A stretch of 42,453 nt of DNA, from positions 1 through 42,453 of the IMG/VR virus record IMGVR_UViG_3300023174_000302; one strand, given 5' to 3'. Origin of the DNA: a virus. This document shows, piece after piece, positions 1 to 42,453 of the stretch (positions are counted from its first letter, which is position 1; every line of letters begins with the position of its first letter). A program made the translations under genes and the position numbers. The notes beneath the pieces were generated by a model, which was not told where the DNA came from, did no database searches, and was given only the letters and a program-made list of their open reading frames with translations.

Positions 1-935
1 GCGCCCACACCGATTGCAGTCTTGATGAGGTCGGTTAGCTCGCGACGGTTGATGAGGAACTTCTCTACTACTAGACGGTGACGCTCTACCTGGTAGCGGA
101 TGTCCTCAAGAGCAGCAACGCCGAGGGTGCTGAAGATGGTGGTAGAGTTTACGGTGGTTGCGGCCTTATCGATTAGGCTTAGGGCGCGCTTATCCTCCTC
201 TAGCTCGATCTCCTGACGGGCAGTGTCCTGAGCGCGATCAAGAACGTCGAAGTTCATCTGATAGATGTCCTCGATGTCTACGGTCGGGAAGGAAGTTACC
301 TTGAACTCTGATGGGGTGATGTAACGACCAAAGAGACGTGACTCAATGCTCTGACCATCCTGGCCAACAACCCAAGCGGTAGAACGTACGTCCTTGGCAA
401 TACGGAATAGCTCACCCTGAGCGAGGGGACGAACGCGGAAGATCTTGCGTGCCCAACCCTCGTAGTCGATGATATCCTTGATCGGAAGTAGTAGCTCCTG
501 ACCAACGATAGCAAAGCCCTCACCTGACGGATCCTGTAGGGCTGCAGCAAGAATCTTGCGACGGTCCTCAGAAGGTAGGGTGGAAGCCTCACGGTACATC
601 GAGTTGCCAGCCTTCTTGGTGACGTTCTGTAGAAGGTAAGCAATCTGGGTTAGTGCATCGCGCTTATCGTAAGCGTTTAGCTCGCCCTTTGCATCGAACA
701 TGCGGCTTGCAGACTTGGTGGTGCCAAGTGCATCACGGATGTCCTCTGTCTTATCAGAGAAACCGCCGAAAGCGTGCGGGTTAAATGCACCGGTCTCGTC
801 GTTTAGCTCTGGGTTGGTGGAAGCTGTACGAGCAGCAACCTTGGCCTTTGGTAGTGCAGCCTGTACCTCCTCTGCGGAGGCGGTCTTCTGTACAGGTGCA
901 GTCTTTGACTGGCGGTAAGGATTAACGATTCCCAT
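1..935 (-). CDS. major capsid protein (partial, 3' end beyond window)
   Basis: This frame is open from an ATG at 935 to the left edge, giving about 311 codons with no stop. The start is preceded by GGAG (GGAGATTACTACA-ATG). It lies directly downstream of a decoration-like gene, portal and protease, where the major capsid gene of tailed phages normally sits. The visible protein has a lysine/alanine-rich N-terminal arm with two K-T-A tripeptides in the first 20 residues. A core follows with a stretch beginning DRAQDTARQEIELEEDKRA and later helices ending near INRRELTDLIKTA, which resembles HK97-fold capsid proteins of large phages. Its leucine codons are unusual: about 15 of 26 are CTA and none is CTG by my count. 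The identification rests on context and sequence character, not on a database match. An alternative would be another abundant head protein. Confidence 0.78.
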   Translation of the reverse strand, partial: MGIVNPYRQSKTAPVQKTASAEEVQAALPKAKVAARTASTNPELNDETGAFNPHAFGGFSDKTEDIRDALGTTKSASRMFDAKGELNAYDKRDALTQIAYLLQNVTKKAGNSMYREASTLPSEDRRKILAAALQDPSGEGFAIVGQELLLPIKDIIDYEGWARKIFRVRPLAQGELFRIAKDVRSTAWVVGQDGQSIESRLFGRYITPSEFKVTSFPTVDIEDIYQMNFDVLDRAQDTARQEIELEEDKRALSLIDKAATTVNSTTIFSTLGVAALEDIRYQVERHRLVVEKFLINRRELTDLIKTAIGVG

Positions 936-963
936 TGTAGTAATCTCCAAAGTCCTTTAAATG

Positions 964-1761
964 TTATGCTGCTACTGGGTTCTTAATTAGACGCAGACCA
1001 AGGAACGGATCGGCTGCGGTAGGAACCTGGAATACGCGACCAACGAACTTGTTAGCAGCGCCACCTGGAGCAGTTGCATCGGTGGTGAATAGACCCTGCT
1101 TGCCAGCGTCAGCACAAGCGTACAGGTTGCTGTTTGCACCGGAAAGGGCGTAAACTGCAGAAGTATCATACTGTGAAGTGAAGAGAAGCTCAGAGTCAGT
1201 GATGACAGTGATGCGACCCTCGTTCACAGAAACCTCATCAAGGCCGTTCCAGAAGTTAGTACCCTGAGTCTGGGTTAGCATTGCAGTGGTTAGAGCGTAC
1301 GTATAGGTTACGTAAACTGTTGCACCGTTGGTGATGCCACCGGCACCAACGCGAGCGATCGTGCCGTTAGCAGCGGCCACGGTGTAGTCTGTGGTCTCTG
1401 CATAAACGGAACCGCCACCTGCAGCGGCTGAAGCAACGCGTACGTTAGAAACGTTACCGTGCTTTAGTGCAACAGAGGAGGTGCCAGATAGAACAACGGC
1501 CTCGTCAACTGCTACTGCTAGCAGTGAGTTGGTGTGGTTCCACTTGGCAACGCCAAGAACATCAGAACCGTCAGAAGCAACTACTAGGCCAGCCGCGTTA
1601 CGCATTACAAGCATGCCTGCGCGGAAGGTAGAAGCTGGATCTGCTACGTAAATACCAAGTGCTTCCTTAATCTGACAACGACCGAGGTCAAGACCCTCGA
1701 CGTGTAGACGATTAAGGAAAGCGCCTACTGCCGCACCGTTTCCAAGACCGACTGAGCCCAT
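964..1761 (-). CDS. head decoration / capsid-associated structural protein
   Basis: 265 residues, starting at an ATG with a clear CAGGAG ribosome binding site. The protein is rich in Gly, Ala, Val and Thr. It contains a typical beta-rich structural stretch (DYTVAAANGTIARVGAGGI followed by TVYVTYTY) and no Cys cluster or enzymatic motif. It sits between the protease-like gene and the major capsid gene, 28 nt upstream of the latter, which is the usual place for a capsid decoration or head-stabilisation protein. A minor capsid protein is the main alternative. Confidence 0.6.
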   Translation of the reverse strand: MGSVGLGNGAAVGAFLNRLHVEGLDLGRCQIKEALGIYVADPASTFRAGMLVMRNAAGLVVASDGSDVLGVAKWNHTNSLLAVAVDEAVVLSGTSSVALKHGNVSNVRVASAAAGGGSVYAETTDYTVAAANGTIARVGAGGITNGATVYVTYTYALTTAMLTQTQGTNFWNGLDEVSVNEGRITVITDSELLFTSQYDTSAVYALSGANSNLYACADAGKQGLFTTDATAPGGAANKFVGRVFQVPTAADPFLGLRLIKNPVAA

Positions 1762-1793
1762 GTACTATCTCCTGATTGAATTAGTTCTTAGAA

Positions 1794-4778
1794 CTACTTA
1801 TTGAAAAGAGCCTGGGTAGTTCTACGAACCTTCGTAGTACCTAAGGCTGAGCGAATATTGTTACGTGGGTTACCGCTAGAAACTACCTCGTTAGTAGCGG
1901 AAGGTGCGACTACCAAATTGCCATTCATTGCAGCGGTACGAACGTCATCACGAGCTGCTGCAGTCTTATTTGTGGAAGCCTGTACTACCACAGGAGCAGG
2001 AGTTAGGTTGTGAACGTCTGTTTCTACGGCGTCGAACGCCTCATCACCCATCGCAACGAAGTCCGCTGCGCGCTTCACGATTGAGTCCACAAACTCGTCC
2101 ATGGAGTTAGACATGGAAGCTTCTACAATGTGGCTTGCAGTCTCAGGATCCATTCCGGGATAGAACGAATCTGAGTCGATATCCATCTGGCTGGTTAGTG
2201 CGTCGAATATGCCAGCCTTTAGTGGAGACTGCTCTAGATTTAATGCCTGACGCTTTGCTGCGAGCTTCACAGCGCGTAGGAACTTGGTGCTGATCTTCTC
2301 AAGTGCAGCCTGCTCAGCAGAATCAATTGCCTCTTCTGCCTTCTTCTGGATCTCTGCGATGCGTGTCTTGTAGATGCGTTCAGCGCGTGATACGTACTTC
2401 TTAGTCTCCTCACGTACTGAAGCAGTCATGGCCATGGCTGGCATCGCATTTGCCTTCATAACATTGCCAGAGCATGCACACTTACAGTGCTCCTCCTTTG
2501 AGCAATCACAGCCTGGCTCGCATCCACACTCGCCACCGGCAGCAGTTTTGCTAGAGCCAGAACAAGCCGATACCCCACAGCCCTTCTTCTCCATTGATCC
2601 GCCAGCACCTGGAATGGCGCTAGCAGGGAATTCACCTGCTGCATCCACGTCAATGTTGCTCTCTTTATCCATTCCACCGTGCTTGCCGTCGCCACTGATA
2701 GACTCCATAATTGCATCAAGTGGTACTTCTTCAGTCTTGGTGCGTGGGATACTCTTCATCTTCTCATGTCTGTGAGCCGCCAAGTCCTCACCGCAGTCAC
2801 GGCAGAACTTATCATCCGCCTCGCACTCACACTCACACTTTGGGCACCCCATCAAACCACTAGCCACTCTCTTGCTTGCCTTGCGGTCATGATGCTCATC
2901 GTCGATGGCAGATGCAGGCTTCTCGGATCGCTCAGCATCCATAGTACCTTCGTGAGCTTCAGCGACGTGATCTGGGTGTGAATCGTCTGCGCCATGGTCA
3001 GACTCGCGTGACTCAATGACAGACTCAGGATTGCCCTCACGGTCGCCAGACATGTCGTCATCACCATCTGAGAAGATGCTGTCGCCATAGTTCTCCTCAC
3101 GGGGAATGTCACCATCCGCATTGTCGGTAATCGGGCCCTTATCGCCCTCCTCGTCAACGCTTGGATCGTGATCGGTCATGTGGAAGTCTAGTACGCTTGC
3201 AATCTTAGGCGACATAACCGCATTGTACTTCTTGGCGGTCATCACAAGGCCACTTGTAGCAATATCTCGTAAGATGGTTGTTGCAATCTTACGTGCTTCT
3301 GAAGAGTCGCTTGGCTTATTGGCAACACGCACAACAAACACAGAACCTTCAGGGGAATAGACGCGGACATTACCCTTGTCAGTTACCTGCGCCTCTAAAT
3401 AATCGTAAGACTTTGCAAACTTTAGAACCGGGAATTCCACTGTGTTATCCTCCGCCTGAGCCTTTGTATTGTTCAGCAGCGAATCAAATTCGCTTACTAT
3501 ATTATTAGCAATCTTACTAGCAGCCATTGCCGGTAAACCGCCTGGCTCAGGCTTTATGCCCATCTCTGCTGGAGACATGGGTTTATTATTGTTATCCTGC
3601 TCTTTAGTATAATCGTCTATCGTAGACGGCTCGGAAATATTCTCCTGCTCTACAGCGTCTTCTGCCCTATCAAATACTTCCGGATCCGATTCCTTAATCT
3701 TCTCCAGAATATTAGCAGCATCTTCGATTTTCTCAACTAAGTCTGGATGAGTCTCTTTAATTTCCTTTAAGCCGTCTCTCAAATCATCTATCACATGTAC
3801 ATCATCTGCTTCAGAAGACTCATCGTGGTCGTGTTCATTACCATCCGGCACATCAGTAGGCGGCTTGCCGTCCGTTACCTGTGCAGATTTTGACACTGCC
3901 CTTAGCAGGTTCGCAGTCTCGTTTGCCATCTGCGCAACTGGAGTAAGGACTTCCTTCTGCTTTGCTGTTGGGTCTGCTGGCTGGTCCACTCTAGAAATCT
4001 CCGTGAAGAATACGCTACCGCACTTTTCAAATGCTACACGCATGCCAGCCGCAGTCTTAAACTTCTTCTTCTTGTTGCCAGAACGGATATGCTTGCAAAA
4101 TTGCGCAACAGTGCGAGCACGATTACCACATATGCTGCAGTCTGTGTAGCCTGCCTCACAGCCCATTGACAACGAATTTAACGAACCTTTTTTGACGCCA
4201 GTTGCAAATGTGGGGTCCTTTTTCGTATCCACTGCGATCAGTAGTTCTACAAATTCGTCTTTAACAGTTGTGCCACATTTCTTGCAGTTTAGACCGGTCT
4301 CATCTCTATCTTCTACAGAAGCAGTCTTGGCGCTGCATCCTGGACACTCTGACATTACTTCTGCCAGATCATTATATGAAGCATCTAACACAAAGCCACG
4401 TGCAGTCTTAGGATTATCTGTGCGGTGATTAATATGGTGTGGCTTAAGTATGAAAGTCTGGTATACAGCCTTGCCTAGCTTATGGTCGAAACGTAGAAGC
4501 TCCTGACGTGGAAATGCGTCGCCATTTTCATTTGGAACCTCTGCTGTAACTGCTCGTGCTGCCTCAAATATATAGTCGCGTGGATCTCTTGAGAGATTGT
4601 AATCTTCCGCGACCATATTTATAGATGTCTGTATGTCAATTACTGACTTACCGTCCTGATACACGGAAGCAGTCTTTGACCCAGCGGTCTTCTTAAACTG
4701 CATTGTCCCATCGCCATTTATGTACTCAGACTGAGCTAAAGTAATGAGCGGTATCTTGGCAGTTTTAACAAATGACAT
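1794..4778 (-). CDS. putative prohead maturation protease with long acidic/Cys-rich extension
   Basis: 994 residues, much longer than typical phage head proteases. Residues about 70-270 carry the protease-like part: a His-rich motif (KPHHINHR, His114-118), a putative nucleophile region (GSLNSLSMGCE, Ser202/Ser204) and two metal-binding Cys clusters, CPGC...CKKC (145-168) and CSIC...CKHIR (214-231). This layout resembles herpes-fold prohead proteases of large phages, whose His and Ser act in capsid maturation. The middle is very acidic (Asp/Glu/His-rich). Further on come another zinc-ribbon-like segment (CPKCECECE...CRDC) and a Cys-rich stretch. K-T-A tripeptides recur about eight times, mostly at segment borders. 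The start at 4778 has AGTAGGT upstream, overlapping the stop of the small peptide gene before it. The protease assignment is inferred from motifs and position; a scaffold-protease fusion is possible. Confidence 0.6.
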   Translation of the reverse strand: MSFVKTAKIPLITLAQSEYINGDGTMQFKKTAGSKTASVYQDGKSVIDIQTSINMVAEDYNLSRDPRDYIFEAARAVTAEVPNENGDAFPRQELLRFDHKLGKAVYQTFILKPHHINHRTDNPKTARGFVLDASYNDLAEVMSECPGCSAKTASVEDRDETGLNCKKCGTTVKDEFVELLIAVDTKKDPTFATGVKKGSLNSLSMGCEAGYTDCSICGNRARTVAQFCKHIRSGNKKKKFKTAAGMRVAFEKCGSVFFTEISRVDQPADPTAKQKEVLTPVAQMANETANLLRAVSKSAQVTDGKPPTDVPDGNEHDHDESSEADDVHVIDDLRDGLKEIKETHPDLVEKIEDAANILEKIKESDPEVFDRAEDAVEQENISEPSTIDDYTKEQDNNNKPMSPAEMGIKPEPGGLPAMAASKIANNIVSEFDSLLNNTKAQAEDNTVEFPVLKFAKSYDYLEAQVTDKGNVRVYSPEGSVFVVRVANKPSDSSEARKIATTILRDIATSGLVMTAKKYNAVMSPKIASVLDFHMTDHDPSVDEEGDKGPITDNADGDIPREENYGDSIFSDGDDDMSGDREGNPESVIESRESDHGADDSHPDHVAEAHEGTMDAERSEKPASAIDDEHHDRKASKRVASGLMGCPKCECECEADDKFCRDCGEDLAAHRHEKMKSIPRTKTEEVPLDAIMESISGDGKHGGMDKESNIDVDAAGEFPASAIPGAGGSMEKKGCGVSACSGSSKTAAGGECGCEPGCDCSKEEHCKCACSGNVMKANAMPAMAMTASVREETKKYVSRAERIYKTRIAEIQKKAEEAIDSAEQAALEKISTKFLRAVKLAAKRQALNLEQSPLKAGIFDALTSQMDIDSDSFYPGMDPETASHIVEASMSNSMDEFVDSIVKRAADFVAMGDEAFDAVETDVHNLTPAPVVVQASTNKTAAARDDVRTAAMNGNLVVAPSATNEVVSSGNPRNNIRSALGTTKVRRTTQALFNK

Positions 4779-4786
4779 AATTATAC

Positions 4787-4909
4787 CTACTTTTTATCCT
4801 GCTCAGCTTTTGCGTCCTTATCACTATTCGCTTTAGCTTCCTTCTTCTCGTCTTTAGAAGTAAGGACGCCGAGTGAAGACACAATGGCTGTCTTTTTAAA
4901 ACCTGACAT
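4787..4909 (-). CDS. 40-residue lysine-rich peptide with a K-K-T-A motif
   Basis: A short open frame of 40 codons between the portal and protease genes. It has an ATG at 4909 preceded by GGTGAT and a TAG stop 8 nt before the next start. The N-terminus is MSGFKKTAIVSSLGVLTS; the rest is almost entirely Lys, Asp, Glu, Ala and Ser. The K-T-A tripeptide is the same one found repeatedly in the neighbouring head proteins. Its place and charge would suit a small head-assembly or scaffold-like peptide, but no function is recognised. Confidence 0.55.
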   Translation of the reverse strand: MSGFKKTAIVSSLGVLTSKDEKKEAKANSDKDAKAEQDKK

Positions 4910-4962
4910 ATATCACCGTTGAATCATAATTTGGTTAAATTAGTTCCTGGCTACATTATTAT

Positions 4963-7323
4963 TTACAGGCCAACATCACCGATGCCCACCAGGAACGCAG
5001 TGTTGTCCGCAGTTATCTTCCCAGAATTATCTTTTATGGCTTTTGCTACAGAACTCGCGAATTCCTGGTTCTCCGGTAGCATTGAAGCTTCTAACGCGAT
5101 AAGCCTCTTTAACGAATCTGGAGGCATAAGTATTCTCTCCTGCTCCAAGATATACTTAAGTTCATCTATATCTTTGTCTGGATAGTCATTATCCTCCAAA
5201 TGTGACTGTACCATGGCCCATGCTGACTCAATATCCTTATTTATAACCGCACGCTTAAAGTCCTTTGACAGGGCAAGCTGTGTCCAGAATGGATTGTCAG
5301 AGTCCAAGTCGGTAAGTAGTGACACAATATTATCGACTTCATCTGCGGTCCAATTACCGTATCTATCATCTTTCCATATCTTAGATTTTAGATTCTCTTT
5401 AGATGATTTTGTAGGCTTTGGAGCATTCTCTCTGTAGTCATTACGCTCATCGTCCTCCCCACTTGCGGCACCAGCCGGTGATGGAGGAGGTGCGCCGCCA
5501 GGTGGAGGAGGACCACCCGCTGGCCCTGGAGGAGGCGCACCACCCGGTGGAGGAGGACCACCAGGACCCTTCAGCCCGCCCGCGTCTGACGGTGCTGGTC
5601 CCTTCGGCGCTGACGGAGGCGACTTTGGAGCAGATGGCGCTAGCTTGGGAGCGCCACCAGGAGGCGGTGCGCCACCAGGAGGCGGTGCACCACCAGGCCC
5701 CTGCTGGCCTTCAACTTTGGGTAGATATGCCTTCTCGTACTCGTTCTCTCTATGGATCTTCTTTGTCTCTTCTTCGAACGAGAATCCTGCAGTTGCCATC
5801 TTAGTGGTTTTAGAAAACTTAACACCAAGATTTTCTAGCGCATTCATGGCATTGATTAGATCCATGTTAATCTGCGGATCTAAGCTCTTATCCCACACGA
5901 TTCGCGGTACAATATACGCATTCTGCTCCTCAAGCTCGCGGGCAGAACGCTTAACACGGAATCTATGAGCGACTTCACTAGGCTTTGGCTTAATCCACCC
6001 ATTTATCTGAGCAATCGGCTTAAAAAACTTTGGATAAAGCCATTTCTGCTCAAAGAATAGCCGCATTGCCTTGAGGCGCTGCAAGAATACCTGTAGTCCA
6101 GTAGCAGATGAAGCATAACTTACTTCGCCGTGCAAGAAGCTACGGCTAATACCAAGTGCCACAAGTTTAATGCGCTCGATTACTTCCCACTCGCGTGAGA
6201 TAGACATTGCACGCTCTGTGGTGCCTACTGCCTCGAACTGAATGCCGTAATGGTACACCAACCAAGCGTTTGGATCTAGCTCTGCCTGAGACAGTAGTTC
6301 TAACAGACGTCGCTCTTGCTCTGGTGGCGGGATCCATCCAGTCGATGGATTGCCTAGCTTTGCAACCTTTAATGGAGCTGCATGGCGACGAGCAGTTTGA
6401 ATCGTCGCATTGAAGATTGCATCCTCAAGCATGAGGATACGCCACATACGACTTAATATAGACGTGCCGCGCGTATCGTATGGGTGCAGCTTACGTGGTA
6501 TGAAAGTGACGTTAAGCGGTGACAGTGGTATGTTCTGGCGCGCATTAAGACGTGTCAACAGCTCTGGTGGCATCCTCTCGCGGATATCTATTAAAGCTGG
6601 TGAGTTTGAAGTTAATACAGAACGCAGTTTGTCATCCGGTATGAACTCTACTACCGGATCCATCTTGATAAACGGTGCGTCAATGACCTCTAGCTGGTCA
6701 GGATTATGCATCGCGATGTGAGTGAAGATGCCCTTCGAGTTATCGAAGAACGTGTGCGGCACAGCTTCACCTACCACTAGGTATTCTTTCACAAAGTACG
6801 GCAACATTGCAAGCAACTGTGTCTCCCTACACATTTGCTCATACGTCTGTCTAACTTCGCCTTCTACACCCTCACCAGTAAGCTCGAAATTACTCCACGG
6901 CAGATCTGCATACATCTCAATGCAGTTGCCGATTACTGGGTCCATCTTATAGAACATTCGCCAGTATCGGTTCGCAAGAATGCGATGTACCGGATACTGC
7001 TGGCGATCTGGTGATGCGAATTCAGGCTGATATGGCGTCTGGACGGTAGTCATCATTCCGCCAGGTCCGCCCTTTACATTCGTAGACTGGGCAGTGCGTT
7101 TCCCCTCTGCCCAATTTGCTCCTGGTGGTAGCACGTCAGTAAACAAATTGCGCCTACTATTTGCTGCTACCTTCGATGCAAGGCCAGGAGTAAAATGCTC
7201 AAAACGATCACGCATCTCCTCTACCTGCTGAGGTGTTAGACCGCTAACGGTATCGCCAGCCGATGCAGTCCTTTCAGACCCGCCGCTAACTGGCATACCA
7301 TATTTATCGTACAATGTGACCAT
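4963..7323 (-). CDS. portal protein
   Basis: 786 residues. The first ~500 show the character of large-phage portal proteins: an early segment MDPVIGNCIEMYADLPWSNF, a central segment with HPYDTRGTSILSRMWRILML and AIFNATIQTARRHAAPLKV, and SREWEVIERIKLVALGISRS followed by SYASSATGLQVFLQRLKAMR. The portal forms the dodecameric DNA channel at one capsid vertex and docks the terminase. It is two genes downstream of the large terminase and upstream of protease and capsid genes, the canonical order. Unusual is a Pro/Gly-rich linker (repeated GGAPPP units, roughly residues 540-620) followed by a charged C-terminal domain of about 160 residues. The start at 7323 has AAGGA about 10 nt upstream. Confidence 0.88.
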   Translation of the reverse strand: MVTLYDKYGMPVSGGSERTASAGDTVSGLTPQQVEEMRDRFEHFTPGLASKVAANSRRNLFTDVLPPGANWAEGKRTAQSTNVKGGPGGMMTTVQTPYQPEFASPDRQQYPVHRILANRYWRMFYKMDPVIGNCIEMYADLPWSNFELTGEGVEGEVRQTYEQMCRETQLLAMLPYFVKEYLVVGEAVPHTFFDNSKGIFTHIAMHNPDQLEVIDAPFIKMDPVVEFIPDDKLRSVLTSNSPALIDIRERMPPELLTRLNARQNIPLSPLNVTFIPRKLHPYDTRGTSILSRMWRILMLEDAIFNATIQTARRHAAPLKVAKLGNPSTGWIPPPEQERRLLELLSQAELDPNAWLVYHYGIQFEAVGTTERAMSISREWEVIERIKLVALGISRSFLHGEVSYASSATGLQVFLQRLKAMRLFFEQKWLYPKFFKPIAQINGWIKPKPSEVAHRFRVKRSARELEEQNAYIVPRIVWDKSLDPQINMDLINAMNALENLGVKFSKTTKMATAGFSFEEETKKIHRENEYEKAYLPKVEGQQGPGGAPPPGGAPPPGGAPKLAPSAPKSPPSAPKGPAPSDAGGLKGPGGPPPPGGAPPPGPAGGPPPPGGAPPPSPAGAASGEDDERNDYRENAPKPTKSSKENLKSKIWKDDRYGNWTADEVDNIVSLLTDLDSDNPFWTQLALSKDFKRAVINKDIESAWAMVQSHLEDNDYPDKDIDELKYILEQERILMPPDSLKRLIALEASMLPENQEFASSVAKAIKDNSGKITADNTAFLVGIGDVGL

Positions 7324-7393
7324 ATTGAGTTAATCCTTACTACATATACTGTCCTGGGAACTACTAATATAGTCAAAAACGACGACGGTACTA

Positions 7394-8347
7394 TTACTTA
7401 CGATATTTCATGCGCTCAGTCTTGTGTGGTCTAGGTATGGCCATATCAGCACGGCCATAATCGTTACCGTATTTATTCTCGTCTACGCCTTGGTCTGGAA
7501 GGCCAACTGCAACCCTATCACTCTCGTCGTCGGCGCCCTTGACTATATTCATCTTGTCATCAAAACGACTAGAGTCATGGCCCAAATTGTTAGTGTATGG
7601 CTCATTAACTTTTGAGTCTTTATCTACACCAATCTTAGCAGAAGAGTCTCCAGTCAACGACTCGTCGCGTGGTCCATTAAACGGCTTAGAACCACGACCA
7701 GATGAAGCAATGTCGTTTAGTGAAACACCGCGCGAAGACATTTTATCATATGCATTTACTATCGCAGATGCGACTTTGTCTAGGTTTGCATTTCTATATG
7801 CGTCTGGTGGCGTACTTGTTGTTACTCTTGAGTAAGAGTCACCAGCATTACCTGGTGACTGGCCAAACGCCATATTATTAGCTCTATCCTCAGCTGACGG
7901 TCCCTTGTGCGTACTATCTCCGCTCACGATATCCACAGCGGATTCCTTGTCATGGTGACCCAGTATCTTATTAACCCACGCCCTGCCCGCATCGCCACCC
8001 CATAGTGCCCACGCTATGCGGCCAGCGCTTGGATAGCCCTTGTCGCCCTCGTAGAATCCCTCACCATCTTTGTCAATTGCATGGCGCGAAAAATACGAAT
8101 GCATACGCTTTATAGTGGATACAGGCAACGACTTCCTGTTCGAAATATCACGAGCGCGTGCTACACCAACCTCTGTACCACCGCGATTAAATTCTTTTCG
8201 CCACGCGAGACCACGCTTTGCCTCTGCCACCATCTCGTCATTCGGAGTGTGGGCTTCTTCTGCTACTTTATTAAGCGTCTTTAAAAACGCCCTAGCTTTT
8301 CTTCTTAGCACTACGTTCCGAAGCCTCTGTATTTTCGGTGACCACAT
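7394..8347 (-). CDS. conserved phage protein with a GRIAWALWGG-type domain
   Basis: 317 residues between the large terminase and portal, starting 3 nt after the terminase stop with GGTGG upstream. Residues about 35-135 form a compact segment with EAKRGLAWRKEFNRGGTEVG, VARARDISNR, a region with YFSRHAIDK, and GYPSAGRIAWALWGGDAGRA. I recognise this pattern from proteins near portal and protease genes in many phages, but know no biochemical role for it. The C-terminal ~180 residues are hydrophilic, Asp/Ser/Asn-rich and probably disordered. A head-assembly or DNA-binding role is possible. Confidence 0.6.
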   Translation of the reverse strand: MWSPKIQRLRNVVLRRKARAFLKTLNKVAEEAHTPNDEMVAEAKRGLAWRKEFNRGGTEVGVARARDISNRKSLPVSTIKRMHSYFSRHAIDKDGEGFYEGDKGYPSAGRIAWALWGGDAGRAWVNKILGHHDKESAVDIVSGDSTHKGPSAEDRANNMAFGQSPGNAGDSYSRVTTSTPPDAYRNANLDKVASAIVNAYDKMSSRGVSLNDIASSGRGSKPFNGPRDESLTGDSSAKIGVDKDSKVNEPYTNNLGHDSSRFDDKMNIVKGADDESDRVAVGLPDQGVDENKYGNDYGRADMAIPRPHKTERMKYRK

Positions 8348-8350
8348 AAT

Positions 8351-10372
8351 TTACCACCCGCGCTTTGTGCCAGCCATTGGCCTAAATAATGTACCACGAC
8401 CAGACCACGTAGTACCACCAGCAGATTCACGTCTGAGTCTGTGGTCTTTGCCATTTGAGTTACTTATGTCAACAACAGACGACTGTACCATTTCGTTTAC
8501 GTGCGCAACTACAGTGGCAACGTCATCTGAGTTCCAGCCGCGCCTCTGGCCCTTACGTGGGTTGTAAATACGTTTCAAATCTGGTGAGCGCTCTAGTCGC
8601 TCAAGCTCGTAAAACGCAAGGCCCTGGGCGGACATACTAGGTGGGTCTACATTGTGGTCGTCAGGATTGGGCGGCAACATGCGTACCTTTGAGAAATTCG
8701 CATCATTCATAAACTTCACGAAATGCTCGTATGTAGTACCATGCATTTCACAACGTATACCTCTATCACGTATCTGCTGTATAAGGTGCGTAGACTGCCA
8801 ACGGTCAAAGTCAACGCGAGTGATGACATAGTTCTTAGACATTGCCTCGAGTAGCTGCACCACGAAATCGAACCAAACGTCACGTCTTGGCTTTATTTCT
8901 GGCAGCACCCTTAGAACCCAATCATACACAGTCACAAGCTGTCTACCCTCTGGAGTCTGCACCCATTCACCATGGGCGCATGCCCCGGCGAACTGGTCGA
9001 ATGACGCACCGGCATCAAAACAGATATAACGCTCACCATCACGTGATAATTTTATGGCATCTGGCACTACTGACAGATATTCGCGCCCTGTGCGGTCTAC
9101 GTGTATTATATTTCTGAACGTGGCCGTTGGCTTTAGATCCTGTTGTACAGTTACCTTACGGAACAACATTGGGTCAGTAATTAATGGACTTGCAGCAGAC
9201 GGCGGCTGCGCTCCATAGTCGCGCATCGCACCGATTGGGTCACGTTCAAATGCGGACTCAAACGACTCACGCGGCAAATCCGGGTTAAAATCCCAAGTCG
9301 CATAGTGTCCATAATACATATTCTTTATGTTGGCACACTGACGTAGTAGCGTCATAGATTTGTCCTCAATCGATATCGGGGACGAAATCGACGACATAAG
9401 ACCAAGCCACGGCGCAGACTTATCGCGACTTGCAGGTGCACGCACGGTTGCGAGTGAGTTGTCAAGCACACGATACACTTCGTCTGCGCCACGAGATGAG
9501 TCTGTAACATCAAAACGCGCAAGCTCGTCAATGAACGCAGCTAGGCGTGTACGACCCGCCATGCCGCCAGAGTTCGAGTTCATTGACTTAATTATCAAGC
9601 CAAGACAGCCGTTGCGTATTTCCTTATCAAGTTCTTCATACGTCCATGGCTTCATGCCGTTTGGTGTCTGCTGCTTAATCTCGTATCCCTTTATCCACCG
9701 TACGTATCTTGAGAACCATGGGCTGGTCTTACGTAATTCTGCATACTTGGCCCAAATCGTGTCCTTAGACTGCACGTCCGTAGATGCGATAAAGGTTATG
9801 TCAAACTGCTGGCCTGGCAGCTGGTCATAATACCTAGCAAGACCACCCTGTGTGGCATGACCAATTGTTATTACGCGATGCTCTACATAAGTACCCACGA
9901 TTGCAGCAGTTGCAGTCTTACCACTTCTCATGCCTGCAACTATGTGCATTTGGTTGTATAAATTTAGCAGCCCGTCTTGTACGAATTCTGACCTTGTAGT
10001 TCCGCACTTAGGGCACACGTCCTCACCATACTGAGAACTGAATGTGAGCAGCGCCTCACTTTCTAGATACTCACGTCCCTTGCCCCAACAATCCCTGTCC
10101 ATGGGGCCCTGTCCATTACAAGATGGCAATGGGCAACGTAGCTGAAATAAGTCTCGTATGACTTGATACTGACGTACATGTCTATAGATAGACTGCACAT
10201 TCAGCCAATCAGCACCAGTTGCCCAAGCGATTGCATTTGGGGCTGGCGTAGTTGCGTGTATAAACCCGTCATCTGCCTTCTGCACAGAGACTTGACGAGA
10301 TGATTGTACGGCTGTCGATACTAACCTTCCTTGCAGGCCTGCAAGGAAGGAGTCAATATTATCTTCAGCCAT
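8351..10372 (-). CDS. terL: terminase large subunit (packaging ATPase/nuclease)
   Basis: 673 residues. The ATPase half shows a Walker A motif (VAGMRSGKT, residues 146-153) and a Walker B motif (LAAFIDE, about 277-283). The C-terminal half has a nuclease-like acidic start (YICFDAG, Asp453) and a later VDFDRW. Large terminases hydrolyse ATP to drive DNA into the prohead and cut the concatemer. An insertion before Walker A (residues 80-123) contains Cys residues arranged CPLPSC...CPKC, probably a zinc ribbon. The start at 10372 has AGTAGGTG upstream, overlapping the stop of the preceding gene. The first codons contain a perfect 26-bp palindrome (10325-10350). Confidence 0.92.
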   Translation of the reverse strand: MAEDNIDSFLAGLQGRLVSTAVQSSRQVSVQKADDGFIHATTPAPNAIAWATGADWLNVQSIYRHVRQYQVIRDLFQLRCPLPSCNGQGPMDRDCWGKGREYLESEALLTFSSQYGEDVCPKCGTTRSEFVQDGLLNLYNQMHIVAGMRSGKTATAAIVGTYVEHRVITIGHATQGGLARYYDQLPGQQFDITFIASTDVQSKDTIWAKYAELRKTSPWFSRYVRWIKGYEIKQQTPNGMKPWTYEELDKEIRNGCLGLIIKSMNSNSGGMAGRTRLAAFIDELARFDVTDSSRGADEVYRVLDNSLATVRAPASRDKSAPWLGLMSSISSPISIEDKSMTLLRQCANIKNMYYGHYATWDFNPDLPRESFESAFERDPIGAMRDYGAQPPSAASPLITDPMLFRKVTVQQDLKPTATFRNIIHVDRTGREYLSVVPDAIKLSRDGERYICFDAGASFDQFAGACAHGEWVQTPEGRQLVTVYDWVLRVLPEIKPRRDVWFDFVVQLLEAMSKNYVITRVDFDRWQSTHLIQQIRDRGIRCEMHGTTYEHFVKFMNDANFSKVRMLPPNPDDHNVDPPSMSAQGLAFYELERLERSPDLKRIYNPRKGQRRGWNSDDVATVVAHVNEMVQSSVVDISNSNGKDHRLRRESAGGTTWSGRGTLFRPMAGTKRGW
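10325..10350. repeat. perfect 26-bp palindrome inside the 5' end of terL
   Basis: The half-site CCTTCCTTGCAGG is followed immediately by its exact reverse complement, with no spacer. It is coding sequence for residues about 8-16 of the large terminase. It could be a protein-binding or packaging site, or act as an RNA hairpin near the translation start. Confidence 0.9.
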
Positions 10373-10380
10373 GTGTACAC

Positions 10381-12360
10381 CTACTTACAGAAATTACGCT
10401 TGCAGTCTAAGCACTTCTCATCCTGATTCTTCACTGGCGTGCCGCAACCACAATCGCACACACATGTATGCTTAGACTTATCTGCCTTCTTCTTCTCTGG
10501 ACCAGTCTTTATGAATGAAGACTCCTTGTCGCCAAATAACTTTTCCATCATCTCGCCAATCACGTCTGGCCCAGCCTTATCGAACATTGGCTTTTTGCCG
10601 GTCACAGGATCACCGGTAAGCATTATTTTAATGTCGATGTCCTTCACCCCACTATCAACTAGTTCATTTATGTAGTTGTTTAATTGCTTCTTTATGTCGC
10701 CGGAGGAAGCTGGCTTATCCTTCTTTGGCTTGCTATTATCTTTGGACTTATTATTGACCTCTGAGTCGTCCTTGGATTCTTTTGCAATGCGCGCGGTTGG
10801 ATGCCTCGACATTGGCTTATCAACTTTAACGTGCTCAGTCATTCTGTCGAAACTTGGATCTTCGTTGCTGCCGCCTGGCATGATAATATCGCCTGGGTCA
10901 ACATCTGTAATATCAACTGGCTTCTCATTAAATTTTCCATCGCCAACATCAAGCATTACACGCTTGCCACCGAACTGACTATCCCATGCATTGCCGGTCT
11001 TGGGATCTACATATACAGTCTGTCCACCGCCAATATCGTGCTTAACACGCCTAGATTGCTCCATCTCACGGAGCTTATCAAAACTAATTACTTCTGCTTG
11101 TGCGTCACGTACGAACTTAATGTCGTGGTTCAGAACAGACTTTGCTGCCGCAGCAAATGCATTACTTAGACTGTCGGCCTTCTTCTTGCGCTTGTTTGGA
11201 CACTTACACGGCGCAAAACCACACTTCTTGCATGGGCGATTACGGTCGGGCTTGTCGCGCATATTAGGTGGCTTTGGGGCCTTTGGCGTCTCAACTTTTG
11301 GTGGCTTATACGGCTTTGGAGCCTCAACCTTTGGTGCTGGATTTGGTGTAATATTTGTCTTTGGAGGGTCAATCTTCGGAGGCTTTATCGGCTTTGGCTT
11401 GGGAACAACAGGGCGCGGAGTCGCCTCCTTTGTGCTGGCCATGTACTTCTTCTTGACAATGTCTCCAGACGGCTCCTGCATTACGCCATCCATTGCCTTA
11501 TCAAGACCGGATGTGTCTAAACCCAATAGCTTAAGTATTTCGTCCGTATCGCCATCCTCATTATCAAGGCCAGGCACGATTAGATCTTCTGGCTCATGGG
11601 TGTTGGCCATGTCCTCTGCGCACTCTGCACAAAGGCCATCTTTGAACTCTGGGTCCGCTTGGTTAGGACAATCGCCATCACCACTTGGGCCATCACCTAT
11701 GCACTTGGAAGCCGTCTTTACTAAAGTAACTTCAACGTCAGCGCCCAGACTGATTGCACGGCGAATTGCATCACGATTTGCCTTAACAGAGAACATGCCT
11801 GGCATCTTGCGTGTCATTTGTACGCGATTTGAATACAAATGGTCAGACACCTTCTTGTCTAATGGTTTAGAATACATTTCGCGCACAGGCATAATCTCAT
11901 GTGCCGTATGGCGTGTTGTAATCTCATCAAACGTTGATTGTGCAATTACACGTGGTGCGCCGTTGTGTACGATTACAGATGGCTCGAGCAATTCGCCATT
12001 ACGAATCTCAATCGGCACGTCAAAGTTAATATAAACGTTAGTTGGAGTACGTACACTTGCCGTTACAACCACGACACCATCAGTTACCTTTGATGAGTTC
12101 GCAGCTGTACGAATGTTACGCAGACCAGAATATCCAAGTTTAGGCTCGCTAGGCATGCGATAATGACTGATAATGCCACGCACCATTGCGACAGCGCTTA
12201 GGCCCGCATTCTGTGTGGTAAGCTTGTGAGAGGCAGTGTATCTTTCTGACAGCTTGTTGAATGTGCCAGATACTTTGGATGCGGTCTTGACGCGCTCTGC
12301 GCGGCGCTCATCGCGGGCGTCAGGTGAAAAATAGTCTAGAATGTCAGTCTTTTTCTTCAT
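10381..12360 (-). CDS. probable virion protein with a Pro/Lys linker and three Cys-rich (zinc-type) modules
   Basis: 659 residues, directly upstream of terL (8 nt gap) and starting at an ATG with GCAGGTAG upstream. No family is recognised. The N-terminal ~210 residues are mixed alpha/beta. Around 215-250 is a Cys cluster (CIGDG...CPNQ...CAEC). Residues about 315-385 are a Pro/Lys repeat (KPPKI, KPYKPPK, APKPP types) ending in CKKCGFAPCKC. The extreme C-terminus holds a third cluster (CVCDCGCG...CLDC...C). K-T-A tripeptides occur near residue 27 and before the first Cys cluster. Position suggests a packaging or head-completion role, but the function is unknown. Confidence 0.6.
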   Translation of the reverse strand: MKKKTDILDYFSPDARDERRAERVKTASKVSGTFNKLSERYTASHKLTTQNAGLSAVAMVRGIISHYRMPSEPKLGYSGLRNIRTAANSSKVTDGVVVVTASVRTPTNVYINFDVPIEIRNGELLEPSVIVHNGAPRVIAQSTFDEITTRHTAHEIMPVREMYSKPLDKKVSDHLYSNRVQMTRKMPGMFSVKANRDAIRRAISLGADVEVTLVKTASKCIGDGPSGDGDCPNQADPEFKDGLCAECAEDMANTHEPEDLIVPGLDNEDGDTDEILKLLGLDTSGLDKAMDGVMQEPSGDIVKKKYMASTKEATPRPVVPKPKPIKPPKIDPPKTNITPNPAPKVEAPKPYKPPKVETPKAPKPPNMRDKPDRNRPCKKCGFAPCKCPNKRKKKADSLSNAFAAAAKSVLNHDIKFVRDAQAEVISFDKLREMEQSRRVKHDIGGGQTVYVDPKTGNAWDSQFGGKRVMLDVGDGKFNEKPVDITDVDPGDIIMPGGSNEDPSFDRMTEHVKVDKPMSRHPTARIAKESKDDSEVNNKSKDNSKPKKDKPASSGDIKKQLNNYINELVDSGVKDIDIKIMLTGDPVTGKKPMFDKAGPDVIGEMMEKLFGDKESSFIKTGPEKKKADKSKHTCVCDCGCGTPVKNQDEKCLDCKRNFCK

Positions 12361-12399
12361 TGTAATCTACCTGCCTAGGTTATGATACAATATTAATTT

Positions 12400-13110
12400 C
12401 TACGGCCTTGTAGCACTATCAGTACTGTCGATTAGTGGGTCTCTGCCAACCTGCTCATGGCGATGTTTACCATCAATAGGCTGATTCTTAACCTGCTCAT
12501 CGACTGGACCTCTGTCCCTAAATCTATCATGAGGCTTATTCTTGCTTGGCTTTAGGCGCTTAGGATTTATGTCCTTGCGTGGATACTTTGGAAATGTTTC
12601 CTGTGCCGTCTTGTCCATGGATTTAACACTATCGCCTACTTCAATACCATGTTCATCACAAAAACCAGCATTTGCTTCAAGCACCATTGATACTCTAGGC
12701 ATACCCCACTTCTCCCTAGAGCCAGGCTCCGCATACTTCACAATCCTGGACACTCTGCTGTCAGGCCCTATGAACATGATGTCTATTGGAAACGCAACCG
12801 TTCCCATATGAAATGTAGTTGTCTTAGGCTCCTCAAATATGAAGGCCATACCATACCCATTAGGTACGCTTGCGTACTTCTGCAAACCAACTGTCTGAGA
12901 ACGTTCATCGTCTACTACTTCACATGTCAGCGTAACTTTGCCACCTATTCTAAACTTAGATGAGGCAGAGTCCATAATGGACTTATCATCGTCCTCGGCC
13001 TTGCGACGCAGGTCAGTCCACCATCCACTATCTGAACCTGCAATACGTTTAAATACACGTGAATGTGCATGTAGGAGTCGCTTTGCAAGTCTATTTGATA
13101 AGTCAGACAT
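12400..13110 (-). CDS. DUF192-family protein
   Basis: 236 residues from the ATG at 13110; a GTG at 13119 is an alternative, but AGGG is better placed for the ATG. Residues about 58-165 match the DUF192 pattern: GMAFIFEEPKTTTFHMGTV, then FPIDIMFIGPDSRVSRIVKY, AEPGS, and a late segment with VLEANAGFCDEHGIEVGDSV. DUF192 proteins are small beta-rich proteins of unknown function, usually chromosomal and often secreted; I see no signal peptide here. The C-terminal ~70 residues are basic and hydrophilic. The start overlaps the stop of the previous gene, so translation is probably coupled. Confidence 0.7.
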   Translation of the reverse strand: MSDLSNRLAKRLLHAHSRVFKRIAGSDSGWWTDLRRKAEDDDKSIMDSASSKFRIGGKVTLTCEVVDDERSQTVGLQKYASVPNGYGMAFIFEEPKTTTFHMGTVAFPIDIMFIGPDSRVSRIVKYAEPGSREKWGMPRVSMVLEANAGFCDEHGIEVGDSVKSMDKTAQETFPKYPRKDINPKRLKPSKNKPHDRFRDRGPVDEQVKNQPIDGKHRHEQVGRDPLIDSTDSATRP

Positions 13111-13115
13111 TATTG

Positions 13116-13889
13116 TCACCCTAACTTGTATGTCCTAGTTACGTCTTCCACAGCTGACCTTGCAGTAGTGGCCACTATCTCTGCTAGCCTTAGTCTTAAT
13201 TGTTGATCGATCTTCGTGGCTAGTATTGGATCTACACCACCGGACGTAAGGTCTGCCCTTACCTGGTCATACTCCCTTGTAAGCTGGCGCACAATATCGA
13301 ACGCCGCCTTCTCGATCAACGACTTTATTACAGTATTCATTAGCTGCTTCGACTGACGTATCTTGTTTAAGTCAACAATGGTATTACGTATCTCCTTAAT
13401 AAGAGTAGTGTAGAAACCCATCGCATCCAAGTCTACCGTCTTTTCTCCAGTAGGCGTTGTGCGCTCTACAATCTCATCAAGAAGCTCTAACTTATCCATC
13501 ATCTGCGTACGCAGAGAGTCTAAGTTCAAGTAGTCGTTTACTTCATTGCCTACTTTGCGCCGTACTATGTCCTCTACGTATGAGCCTATCTCTGGATTTA
13601 TATCTTTTAGAGATGGTGGTGTTGGAGATGTCTTACTGATTTCGTTCACTACTCTCTCAGGCAGTGTAATATGCTTAGAGAAGTGAACCGACATATTCTG
13701 ATTATTAATCTTCTGTACCTGAATATTCTCGGCGTCAATACGAGCATTAATGTAGTTCATAGCACGGTTGTAACTTAAACCGATCTCTAGAACCTGACTG
13801 TGTATGTCCTTGAACAGGTCTGGATTGGATACTGCCCATGAACACAGCTTACACCTATACTCATACAATATTGGGGAATTATCAGACAT
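13116..13889 (-). CDS. possible small-terminase-like or other DNA-binding phage protein
   Basis: 257 residues, started by an ATG in a TAATG overlap with the previous gene and preceded by GGAGGAG. The N-terminus has a CKLC pair. A helix-turn-helix-like segment follows (GLSYNRAMNYINARIDAENI), then a basic/His segment containing MSVHFSKHITLPERV. The pattern of a growth-like helix, a turn and a recognition helix ending in H-F-x-x-H resembles small terminases and related phage regulators. The rest is mostly helical. Lying three genes upstream of terL supports a packaging role, but the identity is inference; a structural helical protein is the alternative. Confidence 0.4.
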   Translation of the reverse strand: MSDNSPILYEYRCKLCSWAVSNPDLFKDIHSQVLEIGLSYNRAMNYINARIDAENIQVQKINNQNMSVHFSKHITLPERVVNEISKTSPTPPSLKDINPEIGSYVEDIVRRKVGNEVNDYLNLDSLRTQMMDKLELLDEIVERTTPTGEKTVDLDAMGFYTTLIKEIRNTIVDLNKIRQSKQLMNTVIKSLIEKAAFDIVRQLTREYDQVRADLTSGGVDPILATKIDQQLRLRLAEIVATTARSAVEDVTRTYKLG

Positions 13890-14104
13890 TACTCCTCCAG
13901 TATATCTATTATGTTACGATGCTTCCAGTCCAATAGCCGTGGTATACGCATACATGCATCTCTAGAGCCTGCAAGCGGCATCACGTCAAACGCCATAGAC
14001 GAATCTATACTAATACACGTATAGTTACGCCCAGACCCGTCTGGAGGAGGTACCATAACTTGAAGTATGGAAGTAGTTCTATTTATTATTATGAACTTAC
14101 GCAT
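13889..14104 (-). CDS. small beta-rich protein, unknown function
   Basis: 71 residues beginning MRKFIIINRTTSILQVMVPP. It starts immediately after a strong hairpin (14108-14139) without a clear Shine-Dalgarno site, and its stop overlaps the next start (TAATG). Length and beta-rich layout resemble the 68-residue product of 25870-26076 (both open with a short strand of the type LVIN/FIIIN), so the two may be related small structural proteins. No family is recognised. Confidence 0.55.
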   Translation of the reverse strand: MRKFIIINRTTSILQVMVPPPDGSGRNYTCISIDSSMAFDVMPLAGSRDACMRIPRLLDWKHRNIIDILEE

Positions 14105-14107
14105 GCA

Positions 14108-14139
14108 AGACCCCGCTGGACAATAATCCAGCGGGGTCT
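14108..14139 (-). terminator. 12-bp stem hairpin between two minus-strand genes
   Basis: AGACCCCGCTGG and CCAGCGGGGTCT are perfect complements separated by an 8-nt A/T loop. It lies 8 nt beyond the stop of the 1957-residue gene and 4 nt before the next start. There is only a weak T-run (TCTTG), so it may be a partial terminator or an RNA processing/stability hairpin. Confidence 0.7.
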
Positions 14140-14147
14140 ATTAATGG

Positions 14148-17100
14148 CTACTTGTTCTTTGACTTTGGTACGTCGCGGTATACTTGGATAGCATCTCCGT
14201 CAATGCGGGTCTTGAAGTATACTTCCGCCATGCCAGCTTCTTCGTCTAACTCCTTGAACTCAATCTGTCCGAGGAAGCCGATGTTGTGGAACTCCTTTGC
14301 GCCCTCAAGACCCTTCACGTATGAGCGCACTGCCTGCTTTAAGCCATCAATTGACTTCTTTGCGTCCTGGTCGTCTGGGTCCCATGAGATAACCATATGT
14401 ACGTAGTACCCCTTCTTGTACATATCATCAACATTAAACTCGATACCATAGCTGCGATTTACAGGCTTGCTCTTGCTTGCCTTGTCATCCATGGACTCTA
14501 CATCGACTGAGTCTTGTGACTTTGTGCGGACCTTTGGCGTCTTCATTTTCTGCGCTACATAATTCATAACCTTCTCCTCGAGTCCTGACTCGGCAAGTGC
14601 AGCAGAGACTATTGCATCCTTAACTATTGATGGAATCCTGCCACCGAATGGTCTGTCGGCACTATGCTTAACTATATGATTGGCAACCAATTTATAAAAA
14701 GATTTCCCAAACGCTCTATCAATATCTGACATTGCAGATACACTTGCATACTTAGTTGACATCGTGTCATCTGCAACGAACTCAGAAATCGACGCTATCC
14801 TGTTAAGGTCGGACAGACCATAATCTAGGAACACGGCCTCTACTGAATCTACTACGTCGGCTAGACGATCAGACTTCTTCTTGGCCTTGTCCTTCTTTGG
14901 CGACTTTGTATTGCCCATTTGCTTTCCATACTGTCCTGGGAACATCTTCGTATAATACTTCTTAGCATCATCGTCAACTGCGGATTTATCCTCTGCAGTA
15001 AGCTCACTGCCTTTTTTGAACTTATTTACTAACGGAGCCTTATTAGGCCCTTTCTTTGGCTCTGTTGTCTTCTTCAGTTCTTCTAGTACTGGTGCCTTTG
15101 CCGGCTTAGAGTCATCTTTCTTTGACTTATTTTCCTTCTCAGGAACTACCCTCTTGCCGCCAGGACCAGCCTTGCTGCTGGAGTTCTTACTAGCATTTAT
15201 GGCCAACAACATGCCCTCTCTATATGCGTTAAACACATTCTCGAAGTACTCTTGATACATGTGCAACTTTGCTACAACCTCTGGTGTTACCTTGCTCATG
15301 TCAAGATACTCGACAACTTCTGGCATCTCTTCATATACTGCATTACCATTTTCGTCAGTCTCAATCTCTGCAAGTGCTCCCTTGTCGTACATCTCTTTAC
15401 CAAGCGCATTAACAGCCTGTAGACCGGTATCTGGGTCTATTAGTGGCCTGCTAAATTCCTTGTACTTTGGCACCTTTAACACATTGCCATTTTCATCACG
15501 TCTCAGGGCAACTTTCCTTGTGCGCAGGCTCTTCATTAGATTAGTAAAGTCAGTAACTGACGGGCCTGGTATAGTATGGCCATTAATTATGTACCCAGAC
15601 TTACTGAGCTGCTCTCGCAACTCTGACAGCTCAGCGTCAATTGCTTCTGCGCGCTCAGGGTTCTTACTGCGCTCTGCCTCAAGCTTTTCAATCTTACCCT
15701 GCGTGATCAGATAGTCGTCTTGCACAGGCATTGCGTGCCATAGCATTGGCTCTGCAAAATTCCCTATTTCAACGTTACGCCATCTGCCAGTTCCATCACG
15801 GAACATTTGTCTCTGTGGCGTGTATGCGTCTAGTGCAGCCGCGCCCTCTGATATGTTACTTCTGTCTCTCGCTGGTTTAAACTCTTGGCTCTTATCGCGC
15901 CTATCAAGATCAAACTTTACCTTCTTTCCATCTTCAAGCTCTAAATCGCCACCGTACGTTTCCTGCCTGAACTTAGTGATGTCCTTTACAAGCGCATCTC
16001 TCTCGTGCTTTGCCTTCTCGTATGCTTCATATTCAGGCATTCTATCTCGGTGCTGTTTGGCCTCAGACAATGCAAGCTGCAGCTTCGACTTCGCTCCATC
16101 ATCTTTCGTCTCTCTAATCTTGTTTTCTAACTGTGATACATACTGGTCTAAGTTTAACCCATACCCGCTAAGTTTGGATCTAAACGAATCATACTTGTTA
16201 TATCTAGTACTATCAATCGACATCCTGTCGATCTGATTTTGTAAGCGATTTAATTCCTGTTCCTTCTTCTGGTACTCAACACGCTTTACGTCCTCATCGG
16301 TTAATTCACTAGAATCTTGCAACAAAATTGTTGATGCATTCTCTAAGTAATCGGTACCCTTCCACTTTGCCTGGCCAGTACTTACTGGGCTATAGCGCTT
16401 TTCTGCGAACCTCATCACAGAAGACACAAGTACGTGCGTGTCTTCTGCGTATTTTGCTATATTGTTCGCAATATCATCTGCAGTCACAACACCACTAGAT
16501 CCGCCATCATTAAATTTAAACGGTACACGCATACCCTGACCAGTAGTCAGGTGAGTTGCTAGTGCCTCAACAAGCTTAGACTTGTCACTTCCACGTGCAG
16601 CCCTTGCTATTTCGGCACGTTCCTGTCCGAGTTCTGAAATCCTGGCACGTATTTTATGTGCCTTTGGGTTCTTCTTGATGAACCCAGGATCATTCTTGAT
16701 AAGCTTATCAAGTTCTTTGTATGACACTCCTACTTCTTCCTCAAAACGCTCCTTTAACTGTTCTATCTTGTCAGTTATCGACTGCTGCTTTGCAATCGCA
16801 ACTGCCTGTGCCTGGTCGTGCGGAGACTGGAAGTAATTATAAGCCATCTGGTACGCAATTTCGTATGCACCTCTGTGCATATCGCCATCAGAAGTACCCG
16901 GCTTATTGTCGTCATATAGGCCGTGCTTCAATGCCTCATCCGTAAGAGCGCCCTTATACAGATAATCTACTATGCGTGCAGATTCCTGCTTCGCTATCCT
17001 ATGATAATACGGACGCTCGTGGATCTCTGCCTCAATCCTTGGATTCGACAGAACACTAACTTCACCAGCAGCAGTTTTCTTATCCTGCTGTGTTATCTCT

Positions 17101-20021
17101 ATTGCCTTTATGTACTCCTTCTCTGTGTCCTTAAGTCTCTTAAACTCCTCTGCATGGTCCTTTATTCTTCTCTCAAAGTGTTCTATCTGCTCGTTTATAT
17201 TTAGATTCTTAGACCTAGTCGGATTGTTGTACGCATTAACATACTTATCGTACTGGCCAACCAACTCTGCTAGTTTGCTCTTTAGCTCTGGCGTTGGATT
17301 ACCTGAGACAGATTCCTGTAACGCCTTTATTTCAGACTGTAAGCCTTCAAGGTACTTCTTCGTGGTCTTGCCTGACGACTGCGCCTTTAGCATTAATTCG
17401 CTAAATTCTGGCGTATTTTCCTTGACAATCTGGTCGCCAACGATGAACTTATCTGGATTTTCTACTCCACTGTTCATGCGTATCTTCAGATTCTTAAGAC
17501 GACGCAATTCAACAGAATCTTTTAGTGCTTCTCTCTCAACATTTAACAATGACCTTTCGAGGCCACTTCTAGCACGAAATGCCTTACGTGCCCTGACGGC
17601 AGCGACTTCTATAAGTTCTCTTCTCCTCTCGCTGCCATCTATTGGGCCTATAATGTCATCTTGCAAATAAATTAGGCCACGAAGCTTGCCCATCTCTGCT
17701 GTAATTTCTTTAGACCTTTTTTCAACTTCAGCATTTGCTTCAGGAGTGTCAAGATCATATGCAGAATCATTTTCGCCACTTGGTGGCGACAGTTCTTCAA
17801 GTTGCAGTCTTAAATTATCATACTGCTTTTCTAGCTGCAGTCTTCTAACCTTTGCGTTAGCTACTATCTCTTGCAAAAATTCGTTACCATTCCTGCCATT
17901 CTTAGAGTACTTTGACAGCTCAGACATCTCTGTCTTTAATTGTGCATCAATCTCACCAATCGCACCAAGTATTGAATCCTTACGTTCTTGATTCTCTACG
18001 TCCTTTAGCTCCTGGCTTAGTAATTCTTTCTCTTCCTTGAGTAAATTTACATTAGACGTATGCATCGCATAGTTCTGTCTATCCTGTGCAAGGTCCAAAT
18101 CTGTCGCATACATAGAATCCATATGCGTACGTAGCTTTATGATTTCCTTTGCTACTTCATCGCGCCTTGCAATTGCACTGCTGGAAGTATCTTCGGACAG
18201 ACCATCAACTTCTTTGCTCAACTTATTAATTTTTGATATTACTTCATCTCTAGCACGGAACTTCTTGTCTGCCTTTTCGCTGCTTGTTTCCTTCTCTGGG
18301 CTACGCATCCAAGACGGGCCATGTGGCTTTACGCGCTCTATCTCGAACACCTTACCCGTCATCTCATAATACTTCTCTTTGTATCCAGCAAGCTGGTCTT
18401 GGAATAAGTCACGCAGCTGCTGCTTCGACATATTTTCAAGCGGCTTTATTTCCTTACCGCCACTATCGGTCTTAAGTCTAACATCAGACCCCTTATACTC
18501 CTTCTCACTTGGTGTAAGGTCATTAGCTGCTAGCTCTGGGTCGCGACCATAACGGCTTACATCAGTTTCCTTGCCAGGACGGCCAGTTGGTTGATTTACA
18601 CGTCTCTCTGGATTGAGTCTAGAGTCTTGCTTGTACAGATTCTGTAACTTCAATTCGGCGGCAAGTAGCTTCTCCAAACTATTTGCCTCAAATACGCTAA
18701 CCTTTCCGCTTGACTCAAGTTTTCTAAGTTCAGATACAAGATGCTTGAGCTTATCCGCGCGCGTGTCACCAGGCACAGAGCCTGGGTTTGAATCCAGATT
18801 GTCGACGATCTTCTTTCCAATGCCACTTAATGCAGACTTAGCCTCCTCTACGCCAATTTCCGCATCGATTATTGTCTTATTTTTCTGGTCTGGTGTTGTA
18901 AGTGTTGCTTGCTCAGGTGTCTCGGCAGTACCGAACATTGCAGACTGAGCACCGCCAACGTCAGCTAATGAGTCAAGATGTCCTACACCAGAGTCTTCTG
19001 ATGGAGACTCGTGCAGCTTGTCAAATTTACCAGTAGACGGATTAAATATTCTATTCTTCAAGTCAACCGGTGGCAGCCTTAGTTTCTTCTCTACTTTGGA
19101 ATCAACAGTCTCACCGATAGACGGTGACGGAGAAGTAGTAGGCACTATTTGATAATCGTCGCCGCCGACAAATCCTACGCCAGCTGGTGCTAGCTCTTCC
19201 ACTGGCTCGTCATCTGGCGACTCCGCATTTAAATCTGTAGGACTGTCGTCATCCTTGTCACCAGGAGCGGCAATCTTTCTATAAATTGACGCACTTATTA
19301 CCTTAGGGGACGGTGCAGGAATTGGACCAGACTCTGACGGTGGATCTGAGTCTTCTACCTGCTCCTGCGCATTGCTAGCAAGTTCCTCTATCTCTTCTAG
19401 CTTCTTCTTGAGAGAAGGGACGTCATCCTTATTTACTTCCTCGCCCGTCTCATCGTCTGGAGGCGCCCCTGCAGCTGGCGGTCCCATTGGCCCAGGCATG
19501 CCCATTGGTGCGCCACCAGGACCACCCGGTGGTGGACCCATCGGAGGCATCCCAGGCATTGCCTGTGCCTGCACTGTTGTACCCTCTTCCTCCTCGCTGC
19601 TTAAGGAGTCGGCAGACAAACCGGCATAAAGCTCACGGAATGCAGTCACAGACACAGAACGGTCCCACATAGCTTCAAGGAATGCATGTACACGTGGGTC
19701 GTCCTCTCCACCACGACCAGCAGCTCCATCGTGCAAAGCCGACTGCACTGCCTTCTCCTTGCTGCTCATACCACCACTACGAAGCTTACGGAAAAAACGA
19801 CCAATTTTGGCCTTAGACCACATGCCAGGGTACTTAGGCTGCTTCTCTTTCTTTGCAGGCTCTGAAGCAGAACCAAGCTCTGGCTCAAATACTTCACTGG
19901 CTATCTTATCGAATAATGAGTCAACGCTAGAACCGAGTGCAGTCTTCAACTCAGTTGTAGAATACTTACGTGTGTTATTATCTGCAACGCTAGCGATGAA
20001 CTTCTTATCAGTAAGCTTCAT
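14148..20021 (-). CDS. giant coiled-coil protein (about 1957 residues), probable virion component
   Basis: The start is placed at the ATG at 20021 (MKLTDKKFIASVADNN), which has GAGGACC upstream; an in-frame start 18 codons earlier lacks one. Residues ~165-210 form a Pro/Gly/Met-rich segment. Residues ~500-1500 are dominated by long charged coiled-coil stretches with many Lys/Glu/Asp/Leu heptad-like runs, and a Lys/Pro-rich linker follows. The C-terminal ~100 residues look globular (segment KKGYYVHMVISWDPDDQDAK, then EVYFKTRIDGDAIQVY). K-T-A/K-I-A type tripeptides occur near the N-terminus. No transmembrane segments are evident, so a classical tape measure is not obvious. It could be an internal head, inner-body or tail-length protein; the function is unknown. 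Confidence 0.65.
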   Translation of the reverse strand: MKLTDKKFIASVADNNTRKYSTTELKTALGSSVDSLFDKIASEVFEPELGSASEPAKKEKQPKYPGMWSKAKIGRFFRKLRSGGMSSKEKAVQSALHDGAAGRGGEDDPRVHAFLEAMWDRSVSVTAFRELYAGLSADSLSSEEEEGTTVQAQAMPGMPPMGPPPGGPGGAPMGMPGPMGPPAAGAPPDDETGEEVNKDDVPSLKKKLEEIEELASNAQEQVEDSDPPSESGPIPAPSPKVISASIYRKIAAPGDKDDDSPTDLNAESPDDEPVEELAPAGVGFVGGDDYQIVPTTSPSPSIGETVDSKVEKKLRLPPVDLKNRIFNPSTGKFDKLHESPSEDSGVGHLDSLADVGGAQSAMFGTAETPEQATLTTPDQKNKTIIDAEIGVEEAKSALSGIGKKIVDNLDSNPGSVPGDTRADKLKHLVSELRKLESSGKVSVFEANSLEKLLAAELKLQNLYKQDSRLNPERRVNQPTGRPGKETDVSRYGRDPELAANDLTPSEKEYKGSDVRLKTDSGGKEIKPLENMSKQQLRDLFQDQLAGYKEKYYEMTGKVFEIERVKPHGPSWMRSPEKETSSEKADKKFRARDEVISKINKLSKEVDGLSEDTSSSAIARRDEVAKEIIKLRTHMDSMYATDLDLAQDRQNYAMHTSNVNLLKEEKELLSQELKDVENQERKDSILGAIGEIDAQLKTEMSELSKYSKNGRNGNEFLQEIVANAKVRRLQLEKQYDNLRLQLEELSPPSGENDSAYDLDTPEANAEVEKRSKEITAEMGKLRGLIYLQDDIIGPIDGSERRRELIEVAAVRARKAFRARSGLERSLLNVEREALKDSVELRRLKNLKIRMNSGVENPDKFIVGDQIVKENTPEFSELMLKAQSSGKTTKKYLEGLQSEIKALQESVSGNPTPELKSKLAELVGQYDKYVNAYNNPTRSKNLNINEQIEHFERRIKDHAEEFKRLKDTEKEYIKAIEITQQDKKTAAGEVSVLSNPRIEAEIHERPYYHRIAKQESARIVDYLYKGALTDEALKHGLYDDNKPGTSDGDMHRGAYEIAYQMAYNYFQSPHDQAQAVAIAKQQSITDKIEQLKERFEEEVGVSYKELDKLIKNDPGFIKKNPKAHKIRARISELGQERAEIARAARGSDKSKLVEALATHLTTGQGMRVPFKFNDGGSSGVVTADDIANNIAKYAEDTHVLVSSVMRFAEKRYSPVSTGQAKWKGTDYLENASTILLQDSSELTDEDVKRVEYQKKEQELNRLQNQIDRMSIDSTRYNKYDSFRSKLSGYGLNLDQYVSQLENKIRETKDDGAKSKLQLALSEAKQHRDRMPEYEAYEKAKHERDALVKDITKFRQETYGGDLELEDGKKVKFDLDRRDKSQEFKPARDRSNISEGAAALDAYTPQRQMFRDGTGRWRNVEIGNFAEPMLWHAMPVQDDYLITQGKIEKLEAERSKNPERAEAIDAELSELREQLSKSGYIINGHTIPGPSVTDFTNLMKSLRTRKVALRRDENGNVLKVPKYKEFSRPLIDPDTGLQAVNALGKEMYDKGALAEIETDENGNAVYEEMPEVVEYLDMSKVTPEVVAKLHMYQEYFENVFNAYREGMLLAINASKNSSSKAGPGGKRVVPEKENKSKKDDSKPAKAPVLEELKKTTEPKKGPNKAPLVNKFKKGSELTAEDKSAVDDDAKKYYTKMFPGQYGKQMGNTKSPKKDKAKKKSDRLADVVDSVEAVFLDYGLSDLNRIASISEFVADDTMSTKYASVSAMSDIDRAFGKSFYKLVANHIVKHSADRPFGGRIPSIVKDAIVSAALAESGLEEKVMNYVAQKMKTPKVRTKSQDSVDVESMDDKASKSKPVNRSYGIEFNVDDMYKKGYYVHMVISWDPDDQDAKKSIDGLKQAVRSYVKGLEGAKEFHNIGFLGQIEFKELDEEAGMAEVYFKTRIDGDAIQVYRDVPKSKNK

Positions 20022-20093
20022 GTGGTCCTCAATAAGGTAGTGGCGGGCGCACTTATATAGCACGCCACGCCACAATGATGCAGCTATTAAATA

Positions 20094-22589
20094 TTACTTA
20101 CGAGACTTCGGCTTAGAACCTGGTGCTGGTGTTGCGAATGGCTCATTACCTTCTGAATCGTCACCTAGTAGCACATCAGACATCTTAAACTTCTTTGGAG
20201 ACTTAGCTGCAGTACCTGGATCATTCCAGTCCATGCTGGACGTATCCTTACCTAGGTCGGTCTTGGGCATCTTGCCCTGTGGCTTTACTTGCTGCTTAAT
20301 TTTGCCGGATGGCAGTGGGAGCAGATCCTCGCCAGCAGAATCCTTACCGAGTGGCTTCTTCTTGACATTTACATGGTCCTTTGGCTTGCGGATCTTAGGC
20401 TGCATGAACTTCTGCGCCTGGAGCATAAGTGGCATGTCGTCCACTGGTAGTGGTGCAGAGTCAGACAGACCAGCAGGCTTAGAACCACTCCAGTACTTGG
20501 TTAGCATTGAAATTACAGCAGCATCATCTGATGGTGACCAGGAGCCGCTGTCTACCATACCGGAGTGCTCTTTCATGAACTCACGGATAGCCTTCATCAT
20601 GTCCATGCCCTGCGCCTTGTAATTAGTGAAGGCGGCAGAAATGGCCTCTGAAGGAGGAACATCGGATGGCATGTCCTCAGACTTATCATCATCAGAATCG
20701 TCCTTCTTCTTCGGACCAGACTGCATTAAAGGACCACCTGGAATTAGCTGCGCCTTATGTGAACTGGTCATCTTTATGCCACTATCCTGTGCTGGCTGCT
20801 GGGCCTGCTGATTCTGGTCTTGTGCTGGCTGATGGGCCTGTGGGACAGCACCTTCAGACATCATCGCAGCAGATGGATCGTAATTCTGTCTGAAATCCTG
20901 AGCGTTTTGCTGCGCTGCAGCCTCATTAGCCGCACCAAATCTTGCATCGTACTGAGCAGCCGCAGATTGTGCATTTGACTTTATCTTCTCAATTCTGGCA
21001 ATATACTGCTGCACGTAGTCACTAGCGCCGTTCTGTGATGCTTCTTCCATTAGTCCACTTAGCTTCTCAGATATGCCATCAAGGTTATCAACGTACTGTA
21101 AGACGTCGCGAGCTTCCGATGCTCTATCGGAGTTTTTGCCGCTCTTCTCTGCTTCAATGATTTTCTGTAGCGCACGTTCGAACCTTAAAACGGTATTTTC
21201 TGCTATGCTATTAATCTTGGTTTGCACCTGATGTTGCTTCATTGCCTGCTGTGTTGCAGGATCATGCTGTTGAGCAGCTCTACCGCCAAGTCCATTTAGC
21301 TTGGCAACCGCCTCGTTTGCATCATCTAGTGATGCATAGACAGCAAATACGCTAGCAGTGTCGGCGTCGGTTTCGTCTGCATTTTCTAGCACGGATGCAA
21401 TGCGGCTAAACTGCTTCTCATTCTTGTGCTCAGCACGAACGCCGTATGCCATCGTTAAATGGCCAAGCTTTACAAGTGCGTTCACGCCTTCTGGTGCGGT
21501 CTCATGACCACAACCACACTCGTACGCCGCATTCTTTGTGAATTCGTGCGCGGTGATTTCGCCACAGCTCTCACAAGGGACCTTCACCATTGTGATTGTA
21601 GAATAATTAAACTTATTCGCGGCAGCAAGCTTACGCTTGTGGTCAACAATGCCGATGAAGTCATTTATCACAGTATCCATGTCGGCAAGGCTAGCTGCAC
21701 GACCGGAGCCATCGCTCCATAGCTCCACTTCCATGTCGTCGTTTACGCGAATTTCAGTGCTGCCAACCTTAAAGGAGCCGTTTGATAGAACTTCCTTCTC
21801 GATCAGCGATGCCTTTAGAGCCTGGCCACCATTCTCCGGAACCTGTACCTTAGAAGAATCGGCATTTGGATTCTGCTTAATCTTCTTCTTTGGTAGTGGA
21901 ATGCCCTTACCCTTTGCAGACTGCTTGTCTAGTCCCATAATCTTTTCCTTCATATTGGAAGTTTCCCGCTCGATTTCTTCTTTTTCAGAAGCCGCCCATG
22001 CGTCCGGATTGTCAGATGGTTTGCCACTTGGATGAACCAGAACCCTATTACCAAATTCATCCTCAAAAGCCTCAACGCCCTCTTCGCCATCCCACTTCTT
22101 TGTGAACACTTCAGTGTGCTTAAACTCATCACCCTGCAGATTAATATTCTCTTCATTTAATTCGTGATCAACGAAGTCTCTAAGACCTTGGCTTTGCTCG
22201 GCTTTCTCTTCGACAAGTTCTTCAACTTCATCATCATCAAGATCGCCATCTGCAACCTGCTCTACAAGGTCACGCACCTCGTCAATATCGTGCCTGTCTA
22301 CCTCACCGTCCTCGTGCTCATGACTAGAGTCGTCCTTAGTCTCTTCAGGCGAATCATTGCCGCTAGACTCGTCGTCCCTAGTGGTTAACTTGCCAACACT
22401 ATCAGCCTCAGAGTTATCGTCCTTCTCTTCCTTCAAGGCCTGAGCTGCTTTACTGTATGCAGCGGACGCACTCTTAATAAAAGCATCAAGTTCACGCGAC
22501 ACTTTACCAGAAGTAAGCTTGCGAACATCCTTTGCCTGCTCGATAATGGACGCAAGATCCTGCACGGAGGACTTTAAATCAGTAGACAT
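20094..22589 (-). CDS. long hydrophilic probable virion protein with a zinc-ribbon-like motif
   Basis: 831 residues, starting at an ATG that overlaps the stop of the previous gene (TTAATG type). The N-terminal third is strongly acidic (Asp/Glu/Ser-rich). Around residue 325-350 there is a CESCGE...CGCG motif, probably a metal site. A Gln/Ala-rich segment (~440-600) includes QQAQQPAQD-type runs. The C-terminal part has Lys/Pro-rich linkers and basic patches (KIRKPKDHVNVKKKP). It is flanked by the 1957- and 1089-residue genes and translationally coupled to the latter. No family is recognised. Confidence 0.6.
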   Translation of the reverse strand: MSTDLKSSVQDLASIIEQAKDVRKLTSGKVSRELDAFIKSASAAYSKAAQALKEEKDDNSEADSVGKLTTRDDESSGNDSPEETKDDSSHEHEDGEVDRHDIDEVRDLVEQVADGDLDDDEVEELVEEKAEQSQGLRDFVDHELNEENINLQGDEFKHTEVFTKKWDGEEGVEAFEDEFGNRVLVHPSGKPSDNPDAWAASEKEEIERETSNMKEKIMGLDKQSAKGKGIPLPKKKIKQNPNADSSKVQVPENGGQALKASLIEKEVLSNGSFKVGSTEIRVNDDMEVELWSDGSGRAASLADMDTVINDFIGIVDHKRKLAAANKFNYSTITMVKVPCESCGEITAHEFTKNAAYECGCGHETAPEGVNALVKLGHLTMAYGVRAEHKNEKQFSRIASVLENADETDADTASVFAVYASLDDANEAVAKLNGLGGRAAQQHDPATQQAMKQHQVQTKINSIAENTVLRFERALQKIIEAEKSGKNSDRASEARDVLQYVDNLDGISEKLSGLMEEASQNGASDYVQQYIARIEKIKSNAQSAAAQYDARFGAANEAAAQQNAQDFRQNYDPSAAMMSEGAVPQAHQPAQDQNQQAQQPAQDSGIKMTSSHKAQLIPGGPLMQSGPKKKDDSDDDKSEDMPSDVPPSEAISAAFTNYKAQGMDMMKAIREFMKEHSGMVDSGSWSPSDDAAVISMLTKYWSGSKPAGLSDSAPLPVDDMPLMLQAQKFMQPKIRKPKDHVNVKKKPLGKDSAGEDLLPLPSGKIKQQVKPQGKMPKTDLGKDTSSMDWNDPGTAAKSPKKFKMSDVLLGDDSEGNEPFATPAPGSKPKSRK

Positions 22590-25500
22590 TAATTACCACC
22601 CATTAATAACTTAGACTTTTCTTTCAACGCTTTTAGAAAACCATCATTCTTTTTAGCTTCATCGCGCTTCGGTGGTGCGTATATAGCAGGCTGTCTGCCA
22701 GCAGGAACGCCCCTAGCACGCTGCATGTCTATCTTCTTTATCGAGTCTTGTAGGTCAGTAATACTACCTAACAACTCATCCATCTCTTCTTCGCTAGGAG
22801 AATTGGCCGAAGTGCCGCTCTGATATCTGTCATACATGCGACTAAGTTCGTCTAGCCTAGTTTGTAACTCCTTGCGCTCTGCTAGAGGTTTCCTCTTCTC
22901 ATCAAACTCTACGCCAGTGTCTACTTCGACAGCACGTGGACCAGCGCTGACCTGCTTACGCACATTTCTAAGCTTTTGATACGCTTCATCTATCTGCCTT
23001 ATTATGGCATCATGTGCTTGAATTGGGAACATTCTACTCTGCCCATTCAATTGGTTATGCACATAGTGTAATTCATCGCGTATGGCATCATATGTCTTCT
23101 CGCCAAGGCCAGGAACAATCTTATTAGCTATATCTCCTATTTGTTTGTTCAGCTCAAACAATGTTGCCTTTTGAATTGGAGGCATGTCGTCTCTAGTCAT
23201 CAAAGGCATCTTTTTGCTAACAAAAATATCGTCGTCATCTGGCGGCGGTGCTGGCATGTTTGACGGCGTTTTAGACGTACCATCAAGGTTTGCAGGCGTC
23301 TGACTGTCAACCTCTACTGGCAAATCATCTTCAATTATTGGCATTTCATCTTCTACATCTGGCCTGGCACTTTGATCCTGTGTGTCAACATCATTTATAA
23401 AATCCTGTACGCCAATATCTTCAGAATTACCTACTGGTCTAGGATTTTGTTCGCTGGTGCCGCCAATTGACTTAAGCTTGTCTTTAGCTAATGACAATAC
23501 TTCATCTGCTTCTTGGTCGTGTTCAGCGAATGCAGATAGCTGAGCAATAATACCGTTTAGCTCCTCTGGTGTATTGGCCCTATCTATGTCAGATGCGATA
23601 TCAATTAAGTAATCATCAGAACGATCTACACCGTCTACAGTTTCCGTTCTGTCGCGAACCAAATTTATAGGCTCTACCTTGCCTGGTTGTCTAGCATCTG
23701 TGCCAAACGGATTGTCTTCTTCGCGTGTCGGTGGCCTATGCGCAGGATTCTGGCCAACAGGACCCGATGGCGTAGATAAGAAATCTTTTGGTTTAAACTT
23801 AGACACTTGACTGCTTTGCGACACAGACGTGCTGCTGTCTGTCTGTGTCGCATCAGCTAAAGGGTCTACTGGATATACAGGACTTTCCTCCTCTTCTACA
23901 TCGGCTGGAGGTTGAGCAGCAATTGCAGGTGCATCACCGCTGTCCTGCTTGGTTCTAAACCCAGTTGCGCCACCAGGTGTCTCATAGTTTTCAATTAAAG
24001 AAGGGTCCTCTGCACCAGGTAGCACGTCCTTGGTCCCAACTTCTGGAGTAACTACACCTGGTGGTGTGGCTACAGGCTTCTCATCTTTTCTTTCGTACGT
24101 ATGAACATCTACCTTATCGCCTTTTGTGCCGGTTGTCTCGTCGGTAGCTTGTGGAGCAACTTCTTTCCTCCTAGAGAACTGATTCTTTAGCTGTGGGGAA
24201 GGAGCTGGAGCCTTTACTTCTTGCTTGCCATTATTCTCTTCATTGACAAATTTTTCTACAAACCCACGAAGAGAACCTTCTGCAGGCAGCATACTAAGCT
24301 TCTTACTGTCAATATTTCCTACTTGTTTGGCTTCTGCTATTATGGCAGAGTAATCAGAAATTACATTTGCAACTTGTTTATTGTTGCCGCTGGATTCTTG
24401 TATCTTGCCAAGGATAGACAACAACCCATCTATGCCTCCTGCATTATTAACTGCTCCTCCCATATTCCTGAGCTCACCGGCTACGAATAGTTCGGCGCTA
24501 TTCCTGTCTGTAATGGGACCCTTGAATTTAACGGAGTCGCGTACCTCTTCATTAAAGTCATCACGTTTCTGTTGCAAAGCTTTAGGCGTGCTTCCATCGT
24601 CCTGACCGGACAATAGCGGCGTACCTAAATCAATACCTCTACCACGCTGGAATGACGCGTCTTCTAGTTCGCGAAGTGAGGTTCCGTCTCCGGACGTATT
24701 TTGTTGCGTATTGTTTTGCCTGTTCTTGTGCATCTCATGAATTCGCTGGTTTATGCTACTACCATCGAAATCAGAGTTAGGGTCCTGCTGGTGGTGTAAG
24801 TTAGGCTTATTAAATGGATTAAACTTCTCCTTCATTCTATCCATGAAGCCAGTGCTGTGGCTGTTAACCTGGGCCTCGTCCATCTTCTGCTCGCCACCAA
24901 TAGAGTTTAACGAGCCCTTCCACTTTTCTAGTCCCTTAACAAGATTGTCTATCTTACCAGGCATGCCCTTAATTCCGGACATTTCTGAGTCTTGTCTTGC
25001 GCCGTTTAGGTCAGTTATAATTGAATCTATCTTTGGCACGACCTTTTGAATTGCATCATATGCCTTAGAATACCCATTGTACCGATACTGGCTTACAGCC
25101 TCTGGAGTACCAGGCTTAAACTTCTGTTGTTCTACCTGTGCTGTCTTAGACGCAGAGATTCTTGAAGCAATGCTTTCCGTAATACGCTGCTCTGCATTCA
25201 GCGTATTACGGGCGGCTTTTTTTGAGCCACTCTCCTTCTTGTCACCACGCATGCCAACAAGCTCGCGTACTAGGGCTCGAGCGCGTACCTGCTCGGGGCG
25301 ATCGCCAGCGAGACCATTTGCAACCATAGCGACGTCATAGTCGTTCTGCGACTTGATTGCAGACGCAATGCGTGCAAGCTTAGCTACTGGCAGCTTATGA
25401 AGGCCAGACTTCGTGCACTCGGCCTCGATTACGTTTGCCGCCTTGGAACGTGGGAACTGATCCTTGTAAAAACCTACAAGTGTGTTTACGTCCTTGTACG

Positions 25501-25858
25501 CTAGAGTGCCAAGTGGCTCAGAATGCCATGCGCGCTCCAGGTGTGCAGCTAGCTTCTTTAAGCCCTGGTCAGATGGCGCACGTGATGCAACACGTCTTAC
25601 GCCAGCATATAAATCGAACTTGGTAACAATTGGCATTGACGGATTCGGTGCGTCAACTATCTTTGCGACCTTGTTTTTGATCGTCTCTAGAAATGGAGCG
25701 GGGACGGAAGCTGCGCGCTGCTTATCTAGGATCTCACGCTCACGCTTCTCGTACATGTCCAACATCTTACTTGCATTCTTCTCAAGTAGGCCGTTAGATC
25801 TATCCGCGTAAGTCTTGTCACCGTTACTTAGCAACTTAAGTGCTTTGCGAGTCTGCAT
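22589..25858 (-). CDS. 1089-residue hydrophilic protein, probable virion component
   Basis: Starts at ATG 25858 with GAGGACC upstream. The N-terminal ~230 residues look helical and globular, including a segment with KVNTLVGFY-like spacing, and carry a K-T-A tripeptide near residue 236 (SKTAQVEQQ). The remaining ~850 residues alternate low-complexity acidic/Pro/Ser/Gln-rich segments with short helical blocks; the C-terminus contains a helical region (ELNKQIGDIANKIVPGLGEK). No enzymatic motif is visible. The coding sequence contains a perfect 13-bp inverted repeat (25177-25211). It belongs to the set of very long unknown proteins upstream of the packaging genes. Confidence 0.6.
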   Translation of the reverse strand: MQTRKALKLLSNGDKTYADRSNGLLEKNASKMLDMYEKREREILDKQRAASVPAPFLETIKNKVAKIVDAPNPSMPIVTKFDLYAGVRRVASRAPSDQGLKKLAAHLERAWHSEPLGTLAYKDVNTLVGFYKDQFPRSKAANVIEAECTKSGLHKLPVAKLARIASAIKSQNDYDVAMVANGLAGDRPEQVRARALVRELVGMRGDKKESGSKKAARNTLNAEQRITESIASRISASKTAQVEQQKFKPGTPEAVSQYRYNGYSKAYDAIQKVVPKIDSIITDLNGARQDSEMSGIKGMPGKIDNLVKGLEKWKGSLNSIGGEQKMDEAQVNSHSTGFMDRMKEKFNPFNKPNLHHQQDPNSDFDGSSINQRIHEMHKNRQNNTQQNTSGDGTSLRELEDASFQRGRGIDLGTPLLSGQDDGSTPKALQQKRDDFNEEVRDSVKFKGPITDRNSAELFVAGELRNMGGAVNNAGGIDGLLSILGKIQESSGNNKQVANVISDYSAIIAEAKQVGNIDSKKLSMLPAEGSLRGFVEKFVNEENNGKQEVKAPAPSPQLKNQFSRRKEVAPQATDETTGTKGDKVDVHTYERKDEKPVATPPGVVTPEVGTKDVLPGAEDPSLIENYETPGGATGFRTKQDSGDAPAIAAQPPADVEEEESPVYPVDPLADATQTDSSTSVSQSSQVSKFKPKDFLSTPSGPVGQNPAHRPPTREEDNPFGTDARQPGKVEPINLVRDRTETVDGVDRSDDYLIDIASDIDRANTPEELNGIIAQLSAFAEHDQEADEVLSLAKDKLKSIGGTSEQNPRPVGNSEDIGVQDFINDVDTQDQSARPDVEDEMPIIEDDLPVEVDSQTPANLDGTSKTPSNMPAPPPDDDDIFVSKKMPLMTRDDMPPIQKATLFELNKQIGDIANKIVPGLGEKTYDAIRDELHYVHNQLNGQSRMFPIQAHDAIIRQIDEAYQKLRNVRKQVSAGPRAVEVDTGVEFDEKRKPLAERKELQTRLDELSRMYDRYQSGTSANSPSEEEMDELLGSITDLQDSIKKIDMQRARGVPAGRQPAIYAPPKRDEAKKNDGFLKALKEKSKLLMGGN
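25177..25211. repeat. perfect 13-bp inverted repeat with 9-nt loop inside a coding region
   Basis: CCGTAATACGCTG and CAGCGTATTACGG flank a 9-nt spacer. On the plus strand (antisense to the gene) the stem is followed 6 nt later by a run of seven T, so it could act as a terminator for antisense transcripts. Confidence 0.9.
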
Positions 25859-25869
25859 TGTGGTCCTCT

Positions 25870-26076
25870 TTACTTTGAACTTGACTCATCAACTAATATT
25901 GCATCTTGACTAACTAATACTCTATTACGAAGCTTATATGAATATAGTTCTGGACACAGGACCAGAAGCTCGTCCTCGGTGCATTCAAACTCTTTCCTCT
26001 CCCCAGGATTAAGTCTGACACCGACTCTGTCCAAACTAACTATGCCAGCACTGGTATTAATTACCAGAGTGGCCAC
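25870..26076 (-). CDS. small beta-rich protein, unknown function
   Basis: 68 residues. It starts at a GTG in a TAGTG overlap with the preceding stop and has GAGGT 8 nt upstream. The sequence begins with MATLVINTSAGIVSLDRVGV and is predicted by eye to be mostly beta strands with an acidic middle. Size and layout resemble the product of 13889-14104. It sits between a 100-residue gene and the 1089-residue gene. A small structural protein is likely, but the family is unknown. Confidence 0.6.
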   Translation of the reverse strand: MATLVINTSAGIVSLDRVGVRLNPGERKEFECTEDELLVLCPELYSYKLRNRVLVSQDAILVDESSSK

Positions 26077-26378
26077 TATCGTACCTCAATAGACTGGACG
26101 TCACTTACCTCGCCAGACTGAGCAATAGTAGCGCGGAATAGAAGGCGCTGATTATTGTCTGTGTAGATACCCTCTACAAGCATGCCATCTGCAGAGCGTG
26201 CATGGGCAACTGGTGTGACGTTTGCATCATCAACAGATGCAATCTTACGGTTTGTCTGGAGTGCAGCCTTAATACGGCGCGGGATGTCACGTACTAGATC
26301 CTCACCGTACTCACCATAAAGGAACTTCCAGTACTCCTTAGCAGAACCATCCAATGCTACCTTCTTGTGGTTTGACAT
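26076..26378 (-). CDS. 100-residue phage protein, unknown function
   Basis: Starts at ATG 26378 with a strong GGAGGAAG site. This is the first gene of a run after the inserted HNH gene, so a promoter in 26379-26471 is likely. The N-terminal half is helical and basic (segment KEYWKFLYGEYGEDLVRDIP); the C-terminal half has beta character. It contains RKIASVDD, one of the recurring K-x-A-S tetrapeptides in this module. The function is not recognised. Confidence 0.6.
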   Translation of the reverse strand: MSNHKKVALDGSAKEYWKFLYGEYGEDLVRDIPRRIKAALQTNRKIASVDDANVTPVAHARSADGMLVEGIYTDNNQRLLFRATIAQSGEVSDVQSIEVR

Positions 26379-26471
26379 TTTTACTTCCTCCGGTATGCAA
26401 TTTTACTTCGTTACTACTGTCTGGTAACAATTAATTATCGTTATTATACAGCGGATACAAACGAGGAATCA
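26379..26471. promoter_or_regulatory. divergent intergenic region with a TATAATAA box
   Basis: This 93-bp A/T-rich gap separates divergent genes. On the minus strand it contains GTATAATAACG about 75 bases upstream of the 100-residue gene's start, a good -10 type sequence. A similar TATAATAATGG occurs before the gene at 33769. No matching -35 box is certain. Confidence 0.35.
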
Positions 26472-27080
26472 ATGAAGACATGCACAAGGTGTGGCACGAC
26501 GACAGACAAATTCGCGAAGAGAAGCGCTAATAAAGACGGACTTGCGTCAGTATGTAAAACTTGCACTAGCATATACAAGAAAATATACGCACAGAAAAAG
26601 ACTAGCGCTCCACAATTAAAGAGATGCACAAAGTGTAACATCATAAAGAAACAAGAAGAGTTCTACAAAAACAAATACAGTGTAGACACTCTGCACAGAT
26701 GGTGTAAGGAATGCGATAACCTTAGACTAGAAATATACAGAAATACACTACAGGGAAGAACTAGAATACACTCATCACGTAAAACTAACGGCAAGTACTC
26801 TGCTTCAAAAGCCAAAGCAAAGAGCAATGGTATCGAATGGAGCCTTAGCAAAGACGACTATACAATACTACTTTCCATGCCGTGCACATATTGTAGAAAC
26901 AAAATAAAACAAGACTTTGGATATGGCATAACAAGACTCGATAACGACAAAGGGTTCGAACCTGGTAATGTGATTACATGCTGTAAGACATGTAATAAGA
27001 TTAAAGCATCTGGACTAAGCTACCAAGAAATGACACTAATAGGAGAAACTATAAGCAGACTAAAATCTAATAGCCCTTAG
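26472..27080 (+). CDS. HNH homing-type endonuclease with N-terminal zinc ribbons
   Basis: 202 residues on the strand opposite to its neighbours. Two zinc-ribbon pairs occupy the N-terminus (CTRC...CKTC, residues 4-31; CTKC...CKEC, 52-81). The C-terminal half holds an HNH-type fold: CTYC at 138-141, then GITRLDNDKGF and NVITCCKTCNKIK (to about 178), matching phage HNH enzymes whose histidine/asparagine core is partly replaced by R-x-D/N-V. Its 3' end overlaps the 3' end of the converging 1134-residue gene by 14 bp. The codons look more A/T-rich than the flanks, consistent with a mobile free-standing endonuclease gene. Confidence 0.85.
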   Translation: MKTCTRCGTTTDKFAKRSANKDGLASVCKTCTSIYKKIYAQKKTSAPQLKRCTKCNIIKKQEEFYKNKYSVDTLHRWCKECDNLRLEIYRNTLQGRTRIHSSRKTNGKYSASKAKAKSNGIEWSLSKDDYTILLSMPCTYCRNKIKQDFGYGITRLDNDKGFEPGNVITCCKTCNKIKASGLSYQEMTLIGETISRLKSNSP

Positions 27081-30000
27081 TAGTCGTATCGAAGTCCGGA
27101 CCTGGATTTTGGTTACTACCATTATTGCCATTGTTTGTCATGACTGGCCCTCCAGCAGCTGTTGGTACAGTCTGTATACCACTGGTCGCTTCGTCCATGG
27201 TTATTGGGTTTTGTACTGGAGGCGTCCCTTGTGGCTGCGATTGCTGAACTTGATTCATACTCACAGCTGGTCCCAGTGGTTGCTGTGCCTGTGCTGGCTG
27301 CTGAGTCTGCTGCGAACTTGGGCTAGTTGCATCTGGTACAACATCGATACCAGGCGAACCGAGATCTACAACTCCCTGTTCTGTTCCTTCGCCTACTGTA
27401 GCTTTGTTTCCATCTATTTTAGTTATCTTTTGTGGTCGACCACCATTTACCAACACATACTCGCCAACGTTTGCAGCTTGCTTTTTCTGGCTGGGCTGAC
27501 TCTTTGAATGCTCTACTTTGCTGCTTGCTAGGCTAACAGATTCTATCACATTTACAGACCTACCTCTATCATCGAAGGCCGGACGTAAAATATACATGTC
27601 AACATTATTTGTAGACTTGCCAACTACCATTCCCTCAAAAGTCTTGGTGACGGGCTTGGCGTTTTTGATGGCATCAGTCTTCTTCATAAAGTCAACACAG
27701 TCTCTTTTGTTTGCTTCTGGCTCCTTGCTATTAAATACTACGTACTCACCATTGCCGTCCTTAAACACACCGCCATCTGGCATTAAAACAACATAAACGC
27801 CAACATTGTTTTGACTGTACTGGTCGACTAGCGACCCATCCTCAGATACACCCATTATTTTAGGCTTACGCTCCTGCGTTACCGCCAAGAAATCGCCACC
27901 ACTTACCGGCACCGTTGGTATGCTCCCATACTTACCGCGTTCATGGACCTTTACATTGCGTATCTCTTCACCGCGCTTGGCTGGGATAAACTTATCAAGA
28001 GCATCACTAGTTGATAAATAGTTACCCATCGCCTTCGCATATTCATCTACAAGTTTTTTATTTCTGAAATAAAACACGTCATCGCGCGGTGGGTTCACTG
28101 GTCTTGCATCACCATTCAGTATGTCTGGCAACCAACGCGGAAGCGCAGTTGCAGAAGTGCCACTTGCATTAACTAATTTAGACCTTAAGGACTCAAGCTC
28201 CTTAAGTTTAGCATTAACTGTGCTATCATTTCTAGCGTTTAACTTAGACGTCGACACAAATGCATCATAATTTGAATATGCATTTAGCATTGAGTCATTC
28301 GTAAATTCCGTGTATATGTTTATGTCGCCAGACACGTCGCTTTCCTGGACAATATTATTAGGAGCTGACGACTTTACTACATCATTCATCTTTATGGTGT
28401 CTACTTCAGCATCATCCTTCAGTTGCTTATCATCATCCTTTGTTCCGTGCGTTAGTCCAAGCATGCTCAATACATCATCATGCACGCTGGCGTTATCATC
28501 ATCATCGGAGCTACCAGGATTAATAACATCACTTGCTGGTTCTTGCTCTGATGCGCCACGCTCCGCAGCCGTACTCCGGATATAAGTTATAATCGCTGCT
28601 AATGACGGCGGATTCTCAATCGAGTACAGATCACCATACTCACTGGCCAAATCTTTCCTTGCACTTGAGTCCCAAAATTGGTCAATTAATGACTGACATA
28701 CTTCATTTCCAAGCTCTGGCTGACTTGGCTCCAGAGAATTTAAATCAGCCACTGCTTGCGCTAGTGTCATCATATACATCATCTGCGTCTGAAATTTTCC
28801 AGATGATATTGGTAAAATATGCTCAAACCCCCAACTTATTTTACCAACTTTATTATCGTCATATATGCCAACAAATTCAGCAATCTTGTTCTGCAGGTGT
28901 GAAGATATCTTTTCTACGTCGCCCTTCTTCTTCTTTGAGCCATCTTGATACCTACCAGTTAGATTAACATCAACGCCAGTAAGTACATCAGCGAGCCCAG
29001 AATAGTCATCAGACTCTACAATGCTTTCAAGTCTCTCAGCTGACTGCATCATCGTTGCGAGGTCTGGTATTGCATGCCGCGCTGAGTCATCGTCTTCAGT
29101 AAACGGATTCTGACTTATGGTCGTGTCTAGCTCTGCGCTACCCGAACCAGAACCAACATTAAATACCGCATCGCTTGAATTGTATATGTTACGTATTTTC
29201 TTAGCATATTCCAAATACTGCGGATCTTTTGTCCCGCTGCCCTTCTCATTAAAATACGCACCAGCACCCGAGAAGATTCTAAACAGTGATGTACCAGGTG
29301 CATATTCACCCCTGTCCATCCTGTTCTTCTTTTTGCTACTTAAACTATCTATAAGCTTCACCAGCCTATCTATCTCTTTCAAATTAGAGATGCCGAACTT
29401 TATCTCATCAACGGATCTCGGCATGAAAGTGCTTGTCTCAAATCCCCAGGGATGTACCTTAAGTTTCTCCTTAAGCTCCTCAATTAGCTTGTTAACACTT
29501 TCTTGTCGCTCAAGTGTCTCCTTCTTTGATTCTTCTCTTTTGTCAATTGGGCTATGGTCTACTAACTTTAGCGGGCGTCCGCCTCTCCTCTCGTATTCGT
29601 CTTTGTACTGCTCATAAAGAAGTGTGCCAAGATTAGTACGATCGCCTATCTGAGTAAGACTATTTAGCTTTGGGACAAGGACACGTATTATGTCTTCCTT
29701 TAGCTGTCTCTGCGCCAACTGATCATCGGCATTCTCTTTCTCCTGTAATGGTGTCAAATGCCTGCCGCGAGCACGATCTTCGTCCGATAAAATATGCTTA
29801 GGCCTGTACTCGAACTTAAACACTTCTAATTTGCTTCTAAGCTTCTTCTCGTATTCTTCTACAAGGGTTTGCGTATCTCTACTTTTGTCTATTACCTGGC
29901 TCGGTGCTCTTTCGTGCTGCCCACGTTGAGTAGCCAACTCAGTTAACTGATCAACAGATAAGCCGGAAGGCAAATTGTCAATGTCCTTTAGCTTTACTTC

Positions 30001-30471
30001 TTTGTTTTTCGCAAGAGCATCAATTATCTCATTAATATTAGGTATTGCCTTTTCCCAACCTGGTTTTTTCTTGAAGCTCTCAGGTATTGTCCTAATTAGT
30101 TCGTCCTGTCTGCCAACGGCCACATTATAGTACTTATCGTGCAGCTCTTTCTTCTCTTTCTCCATCTCCTCGCGCACTCGCGCCTCAGCGGCATACTGTT
30201 CATTCCACTTGGCGTAATATTCATCACGCCTCTTCTGCTCTTCGTTATGCTTTGCCTCTTCGCGACTGTCTATATCCGCCATTTCTGCTTCAGTGCTGGT
30301 TTTTATACTAGCGATTACTTCATGCAGTGCAGCATCACCAATGGCCAACGCTCTCTGCGCAGACTCAGACCCATCAGATTTAAGTATGCTAAGTATTTCT
30401 TTGCACTTCTGAAGGTTAAGAACATCAAACCCAGCAGAATCTAAAGCTAATATTAATTGTTCTGGATCCAT
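27067..30471 (-). CDS. 1134-residue charged protein with coiled coil and Gln/Pro-rich tail, probable virion component
   Basis: The start is set at ATG 30471 (MDPEQLILALDSAGFDVLNL) because GGAGG lies 9 nt upstream; an upstream in-frame start would run into the previous gene. Residues ~60-130 form a highly charged helix (KHNEEQKRRDEYYAKWNEQY). A further helical region follows, then an acidic middle and, after residue ~950, small beta-like segments (TFEGMVVGKSTNNVDMYIL). The last ~110 residues are Gln/Pro/Asn-rich. The N-terminal motif resembles that of the adjacent upstream gene (ALGFNVTTLDKFKRL versus SAGFDVLNLQKCKEI). No family is recognised. Confidence 0.6.
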   Translation of the reverse strand: MDPEQLILALDSAGFDVLNLQKCKEILSILKSDGSESAQRALAIGDAALHEVIASIKTSTEAEMADIDSREEAKHNEEQKRRDEYYAKWNEQYAAEARVREEMEKEKKELHDKYYNVAVGRQDELIRTIPESFKKKPGWEKAIPNINEIIDALAKNKEVKLKDIDNLPSGLSVDQLTELATQRGQHERAPSQVIDKSRDTQTLVEEYEKKLRSKLEVFKFEYRPKHILSDEDRARGRHLTPLQEKENADDQLAQRQLKEDIIRVLVPKLNSLTQIGDRTNLGTLLYEQYKDEYERRGGRPLKLVDHSPIDKREESKKETLERQESVNKLIEELKEKLKVHPWGFETSTFMPRSVDEIKFGISNLKEIDRLVKLIDSLSSKKKNRMDRGEYAPGTSLFRIFSGAGAYFNEKGSGTKDPQYLEYAKKIRNIYNSSDAVFNVGSGSGSAELDTTISQNPFTEDDDSARHAIPDLATMMQSAERLESIVESDDYSGLADVLTGVDVNLTGRYQDGSKKKKGDVEKISSHLQNKIAEFVGIYDDNKVGKISWGFEHILPISSGKFQTQMMYMMTLAQAVADLNSLEPSQPELGNEVCQSLIDQFWDSSARKDLASEYGDLYSIENPPSLAAIITYIRSTAAERGASEQEPASDVINPGSSDDDDNASVHDDVLSMLGLTHGTKDDDKQLKDDAEVDTIKMNDVVKSSAPNNIVQESDVSGDINIYTEFTNDSMLNAYSNYDAFVSTSKLNARNDSTVNAKLKELESLRSKLVNASGTSATALPRWLPDILNGDARPVNPPRDDVFYFRNKKLVDEYAKAMGNYLSTSDALDKFIPAKRGEEIRNVKVHERGKYGSIPTVPVSGGDFLAVTQERKPKIMGVSEDGSLVDQYSQNNVGVYVVLMPDGGVFKDGNGEYVVFNSKEPEANKRDCVDFMKKTDAIKNAKPVTKTFEGMVVGKSTNNVDMYILRPAFDDRGRSVNVIESVSLASSKVEHSKSQPSQKKQAANVGEYVLVNGGRPQKITKIDGNKATVGEGTEQGVVDLGSPGIDVVPDATSPSSQQTQQPAQAQQPLGPAVSMNQVQQSQPQGTPPVQNPITMDEATSGIQTVPTAAGGPVMTNNGNNGSNQNPGPDFDTTTKGY

Positions 30472-30472
30472 A

Positions 30473-31189
30473 CTATGTCCTCCGCCTGGTGCGCACACTA
30501 ATTGAAGTAACGCCCATGCCAGAGAAAAATCTTCTAGCATATTCTTCAGCCCAATCTTCCATCTCACCACCAGGCTTGGTGTTTGCTACGTCTTCTGTCG
30601 TAAGCGTGTCAACACTAGGCATGTTTACAGGCCCACTATCAACAACAACTTGACTCATTGGGACGGCACTGCTGTCTGATGACGGAACAGCATCTGCTTC
30701 AGTACCTATTGCGTCTGGCATGGTCATTATAGCAGAATTTTGAATGCTCCAAGGATTTATATGCCTAACATAATCCTCTTTTGAGCTTATTTCTTGTTCT
30801 AACTTCTTAATCTCATCACGACTATTTGGGGAGTTACTCTTTAAGCTTTTTAGTCTATCGTACATATATCCAAGTTCATATTTTTCATTCATGAACTCAT
30901 AGCCCTGCGTCTGCTTGTCCTGAGACAAATTTTCCACCATATCTATGGTCACATTAAAGTCGCATATATTTTTACTACTAAATCCTGGCGGGTTGGTAAG
31001 TGCAATGTTATAGTACTTGAAGTATTCAGCACTCGGGTCTTTGCTGTCATATATCTCTAATAGATTCTCCCCATACCACCCATCAAAATCTATTATATAT
31101 CTAGATAGTCTTTTGAACTTATCCAATGTAGTTACATTAAAACCTAATGCAGACATCTGCTGTATAAGTTCAATTATGCCATTTGCCAT
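30473..31189 (-). CDS. 238-residue phage protein, unknown function, N-terminal paralogue of the next gene
   Basis: Begins MANGIIELIQQMSALGFNVT. Its first ~30 residues align with the first ~30 of the 1134-residue neighbour. A helical middle (EISSKEDYVRHINPW) follows, then an acidic Ser/Val-rich linker and a basic C-terminus (SVRTRRRT). The stop lies 1 nt before the next start, so the two are coupled. The function is not recognised. Confidence 0.6.
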   Translation of the reverse strand: MANGIIELIQQMSALGFNVTTLDKFKRLSRYIIDFDGWYGENLLEIYDSKDPSAEYFKYYNIALTNPPGFSSKNICDFNVTIDMVENLSQDKQTQGYEFMNEKYELGYMYDRLKSLKSNSPNSRDEIKKLEQEISSKEDYVRHINPWSIQNSAIMTMPDAIGTEADAVPSSDSSAVPMSQVVVDSGPVNMPSVDTLTTEDVANTKPGGEMEDWAEEYARRFFSGMGVTSISVRTRRRT

Positions 31190-31199
31190 CTTAGCACCA

Positions 31200-31421
31200 C
31201 TAATTTAGCAACCCAGACTGATCGCCGCTATCATCACTGCCGTCAACAATATGTATAACTATTCTGCCTTTATTCTCGGCTGCTAGTCTAAGAAGCTCTT
31301 GCAGCTTTTCGGACGTAAACCCTACAACGACGCCATCATCTACAACTATAGACGCGATCCCCTCCGTGTCGAGCATAGTGGTAAACATTTCTGCGGTTTC
31401 GTCGTCAAATTCTTCACTCAT
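31200..31421 (-). CDS. 73-residue acidic protein, unknown function
   Basis: Starts at ATG 31421 with GGGGA upstream, 9 nt after the stop of the previous gene. The protein is acidic, with a small alpha/beta core (EGIASIVVDDGVVVGFTSEK, then KGRIVIHIVDG) and a hydrophilic C-terminus. It lies in the compact unknown-gene run upstream of the large structural proteins. Confidence 0.6.
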   Translation of the reverse strand: MSEEFDDETAEMFTTMLDTEGIASIVVDDGVVVGFTSEKLQELLRLAAENKGRIVIHIVDGSDDSGDQSGLLN

Positions 31422-31430
31422 ATGTCCCCA

Positions 31431-31769
31431 CTAATTCTTTACAGTTGTCTTCTTAGTTGGAAGCGCGTAGCCCTGTAAATCGGCCTTCGCAGGCGTGTCT
31501 GAGTTATTGCGCGCAAGTTTATATACATTCTTACTTATCTCAAGTAATTCTTCCATCCGTGGTGCACTGTACTTCCACTGTGACCCACACATCATTGTAA
31601 GAATATACATAGACATTATCAAAGTGTCATAATCAGGAATATCTTCGTGCTCTGCGTTGTTAACATACTCACGCACGCCCTTAGACATATTGGTTACGAG
31701 CTTTGCAATCTTAGTCCAGTTCTTAGCATATATTTCAGCTGCAGACTTATTACTCACTAGCCACTCCAT
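31431..31769 (-). CDS. 112-residue helical protein, unknown function
   Basis: An ATG at 31769 (MEWLVSNKSAAEIYAKNWTK) is preferred over a TTG two codons earlier, though neither has a good Shine-Dalgarno site. A CATAAATACTG sequence lies just upstream and may be a promoter element with a very short leader. The protein is mostly helical with no recognised motif. It is divergent from the metallopeptidase gene, with a ~30 bp shared upstream region. Confidence 0.55.
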   Translation of the reverse strand: MEWLVSNKSAAEIYAKNWTKIAKLVTNMSKGVREYVNNAEHEDIPDYDTLIMSMYILTMMCGSQWKYSAPRMEELLEISKNVYKLARNNSDTPAKADLQGYALPTKKTTVKN

Positions 31770-31805
31770 CTGCAACAGTATTTATGATGCGCTTGGGGAG
31801 CTCAT

Positions 31806-32090
31806 ATGAAAATTCCACGTAAAGTAAAAATCCGTAAAGCTACATGGAAAGTATCAATTAATGAGGACATCGAGCGTAAGCATAATGCTGTTGGCTTGTG
31901 TAAATATAACGCAAAGGAAATAATCCTGTCGCCAAATCAGCCTAGAAATGAACTAGAAGAAACATTCATGCATGAGATACTACATGCATGCTGGCCAGAA
32001 GACGAATGCAGCCAGAAGCTTGAAGAGAAAATAATTAGAAAAATGTCACCAGTATTGTTTGAATTCTTCAAGAAAAATAAGATATTTTAG
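31806..32090 (+). CDS. SprT-like / HExxH zinc metallopeptidase-domain protein
   Basis: 94 residues, starting at an ATG with GGGGAG upstream. The HEILH motif at residues 56-60 (FMHEILHACWP) is the zinc-binding HExxH signature. The preceding segment (GLCKYNAKEIILSPN) and a C-terminal helix with KMSPVLFEFFKKNK match short phage SprT-like proteins. Such domains may cut protein-DNA crosslinks or act on virion or host proteins; the role here is unknown. It is an isolated plus-strand gene inside the minus-strand array, and its end overlaps the converging gene by 4 bp. Confidence 0.75.
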   Translation: MKIPRKVKIRKATWKVSINEDIERKHNAVGLCKYNAKEIILSPNQPRNELEETFMHEILHACWPEDECSQKLEEKIIRKMSPVLFEFFKKNKIF

Positions 32091-32308
32091 AATTCTGGTT
32101 CGGTCCTATCGATGTTCGTGTATGAAAATATCTTAAGTGCCTCAGACCTCTTAGCCTGGGCTCTGTCCCAGACAGGTAGCACATACTTACTGTTAAAATG
32201 GTTAGACCAAGACATGTATTTAACGTATTGGTTGGTTCTACCATCCTTCATTGCGATAAGTGAAATCTTATAAAATACCTGAGACAAGAATACGCCTACA
32301 AAGTACAT
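32087..32308 (-). CDS. 73-residue protein, unknown function
   Basis: Starts at ATG 32308 with GGAGG formed by the last codons of the previous gene. It opens with a short hydrophobic stretch (MYFVGVFLSQVFYKISLIAM), then an aromatic/basic region and an acidic end. The hydrophobic N-terminus could be a membrane anchor, but the small size makes this uncertain. It converges with the metallopeptidase gene and overlaps it by 4 bp. Confidence 0.5.
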   Translation of the reverse strand: MYFVGVFLSQVFYKISLIAMKDGRTNQYVKYMSWSNHFNSKYVLPVWDRAQAKRSEALKIFSYTNIDRTEPEF

Positions 32309-32309
32309 G

Positions 32310-32552
32310 CTATTTGCCTCCGAAAAGCATGTTTAGATACTCATCTAACTTTAAATCGGCATAGCCGCCAGACTTCTCGAATGACACAATAGCGTCGTAC
32401 ACATACTTAGGCACTAATAAACTGTTGCGCGAGCCACGCTTGCGCACAACAACCTTTTCAACATACGAGCGACGAACGGCATTACCGACTAGCACGAATT
32501 TATTGCGAACAATTATCCGCCAGTCTGGTGGTATCAGAATGCCATCGCGCAT
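32310..32552 (-). CDS. member of a paralogous small-protein family (C-terminal GGY-E-Y-L signature)
   Basis: 80 residues; the start overlaps the previous stop (TAATG) without its own Shine-Dalgarno site. The end reads YDAIVSFEKSGGYADLKLDE followed by YLNMLFGGK. This matches the C-terminal signature of the proteins at 37207-38826, though it is 5 kb away. The N-terminal part is basic and beta-like (IIVRNKFVLVGNAVRRSYVE). The function is unknown; the family is described in the findings. Confidence 0.65.
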   Translation of the reverse strand: MRDGILIPPDWRIIVRNKFVLVGNAVRRSYVEKVVVRKRGSRNSLLVPKYVYDAIVSFEKSGGYADLKLDEYLNMLFGGK

Positions 32553-33343
32553 TACGCAGGAAAGACGAAGGCCGGGTCTATGTCGCCAACCAATGTGCCA
32601 TTCACGTTTAGGACAACTGTACCATCCGACTGGACAGACGCAACACGGGCGTTAACTTTCATGCCATCGCTAAACATCACAACCTGGTCGCCTACATCAA
32701 TCTCATCAGCTGTATCAGCTAGGCGCTTGTGGTCACGATTGATTACCTGCATCTCATCTACTTTACGATGGGCGGTTGGGATGCCATCGTTCGAGACAAT
32801 GTCCCATACGCGATGAGCAACACGCGCATTCTTTTTCCTAGAGTCATACGAACGCTTTAAATACCCATACAACTGTTCAAGGTTATTATATAGCCCAACG
32901 ACTTCATCGTTGTCCTTGACGTGCTCCCACTGTGAAGATACATACCCTAGTAATTCTTCACATTGCGAAAGCTGGGACCATATGCTATCATATCCACCAG
33001 TCATTGACTTTGCATCATGGGAGTCCATTAGTCCATTAAAATTACTAAGGCACCATTTAGTATCGCGTACCGCAGAAGAAAGTCTACTGGCAACGTCGCG
33101 CACCTCTGCAGCGCTTAGCTCAGGACTGTCTTTCCCAACTCCGAAAAATGTATGATATTTGGCACCACTTGGGCCTTTCTCGTCAGCAACACTATGCTCA
33201 CCACTGGCCATGGCGTAGTCATCGTCCGCCTTGTCTTCCTGTGCCTTCTTAGCATATGCGGCCAAGCGCTTCCAATTAGCCTGCTCCATGTTGCCTGGGA
33301 GACCATTGCGACCAAAATCAAACTTAAAAAATGAGTGTGCCAT
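32552..33343 (-). CDS. 263-residue phage protein with a C-terminal beta-barrel-like domain
   Basis: Starts at ATG 33343 with CCAGGAA upstream, 3 nt after the preceding stop. The middle is helical with many Trp/Tyr/Leu residues (QCEELLGYVSSQWEHVKDND, then YLKRSYDSRKK). The last ~50 residues look like a small beta-barrel or SH3-like module (VGDQVVMFSDGMKVNARVAS, then VVLNVNGTLVG). No family is recognised. It is coupled to the small paralogue gene that follows. Confidence 0.55.
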   Translation of the reverse strand: MAHSFFKFDFGRNGLPGNMEQANWKRLAAYAKKAQEDKADDDYAMASGEHSVADEKGPSGAKYHTFFGVGKDSPELSAAEVRDVASRLSSAVRDTKWCLSNFNGLMDSHDAKSMTGGYDSIWSQLSQCEELLGYVSSQWEHVKDNDEVVGLYNNLEQLYGYLKRSYDSRKKNARVAHRVWDIVSNDGIPTAHRKVDEMQVINRDHKRLADTADEIDVGDQVVMFSDGMKVNARVASVQSDGTVVLNVNGTLVGDIDPAFVFPA

Positions 33344-33346
33344 TGT

Positions 33347-33769
33347 TTATTCCTGGTCCTCTAATTTACCATATACCTGTACATCGTCGTTAGCAGCTTC
33401 TGGCTGCATATTGTCGACATAGTCCATAACTACATCATGCAAATCGACCACAGGCTCCATGCTTCTAGCTATTTCAGTAAGCTTAGCGCGCATGCTATCG
33501 CTTAGATTTGGATCATCTGATGCGCTATTCATTCTATCTATTGTATCGGACAATTCGGCATCGCCAGAGGCTAGTTGTCTAGTTGTCTCATCGCTAAGTG
33601 TCTTACCGTTTTTGATGTCCGCAAGTGCCCTACTAAGCAGCTGTTCATAAGCGCGTATCTTATGACCAGCTGTAAACAGCCAGTCAACATTAACAAGATC
33701 GCCAGCATACTTTTGAATAAGTCGTCCGCTTAAGTTACGATTTACGCTAGCGTGTCTTTCGTGGAACAT
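33347..33769 (-). CDS. 140-residue helical phage protein, unknown function
   Basis: Starts at ATG 33769 with a GGGGGC site and two TATAAT-like boxes about 20-40 bases further upstream, so it may begin a transcription unit. The protein is largely alpha-helical and acidic (ALADIKNGKTLSDETTRQLA, then MEPVVDLHDVVMDYVDN). No motif is recognised. It is followed after 3 nt by the 263-residue gene. Confidence 0.55.
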   Translation of the reverse strand: MFHERHASVNRNLSGRLIQKYAGDLVNVDWLFTAGHKIRAYEQLLSRALADIKNGKTLSDETTRQLASGDAELSDTIDRMNSASDDPNLSDSMRAKLTEIARSMEPVVDLHDVVMDYVDNMQPEAANDDVQVYGKLEDQE

Positions 33770-33826
33770 GATGCCCCCATACTGGGTATTATACCATTAT
33801 TATAGCACCCGTACGCCTGGCAATTT
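33770..33826 (-). promoter_or_regulatory. candidate promoter with two TATAAT boxes
   Basis: On the minus strand the gap reads GCTATAATAATGGTATAAT, then ACCCAGTATGGGGGCATC before the start. It holds two overlapping-range TATAAT hexamers. No clear -35 at 17 bp spacing is seen (TTGCCA is 13 bp upstream of the first box). Similar TAATAA-type cores occur before the 26378 and 4909 genes. Confidence 0.45.
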
Positions 33827-34435
33827 CTAGCGAATAAAATTAATACTTTCAAGACTTAAGTCCTCGTTGCTAATCGCGTACACCAGTGGTATGGCAGCCT
33901 TGTCATATGCTTCAGCTACTGCTTGGGCTACATCCTCAATACTGTAATACATTCTTGACGGCTTGCCATAATCCATGTACGCATACCTCACCATGAACCC
34001 GTCCAGCATTTGTAGCAAGCATACATTATGAGCCTGAGGCACCCAGCCTTCGTTCCAGGATACGGTCATCATCTGCGCCGATAATACACCGGGCATGCGT
34101 AGTCGGGCCATGGACCTACGTACAGCTGCCACTAAGTAAATTGCGAACTCGTCACAGTCCCCGATATACGCACCTCGTGCATTCGCATTTATAAGCGCCT
34201 GGACCTTCTGCGGTGTAGACACGGCATGGAAAAATTCCCGCCACGAGTCCATTGTCCACTTCTGGCGCGATATTACCCTGGCAAGCTGCTCGAGTGTATC
34301 GTACGTCTGGATGGGCACATTTCTATACTGCCGCTCATACAGCCATCGGTATAGTCGCGACCATCCAACCTGGGCGCGCGACACGAGATACAAATATACG
34401 GCGAACTGGCAGACCCGGACCCAAAGATTGAGCAT
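33827..34435 (-). CDS. transglutaminase-like (cysteine protease fold) protein
   Basis: 202 residues from ATG 34435, with AAGGTG upstream. The motif GDCDEFAIYL (Cys94), a His in WVPQAHNVCLL (His136) and an Asp in YMDYGKP (Asp155) form the Cys-His-Asp order of the transglutaminase-like superfamily, whose phage members are thought to act as peptidases or structural enzymes. The N-terminus is hydrophobic (VCQFAVYLYLVSR) and may be a signal or anchor. It is the first gene of the minus-strand array; a palindrome just upstream may control it. Confidence 0.7.
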   Translation of the reverse strand: MLNLWVRVCQFAVYLYLVSRAQVGWSRLYRWLYERQYRNVPIQTYDTLEQLARVISRQKWTMDSWREFFHAVSTPQKVQALINANARGAYIGDCDEFAIYLVAAVRRSMARLRMPGVLSAQMMTVSWNEGWVPQAHNVCLLQMLDGFMVRYAYMDYGKPSRMYYSIEDVAQAVAEAYDKAAIPLVYAISNEDLSLESINFIR

Positions 34436-34446
34436 GTTGCGGCACC

Positions 34447-34465
34447 TTCAAATTACTTATTTGAA
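34447..34465. promoter_or_regulatory. operator-like inverted repeat before the transglutaminase-like gene
   Basis: TTCAAAT and ATTTGAA are perfect 7-bp arms around a 5-nt spacer, 12-30 bases upstream of the ATG at 34435. The spacing and A/T-rich arms suit a repressor or regulator binding site, or an mRNA leader hairpin. Confidence 0.5.
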
Positions 34466-34869
34466 ATCATGCTCACCATGCTTATCTTGGTGATTCTTCC
34501 GTGTTATTGCTGTTCCTATCTTTCGGTTTTTCTGGGTCGGGTTTTTGACCGCTGTTAAACCCCGTGTCTGCCAGACGACATGACCCAATCGGGTCTTGCA
34601 GCGCTACGCGCTGAGAAACAGAAAAACAACGGAAGTACTCACGTTTCAAACTCTGTTTCCTAGTATTGGCCGTACACTGGACGGTGTGAGTGGCGAGAAG
34701 GTCTGTAAGTACGTAATCCGCAGACGACGTACCGCAACCAAGCGGCTCCCCAGTACCCAACTACTAACTGCATTATCTGGTCAAATCGCGCATTTTTGAC
34801 TCAATATAGCGCTCGTCCTCACACTCGTGAATTAATCGTGCTAATTAGTTCATCCAGGAGACACTAGCG
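34466..34869. other. 404-bp region without a convincing gene, with several small hairpins
   Basis: This stretch separates the minus-strand array from the plus-strand lysis genes. It contains two adjacent short hairpins, GACCC-AATC-GGGTC (34582-34595) and CAGCGC-TAC-GCGCTG (34599-34613), and GGTC/GACC around a T-run (34535-34550). Small frames exist (a 27-codon ATG frame at about 34581 and a TTG-started 67-codon frame to 34799, Arg-rich), but neither has a clear ribosome site or known family. A structured RNA, origin or regulatory leader is possible. Confidence 0.5.
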
Positions 34870-34941
34870 ATGTGTGCTACTAAAACAATTTTAAATGAGA
34901 AAACTATTAGTACTAGTGTCCATAGTGTTTGGTTGCAGTGA
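34870..34941 (+). CDS. 23-residue leader-type ORF overlapping the lipoprotein start
   Basis: This ATG, unlike the lipoprotein start inside it, has a good upstream CAGGAG at ~9 nt. The frame encodes MCATKTILNEKTISTSVHSV plus three residues and stops inside the lipoprotein gene. The arrangement suggests translational coupling or a leader peptide controlling the lysis genes. It may also be only a ribosome landing site. Confidence 0.35.
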   Translation: MCATKTILNEKTISTSVHSVWLQ

Positions 34942-35119
34942 TGAAGTAAAACAGCAGCATCCACACGAACGGGCAGCTGCAGTGGTCCTAGGTAAGTCGA
35001 TAGTCCTAGACAGAGACCAGCCGCTAATATGTGTATATTTTCACGATAAGAATATGATTGTATGCTTGCCACCGGAAGAAGCGTTTCAGGGCAGCAAGAG
35101 TGACAGCCAGATGTTATAA
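34895..35119 (+). CDS. small lipoprotein, possible outer-membrane spanin-like protein
   Basis: 74 residues. The N-terminus MRKLLVLVSIVFGCSDE is a short signal peptide ending in a lipobox-like VFGC, predicting lipidation at Cys14. The mature part is small and mixed, with HPHERAAAVVLGKSIV and CVYFHDKNMIVCLPPEE. It stands directly before the GH19 endolysin (11 nt gap), so a lysis role such as an outer-membrane spanin subunit is plausible. A lipoprotein for superinfection exclusion is an alternative. Its start has no Shine-Dalgarno site of its own. Confidence 0.55.
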   Translation: MRKLLVLVSIVFGCSDEVKQQHPHERAAAVVLGKSIVLDRDQPLICVYFHDKNMIVCLPPEEAFQGSKSDSQML

Positions 35120-35130
35120 CTGGGAATAAT

Positions 35131-35724
35131 ATGCTAATCACAGAAGAGCAGCTCAAGAAGATTTATCCAAATGCGAGCGCGCAGAACATAAGCCTTTATA
35201 CAAAGGCTTTTAATGACGTGTGGCCAGCATACAATATCAATACTGCTCGCAGGATGGCGGCATTTCTCGGACAAATCGCAGTAGAGTCTGGCCAGCTCAA
35301 GTATAATAAAGAATTGCCTTCTAAGTGGAACAAGAAAAATCCGGCAGATCCAAACGAGCCCGTGGGCACTTTGTATGACGGTCGTAAGAACTTAGGTAAT
35401 ACACAGCCTGGAGATGGACCACGCTTTTTAGGTCGAGGCATTTTGCAGCTCACTGGGCGTGCGAATTATACAGAGATGGGCCGCAAGCTAAGCATTCCTC
35501 TTGTAAGCAATCCAGAGCTTGCATGCGATCCATTGGTATCAACTAGAATCGCATGTCAGTACTTCTCTGATAGGGACTTACTTAAGCACGCGGACGTGTG
35601 GAATTTAGACGAGATAACGCTGCGCGTTAACGGCAAGGCAAAGCTTCATCACAAGGAGCGTGTAGACTTTAGTGAAGCCGCACTTAAGGTGCTTACTTCA
35701 CAGCCTGCGCAACAGCAAAAGTAA
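35131..35724 (+). CDS. endolysin, glycoside hydrolase family 19 (chitinase/lysozyme-like)
   Basis: 197 residues. GH19 features are clear: the first catalytic acid in FLGQIAVESGQL (Glu52), the LYDGRKNLGNTQPGDG segment (81-96) and the signature GRGILQLTGRANY (101-113). Such phage enzymes cut the peptidoglycan glycan strand. In related proteins the second acidic residue is often Glu in a YEGR-type motif; here it is Asp83 (YDGR). There is no signal peptide, so export would need a holin. GGGA precedes the start. The 3' end overlaps the converging membrane-protein gene by about 30 bp. Confidence 0.9.
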   Translation: MLITEEQLKKIYPNASAQNISLYTKAFNDVWPAYNINTARRMAAFLGQIAVESGQLKYNKELPSKWNKKNPADPNEPVGTLYDGRKNLGNTQPGDGPRFLGRGILQLTGRANYTEMGRKLSIPLVSNPELACDPLVSTRIACQYFSDRDLLKHADVWNLDEITLRVNGKAKLHHKERVDFSEAALKVLTSQPAQQQK

Positions 35725-36061
35725 CACCAATCGTGGCGGCGATGCCGATGACAACGCCAATCTGTAGCTGGTTCTGCTCCCACCAACTACGCTTAGACTG
35801 CTCGCGCCACATCTCGATTTCCTTCTGCTTGAGGTCGAGTAGTTCCTGATATTTAGTATCTTTAAACTTTACTAGTTCTTCTAGACTCATGGACTTTAGT
35901 TTGAGCTTATCCTGCTCAGCTTTGTCCTTGATTGTCTTCGAGTACTCTTCAGTTGACATCAGAATTCCAGTAAATGGGGCGGGCGTACCTTCCGCAATTG
36001 GTACGTCCTTCTCTGCATAAGCGGAGAAAGATAGTAATGTTAGTAGTGCGACAAGGCGCAT
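35693..36061 (-). CDS. membrane-anchored coiled-coil protein with signal peptide (spanin/holin-like)
   Basis: 122 residues from ATG 36061, with GGAG upstream. A signal peptide is evident (MRLVALLTLLSFSAYA|EK). After it come a PAPFTGILMSTEEYSKT segment, a charged helical part (KAEQDKLKLKSMSLEELVKF) and a C-terminal hydrophobic span (IGVVIGIAATIGVTFAVAQA). It starts 3 nt after the stop of the preceding membrane gene and faces the endolysin. Lysis (spanin or holin partner) is the likely role, inferred from topology and place. Confidence 0.55.
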   Translation of the reverse strand: MRLVALLTLLSFSAYAEKDVPIAEGTPAPFTGILMSTEEYSKTIKDKAEQDKLKLKSMSLEELVKFKDTKYQELLDLKQKEIEMWREQSKRSWWEQNQLQIGVVIGIAATIGVTFAVAQAVK

Positions 36062-36063
36062 TT

Positions 36064-36378
36064 CTACTCCAGTGAGTCTTTTATTTCGACAAGAAGCTTC
36101 GCCTTCAAAAATTCGTCTTTTACGGTGGCATTAATATGATCTACATGATCTTTAACCTGCTGCTCTTTTGCCTCCGCTTTAATTTGTTCGATAATGGCTT
36201 CATTGTCCACTTTTGCCAGGTTAGTGCGAATAGCGCCCTCGAGGCCCTCAAGTGCTTTTACTTCCTTAGGCGTCACTTGGCCACCGCGTCTAAAGAATAG
36301 AATCGCAAGTACAAGCAGCACACATCCTAGTCCCACCCACAGATACGCCTTCTTCCACCATAGTGATAGTTTATCCAT
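36064..36378 (-). CDS. inner-membrane coiled-coil protein (Rz-like spanin or holin accessory)
   Basis: 104 residues from ATG 36378 (MDKLSLWWKKAYLWVG). A GTG 16 codons earlier is also open, but lies inside a hairpin stem and gives a less typical N-terminus; neither start has a strong Shine-Dalgarno site. A single N-terminal membrane span (VGLGCVLLVLAILFF) is followed by a basic turn and a long charged helix (AIIEQIKAEAKEQQVKDHVD). This topology is typical of inner-membrane spanins. The stop is 3 nt before the next coiled-coil membrane gene. Confidence 0.55.
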   Translation of the reverse strand: MDKLSLWWKKAYLWVGLGCVLLVLAILFFRRGGQVTPKEVKALEGLEGAIRTNLAKVDNEAIIEQIKAEAKEQQVKDHVDHINATVKDEFLKAKLLVEIKDSLE

Positions 36379-36420
36379 GCCGGAATAATTTGTAGTGATT
36401 ATGCGCGGGAAATATGTATC

Positions 36421-36451
36421 GGCCACACTACCCGTATTAGATAGTGTGGCC
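36421..36451. terminator. 10-bp stem hairpin between two minus-strand genes
   Basis: GGCCACACTA and TAGTGTGGCC are perfect complements with an 11-nt loop. It lies just beyond the stop of the 32-residue basic protein gene (minus strand) and overlaps a possible GTG start. There is no T-run, so termination is uncertain. Confidence 0.55.
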
Positions 36452-36459
36452 GGATTTAC

Positions 36460-36558
36460 TTAAGCGCTCTTCTTTGAATTCTTGCGACGGGCTAGGCGCT
36501 TTGCAGAGCCAATCTTACGACGGCCCTTGCGTGGGCGATTCTTACGCGGCCAAGGCAT
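36460..36558 (-). CDS. 32-residue highly basic protein, unknown function
   Basis: A short frame with ATG at 36558 and TAA at 36460. It encodes MPWPRKNRPRKGRRKIGSAK followed by RLARRKNSKKSA, with about half Arg/Lys. It could bind DNA or RNA or be a small virion protein. It lies between the lysis-region membrane gene and the divergent HNH gene. The very even basic composition argues for a real gene, but no ribosome site stands out. Confidence 0.55.
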   Translation of the reverse strand: MPWPRKNRPRKGRRKIGSAKRLARRKNSKKSA

Positions 36559-36597
36559 GTGTCCACCATCACTTTCTATCTAATTATTATTACAACC

Positions 36598-37194
36598 ATG
36601 ACAACAACTAAATTATGTCGCGTCTGCGGACAGGAAAAATTAGTTGATGAATTTAATCGCGATTCGTCTAAGAGGGATGGACGTCAGAATCTATGTAGGG
36701 TCTGTAAGAGGGCTAATGATAGAAAATACGTTGCACTAAATAAGGTAAGGAACAATGAACGGGCACGTGAATGGAGAAAAAACAACAAAGAACGTGCCAG
36801 TAATAACGTTAAGAGATGGATAGCAAATAATTTAGAAAAACGTAGGGAGTCACAACGTAAGTACGGAAAAATAGTTCATAAAAGACGTGGATGGTATAAG
36901 AATCTATTTACGTCTATAAAACGTGCACTTAAGAATGGATGGCCTAGCAAGAAGATATTTGATAAATTAGGTTATACTCCGGACCAATTACGTGCTCATT
37001 TGGAGAGCAAATTTAAGGACGGGATGACTTGGGAAAACCATGGCGAGTGGCACATAGATCATATAATACCAAGATCATGGCTTCCGTTTGATTCGCCAGA
37101 CGACGAAAACTTTATGAGGTGTTGGAGCTTAAATAATTTACAGCCACTATGGGCAAGAGATAACTCGTCTAAACAAGACAGATATGCAGGCTAG
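36598..37194 (+). CDS. HNH endonuclease with N-terminal zinc ribbon
   Basis: 198 residues from ATG 36598; an in-frame GTG at 36559 is an alternative start. The N-terminus has CRVC...CRVC (residues 7-36), then a basic helical linker (NNERAREWRKNNKERASNNV). The nuclease core is GEWHIDHIIPRSW (His152-His155) with a downstream WSLNNLQPLW (Asn179-180), the usual HNH layout in free-standing phage endonucleases. It is A/T-rich compared with its neighbours and lies on the opposite strand, consistent with a mobile homing gene. Confidence 0.88.
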   Translation: MTTTKLCRVCGQEKLVDEFNRDSSKRDGRQNLCRVCKRANDRKYVALNKVRNNERAREWRKNNKERASNNVKRWIANNLEKRRESQRKYGKIVHKRRGWYKNLFTSIKRALKNGWPSKKIFDKLGYTPDQLRAHLESKFKDGMTWENHGEWHIDHIIPRSWLPFDSPDDENFMRCWSLNNLQPLWARDNSSKQDRYAG

Positions 37195-37206
37195 CACACA
37201 GCCTTC

Positions 37207-37482
37207 TCACGCAAATGCCTTATTTATGTACTCGTGCAACTCCATATCGAAGCCGCCAGTTGACTGCCATATTTTAATAGAGTCATATACGTTGCGGTCT
37301 ATTATAGCCACACCACGTAGAAATGACACGCATGTGCGATTTGGCAGTTTTACTAACTTGAGCTCCTGATATAAGTCACCCATCGTGCCATCAATGTTCT
37401 TGTATTGGGCCAGTGGTCCAATTGTTACTGTATCTGGATACTCCCAAATGTGTGTATATTCCTCTTTAGGTCCTCTGCGCAT
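37207..37482 (-). CDS. paralogous small protein with C-terminal GGF-E-Y-I signature
   Basis: 91 residues. Its C-terminus (YDSIKIWQSTGGFDMELHEY then INKAFA) aligns with the ends of the proteins at 32310, 37484, 37785, 38506 and 38921. The N-terminal part is specific (TVTIGPLAQYKNIDGTMGDL, then QELKLVKLPNRT). The start follows the previous stop by 1 nt (TGATATG), so translation is coupled. Function unknown. Confidence 0.65.
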   Translation of the reverse strand: MRRGPKEEYTHIWEYPDTVTIGPLAQYKNIDGTMGDLYQELKLVKLPNRTCVSFLRGVAIIDRNVYDSIKIWQSTGGFDMELHEYINKAFA

Positions 37483-37483
37483 A

Positions 37484-37795
37484 TCATTTTCCGAACAATT
37501 TCGTTAGGTATTCGAGCATGTCTATATCCGAGTATCCGCCATTGTTTAAGTAGTCGGATATGGCCTTACCAACTTCCGCTTTAACTTCAAACTTTTTTAT
37601 TATTGTGCCACGTGGGGAGTTATATGGCGACCTTGGGTCATCAAATTGCCTCTCCTCGCTCTCATTGAATTTCTCAATTGATTGGACTAGTGACAATATT
37701 GTATACAAATCATAAAACCTACCATTTGAATCCTGGTATGGCTCGCAGTTTGATATAACCCATTTAGTATCTGGATAGTAAGCTCTAGCTCTCAT
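37484..37795 (-). CDS. paralogous small protein with C-terminal GGYSD-EYL-KLFGK signature
   Basis: 103 residues; the ATG overlaps the end of the previous gene by 11 bp. The C-terminus EVGKAISDYLNNGGYSDIDM followed by LEYLTKLFGK is one of the clearest examples of the family signature. The N-terminal part is acidic and polar (ESEERQFDDPRSPYNSPRGT). Function unknown. Confidence 0.65.
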   Translation of the reverse strand: MRARAYYPDTKWVISNCEPYQDSNGRFYDLYTILSLVQSIEKFNESEERQFDDPRSPYNSPRGTIIKKFEVKAEVGKAISDYLNNGGYSDIDMLEYLTKLFGK

Positions 37796-38126
37796 GTAGC
37801 TTTAATAGAAATTCACGTAGTCCCATGTCCATATATACAAGCTTCTCGTCGCTGTCTGGCCTGGCGTTCTCAAGCCACAATACTACGCTCGTGGCGATGT
37901 GCTCAGGAACGACTACAACACTCTTCCAGTTGCCACTCCTACCGATTGTCGGTCTACGAACACCGGATAGTTTCGTATGCAAAATTGCAGCGGACATTGA
38001 GTCTGAAGATATAGATTTACCATTAAGAATCCAATGTATACTTTGTAGGCGGTACAGATTACCATTCTTATTTGGCTTGCCGTCCTCGTCGCACCGTTCA
38101 AACAGCTCCTTGAAGGCGTACGACAT
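37785..38126 (-). CDS. paralogous small protein with a divergent C-terminal signature
   Basis: Start set at ATG 38126 (MSYAFKELFERCDEDGKPNK): AAGGAG lies 8 nt upstream and the ATG overlaps the previous stop (TAATG), which decides against an earlier in-frame start. The protein has 113 residues. The last ~25 residues (KLVYMDMGLREFLLKLHES) match the D-x-x-L-R-E-F-L-x-K-L half of the family signature but lack the GGY. Function unknown. Confidence 0.6.
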   Translation of the reverse strand: MSYAFKELFERCDEDGKPNKNGNLYRLQSIHWILNGKSISSDSMSAAILHTKLSGVRRPTIGRSGNWKSVVVVPEHIATSVVLWLENARPDSDEKLVYMDMGLREFLLKLHES

Positions 38127-38434
38127 TACGGCATCTCCTTGCATGAGCAGGCGCACTCCTTAAGCTTATAATTTTCCTTTACAAGCTCAATATTCCGAAT
38201 AATACGCTTGGTAGTGCCTTGGTCGTACTTGATAAGTTCTGAATTCAAGTACTCGATTTCGTCGCGCAGGCGGGCAATCTCTGTCTTATCGTCGTTTACT
38301 TCGGACGAGAACCCATTCGCCATGTCGCGGATAATCTTTGAAATTTCCTTAATGCGCTTTACTTCATTGTCGTGGTTACGGTATTCACGCACGACTTTCC
38401 CTGCGATCTGCGTTGCCTCGGCTGCGGTCATCAT
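38126..38434 (-). CDS. 102-residue coiled-coil protein, unknown function
   Basis: ATG 38434 with AGGAAG upstream. The sequence is a nearly continuous charged helix (HDNEVKRIKEISKIIRDMAN, then EIARLRDEIEYLNSELIKYD), ending in a small Cys cluster (CACSCKEMP). It overlaps the next start by 1 nt. It is not a member of the GGY family that surrounds it, but is probably co-expressed with it. Confidence 0.6.
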   Translation of the reverse strand: MMTAAEATQIAGKVVREYRNHDNEVKRIKEISKIIRDMANGFSSEVNDDKTEIARLRDEIEYLNSELIKYDQGTTKRIIRNIELVKENYKLKECACSCKEMP

Positions 38435-38454
38435 TTAGCACTTCCTGGGGTTCG

Positions 38455-38472
38455 GGCCGCTTTATTGCGGCC
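38455..38472. terminator. short GC-rich hairpin between minus-strand genes
   Basis: GGCCGC and GCGGCC are perfect 6-bp arms around TTTATT. It lies between the stop of the 106-residue gene and the start of the coiled-coil gene. It may be an attenuator or a stability element; there is no T-run. Confidence 0.45.
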
Positions 38473-38505
38473 ACGCGCCCACCGTGTGCAAGTATCGTGC
38501 CAGTC

Positions 38506-38826
38506 CTATTTTCCGTATAGTTTAGCAAGATATTCCGCCATGCTTAGGTCCGAATATCCGCCGTCTGTCTCGAATTTGTCTATAGCGGCCCGTAACTCCG
38601 GGGGTCCGAATACGCACCACTTGTACTCGTACGTGTCCCGGTCCAGGGGCTTTATTTTGTAGGTAAGCTTTGCAAGCCCAGCTTCTTGTATAGCCTCTAT
38701 CGCGTGCTGCCCAAATATTAGTTTATATCCTTCTGGTGCACCTGAGTTCTCGCGCACCTTACCAAATATACTCGGCGGCTTCGCGCTTTGCATGTCCGCA
38801 GCAATGTACATTGGTCGCTTCGCCAT
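38506..38826 (-). CDS. paralogous small protein with C-terminal GGYSDLSMAEYLAKLYGK signature
   Basis: 106 residues starting at ATG 38826. The C-terminal half (ELRAAIDKFETDGGYSDLSM then AEYLAKLYGK) carries the family signature in full. The N-terminal half is unrelated to the other members (PSIFGKVRENSGAPEGYKLI). It is the first minus-strand gene of the cluster, and its upstream 94 bp is shared with the divergent gene at 38921. Function unknown. Confidence 0.65.
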   Translation of the reverse strand: MAKRPMYIAADMQSAKPPSIFGKVRENSGAPEGYKLIFGQHAIEAIQEAGLAKLTYKIKPLDRDTYEYKWCVFGPPELRAAIDKFETDGGYSDLSMAEYLAKLYGK

Positions 38827-38920
38827 CTAGGTGCCCAGAGCATAGTCTACACAATAATATTCACGAATTCCTTTTCGGGCACCTCGTTCGTCATATATAC
38901 ATTATTGTTACAATTCTTTC
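38827..38920. promoter_or_regulatory. divergent promoter region
   Basis: A 94-bp A/T-rich gap between divergently read family members. It holds several TAT-rich stretches (CATATATACATTATTG on the plus strand, AATATTATTGTG on the minus strand) but no pair of boxes I can assign with confidence. Confidence 0.35.
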
Positions 38921-39226
38921 ATGTCTCCTAACTACGTTACCACCTATTTCCGCCATAGCGGACACACCTACCTTATCCAGGTGGTAGCCTCCCCGGAGCT
39001 GCACGAACTTTACCAGATGGTCCCAATTGTCATCCACGCCAATACCGACTGTGGCTGCGATAGGGCAAATTATTCTTACGAGCGTGACCCTATTTACGGC
39101 TCCATAGTGGCCATGGCTGACCATTGGGCGGCTACCCGATTTGCCGATATGGAGCTACCAGAGTTCCTAGTGTCCGTACTGGGCGGTGAGCACGTGGGTA
39201 CACTACCTGGCTCCGCCATCGAGTAG
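38921..39226 (+). CDS. divergent plus-strand member of the small paralogous family
   Basis: 101 residues; no Shine-Dalgarno sequence precedes the ATG, hinting at leaderless translation. The end of its core (ADHWAATRFADMELPEFLVS then VLGG) follows the same D-M-x-L-x-E-F-L-x-x-[LV] pattern as its minus-strand relatives, plus a short extra tail. A CGC doublet (TDCGCDR) may bind metal. Its GC content is higher than the genes to its left and lower than those to its right. Function unknown. Confidence 0.6.
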   Translation: MSPNYVTTYFRHSGHTYLIQVVASPELHELYQMVPIVIHANTDCGCDRANYSYERDPIYGSIVAMADHWAATRFADMELPEFLVSVLGGEHVGTLPGSAIE

Positions 39227-39253
39227 CGCCATTCCAGATGCCCCGTGGGCGCG

Positions 39254-39292
39254 TTTGGGCCGCAGGCCCAAAGCGCCGGGGCGACCGGCGCT
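39254..39292. terminator. tandem GC-rich hairpins after the plus-strand paralogue
   Basis: The first hairpin is TTTGGGCC-GCA-GGCCCAAA (8-bp arms, 39254-39272). The second is AGCGCCGG-GGCGA-CCGGCGCT (8-bp arms, 39272-39292), sharing one base. They lie 28 nt beyond the stop at 39226 and before a non-coding switch region. Bidirectional termination is likely. Confidence 0.6.
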
Positions 39293-39408
39293 GCGGGCGG
39301 TATGTGGTAGGACATCCATGGCTAGTTGCGACGCTTGGTTAATGGCACGTGTGGCATAATGTATGCATATTCATTGTCCGTGTCGCCCACTGACCCACTG
39401 CGAAAACT

Positions 39409-39660
39409 ACCCCATATATGCGTTCGCTCACGGGTCCCTTGCGAATATCCCCGGTATGTACTATGAACACTACCCATATGCTTATTGCGACTTTGGGTCC
39501 CAGGCGACATTTACCCATATATACTCTTTTAAAATCCCCATATATTCATTCGAGCTTTGGGTCCCCGCGAACATTCCCCGGTATATACTAGGAACATGAC
39601 CCATTGCGAGATGCGCGCTCCGGGTCCCTTGAACATTACCCCATATATACATATGCATTC
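39409..39660. repeat. four degenerate tandem repeats of 63-64 bp
   Basis: Units start near 39409, 39472, 39535 and 39599. Each contains ACCC(C)ATATAT, a GGGTCCC core, a GAACATT/GAATAT box and a GGTATATACTA or CATATATACT box. Read on the minus strand with one +1 shift in the unit at 39472, they give consecutive 21-residue repeats sharing G-T-[QR]-[SE], such as IYRGMFAGTQSSNEYMG and TYRGYSQGTRERTHIWG. They may be remnants of a repeat protein gene or an iteron-like DNA element. Confidence 0.75.
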
Positions 39661-39744
39661 TAGGGAACTGGCGGTTCCGTTCGTTGCAGCATACCCCTCC
39701 ACGAGCGTGATCATCTTGGCATGCAGATATGGCAATTCGACCAT
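39529..39744 (-). pseudogene. possible decayed minus-strand gene entering the tandem repeats
   Basis: ATG 39744 has GGAG 5 nt upstream, and the first ~27 residues (MVELPYLHAKMITLVEGYAA...) look protein-like. The frame then runs into the 63-bp repeats in a different phase from the frame that gives the consistent 21-residue repeat. Two frameshifts would link them, so I treat this as a possible decayed gene, not an intact one. Confidence 0.25.
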
Positions 39745-39776
39745 TAAACTCCGGCTCTAACGGGATTAAGAGAAAA

Positions 39777-39869
39777 CACACCGGGCCCGCCCCGCGCAGC
39801 CCCCCCGGCGCGCGCGGCCCCGGCCCCGCGCGGGGGGGGCGGCCCCGCCCCCCCCACCCCGGCCACGGC
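39777..39869. repeat. extremely GC-rich block with self-complementary runs
   Basis: Nearly all bases are G or C, including runs of seven C and eight G. CCCCGCGC near the start can pair with GCGCGGGG further along to form a strong hairpin. It separates the tandem repeats from a TG/CA-rich stretch. It could be a terminator or an assembly-difficult region; long homopolymers also make base errors likely here. Confidence 0.6.
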
Positions 39870-40192
39870 CATGTGTGTCCGTGCCGTGCCCCCACGAGGG
39901 GCACGTGTATGTCGCGACAGGCACGTGGGGTCGTCATGGGTGATTCATGTGTCCATCCACACATGTGTGTGTGGGTGGTTGATGCATGTCCGGGCCATGT
40001 GTGTGCACGTGGGTTGTGGGTGTGTGGGTCTACGCCACATCCCTGTCCATGTGTGTCTACAGATTTGCACGTCCCTGTCCACCTCGAGCAGGCATGTGCC
40101 TGATGAGTGTCCATGCTCATCTACAGAATTCTGCGTGCCTAACCACGCGGAATCGTGTGGAATTTCCCACACGTGCATAGAAGGAAAACGTC
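39870..40192. other. TG/CA-rich non-coding leader upstream of the high-GC gene array
   Basis: No convincing gene is present; open frames here are low-complexity. CATGTGTG and CACGTG elements recur. TGTCCATG...TCTACAGA occurs twice, 64 bp apart (about 40044 and 40108), close to the period of the tandem repeat to the left. The right end holds CGTGTGG-AATTTC-CCACACG (40154-40173), a 7-bp hairpin just before the ribosome site of the first gene. It probably contains the promoter of the array, but no boxes are certain. Confidence 0.5.
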
Positions 40193-40603
40193 ATGGAAAT
40201 CAACGCCAAGATCGAGGAGCTGCGCATGATGTCCCCCACCACCCCGTGGAGGAAGGGCTTGGCCATTGGTCAGTCCTTCATCAATGCCTACGGCATGAAG
40301 GGTCTGGTCGTGGACGCGCAGCACGCGGTGATGGTGTGCACGGCCTGCAACGAGGCCGCCAAGACCAAGCACGGGAGCCCGTTGAAGGGGCGCGGTGACT
40401 GGTTCCACACCAAGTGCTGCACGCGTGGCGCGACCAACGCGGAGCAGGCCGTGGAGCAGGTGGAGGTCTCCGATCCGCAGGTGATGGCCCTGCGTGAGGA
40501 GATCCGCCGCATCCGCGAGGAGAAGGCACGTGCGGCCCGTGAGGAGGCGACGCGCCTGCTGTTGGAGCAGCTCCGTGCGGAGCTGGTTGAGCTGAAGAAG
40601 TAG
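40193..40603 (+). CDS. 136-residue protein with Cys/His cluster and C-terminal coiled coil
   Basis: ATG 40193 with AGAAGGAAA upstream. The middle holds CTAC and later HTKCC, a possible metal site. The C-terminal ~45 residues form a charged coiled coil (LREEIRRIREEKARAAREEA). High GC and strong G/C preference at third codon positions set it apart from genes left of 39 kb. No family is recognised. It is followed by the first tRNA-like element. Confidence 0.65.
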   Translation: MEINAKIEELRMMSPTTPWRKGLAIGQSFINAYGMKGLVVDAQHAVMVCTACNEAAKTKHGSPLKGRGDWFHTKCCTRGATNAEQAVEQVEVSDPQVMALREEIRRIREEKARAAREEATRLLLEQLRAELVELKK

Positions 40604-40610
40604 TGTTGTA

Positions 40611-40660
40611 AGGTGCGGCTGTGGAGGCCTGTATGCACGGTTCGAATCCGTGCGCACCCT
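40611..40660 (+). ncRNA. tRNA-like element 1 (T-arm plus acceptor stem, no anticodon arm)
   Basis: The T-arm is canonical: stem CACGG/CCGTG with loop TTCGAAT (40636-40652). The acceptor-like stem GGTGCG (40612-40617) pairs with CGCACC (40653-40658). Only 18 nt lie between them (a short GGC/GCC arm), too few for D and anticodon arms. It starts 7 nt after the stop of the preceding gene. Confidence 0.55.
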
Positions 40661-40664
40661 TCCT

Positions 40665-40684
40665 GTGGTACGCTGCAGGACCAC
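40665..40684 (+). promoter_or_regulatory. 5' leader hairpin before the 81-residue gene
   Basis: GTGGT and ACCAC are 5-bp arms around a 10-nt loop, between tRNA-like element 1 and the next ribosome site. An alternative pairing CCACG/CGTGG (40681-40702) is also possible. Confidence 0.4.
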
Positions 40685-40718
40685 GCACCGGGAGGTCCGT
40701 GGAACCTAGAGGTGGAGC

Positions 40719-40964
40719 ATGAAGCTCGCGGAGAAGATGTCCCTCATCTACAAGAAGGAGGGGCTCGATCCCCTGCCCACGGACAGGTTCGTTGTGGATG
40801 CCAGGAATGACAACGTCATTGGGCCATATAAGCACCAGGATGCGGTCGCCCTTGCACACAACCTGTCCCAGATGGTGAGCCGGGACGTCATCGCCATCAT
40901 CCCTGGTGCGGTCGCTATCGGACCGTTCTATGTGTTCACCGTGGATGGCAGGAGGGTCGAGTAG
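40719..40964 (+). CDS. 81-residue protein, unknown function
   Basis: ATG 40719 with GAGGTGG upstream. It begins MKLAEKMSLIYKKEGLDPLP and continues with RFVVDARNDNVIG and a beta-like end (GAVAIGPFYVFTVDGRRVE). No motif is recognised. It is high-GC and flanked by tRNA-like elements on both sides. Confidence 0.65.
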   Translation: MKLAEKMSLIYKKEGLDPLPTDRFVVDARNDNVIGPYKHQDAVALAHNLSQMVSRDVIAIIPGAVAIGPFYVFTVDGRRVE

Positions 40965-40971
40965 GGAGGTC

Positions 40972-41031
40972 TGGTGTGCCTGGGTGGGTGTCGTCCCAGG
41001 ACATTATTCCGGTTCGATTCCGGACACACCG
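40972..41031 (+). ncRNA. tRNA-like element 2 (best example)
   Basis: TGGTGTG (40972-40978) pairs with CACACCG (41025-41031) as a 7-bp acceptor stem with one G-U. The T-arm is TCCGG-TTCGATT-CCGGA (41008-41024), directly stacked on it. One other arm, CCTGGG/CCCAGG with a 10-nt GG-containing loop (40979-41000), resembles a D-arm. There is no anticodon arm; 60 nt in total. It lies 7 nt after the preceding stop. Confidence 0.65.
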
Positions 41032-41046
41032 TTGCAGTACGTAGGA

Positions 41047-41070
41047 CCCCGTGCACGTTGCGTCACGGGG
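41047..41070 (+). promoter_or_regulatory. 5' leader hairpin before the 66-residue gene
   Basis: CCCCGTG and CACGGGG are perfect 7-bp arms around a 10-nt loop, between tRNA-like element 2 and GGGAGGT. It may shield the 5' end of a processed message. Confidence 0.6.
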
Positions 41071-41090
41071 CACACAGGGAGGTAAACAAC

Positions 41091-41291
41091 ATGATGTACG
41101 CGTCGAAGAACGGGACCGTTGTTGAGCGTGGTGACATCCTCCACGGAATCTACAGCGAGACCTGGGTGTTCCTCTCCATCGTGGACAAGTACACCGTGGT
41201 GGTGGGAATTTACGGTGCGGAGGGAGCTGAGTACTACATGCCCACGTCGGTGCTCGGCATCACGGTGCAGAGCGTGGGTGCGATGGCGTAG
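41091..41291 (+). CDS. 66-residue beta-rich protein, unknown function
   Basis: ATG 41091 (a second ATG follows at once) with GGGAGGT about 7 nt upstream. It starts MMYASKNGTVVERGDILHGI and continues with beta-like segments (WVFLSIVDKYTVVVGIYG). It may be a small beta-barrel. No family is recognised. It is followed after 7 nt by tRNA-like element 3. Confidence 0.65.
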   Translation: MMYASKNGTVVERGDILHGIYSETWVFLSIVDKYTVVVGIYGAEGAEYYMPTSVLGITVQSVGAMA

Positions 41292-41298
41292 GAGTGGT

Positions 41299-41358
41299 GG
41301 GCGTGCCTAGAGGGAGTACAGCTAGGGTTGCATCCGGTTCGGAGTCCGGACACGTCCT
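41299..41358 (+). ncRNA. tRNA-like element 3
   Basis: GGGCGTG (41299-41305) pairs with CACGTCC (41351-41357) as a 7-bp acceptor stem with one G-U. The T-arm is TCCGG...CCGGA (41333-41350) with an 8-nt loop starting TTCGGAG, one base longer than normal. A single other arm, CCTAG/CTAGG with an 11-nt loop containing GGG (41306-41326), matches element 2. There is no anticodon arm. Confidence 0.6.
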
Positions 41359-41359
41359 T

Positions 41360-41379
41360 GCCGCACAATGGAGTGTGGC
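41360..41379 (+). promoter_or_regulatory. 5' leader hairpin before the 85-residue gene
   Basis: GCCGCAC and GTGTGGC form a 7-bp stem (one G-U) around AATGGA, between tRNA-like element 3 and the ribosome site GGGAGGT. Confidence 0.6.
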
Positions 41380-41396
41380 TTGCAGGGAGGTAATAC

Positions 41397-41654
41397 GTGG
41401 CGAAGATGGTGTATGAGCGTCGTGAAGACCGTGACCCGAACGACCCTGAGTGGGGATGGGGGCCAGGTGGGGAGTTCTCATCCCCCGAGGAAATCCTCGC
41501 CCACATCAATGCGCAGGGTGAGCAGTTCAACCGGGACCAGGGTTTGCCCCCCGATGCGAACCCGTACGTGTTCGCCGGGGACGTGGACGGCGAGCTGGTG
41601 TTCGCCCCCACATACAGGGGGCCGGAAATCTTCTTCCGGCTGAAGAAGCAGTAG
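41397..41654 (+). CDS. 85-residue acidic protein, unknown function
   Basis: Starts with GTG 41397, preceded by CAGGGAGGT. It is rich in Pro, Gly, Asp and Trp (RREDRDPNDPEWGWGPGGEF) with a helical middle (PEEILAHINAQGEQFNRDQG) and a beta-like end (GELVFAPTYRGPEIFFRLKK). No family is recognised. It is the last gene of the tRNA-punctuated run; a terminator-like hairpin follows it instead of a tRNA-like element. Confidence 0.65.
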   Translation: MAKMVYERREDRDPNDPEWGWGPGGEFSSPEEILAHINAQGEQFNRDQGLPPDANPYVFAGDVDGELVFAPTYRGPEIFFRLKKQ

Positions 41655-41663
41655 ACATGTAGG

Positions 41664-41696
41664 CCCACCCCAGGGAGTGGTTAGCCCTGGGGTGGG
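41664..41696 (+). terminator. strong 12-bp hairpin ending the punctuated gene run
   Basis: CCCACCCCAGGG and CCCTGGGGTGGG are perfect complements around a 9-nt loop, 9 nt after the stop at 41654. A second palindrome, GAGGGCCCTC, follows at 41703-41712. There is no T-run, as is common in high-GC genomes. Confidence 0.65.
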
Positions 41697-41753
41697 GAGG
41701 TTGAGGGCCCTCTAACCCTTACCAACCCGAAAGGGTAGAAAGGTTGTGCGCAG

Positions 41754-42164
41754 ATGGGAAAGCAGAGGTTTGACGGTGTCCTCTACTTCATTGCCAACTC
41801 CCGTGGTGGGACGATGTTCGTTCTCGGACCTGACCGGTCCGTTACGGACAAGCGAATCATCGAGGAGTTGGCCTTGAACGACGCCGGATACGACGCCCAG
41901 CAGATCCAGGACGTCATCGAGGAGTTCGCCCCCCGTCCCGGTGTGCTGTACGCTCCGGACAACGTGGACGTGCTCCGGGGCGACCTGGAGTACACGTTCG
42001 GGCTGGAGGTCTGGGCCGACCGGGAATACCCGTTCGACGGACCCCCAGAGCCGGTGAAGATGGAAGCTGTCCTCCCCGGACACGAGCCCTCCATTGTGAC
42101 GGAGGCGAAGTTCCACCCCCGTTGGGATGACGATGCCTTTGCATTCACCGTGCATGAGGCATAG
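41754..42164 (+). CDS. 136-residue acidic protein, unknown function
   Basis: ATG 41754, with an AAAGG sequence about 15 nt upstream. It begins MGKQRFDGVLYFIANSRGGT and includes RSVTDKRIIEELALNDAG and a Pro/Asp-rich C-terminal half (DREYPFDGPPEPVKMEAVL). Codons are strongly G/C-ended. No family is recognised. A hairpin-bearing gap or small membrane-protein gene follows. Confidence 0.65.
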   Translation: MGKQRFDGVLYFIANSRGGTMFVLGPDRSVTDKRIIEELALNDAGYDAQQIQDVIEEFAPRPGVLYAPDNVDVLRGDLEYTFGLEVWADREYPFDGPPEPVKMEAVLPGHEPSIVTEAKFHPRWDDDAFAFTVHEA

Positions 42165-42411
42165 AGTAGATGCGGTGCTGGTGATTGCGTCCATGCTGGG
42201 TGTCCACCTGGCCCAGCTTGGATGCATTTACTGGGTGGCGCGGGACCAATACAGGTGGGAGGAGGAGAATGATGAGAATGGTCGAATGCACCAAGGCCCA
42301 GGCCCTGGCCACCACCAATCACCCCGACGCCGTGAAGGAGAACATCCTCCGCGCGTACCGTGGAAGGTGGCCAAAGTGGGAGGAGGTAGGGCTTACCCGC
42401 CGAGGCGCTAA
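42154..42411 (+). CDS. possible small membrane protein overlapping the last partial gene (uncertain)
   Basis: ATG 42154 overlaps the previous stop; the frame has a hydrophobic segment (VDAVLVIASMLGVHLAQLGC) and then a basic/Pro-rich tail. It lacks a ribosome site and overlaps the better-supported gene at 42269 by about 140 bp. It also covers a long hairpin (42187-42225). It may be real only in its first ~40 codons, or not a gene at all. Confidence 0.25.
   Translation: MRHRVDAVLVIASMLGVHLAQLGCIYWVARDQYRWEEENDENGRMHQGPGPGHHQSPRRREGEHPPRVPWKVAKVGGGRAYPPRR
42187..42225 (+). promoter_or_regulatory. long intergenic hairpin before the last partial gene
   Basis: GCGTCCA and TGGATGC form the outer stem (one G-U); after a T-T mismatch, GCTGGG and CCCAGC form the inner stem around an 11-nt loop. 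This occupies the same position as the hairpins between the preceding genes, but here I see no T-arm. Confidence 0.5.
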
Positions 42412-42453
42412 AATCTGCGTCAAGCGGGTGGGATGCATTACCTACTTCCGTCT
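42269..42453 (+). CDS. partial protein running off the right edge, unknown function
   Basis: ATG 42269 (further in-frame ATGs at 42272 and 42278) has GGGAGGAGGAG directly upstream. The frame is open to the end of the window: MMRMVECTKAQALATTNHPD, then a helical basic part and RRGAKICVKRVGCITYFR. No family is recognised. It is preferred over the overlapping membrane-protein frame because of its ribosome site. Confidence 0.6.
   Translation, partial: MMRMVECTKAQALATTNHPDAVKENILRAYRGRWPKWEEVGLTRRGAKICVKRVGCITYFR

Follow-up and report, generated by a model that had tools for sequence, protein, structure and literature searches.

Anticodon-less tRNA-like elements between the small genes of phage operons, candidate sites of RNase P processing

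The window, by which is meant the whole 42,453-nucleotide stretch analysed here, contains three tRNA-like elements that lack an anticodon arm. The elements (E1, E2 and E3) lie one in each gap between four small genes at positions 40193-41654 (Table 1). Elements on the same plan form a widespread, unannotated class of RNA. On balance, with a probability of about 0.55, E1-E3 are longer-bridge members of this phage intercistronic class, and host RNase P cuts the polycistronic mRNA at them. The broader proposal, of a large new phage RNA family of mini-tRNAs that punctuate small-gene operons in phages of Actinobacteria and Bacteroidota, recruit RNase P after stop codons and leave hairpin-capped, stable mRNAs, is made at even odds.

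E1-E3 were read from the sequence and folded. Each consists of an acceptor stem stacked on a T-arm and of one extra arm having GG within its loop; an anticodon arm would not fit. The acceptor stem of E1 is GGTGC(G)/(C)GCACC and its T-arm is CACGG-TTCGAAT-CCGTG, the small arm with the GG loop being situated between them. E2 has the acceptor GGTGTG/CACACC, the arm CCTGGG-TGGGTGTCGT-CCCAGG and the T-arm TCCGG-TTCGATT-CCGGA. In E3 the corresponding parts are GGGCGTG/CACGTCC, CCTAG-AGGGAGTACAG-CTAGG and TCCGG-TTCGGAGT-CCGGA. The 3' tails are CTTC, GTTG and TTGC, and a purine-C after the acceptor is absent from all three copies. The spacing from stop codon to element is 8, 8 and 7 nt for E1, E2 and E3, respectively. 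Downstream of each element come another hairpin, a ribosome site and the start codon of the next gene, in that order; the start lies 60, 60 and 39 nt beyond the element. A descriptor scan found no element in the next gap (41655-41753), downstream of the gene that follows E3.

Table 1. Genes, tRNA-like elements and hairpins of the array in the window
Feature	Position	Strand	Basis
Small gene 1, 136 aa, upstream of E1	40193..40603	+	ORF; no family or relative found; stop codon 40601-40603
E1, anticodon-less tRNA-like, 18-nt bridge with small arm, GG in loop	40612..40658	+	read, fold, descriptor
Two hairpins (40661-40680, 40681-40702) between E1 and ribosome site	40661..40702	+	fold; z -1.28, alone not significant
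Small gene 2, 81 aa	40719..40964	+	ORF; no relative found
E2, tRNA-like, 29-nt bridge, 6-bp D-like arm	40973..41030	+	read, fold, descriptor
Hairpin CCCCGTG/CACGGGG after E2, then ribosome site GGGAGGT	41047..41070	+	read, fold
Small gene 3, 66 aa	41091..41291	+	reading frame; no family found
E3, tRNA-like, 27-nt bridge, 5-bp D-like arm, 8-nt T-loop	41299..41357	+	read, fold, descriptor
Hairpin GCCGCAC/GTGTGGC after E3, then ribosome site GGGAGGT	41360..41379	+	fold; z -2.41 for the stretch
Small gene 4, 85 aa, GTG start, downstream of E3	41397..41654	+	ORF; no family found

When the E1, E2 and E3 gaps were each shuffled 20,000 times with dinucleotide composition kept, a descriptor made up of a TTCRR T-loop and a T-stem stacked on an acceptor, at least 11 bp in total, turned up 1, 6 and 1 times, respectively. 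A stricter form of the descriptor, with a 7-nt loop, gives only E1 and E2 in the whole window, where 0.1 matches are expected. The folding energy of the full gaps is unremarkable by itself (z of -0.85, -0.20 and -1.04), so that the argument depends on the descriptor, which is specific to tRNA features, and on the relatives described below. An earlier, sequence-only reading had proposed that the three successive gaps share one plan of stop codon, fold, hairpin, ribosome site and start, and this was borne out by reading, folding and the shuffles. The acceptor stem and T-arm that it described are present in all three elements, with the correction that the T-loop of E3 has 8 nt, not 7. E3 is also the least regular copy in having a competing fold: the 63-nt element alone folds as that reading described, whereas the lowest-energy fold of the full gap is a different one.

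No tRNA or tmRNA was found in the window by ARAGORN, and no Rfam family reaches its gathering score there. The best Rfam match of E1 is a weak one to mascRNA-menRNA (RF01684), with 21.9 bits and an E-value of 0.13, short of the gathering threshold of 42.5. An ordinary tRNA was rejected as the identity of E1-E3, which have neither anticodon arm nor cloverleaf and do not match the Rfam tRNA family; tmRNA and the known Rfam families were rejected on the same ARAGORN and Rfam searches. No relative of the array in the window, as protein or as DNA, was found among GenBank phages or among viral contigs. The least probable of the readings considered is that E1-E3 are remnants of decayed tRNA genes or fragments of att sites, lying between genes by chance. 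Shortened or odd tRNAs do occur within tRNA clusters at some loci. Nevertheless, E1-E3 all have paired acceptor and T stems of differing sequence, are equally distant from the stop to within a nucleotide and show no anticodon remnant, and the class covaries strongly; an att fragment would comprise solely the 3' half of a tRNA. A tRNA-like gene of a halovirus described in the literature is an att site and is not one of these elements.

The GC content is about 46% in the preceding part of the contig, compared to 61% in the last 2.6 kb (39800-42453), the part with the array, and the junction at this jump is a long G/C-run at about 39780-39860. Because of the jump across the G/C-run, the 2.6 kb with the array may derive from another phage and the contig may be a chimera of two phages. 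The non-coding region at 39400-39660 contains imperfect repeats of the form GGGTCCC...ACATT(A)CCCCATATATAC, about 64-190 nt apart.

The wider class was found by way of a pattern with a short distance between acceptor and T-arm. Its matches were mostly inside tRNA-Tyr genes, but at a few loci the T-arm fold was intergenic. These led to a contig (G007) in which several short elements, all having GGCATACA as the bridge, each follow a stop codon. When this bridge was scanned for with no constraint on the outer stems, 77 viral and 13 bacterial stretches matched; scans with two more variants of the bridge matched 101 and 15 viral ones. The class occurs in 193 matched IMG/VR stretches, some contigs being present more than once. 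Because the inner letters of the scan motifs were fixed by the search, they prove nothing; the stems, tail, spacing and second hairpin were left free. The bridges of array members still contain GG under a descriptor that does not require it. The elements of the class have no match in Rfam.

The commonest form of the class is rigid. It has a 5-bp acceptor, an 11-nt bridge with GG, a 6-bp T-stem, a 7-nt TTCGAGT loop and an R-C tail; beyond the tail lie the second hairpin, the ribosome site and the next start. The covariation of its stems is overwhelming. In a set of 54 diverse sequences whose nine outer pairs were left unconstrained during selection, 98.0% of cells are paired, compared to 62.9% when the 3' letters are shuffled, and the covariation score is 0.846 compared to 0.175. 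Upon sliding the partner by one to three columns, the pairing signal is lost. The sets with the other two bridges have 96.8% and 99.4% of cells paired, compared to 61% and 53% when shuffled. The features conserved across the class are the TTCRA T-loop, the GG of the bridge, the stacked helix and R73-C74; the C after the purine that follows the acceptor is found in 72/73, 62/69 and 15/18 members of the three sets. Throughout the class, C is rare right after the conserved C74 (2/73 in the GGCAGACA set), as though a complete CCA end were being avoided. The second hairpin lies about 4 nt beyond the element and, in 37 gaps, has a mean z of -2.69, with 92% of the values below -1.

The class also occurs in the named phages Lika, Joe, Endor2, Send513 and MrMiyagi. 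In Lika, Send513, Endor2 and MrMiyagi all 45 copies are on the gene strand and 39 of them are intergenic, where intergenic DNA makes up just 8-15% of the span. The distance from stop to element in these four annotated phages has a mode of 8-9 nt, the next start is 33-58 nt beyond the element in 38/44 cases, and an element is present in 38 of the 62 gaps of at least 60 nt. In Joe all eight matches are on the minus strand at 43-48 kb, in a small-gene operon, and none is among the structural genes. The negative controls TM4, lambda and phiC31 give no significant match. At 31410-31550 of the phiC31 sequence (L162), in the gap from gene 13 to gene 14, there is an unannotated tRNA-like sequence with intact acceptor, D and T arms and an odd anticodon region. 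In Endor2 (NC_054673) an annotated tRNA-Arg at 44378-44460 (L161 8379-8461) covers a minihelix element (L161 8381-8420) and is apparently mis-annotated. Elements of MrMiyagi (L163 25305-25781) and Send513 (L160 25297-25830) lie inside annotated genes right after the preceding stop, which suggests that the annotated starts there are too far upstream.

The main rival to cleavage, with a modest chance of being correct, is a barrier or insulator that is left uncut, a stable tRNA-shaped fold past the stop that blocks 3'-to-5' exonucleases, or read-through and reinitiation, and so sets the stability and independence of neighbouring genes. The stable stems, their place right past the stop and the second hairpin downstream all fit such a barrier. 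A plain hairpin would suffice for it, however, and the conserved T-loop, GG and R73-C74 would be left unexplained. A role as decoy or docking site for some tRNA-binding factor that is not RNase P, such as a modification enzyme, the CCA-adding enzyme or a tRNA-cleaving defence system, with the position between genes set just by available space, is improbable. The T-loop and elbow by which such proteins recognise tRNA are indeed conserved, and there are many copies per genome, but neither the fixed distances to stop and start codons nor the strict use of the gene strand would be expected of decoys.

Whole-genome searches of eight bacteria gave 1-4 copies in six and none in two at the threshold used. 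The four Amycolatopsis copies are in a locus almost identical to a viral contig (L070), and the bacterial copies are likely prophage-borne. In AT-rich contigs and in Bacteroidota (Tenacibaculum, Hymenobacter) the element, as read by eye, closely follows a stop-like TAG. Phages that carry the class are numerous in both Actinobacteria and Bacteroidota. Not every copy belongs to a gene array: there are solitary elements, and at some loci the elements form tandem arrays without genes between them, so that punctuation may not be their sole role. In such arrays, at L070 6500-7200, L157 6750-7500 and L120 6100-7050, minihelices about 100-115 nt apart are separated by GGC-rich spacers instead of genes, upstream of a gene beginning MRIEM. 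L070 is nearly identical to L157, which is from Amycolatopsis antarctica. Free small RNAs, cut at both ends and acting in trans, with the gene spacing serving co-transcription, would account for tandem arrays and for the 4-nt R-C-N-R tail before the second hairpin, which resembles the 3' end of a tRNA. That reading is quite improbable, as no conserved exposed sequence for targeting is present outside the tRNA-like core and a genome can have as many as 15 copies, with unrelated stems.

The proposal of the sequence-only reading that anticodon-less tRNA-like elements punctuate the gene array is strongly supported by the recurrence of the plan in many phages, strand-specific, at fixed spacing and with a hairpin after the element. 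Equally strong is the support from the covariation of the class for its suggestion that the stems are kept by compensatory change. In agreement with its remark that no such phage system was known to it, a search of open-access literature, with few subscription papers and no preprints, found no published description of such elements, also under the topics of YrlA, tRNA punctuation with phages and mycobacteriophage noncoding RNAs.

E1-E3 resemble the class in architecture and position. All three have an acceptor stacked on a T-arm with a TTCRR loop (of 8 nt in E3), no anticodon arm and GG in the bridge or small-arm loop, and their distances from the stop are close to the mode of the four annotated phages. 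A covariance model of the rigid form with the 11-nt bridge (R1) gives no significant match to them and fails as proof of their membership. Because their bridges are 18-29 nt long, it finds partial T-arm matches only, of 11-12 bits (E-values of 0.7 for E1 and 0.49 for E2). Long-bridge members inside the arrays of Send513 and MrMiyagi likewise give only partial matches to R1, of 15-19 bits (e.g. 18.8). One of these phages, MrMiyagi, has within a genuine array an element (L163 25296-25342) of the same shape as E1, with an 18-nt bridge and a small arm having GG in its loop. The three copies in the window differ from the class in lacking the purine-C after the acceptor. E1-E3 are therefore regarded as a longer-bridge, D-arm variant, matching the class by architecture and position and not by model score, and not as proven members.

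The element may be viewed as the top half of a tRNA, an acceptor on a T-arm, to which the GG of the bridge or small arm adds a D-loop mimic. After translation of the upstream gene the element would fold and host RNase P would cut at the 5' edge of the acceptor. A fold that starts about 8 nt past a stop codon would lie just beyond the footprint of a terminating ribosome. The element, being just clear of the ribosome that terminates there, could thus remain folded and undergo cleavage at the end of translation. The upstream message would then end a few nucleotides past its stop, and the downstream message would acquire a folded 5' end (minihelix and hairpin), shielding it from 5'-end-dependent decay. 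The predicted outcome is that a polycistronic transcript becomes a set of separately stable single-gene messages, as with tRNA punctuation in mitochondria. Cleavage by RNase P, the protection and the effect on expression are what we infer from the observed structure, covariation, strand, spacing, second hairpin and recurrence across phages.

Circumstantial support comes from the conserved parts, the T-loop, GG elbow, stacked helix and R73-C74, which are those read by tRNA-handling enzymes. Model hairpins of acceptor and T-arm are substrates of RNase P, an enzyme whose known targets also include an mRNA and some phage RNAs (PMC11143913). Processing by this enzyme, as the sequence-only reading had suggested, is plausible and is the best guess. 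The spacing, order and GG shared by E1-E3 count for their membership of the class. Counting against RNase P are a stack of 11 bp, compared to 12 in tRNA, and the rarity of C75 of the RCC motif (2/73 in one set); the missing R73-C74 of the window copies and the failure of the searches to find a close relative of their array also weigh against the reading.

Should the elements prove to be processing sites, a tRNA punctuation resembling that of mitochondria would exist in bacteria and their phages, made from dedicated minimal tRNA mimics, and it would explain gene-by-gene message stability in phages with dense operons. Laboratory hosts exist: Streptomyces coelicolor for Joe and Endor2, S. lividans for Lika, and Mycobacterium smegmatis for Send513 and MrMiyagi. 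Whatever the mechanism, this is an RNA family without an Rfam match, unannotated in the GenBank records of these phages.

The tRNA-like domain of tmRNA has an acceptor, a stemless D-loop and a T-arm and lacks an anticodon arm. The phage elements resemble it in these parts but contain no reading frame for a tag, and the ARAGORN search of the window detected no tmRNA. The TMERs of the herpesvirus MHV68 have a viral tRNA followed by hairpins. Their tRNA-like fold with a hairpin directly after it is similar to the present arrangement, but they are polymerase III genes that make microRNAs. In MALAT1/mascRNA (RF01684) the upstream transcript acquires its 3' end through RNase P acting at a tRNA-like fold. 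That system is eukaryotic and single-copy, and no relationship is claimed from the sub-threshold match of E1. YrlA is, like the phage elements, a bacterial tRNA mimic; unlike an intergenic array, it is a noncoding RNA that exists free and is bound by Rsr, the Ro60 orthologue (2014, cited in PMC7790460). Mitochondrial punctuation by RNase P and RNase Z shares with the phage arrays tRNA-shaped elements between genes on one strand and, as proposed here, the release of messages. The mitochondrial elements are real tRNAs, whereas those of the phages have no anticodon arm and their cleavage is a proposal. RNase P also cuts operon mRNAs, the T4 gene 32 mRNA, M3 RNA and the C4 antisense RNA (PMC11143913), and these are likewise non-tRNA transcripts of phages and bacteria on which host RNase P acts, as it is proposed to do here. 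Their folds are isolated and transient or irregular, whereas the phage element is a repeated module with fixed spacing to stop and start.
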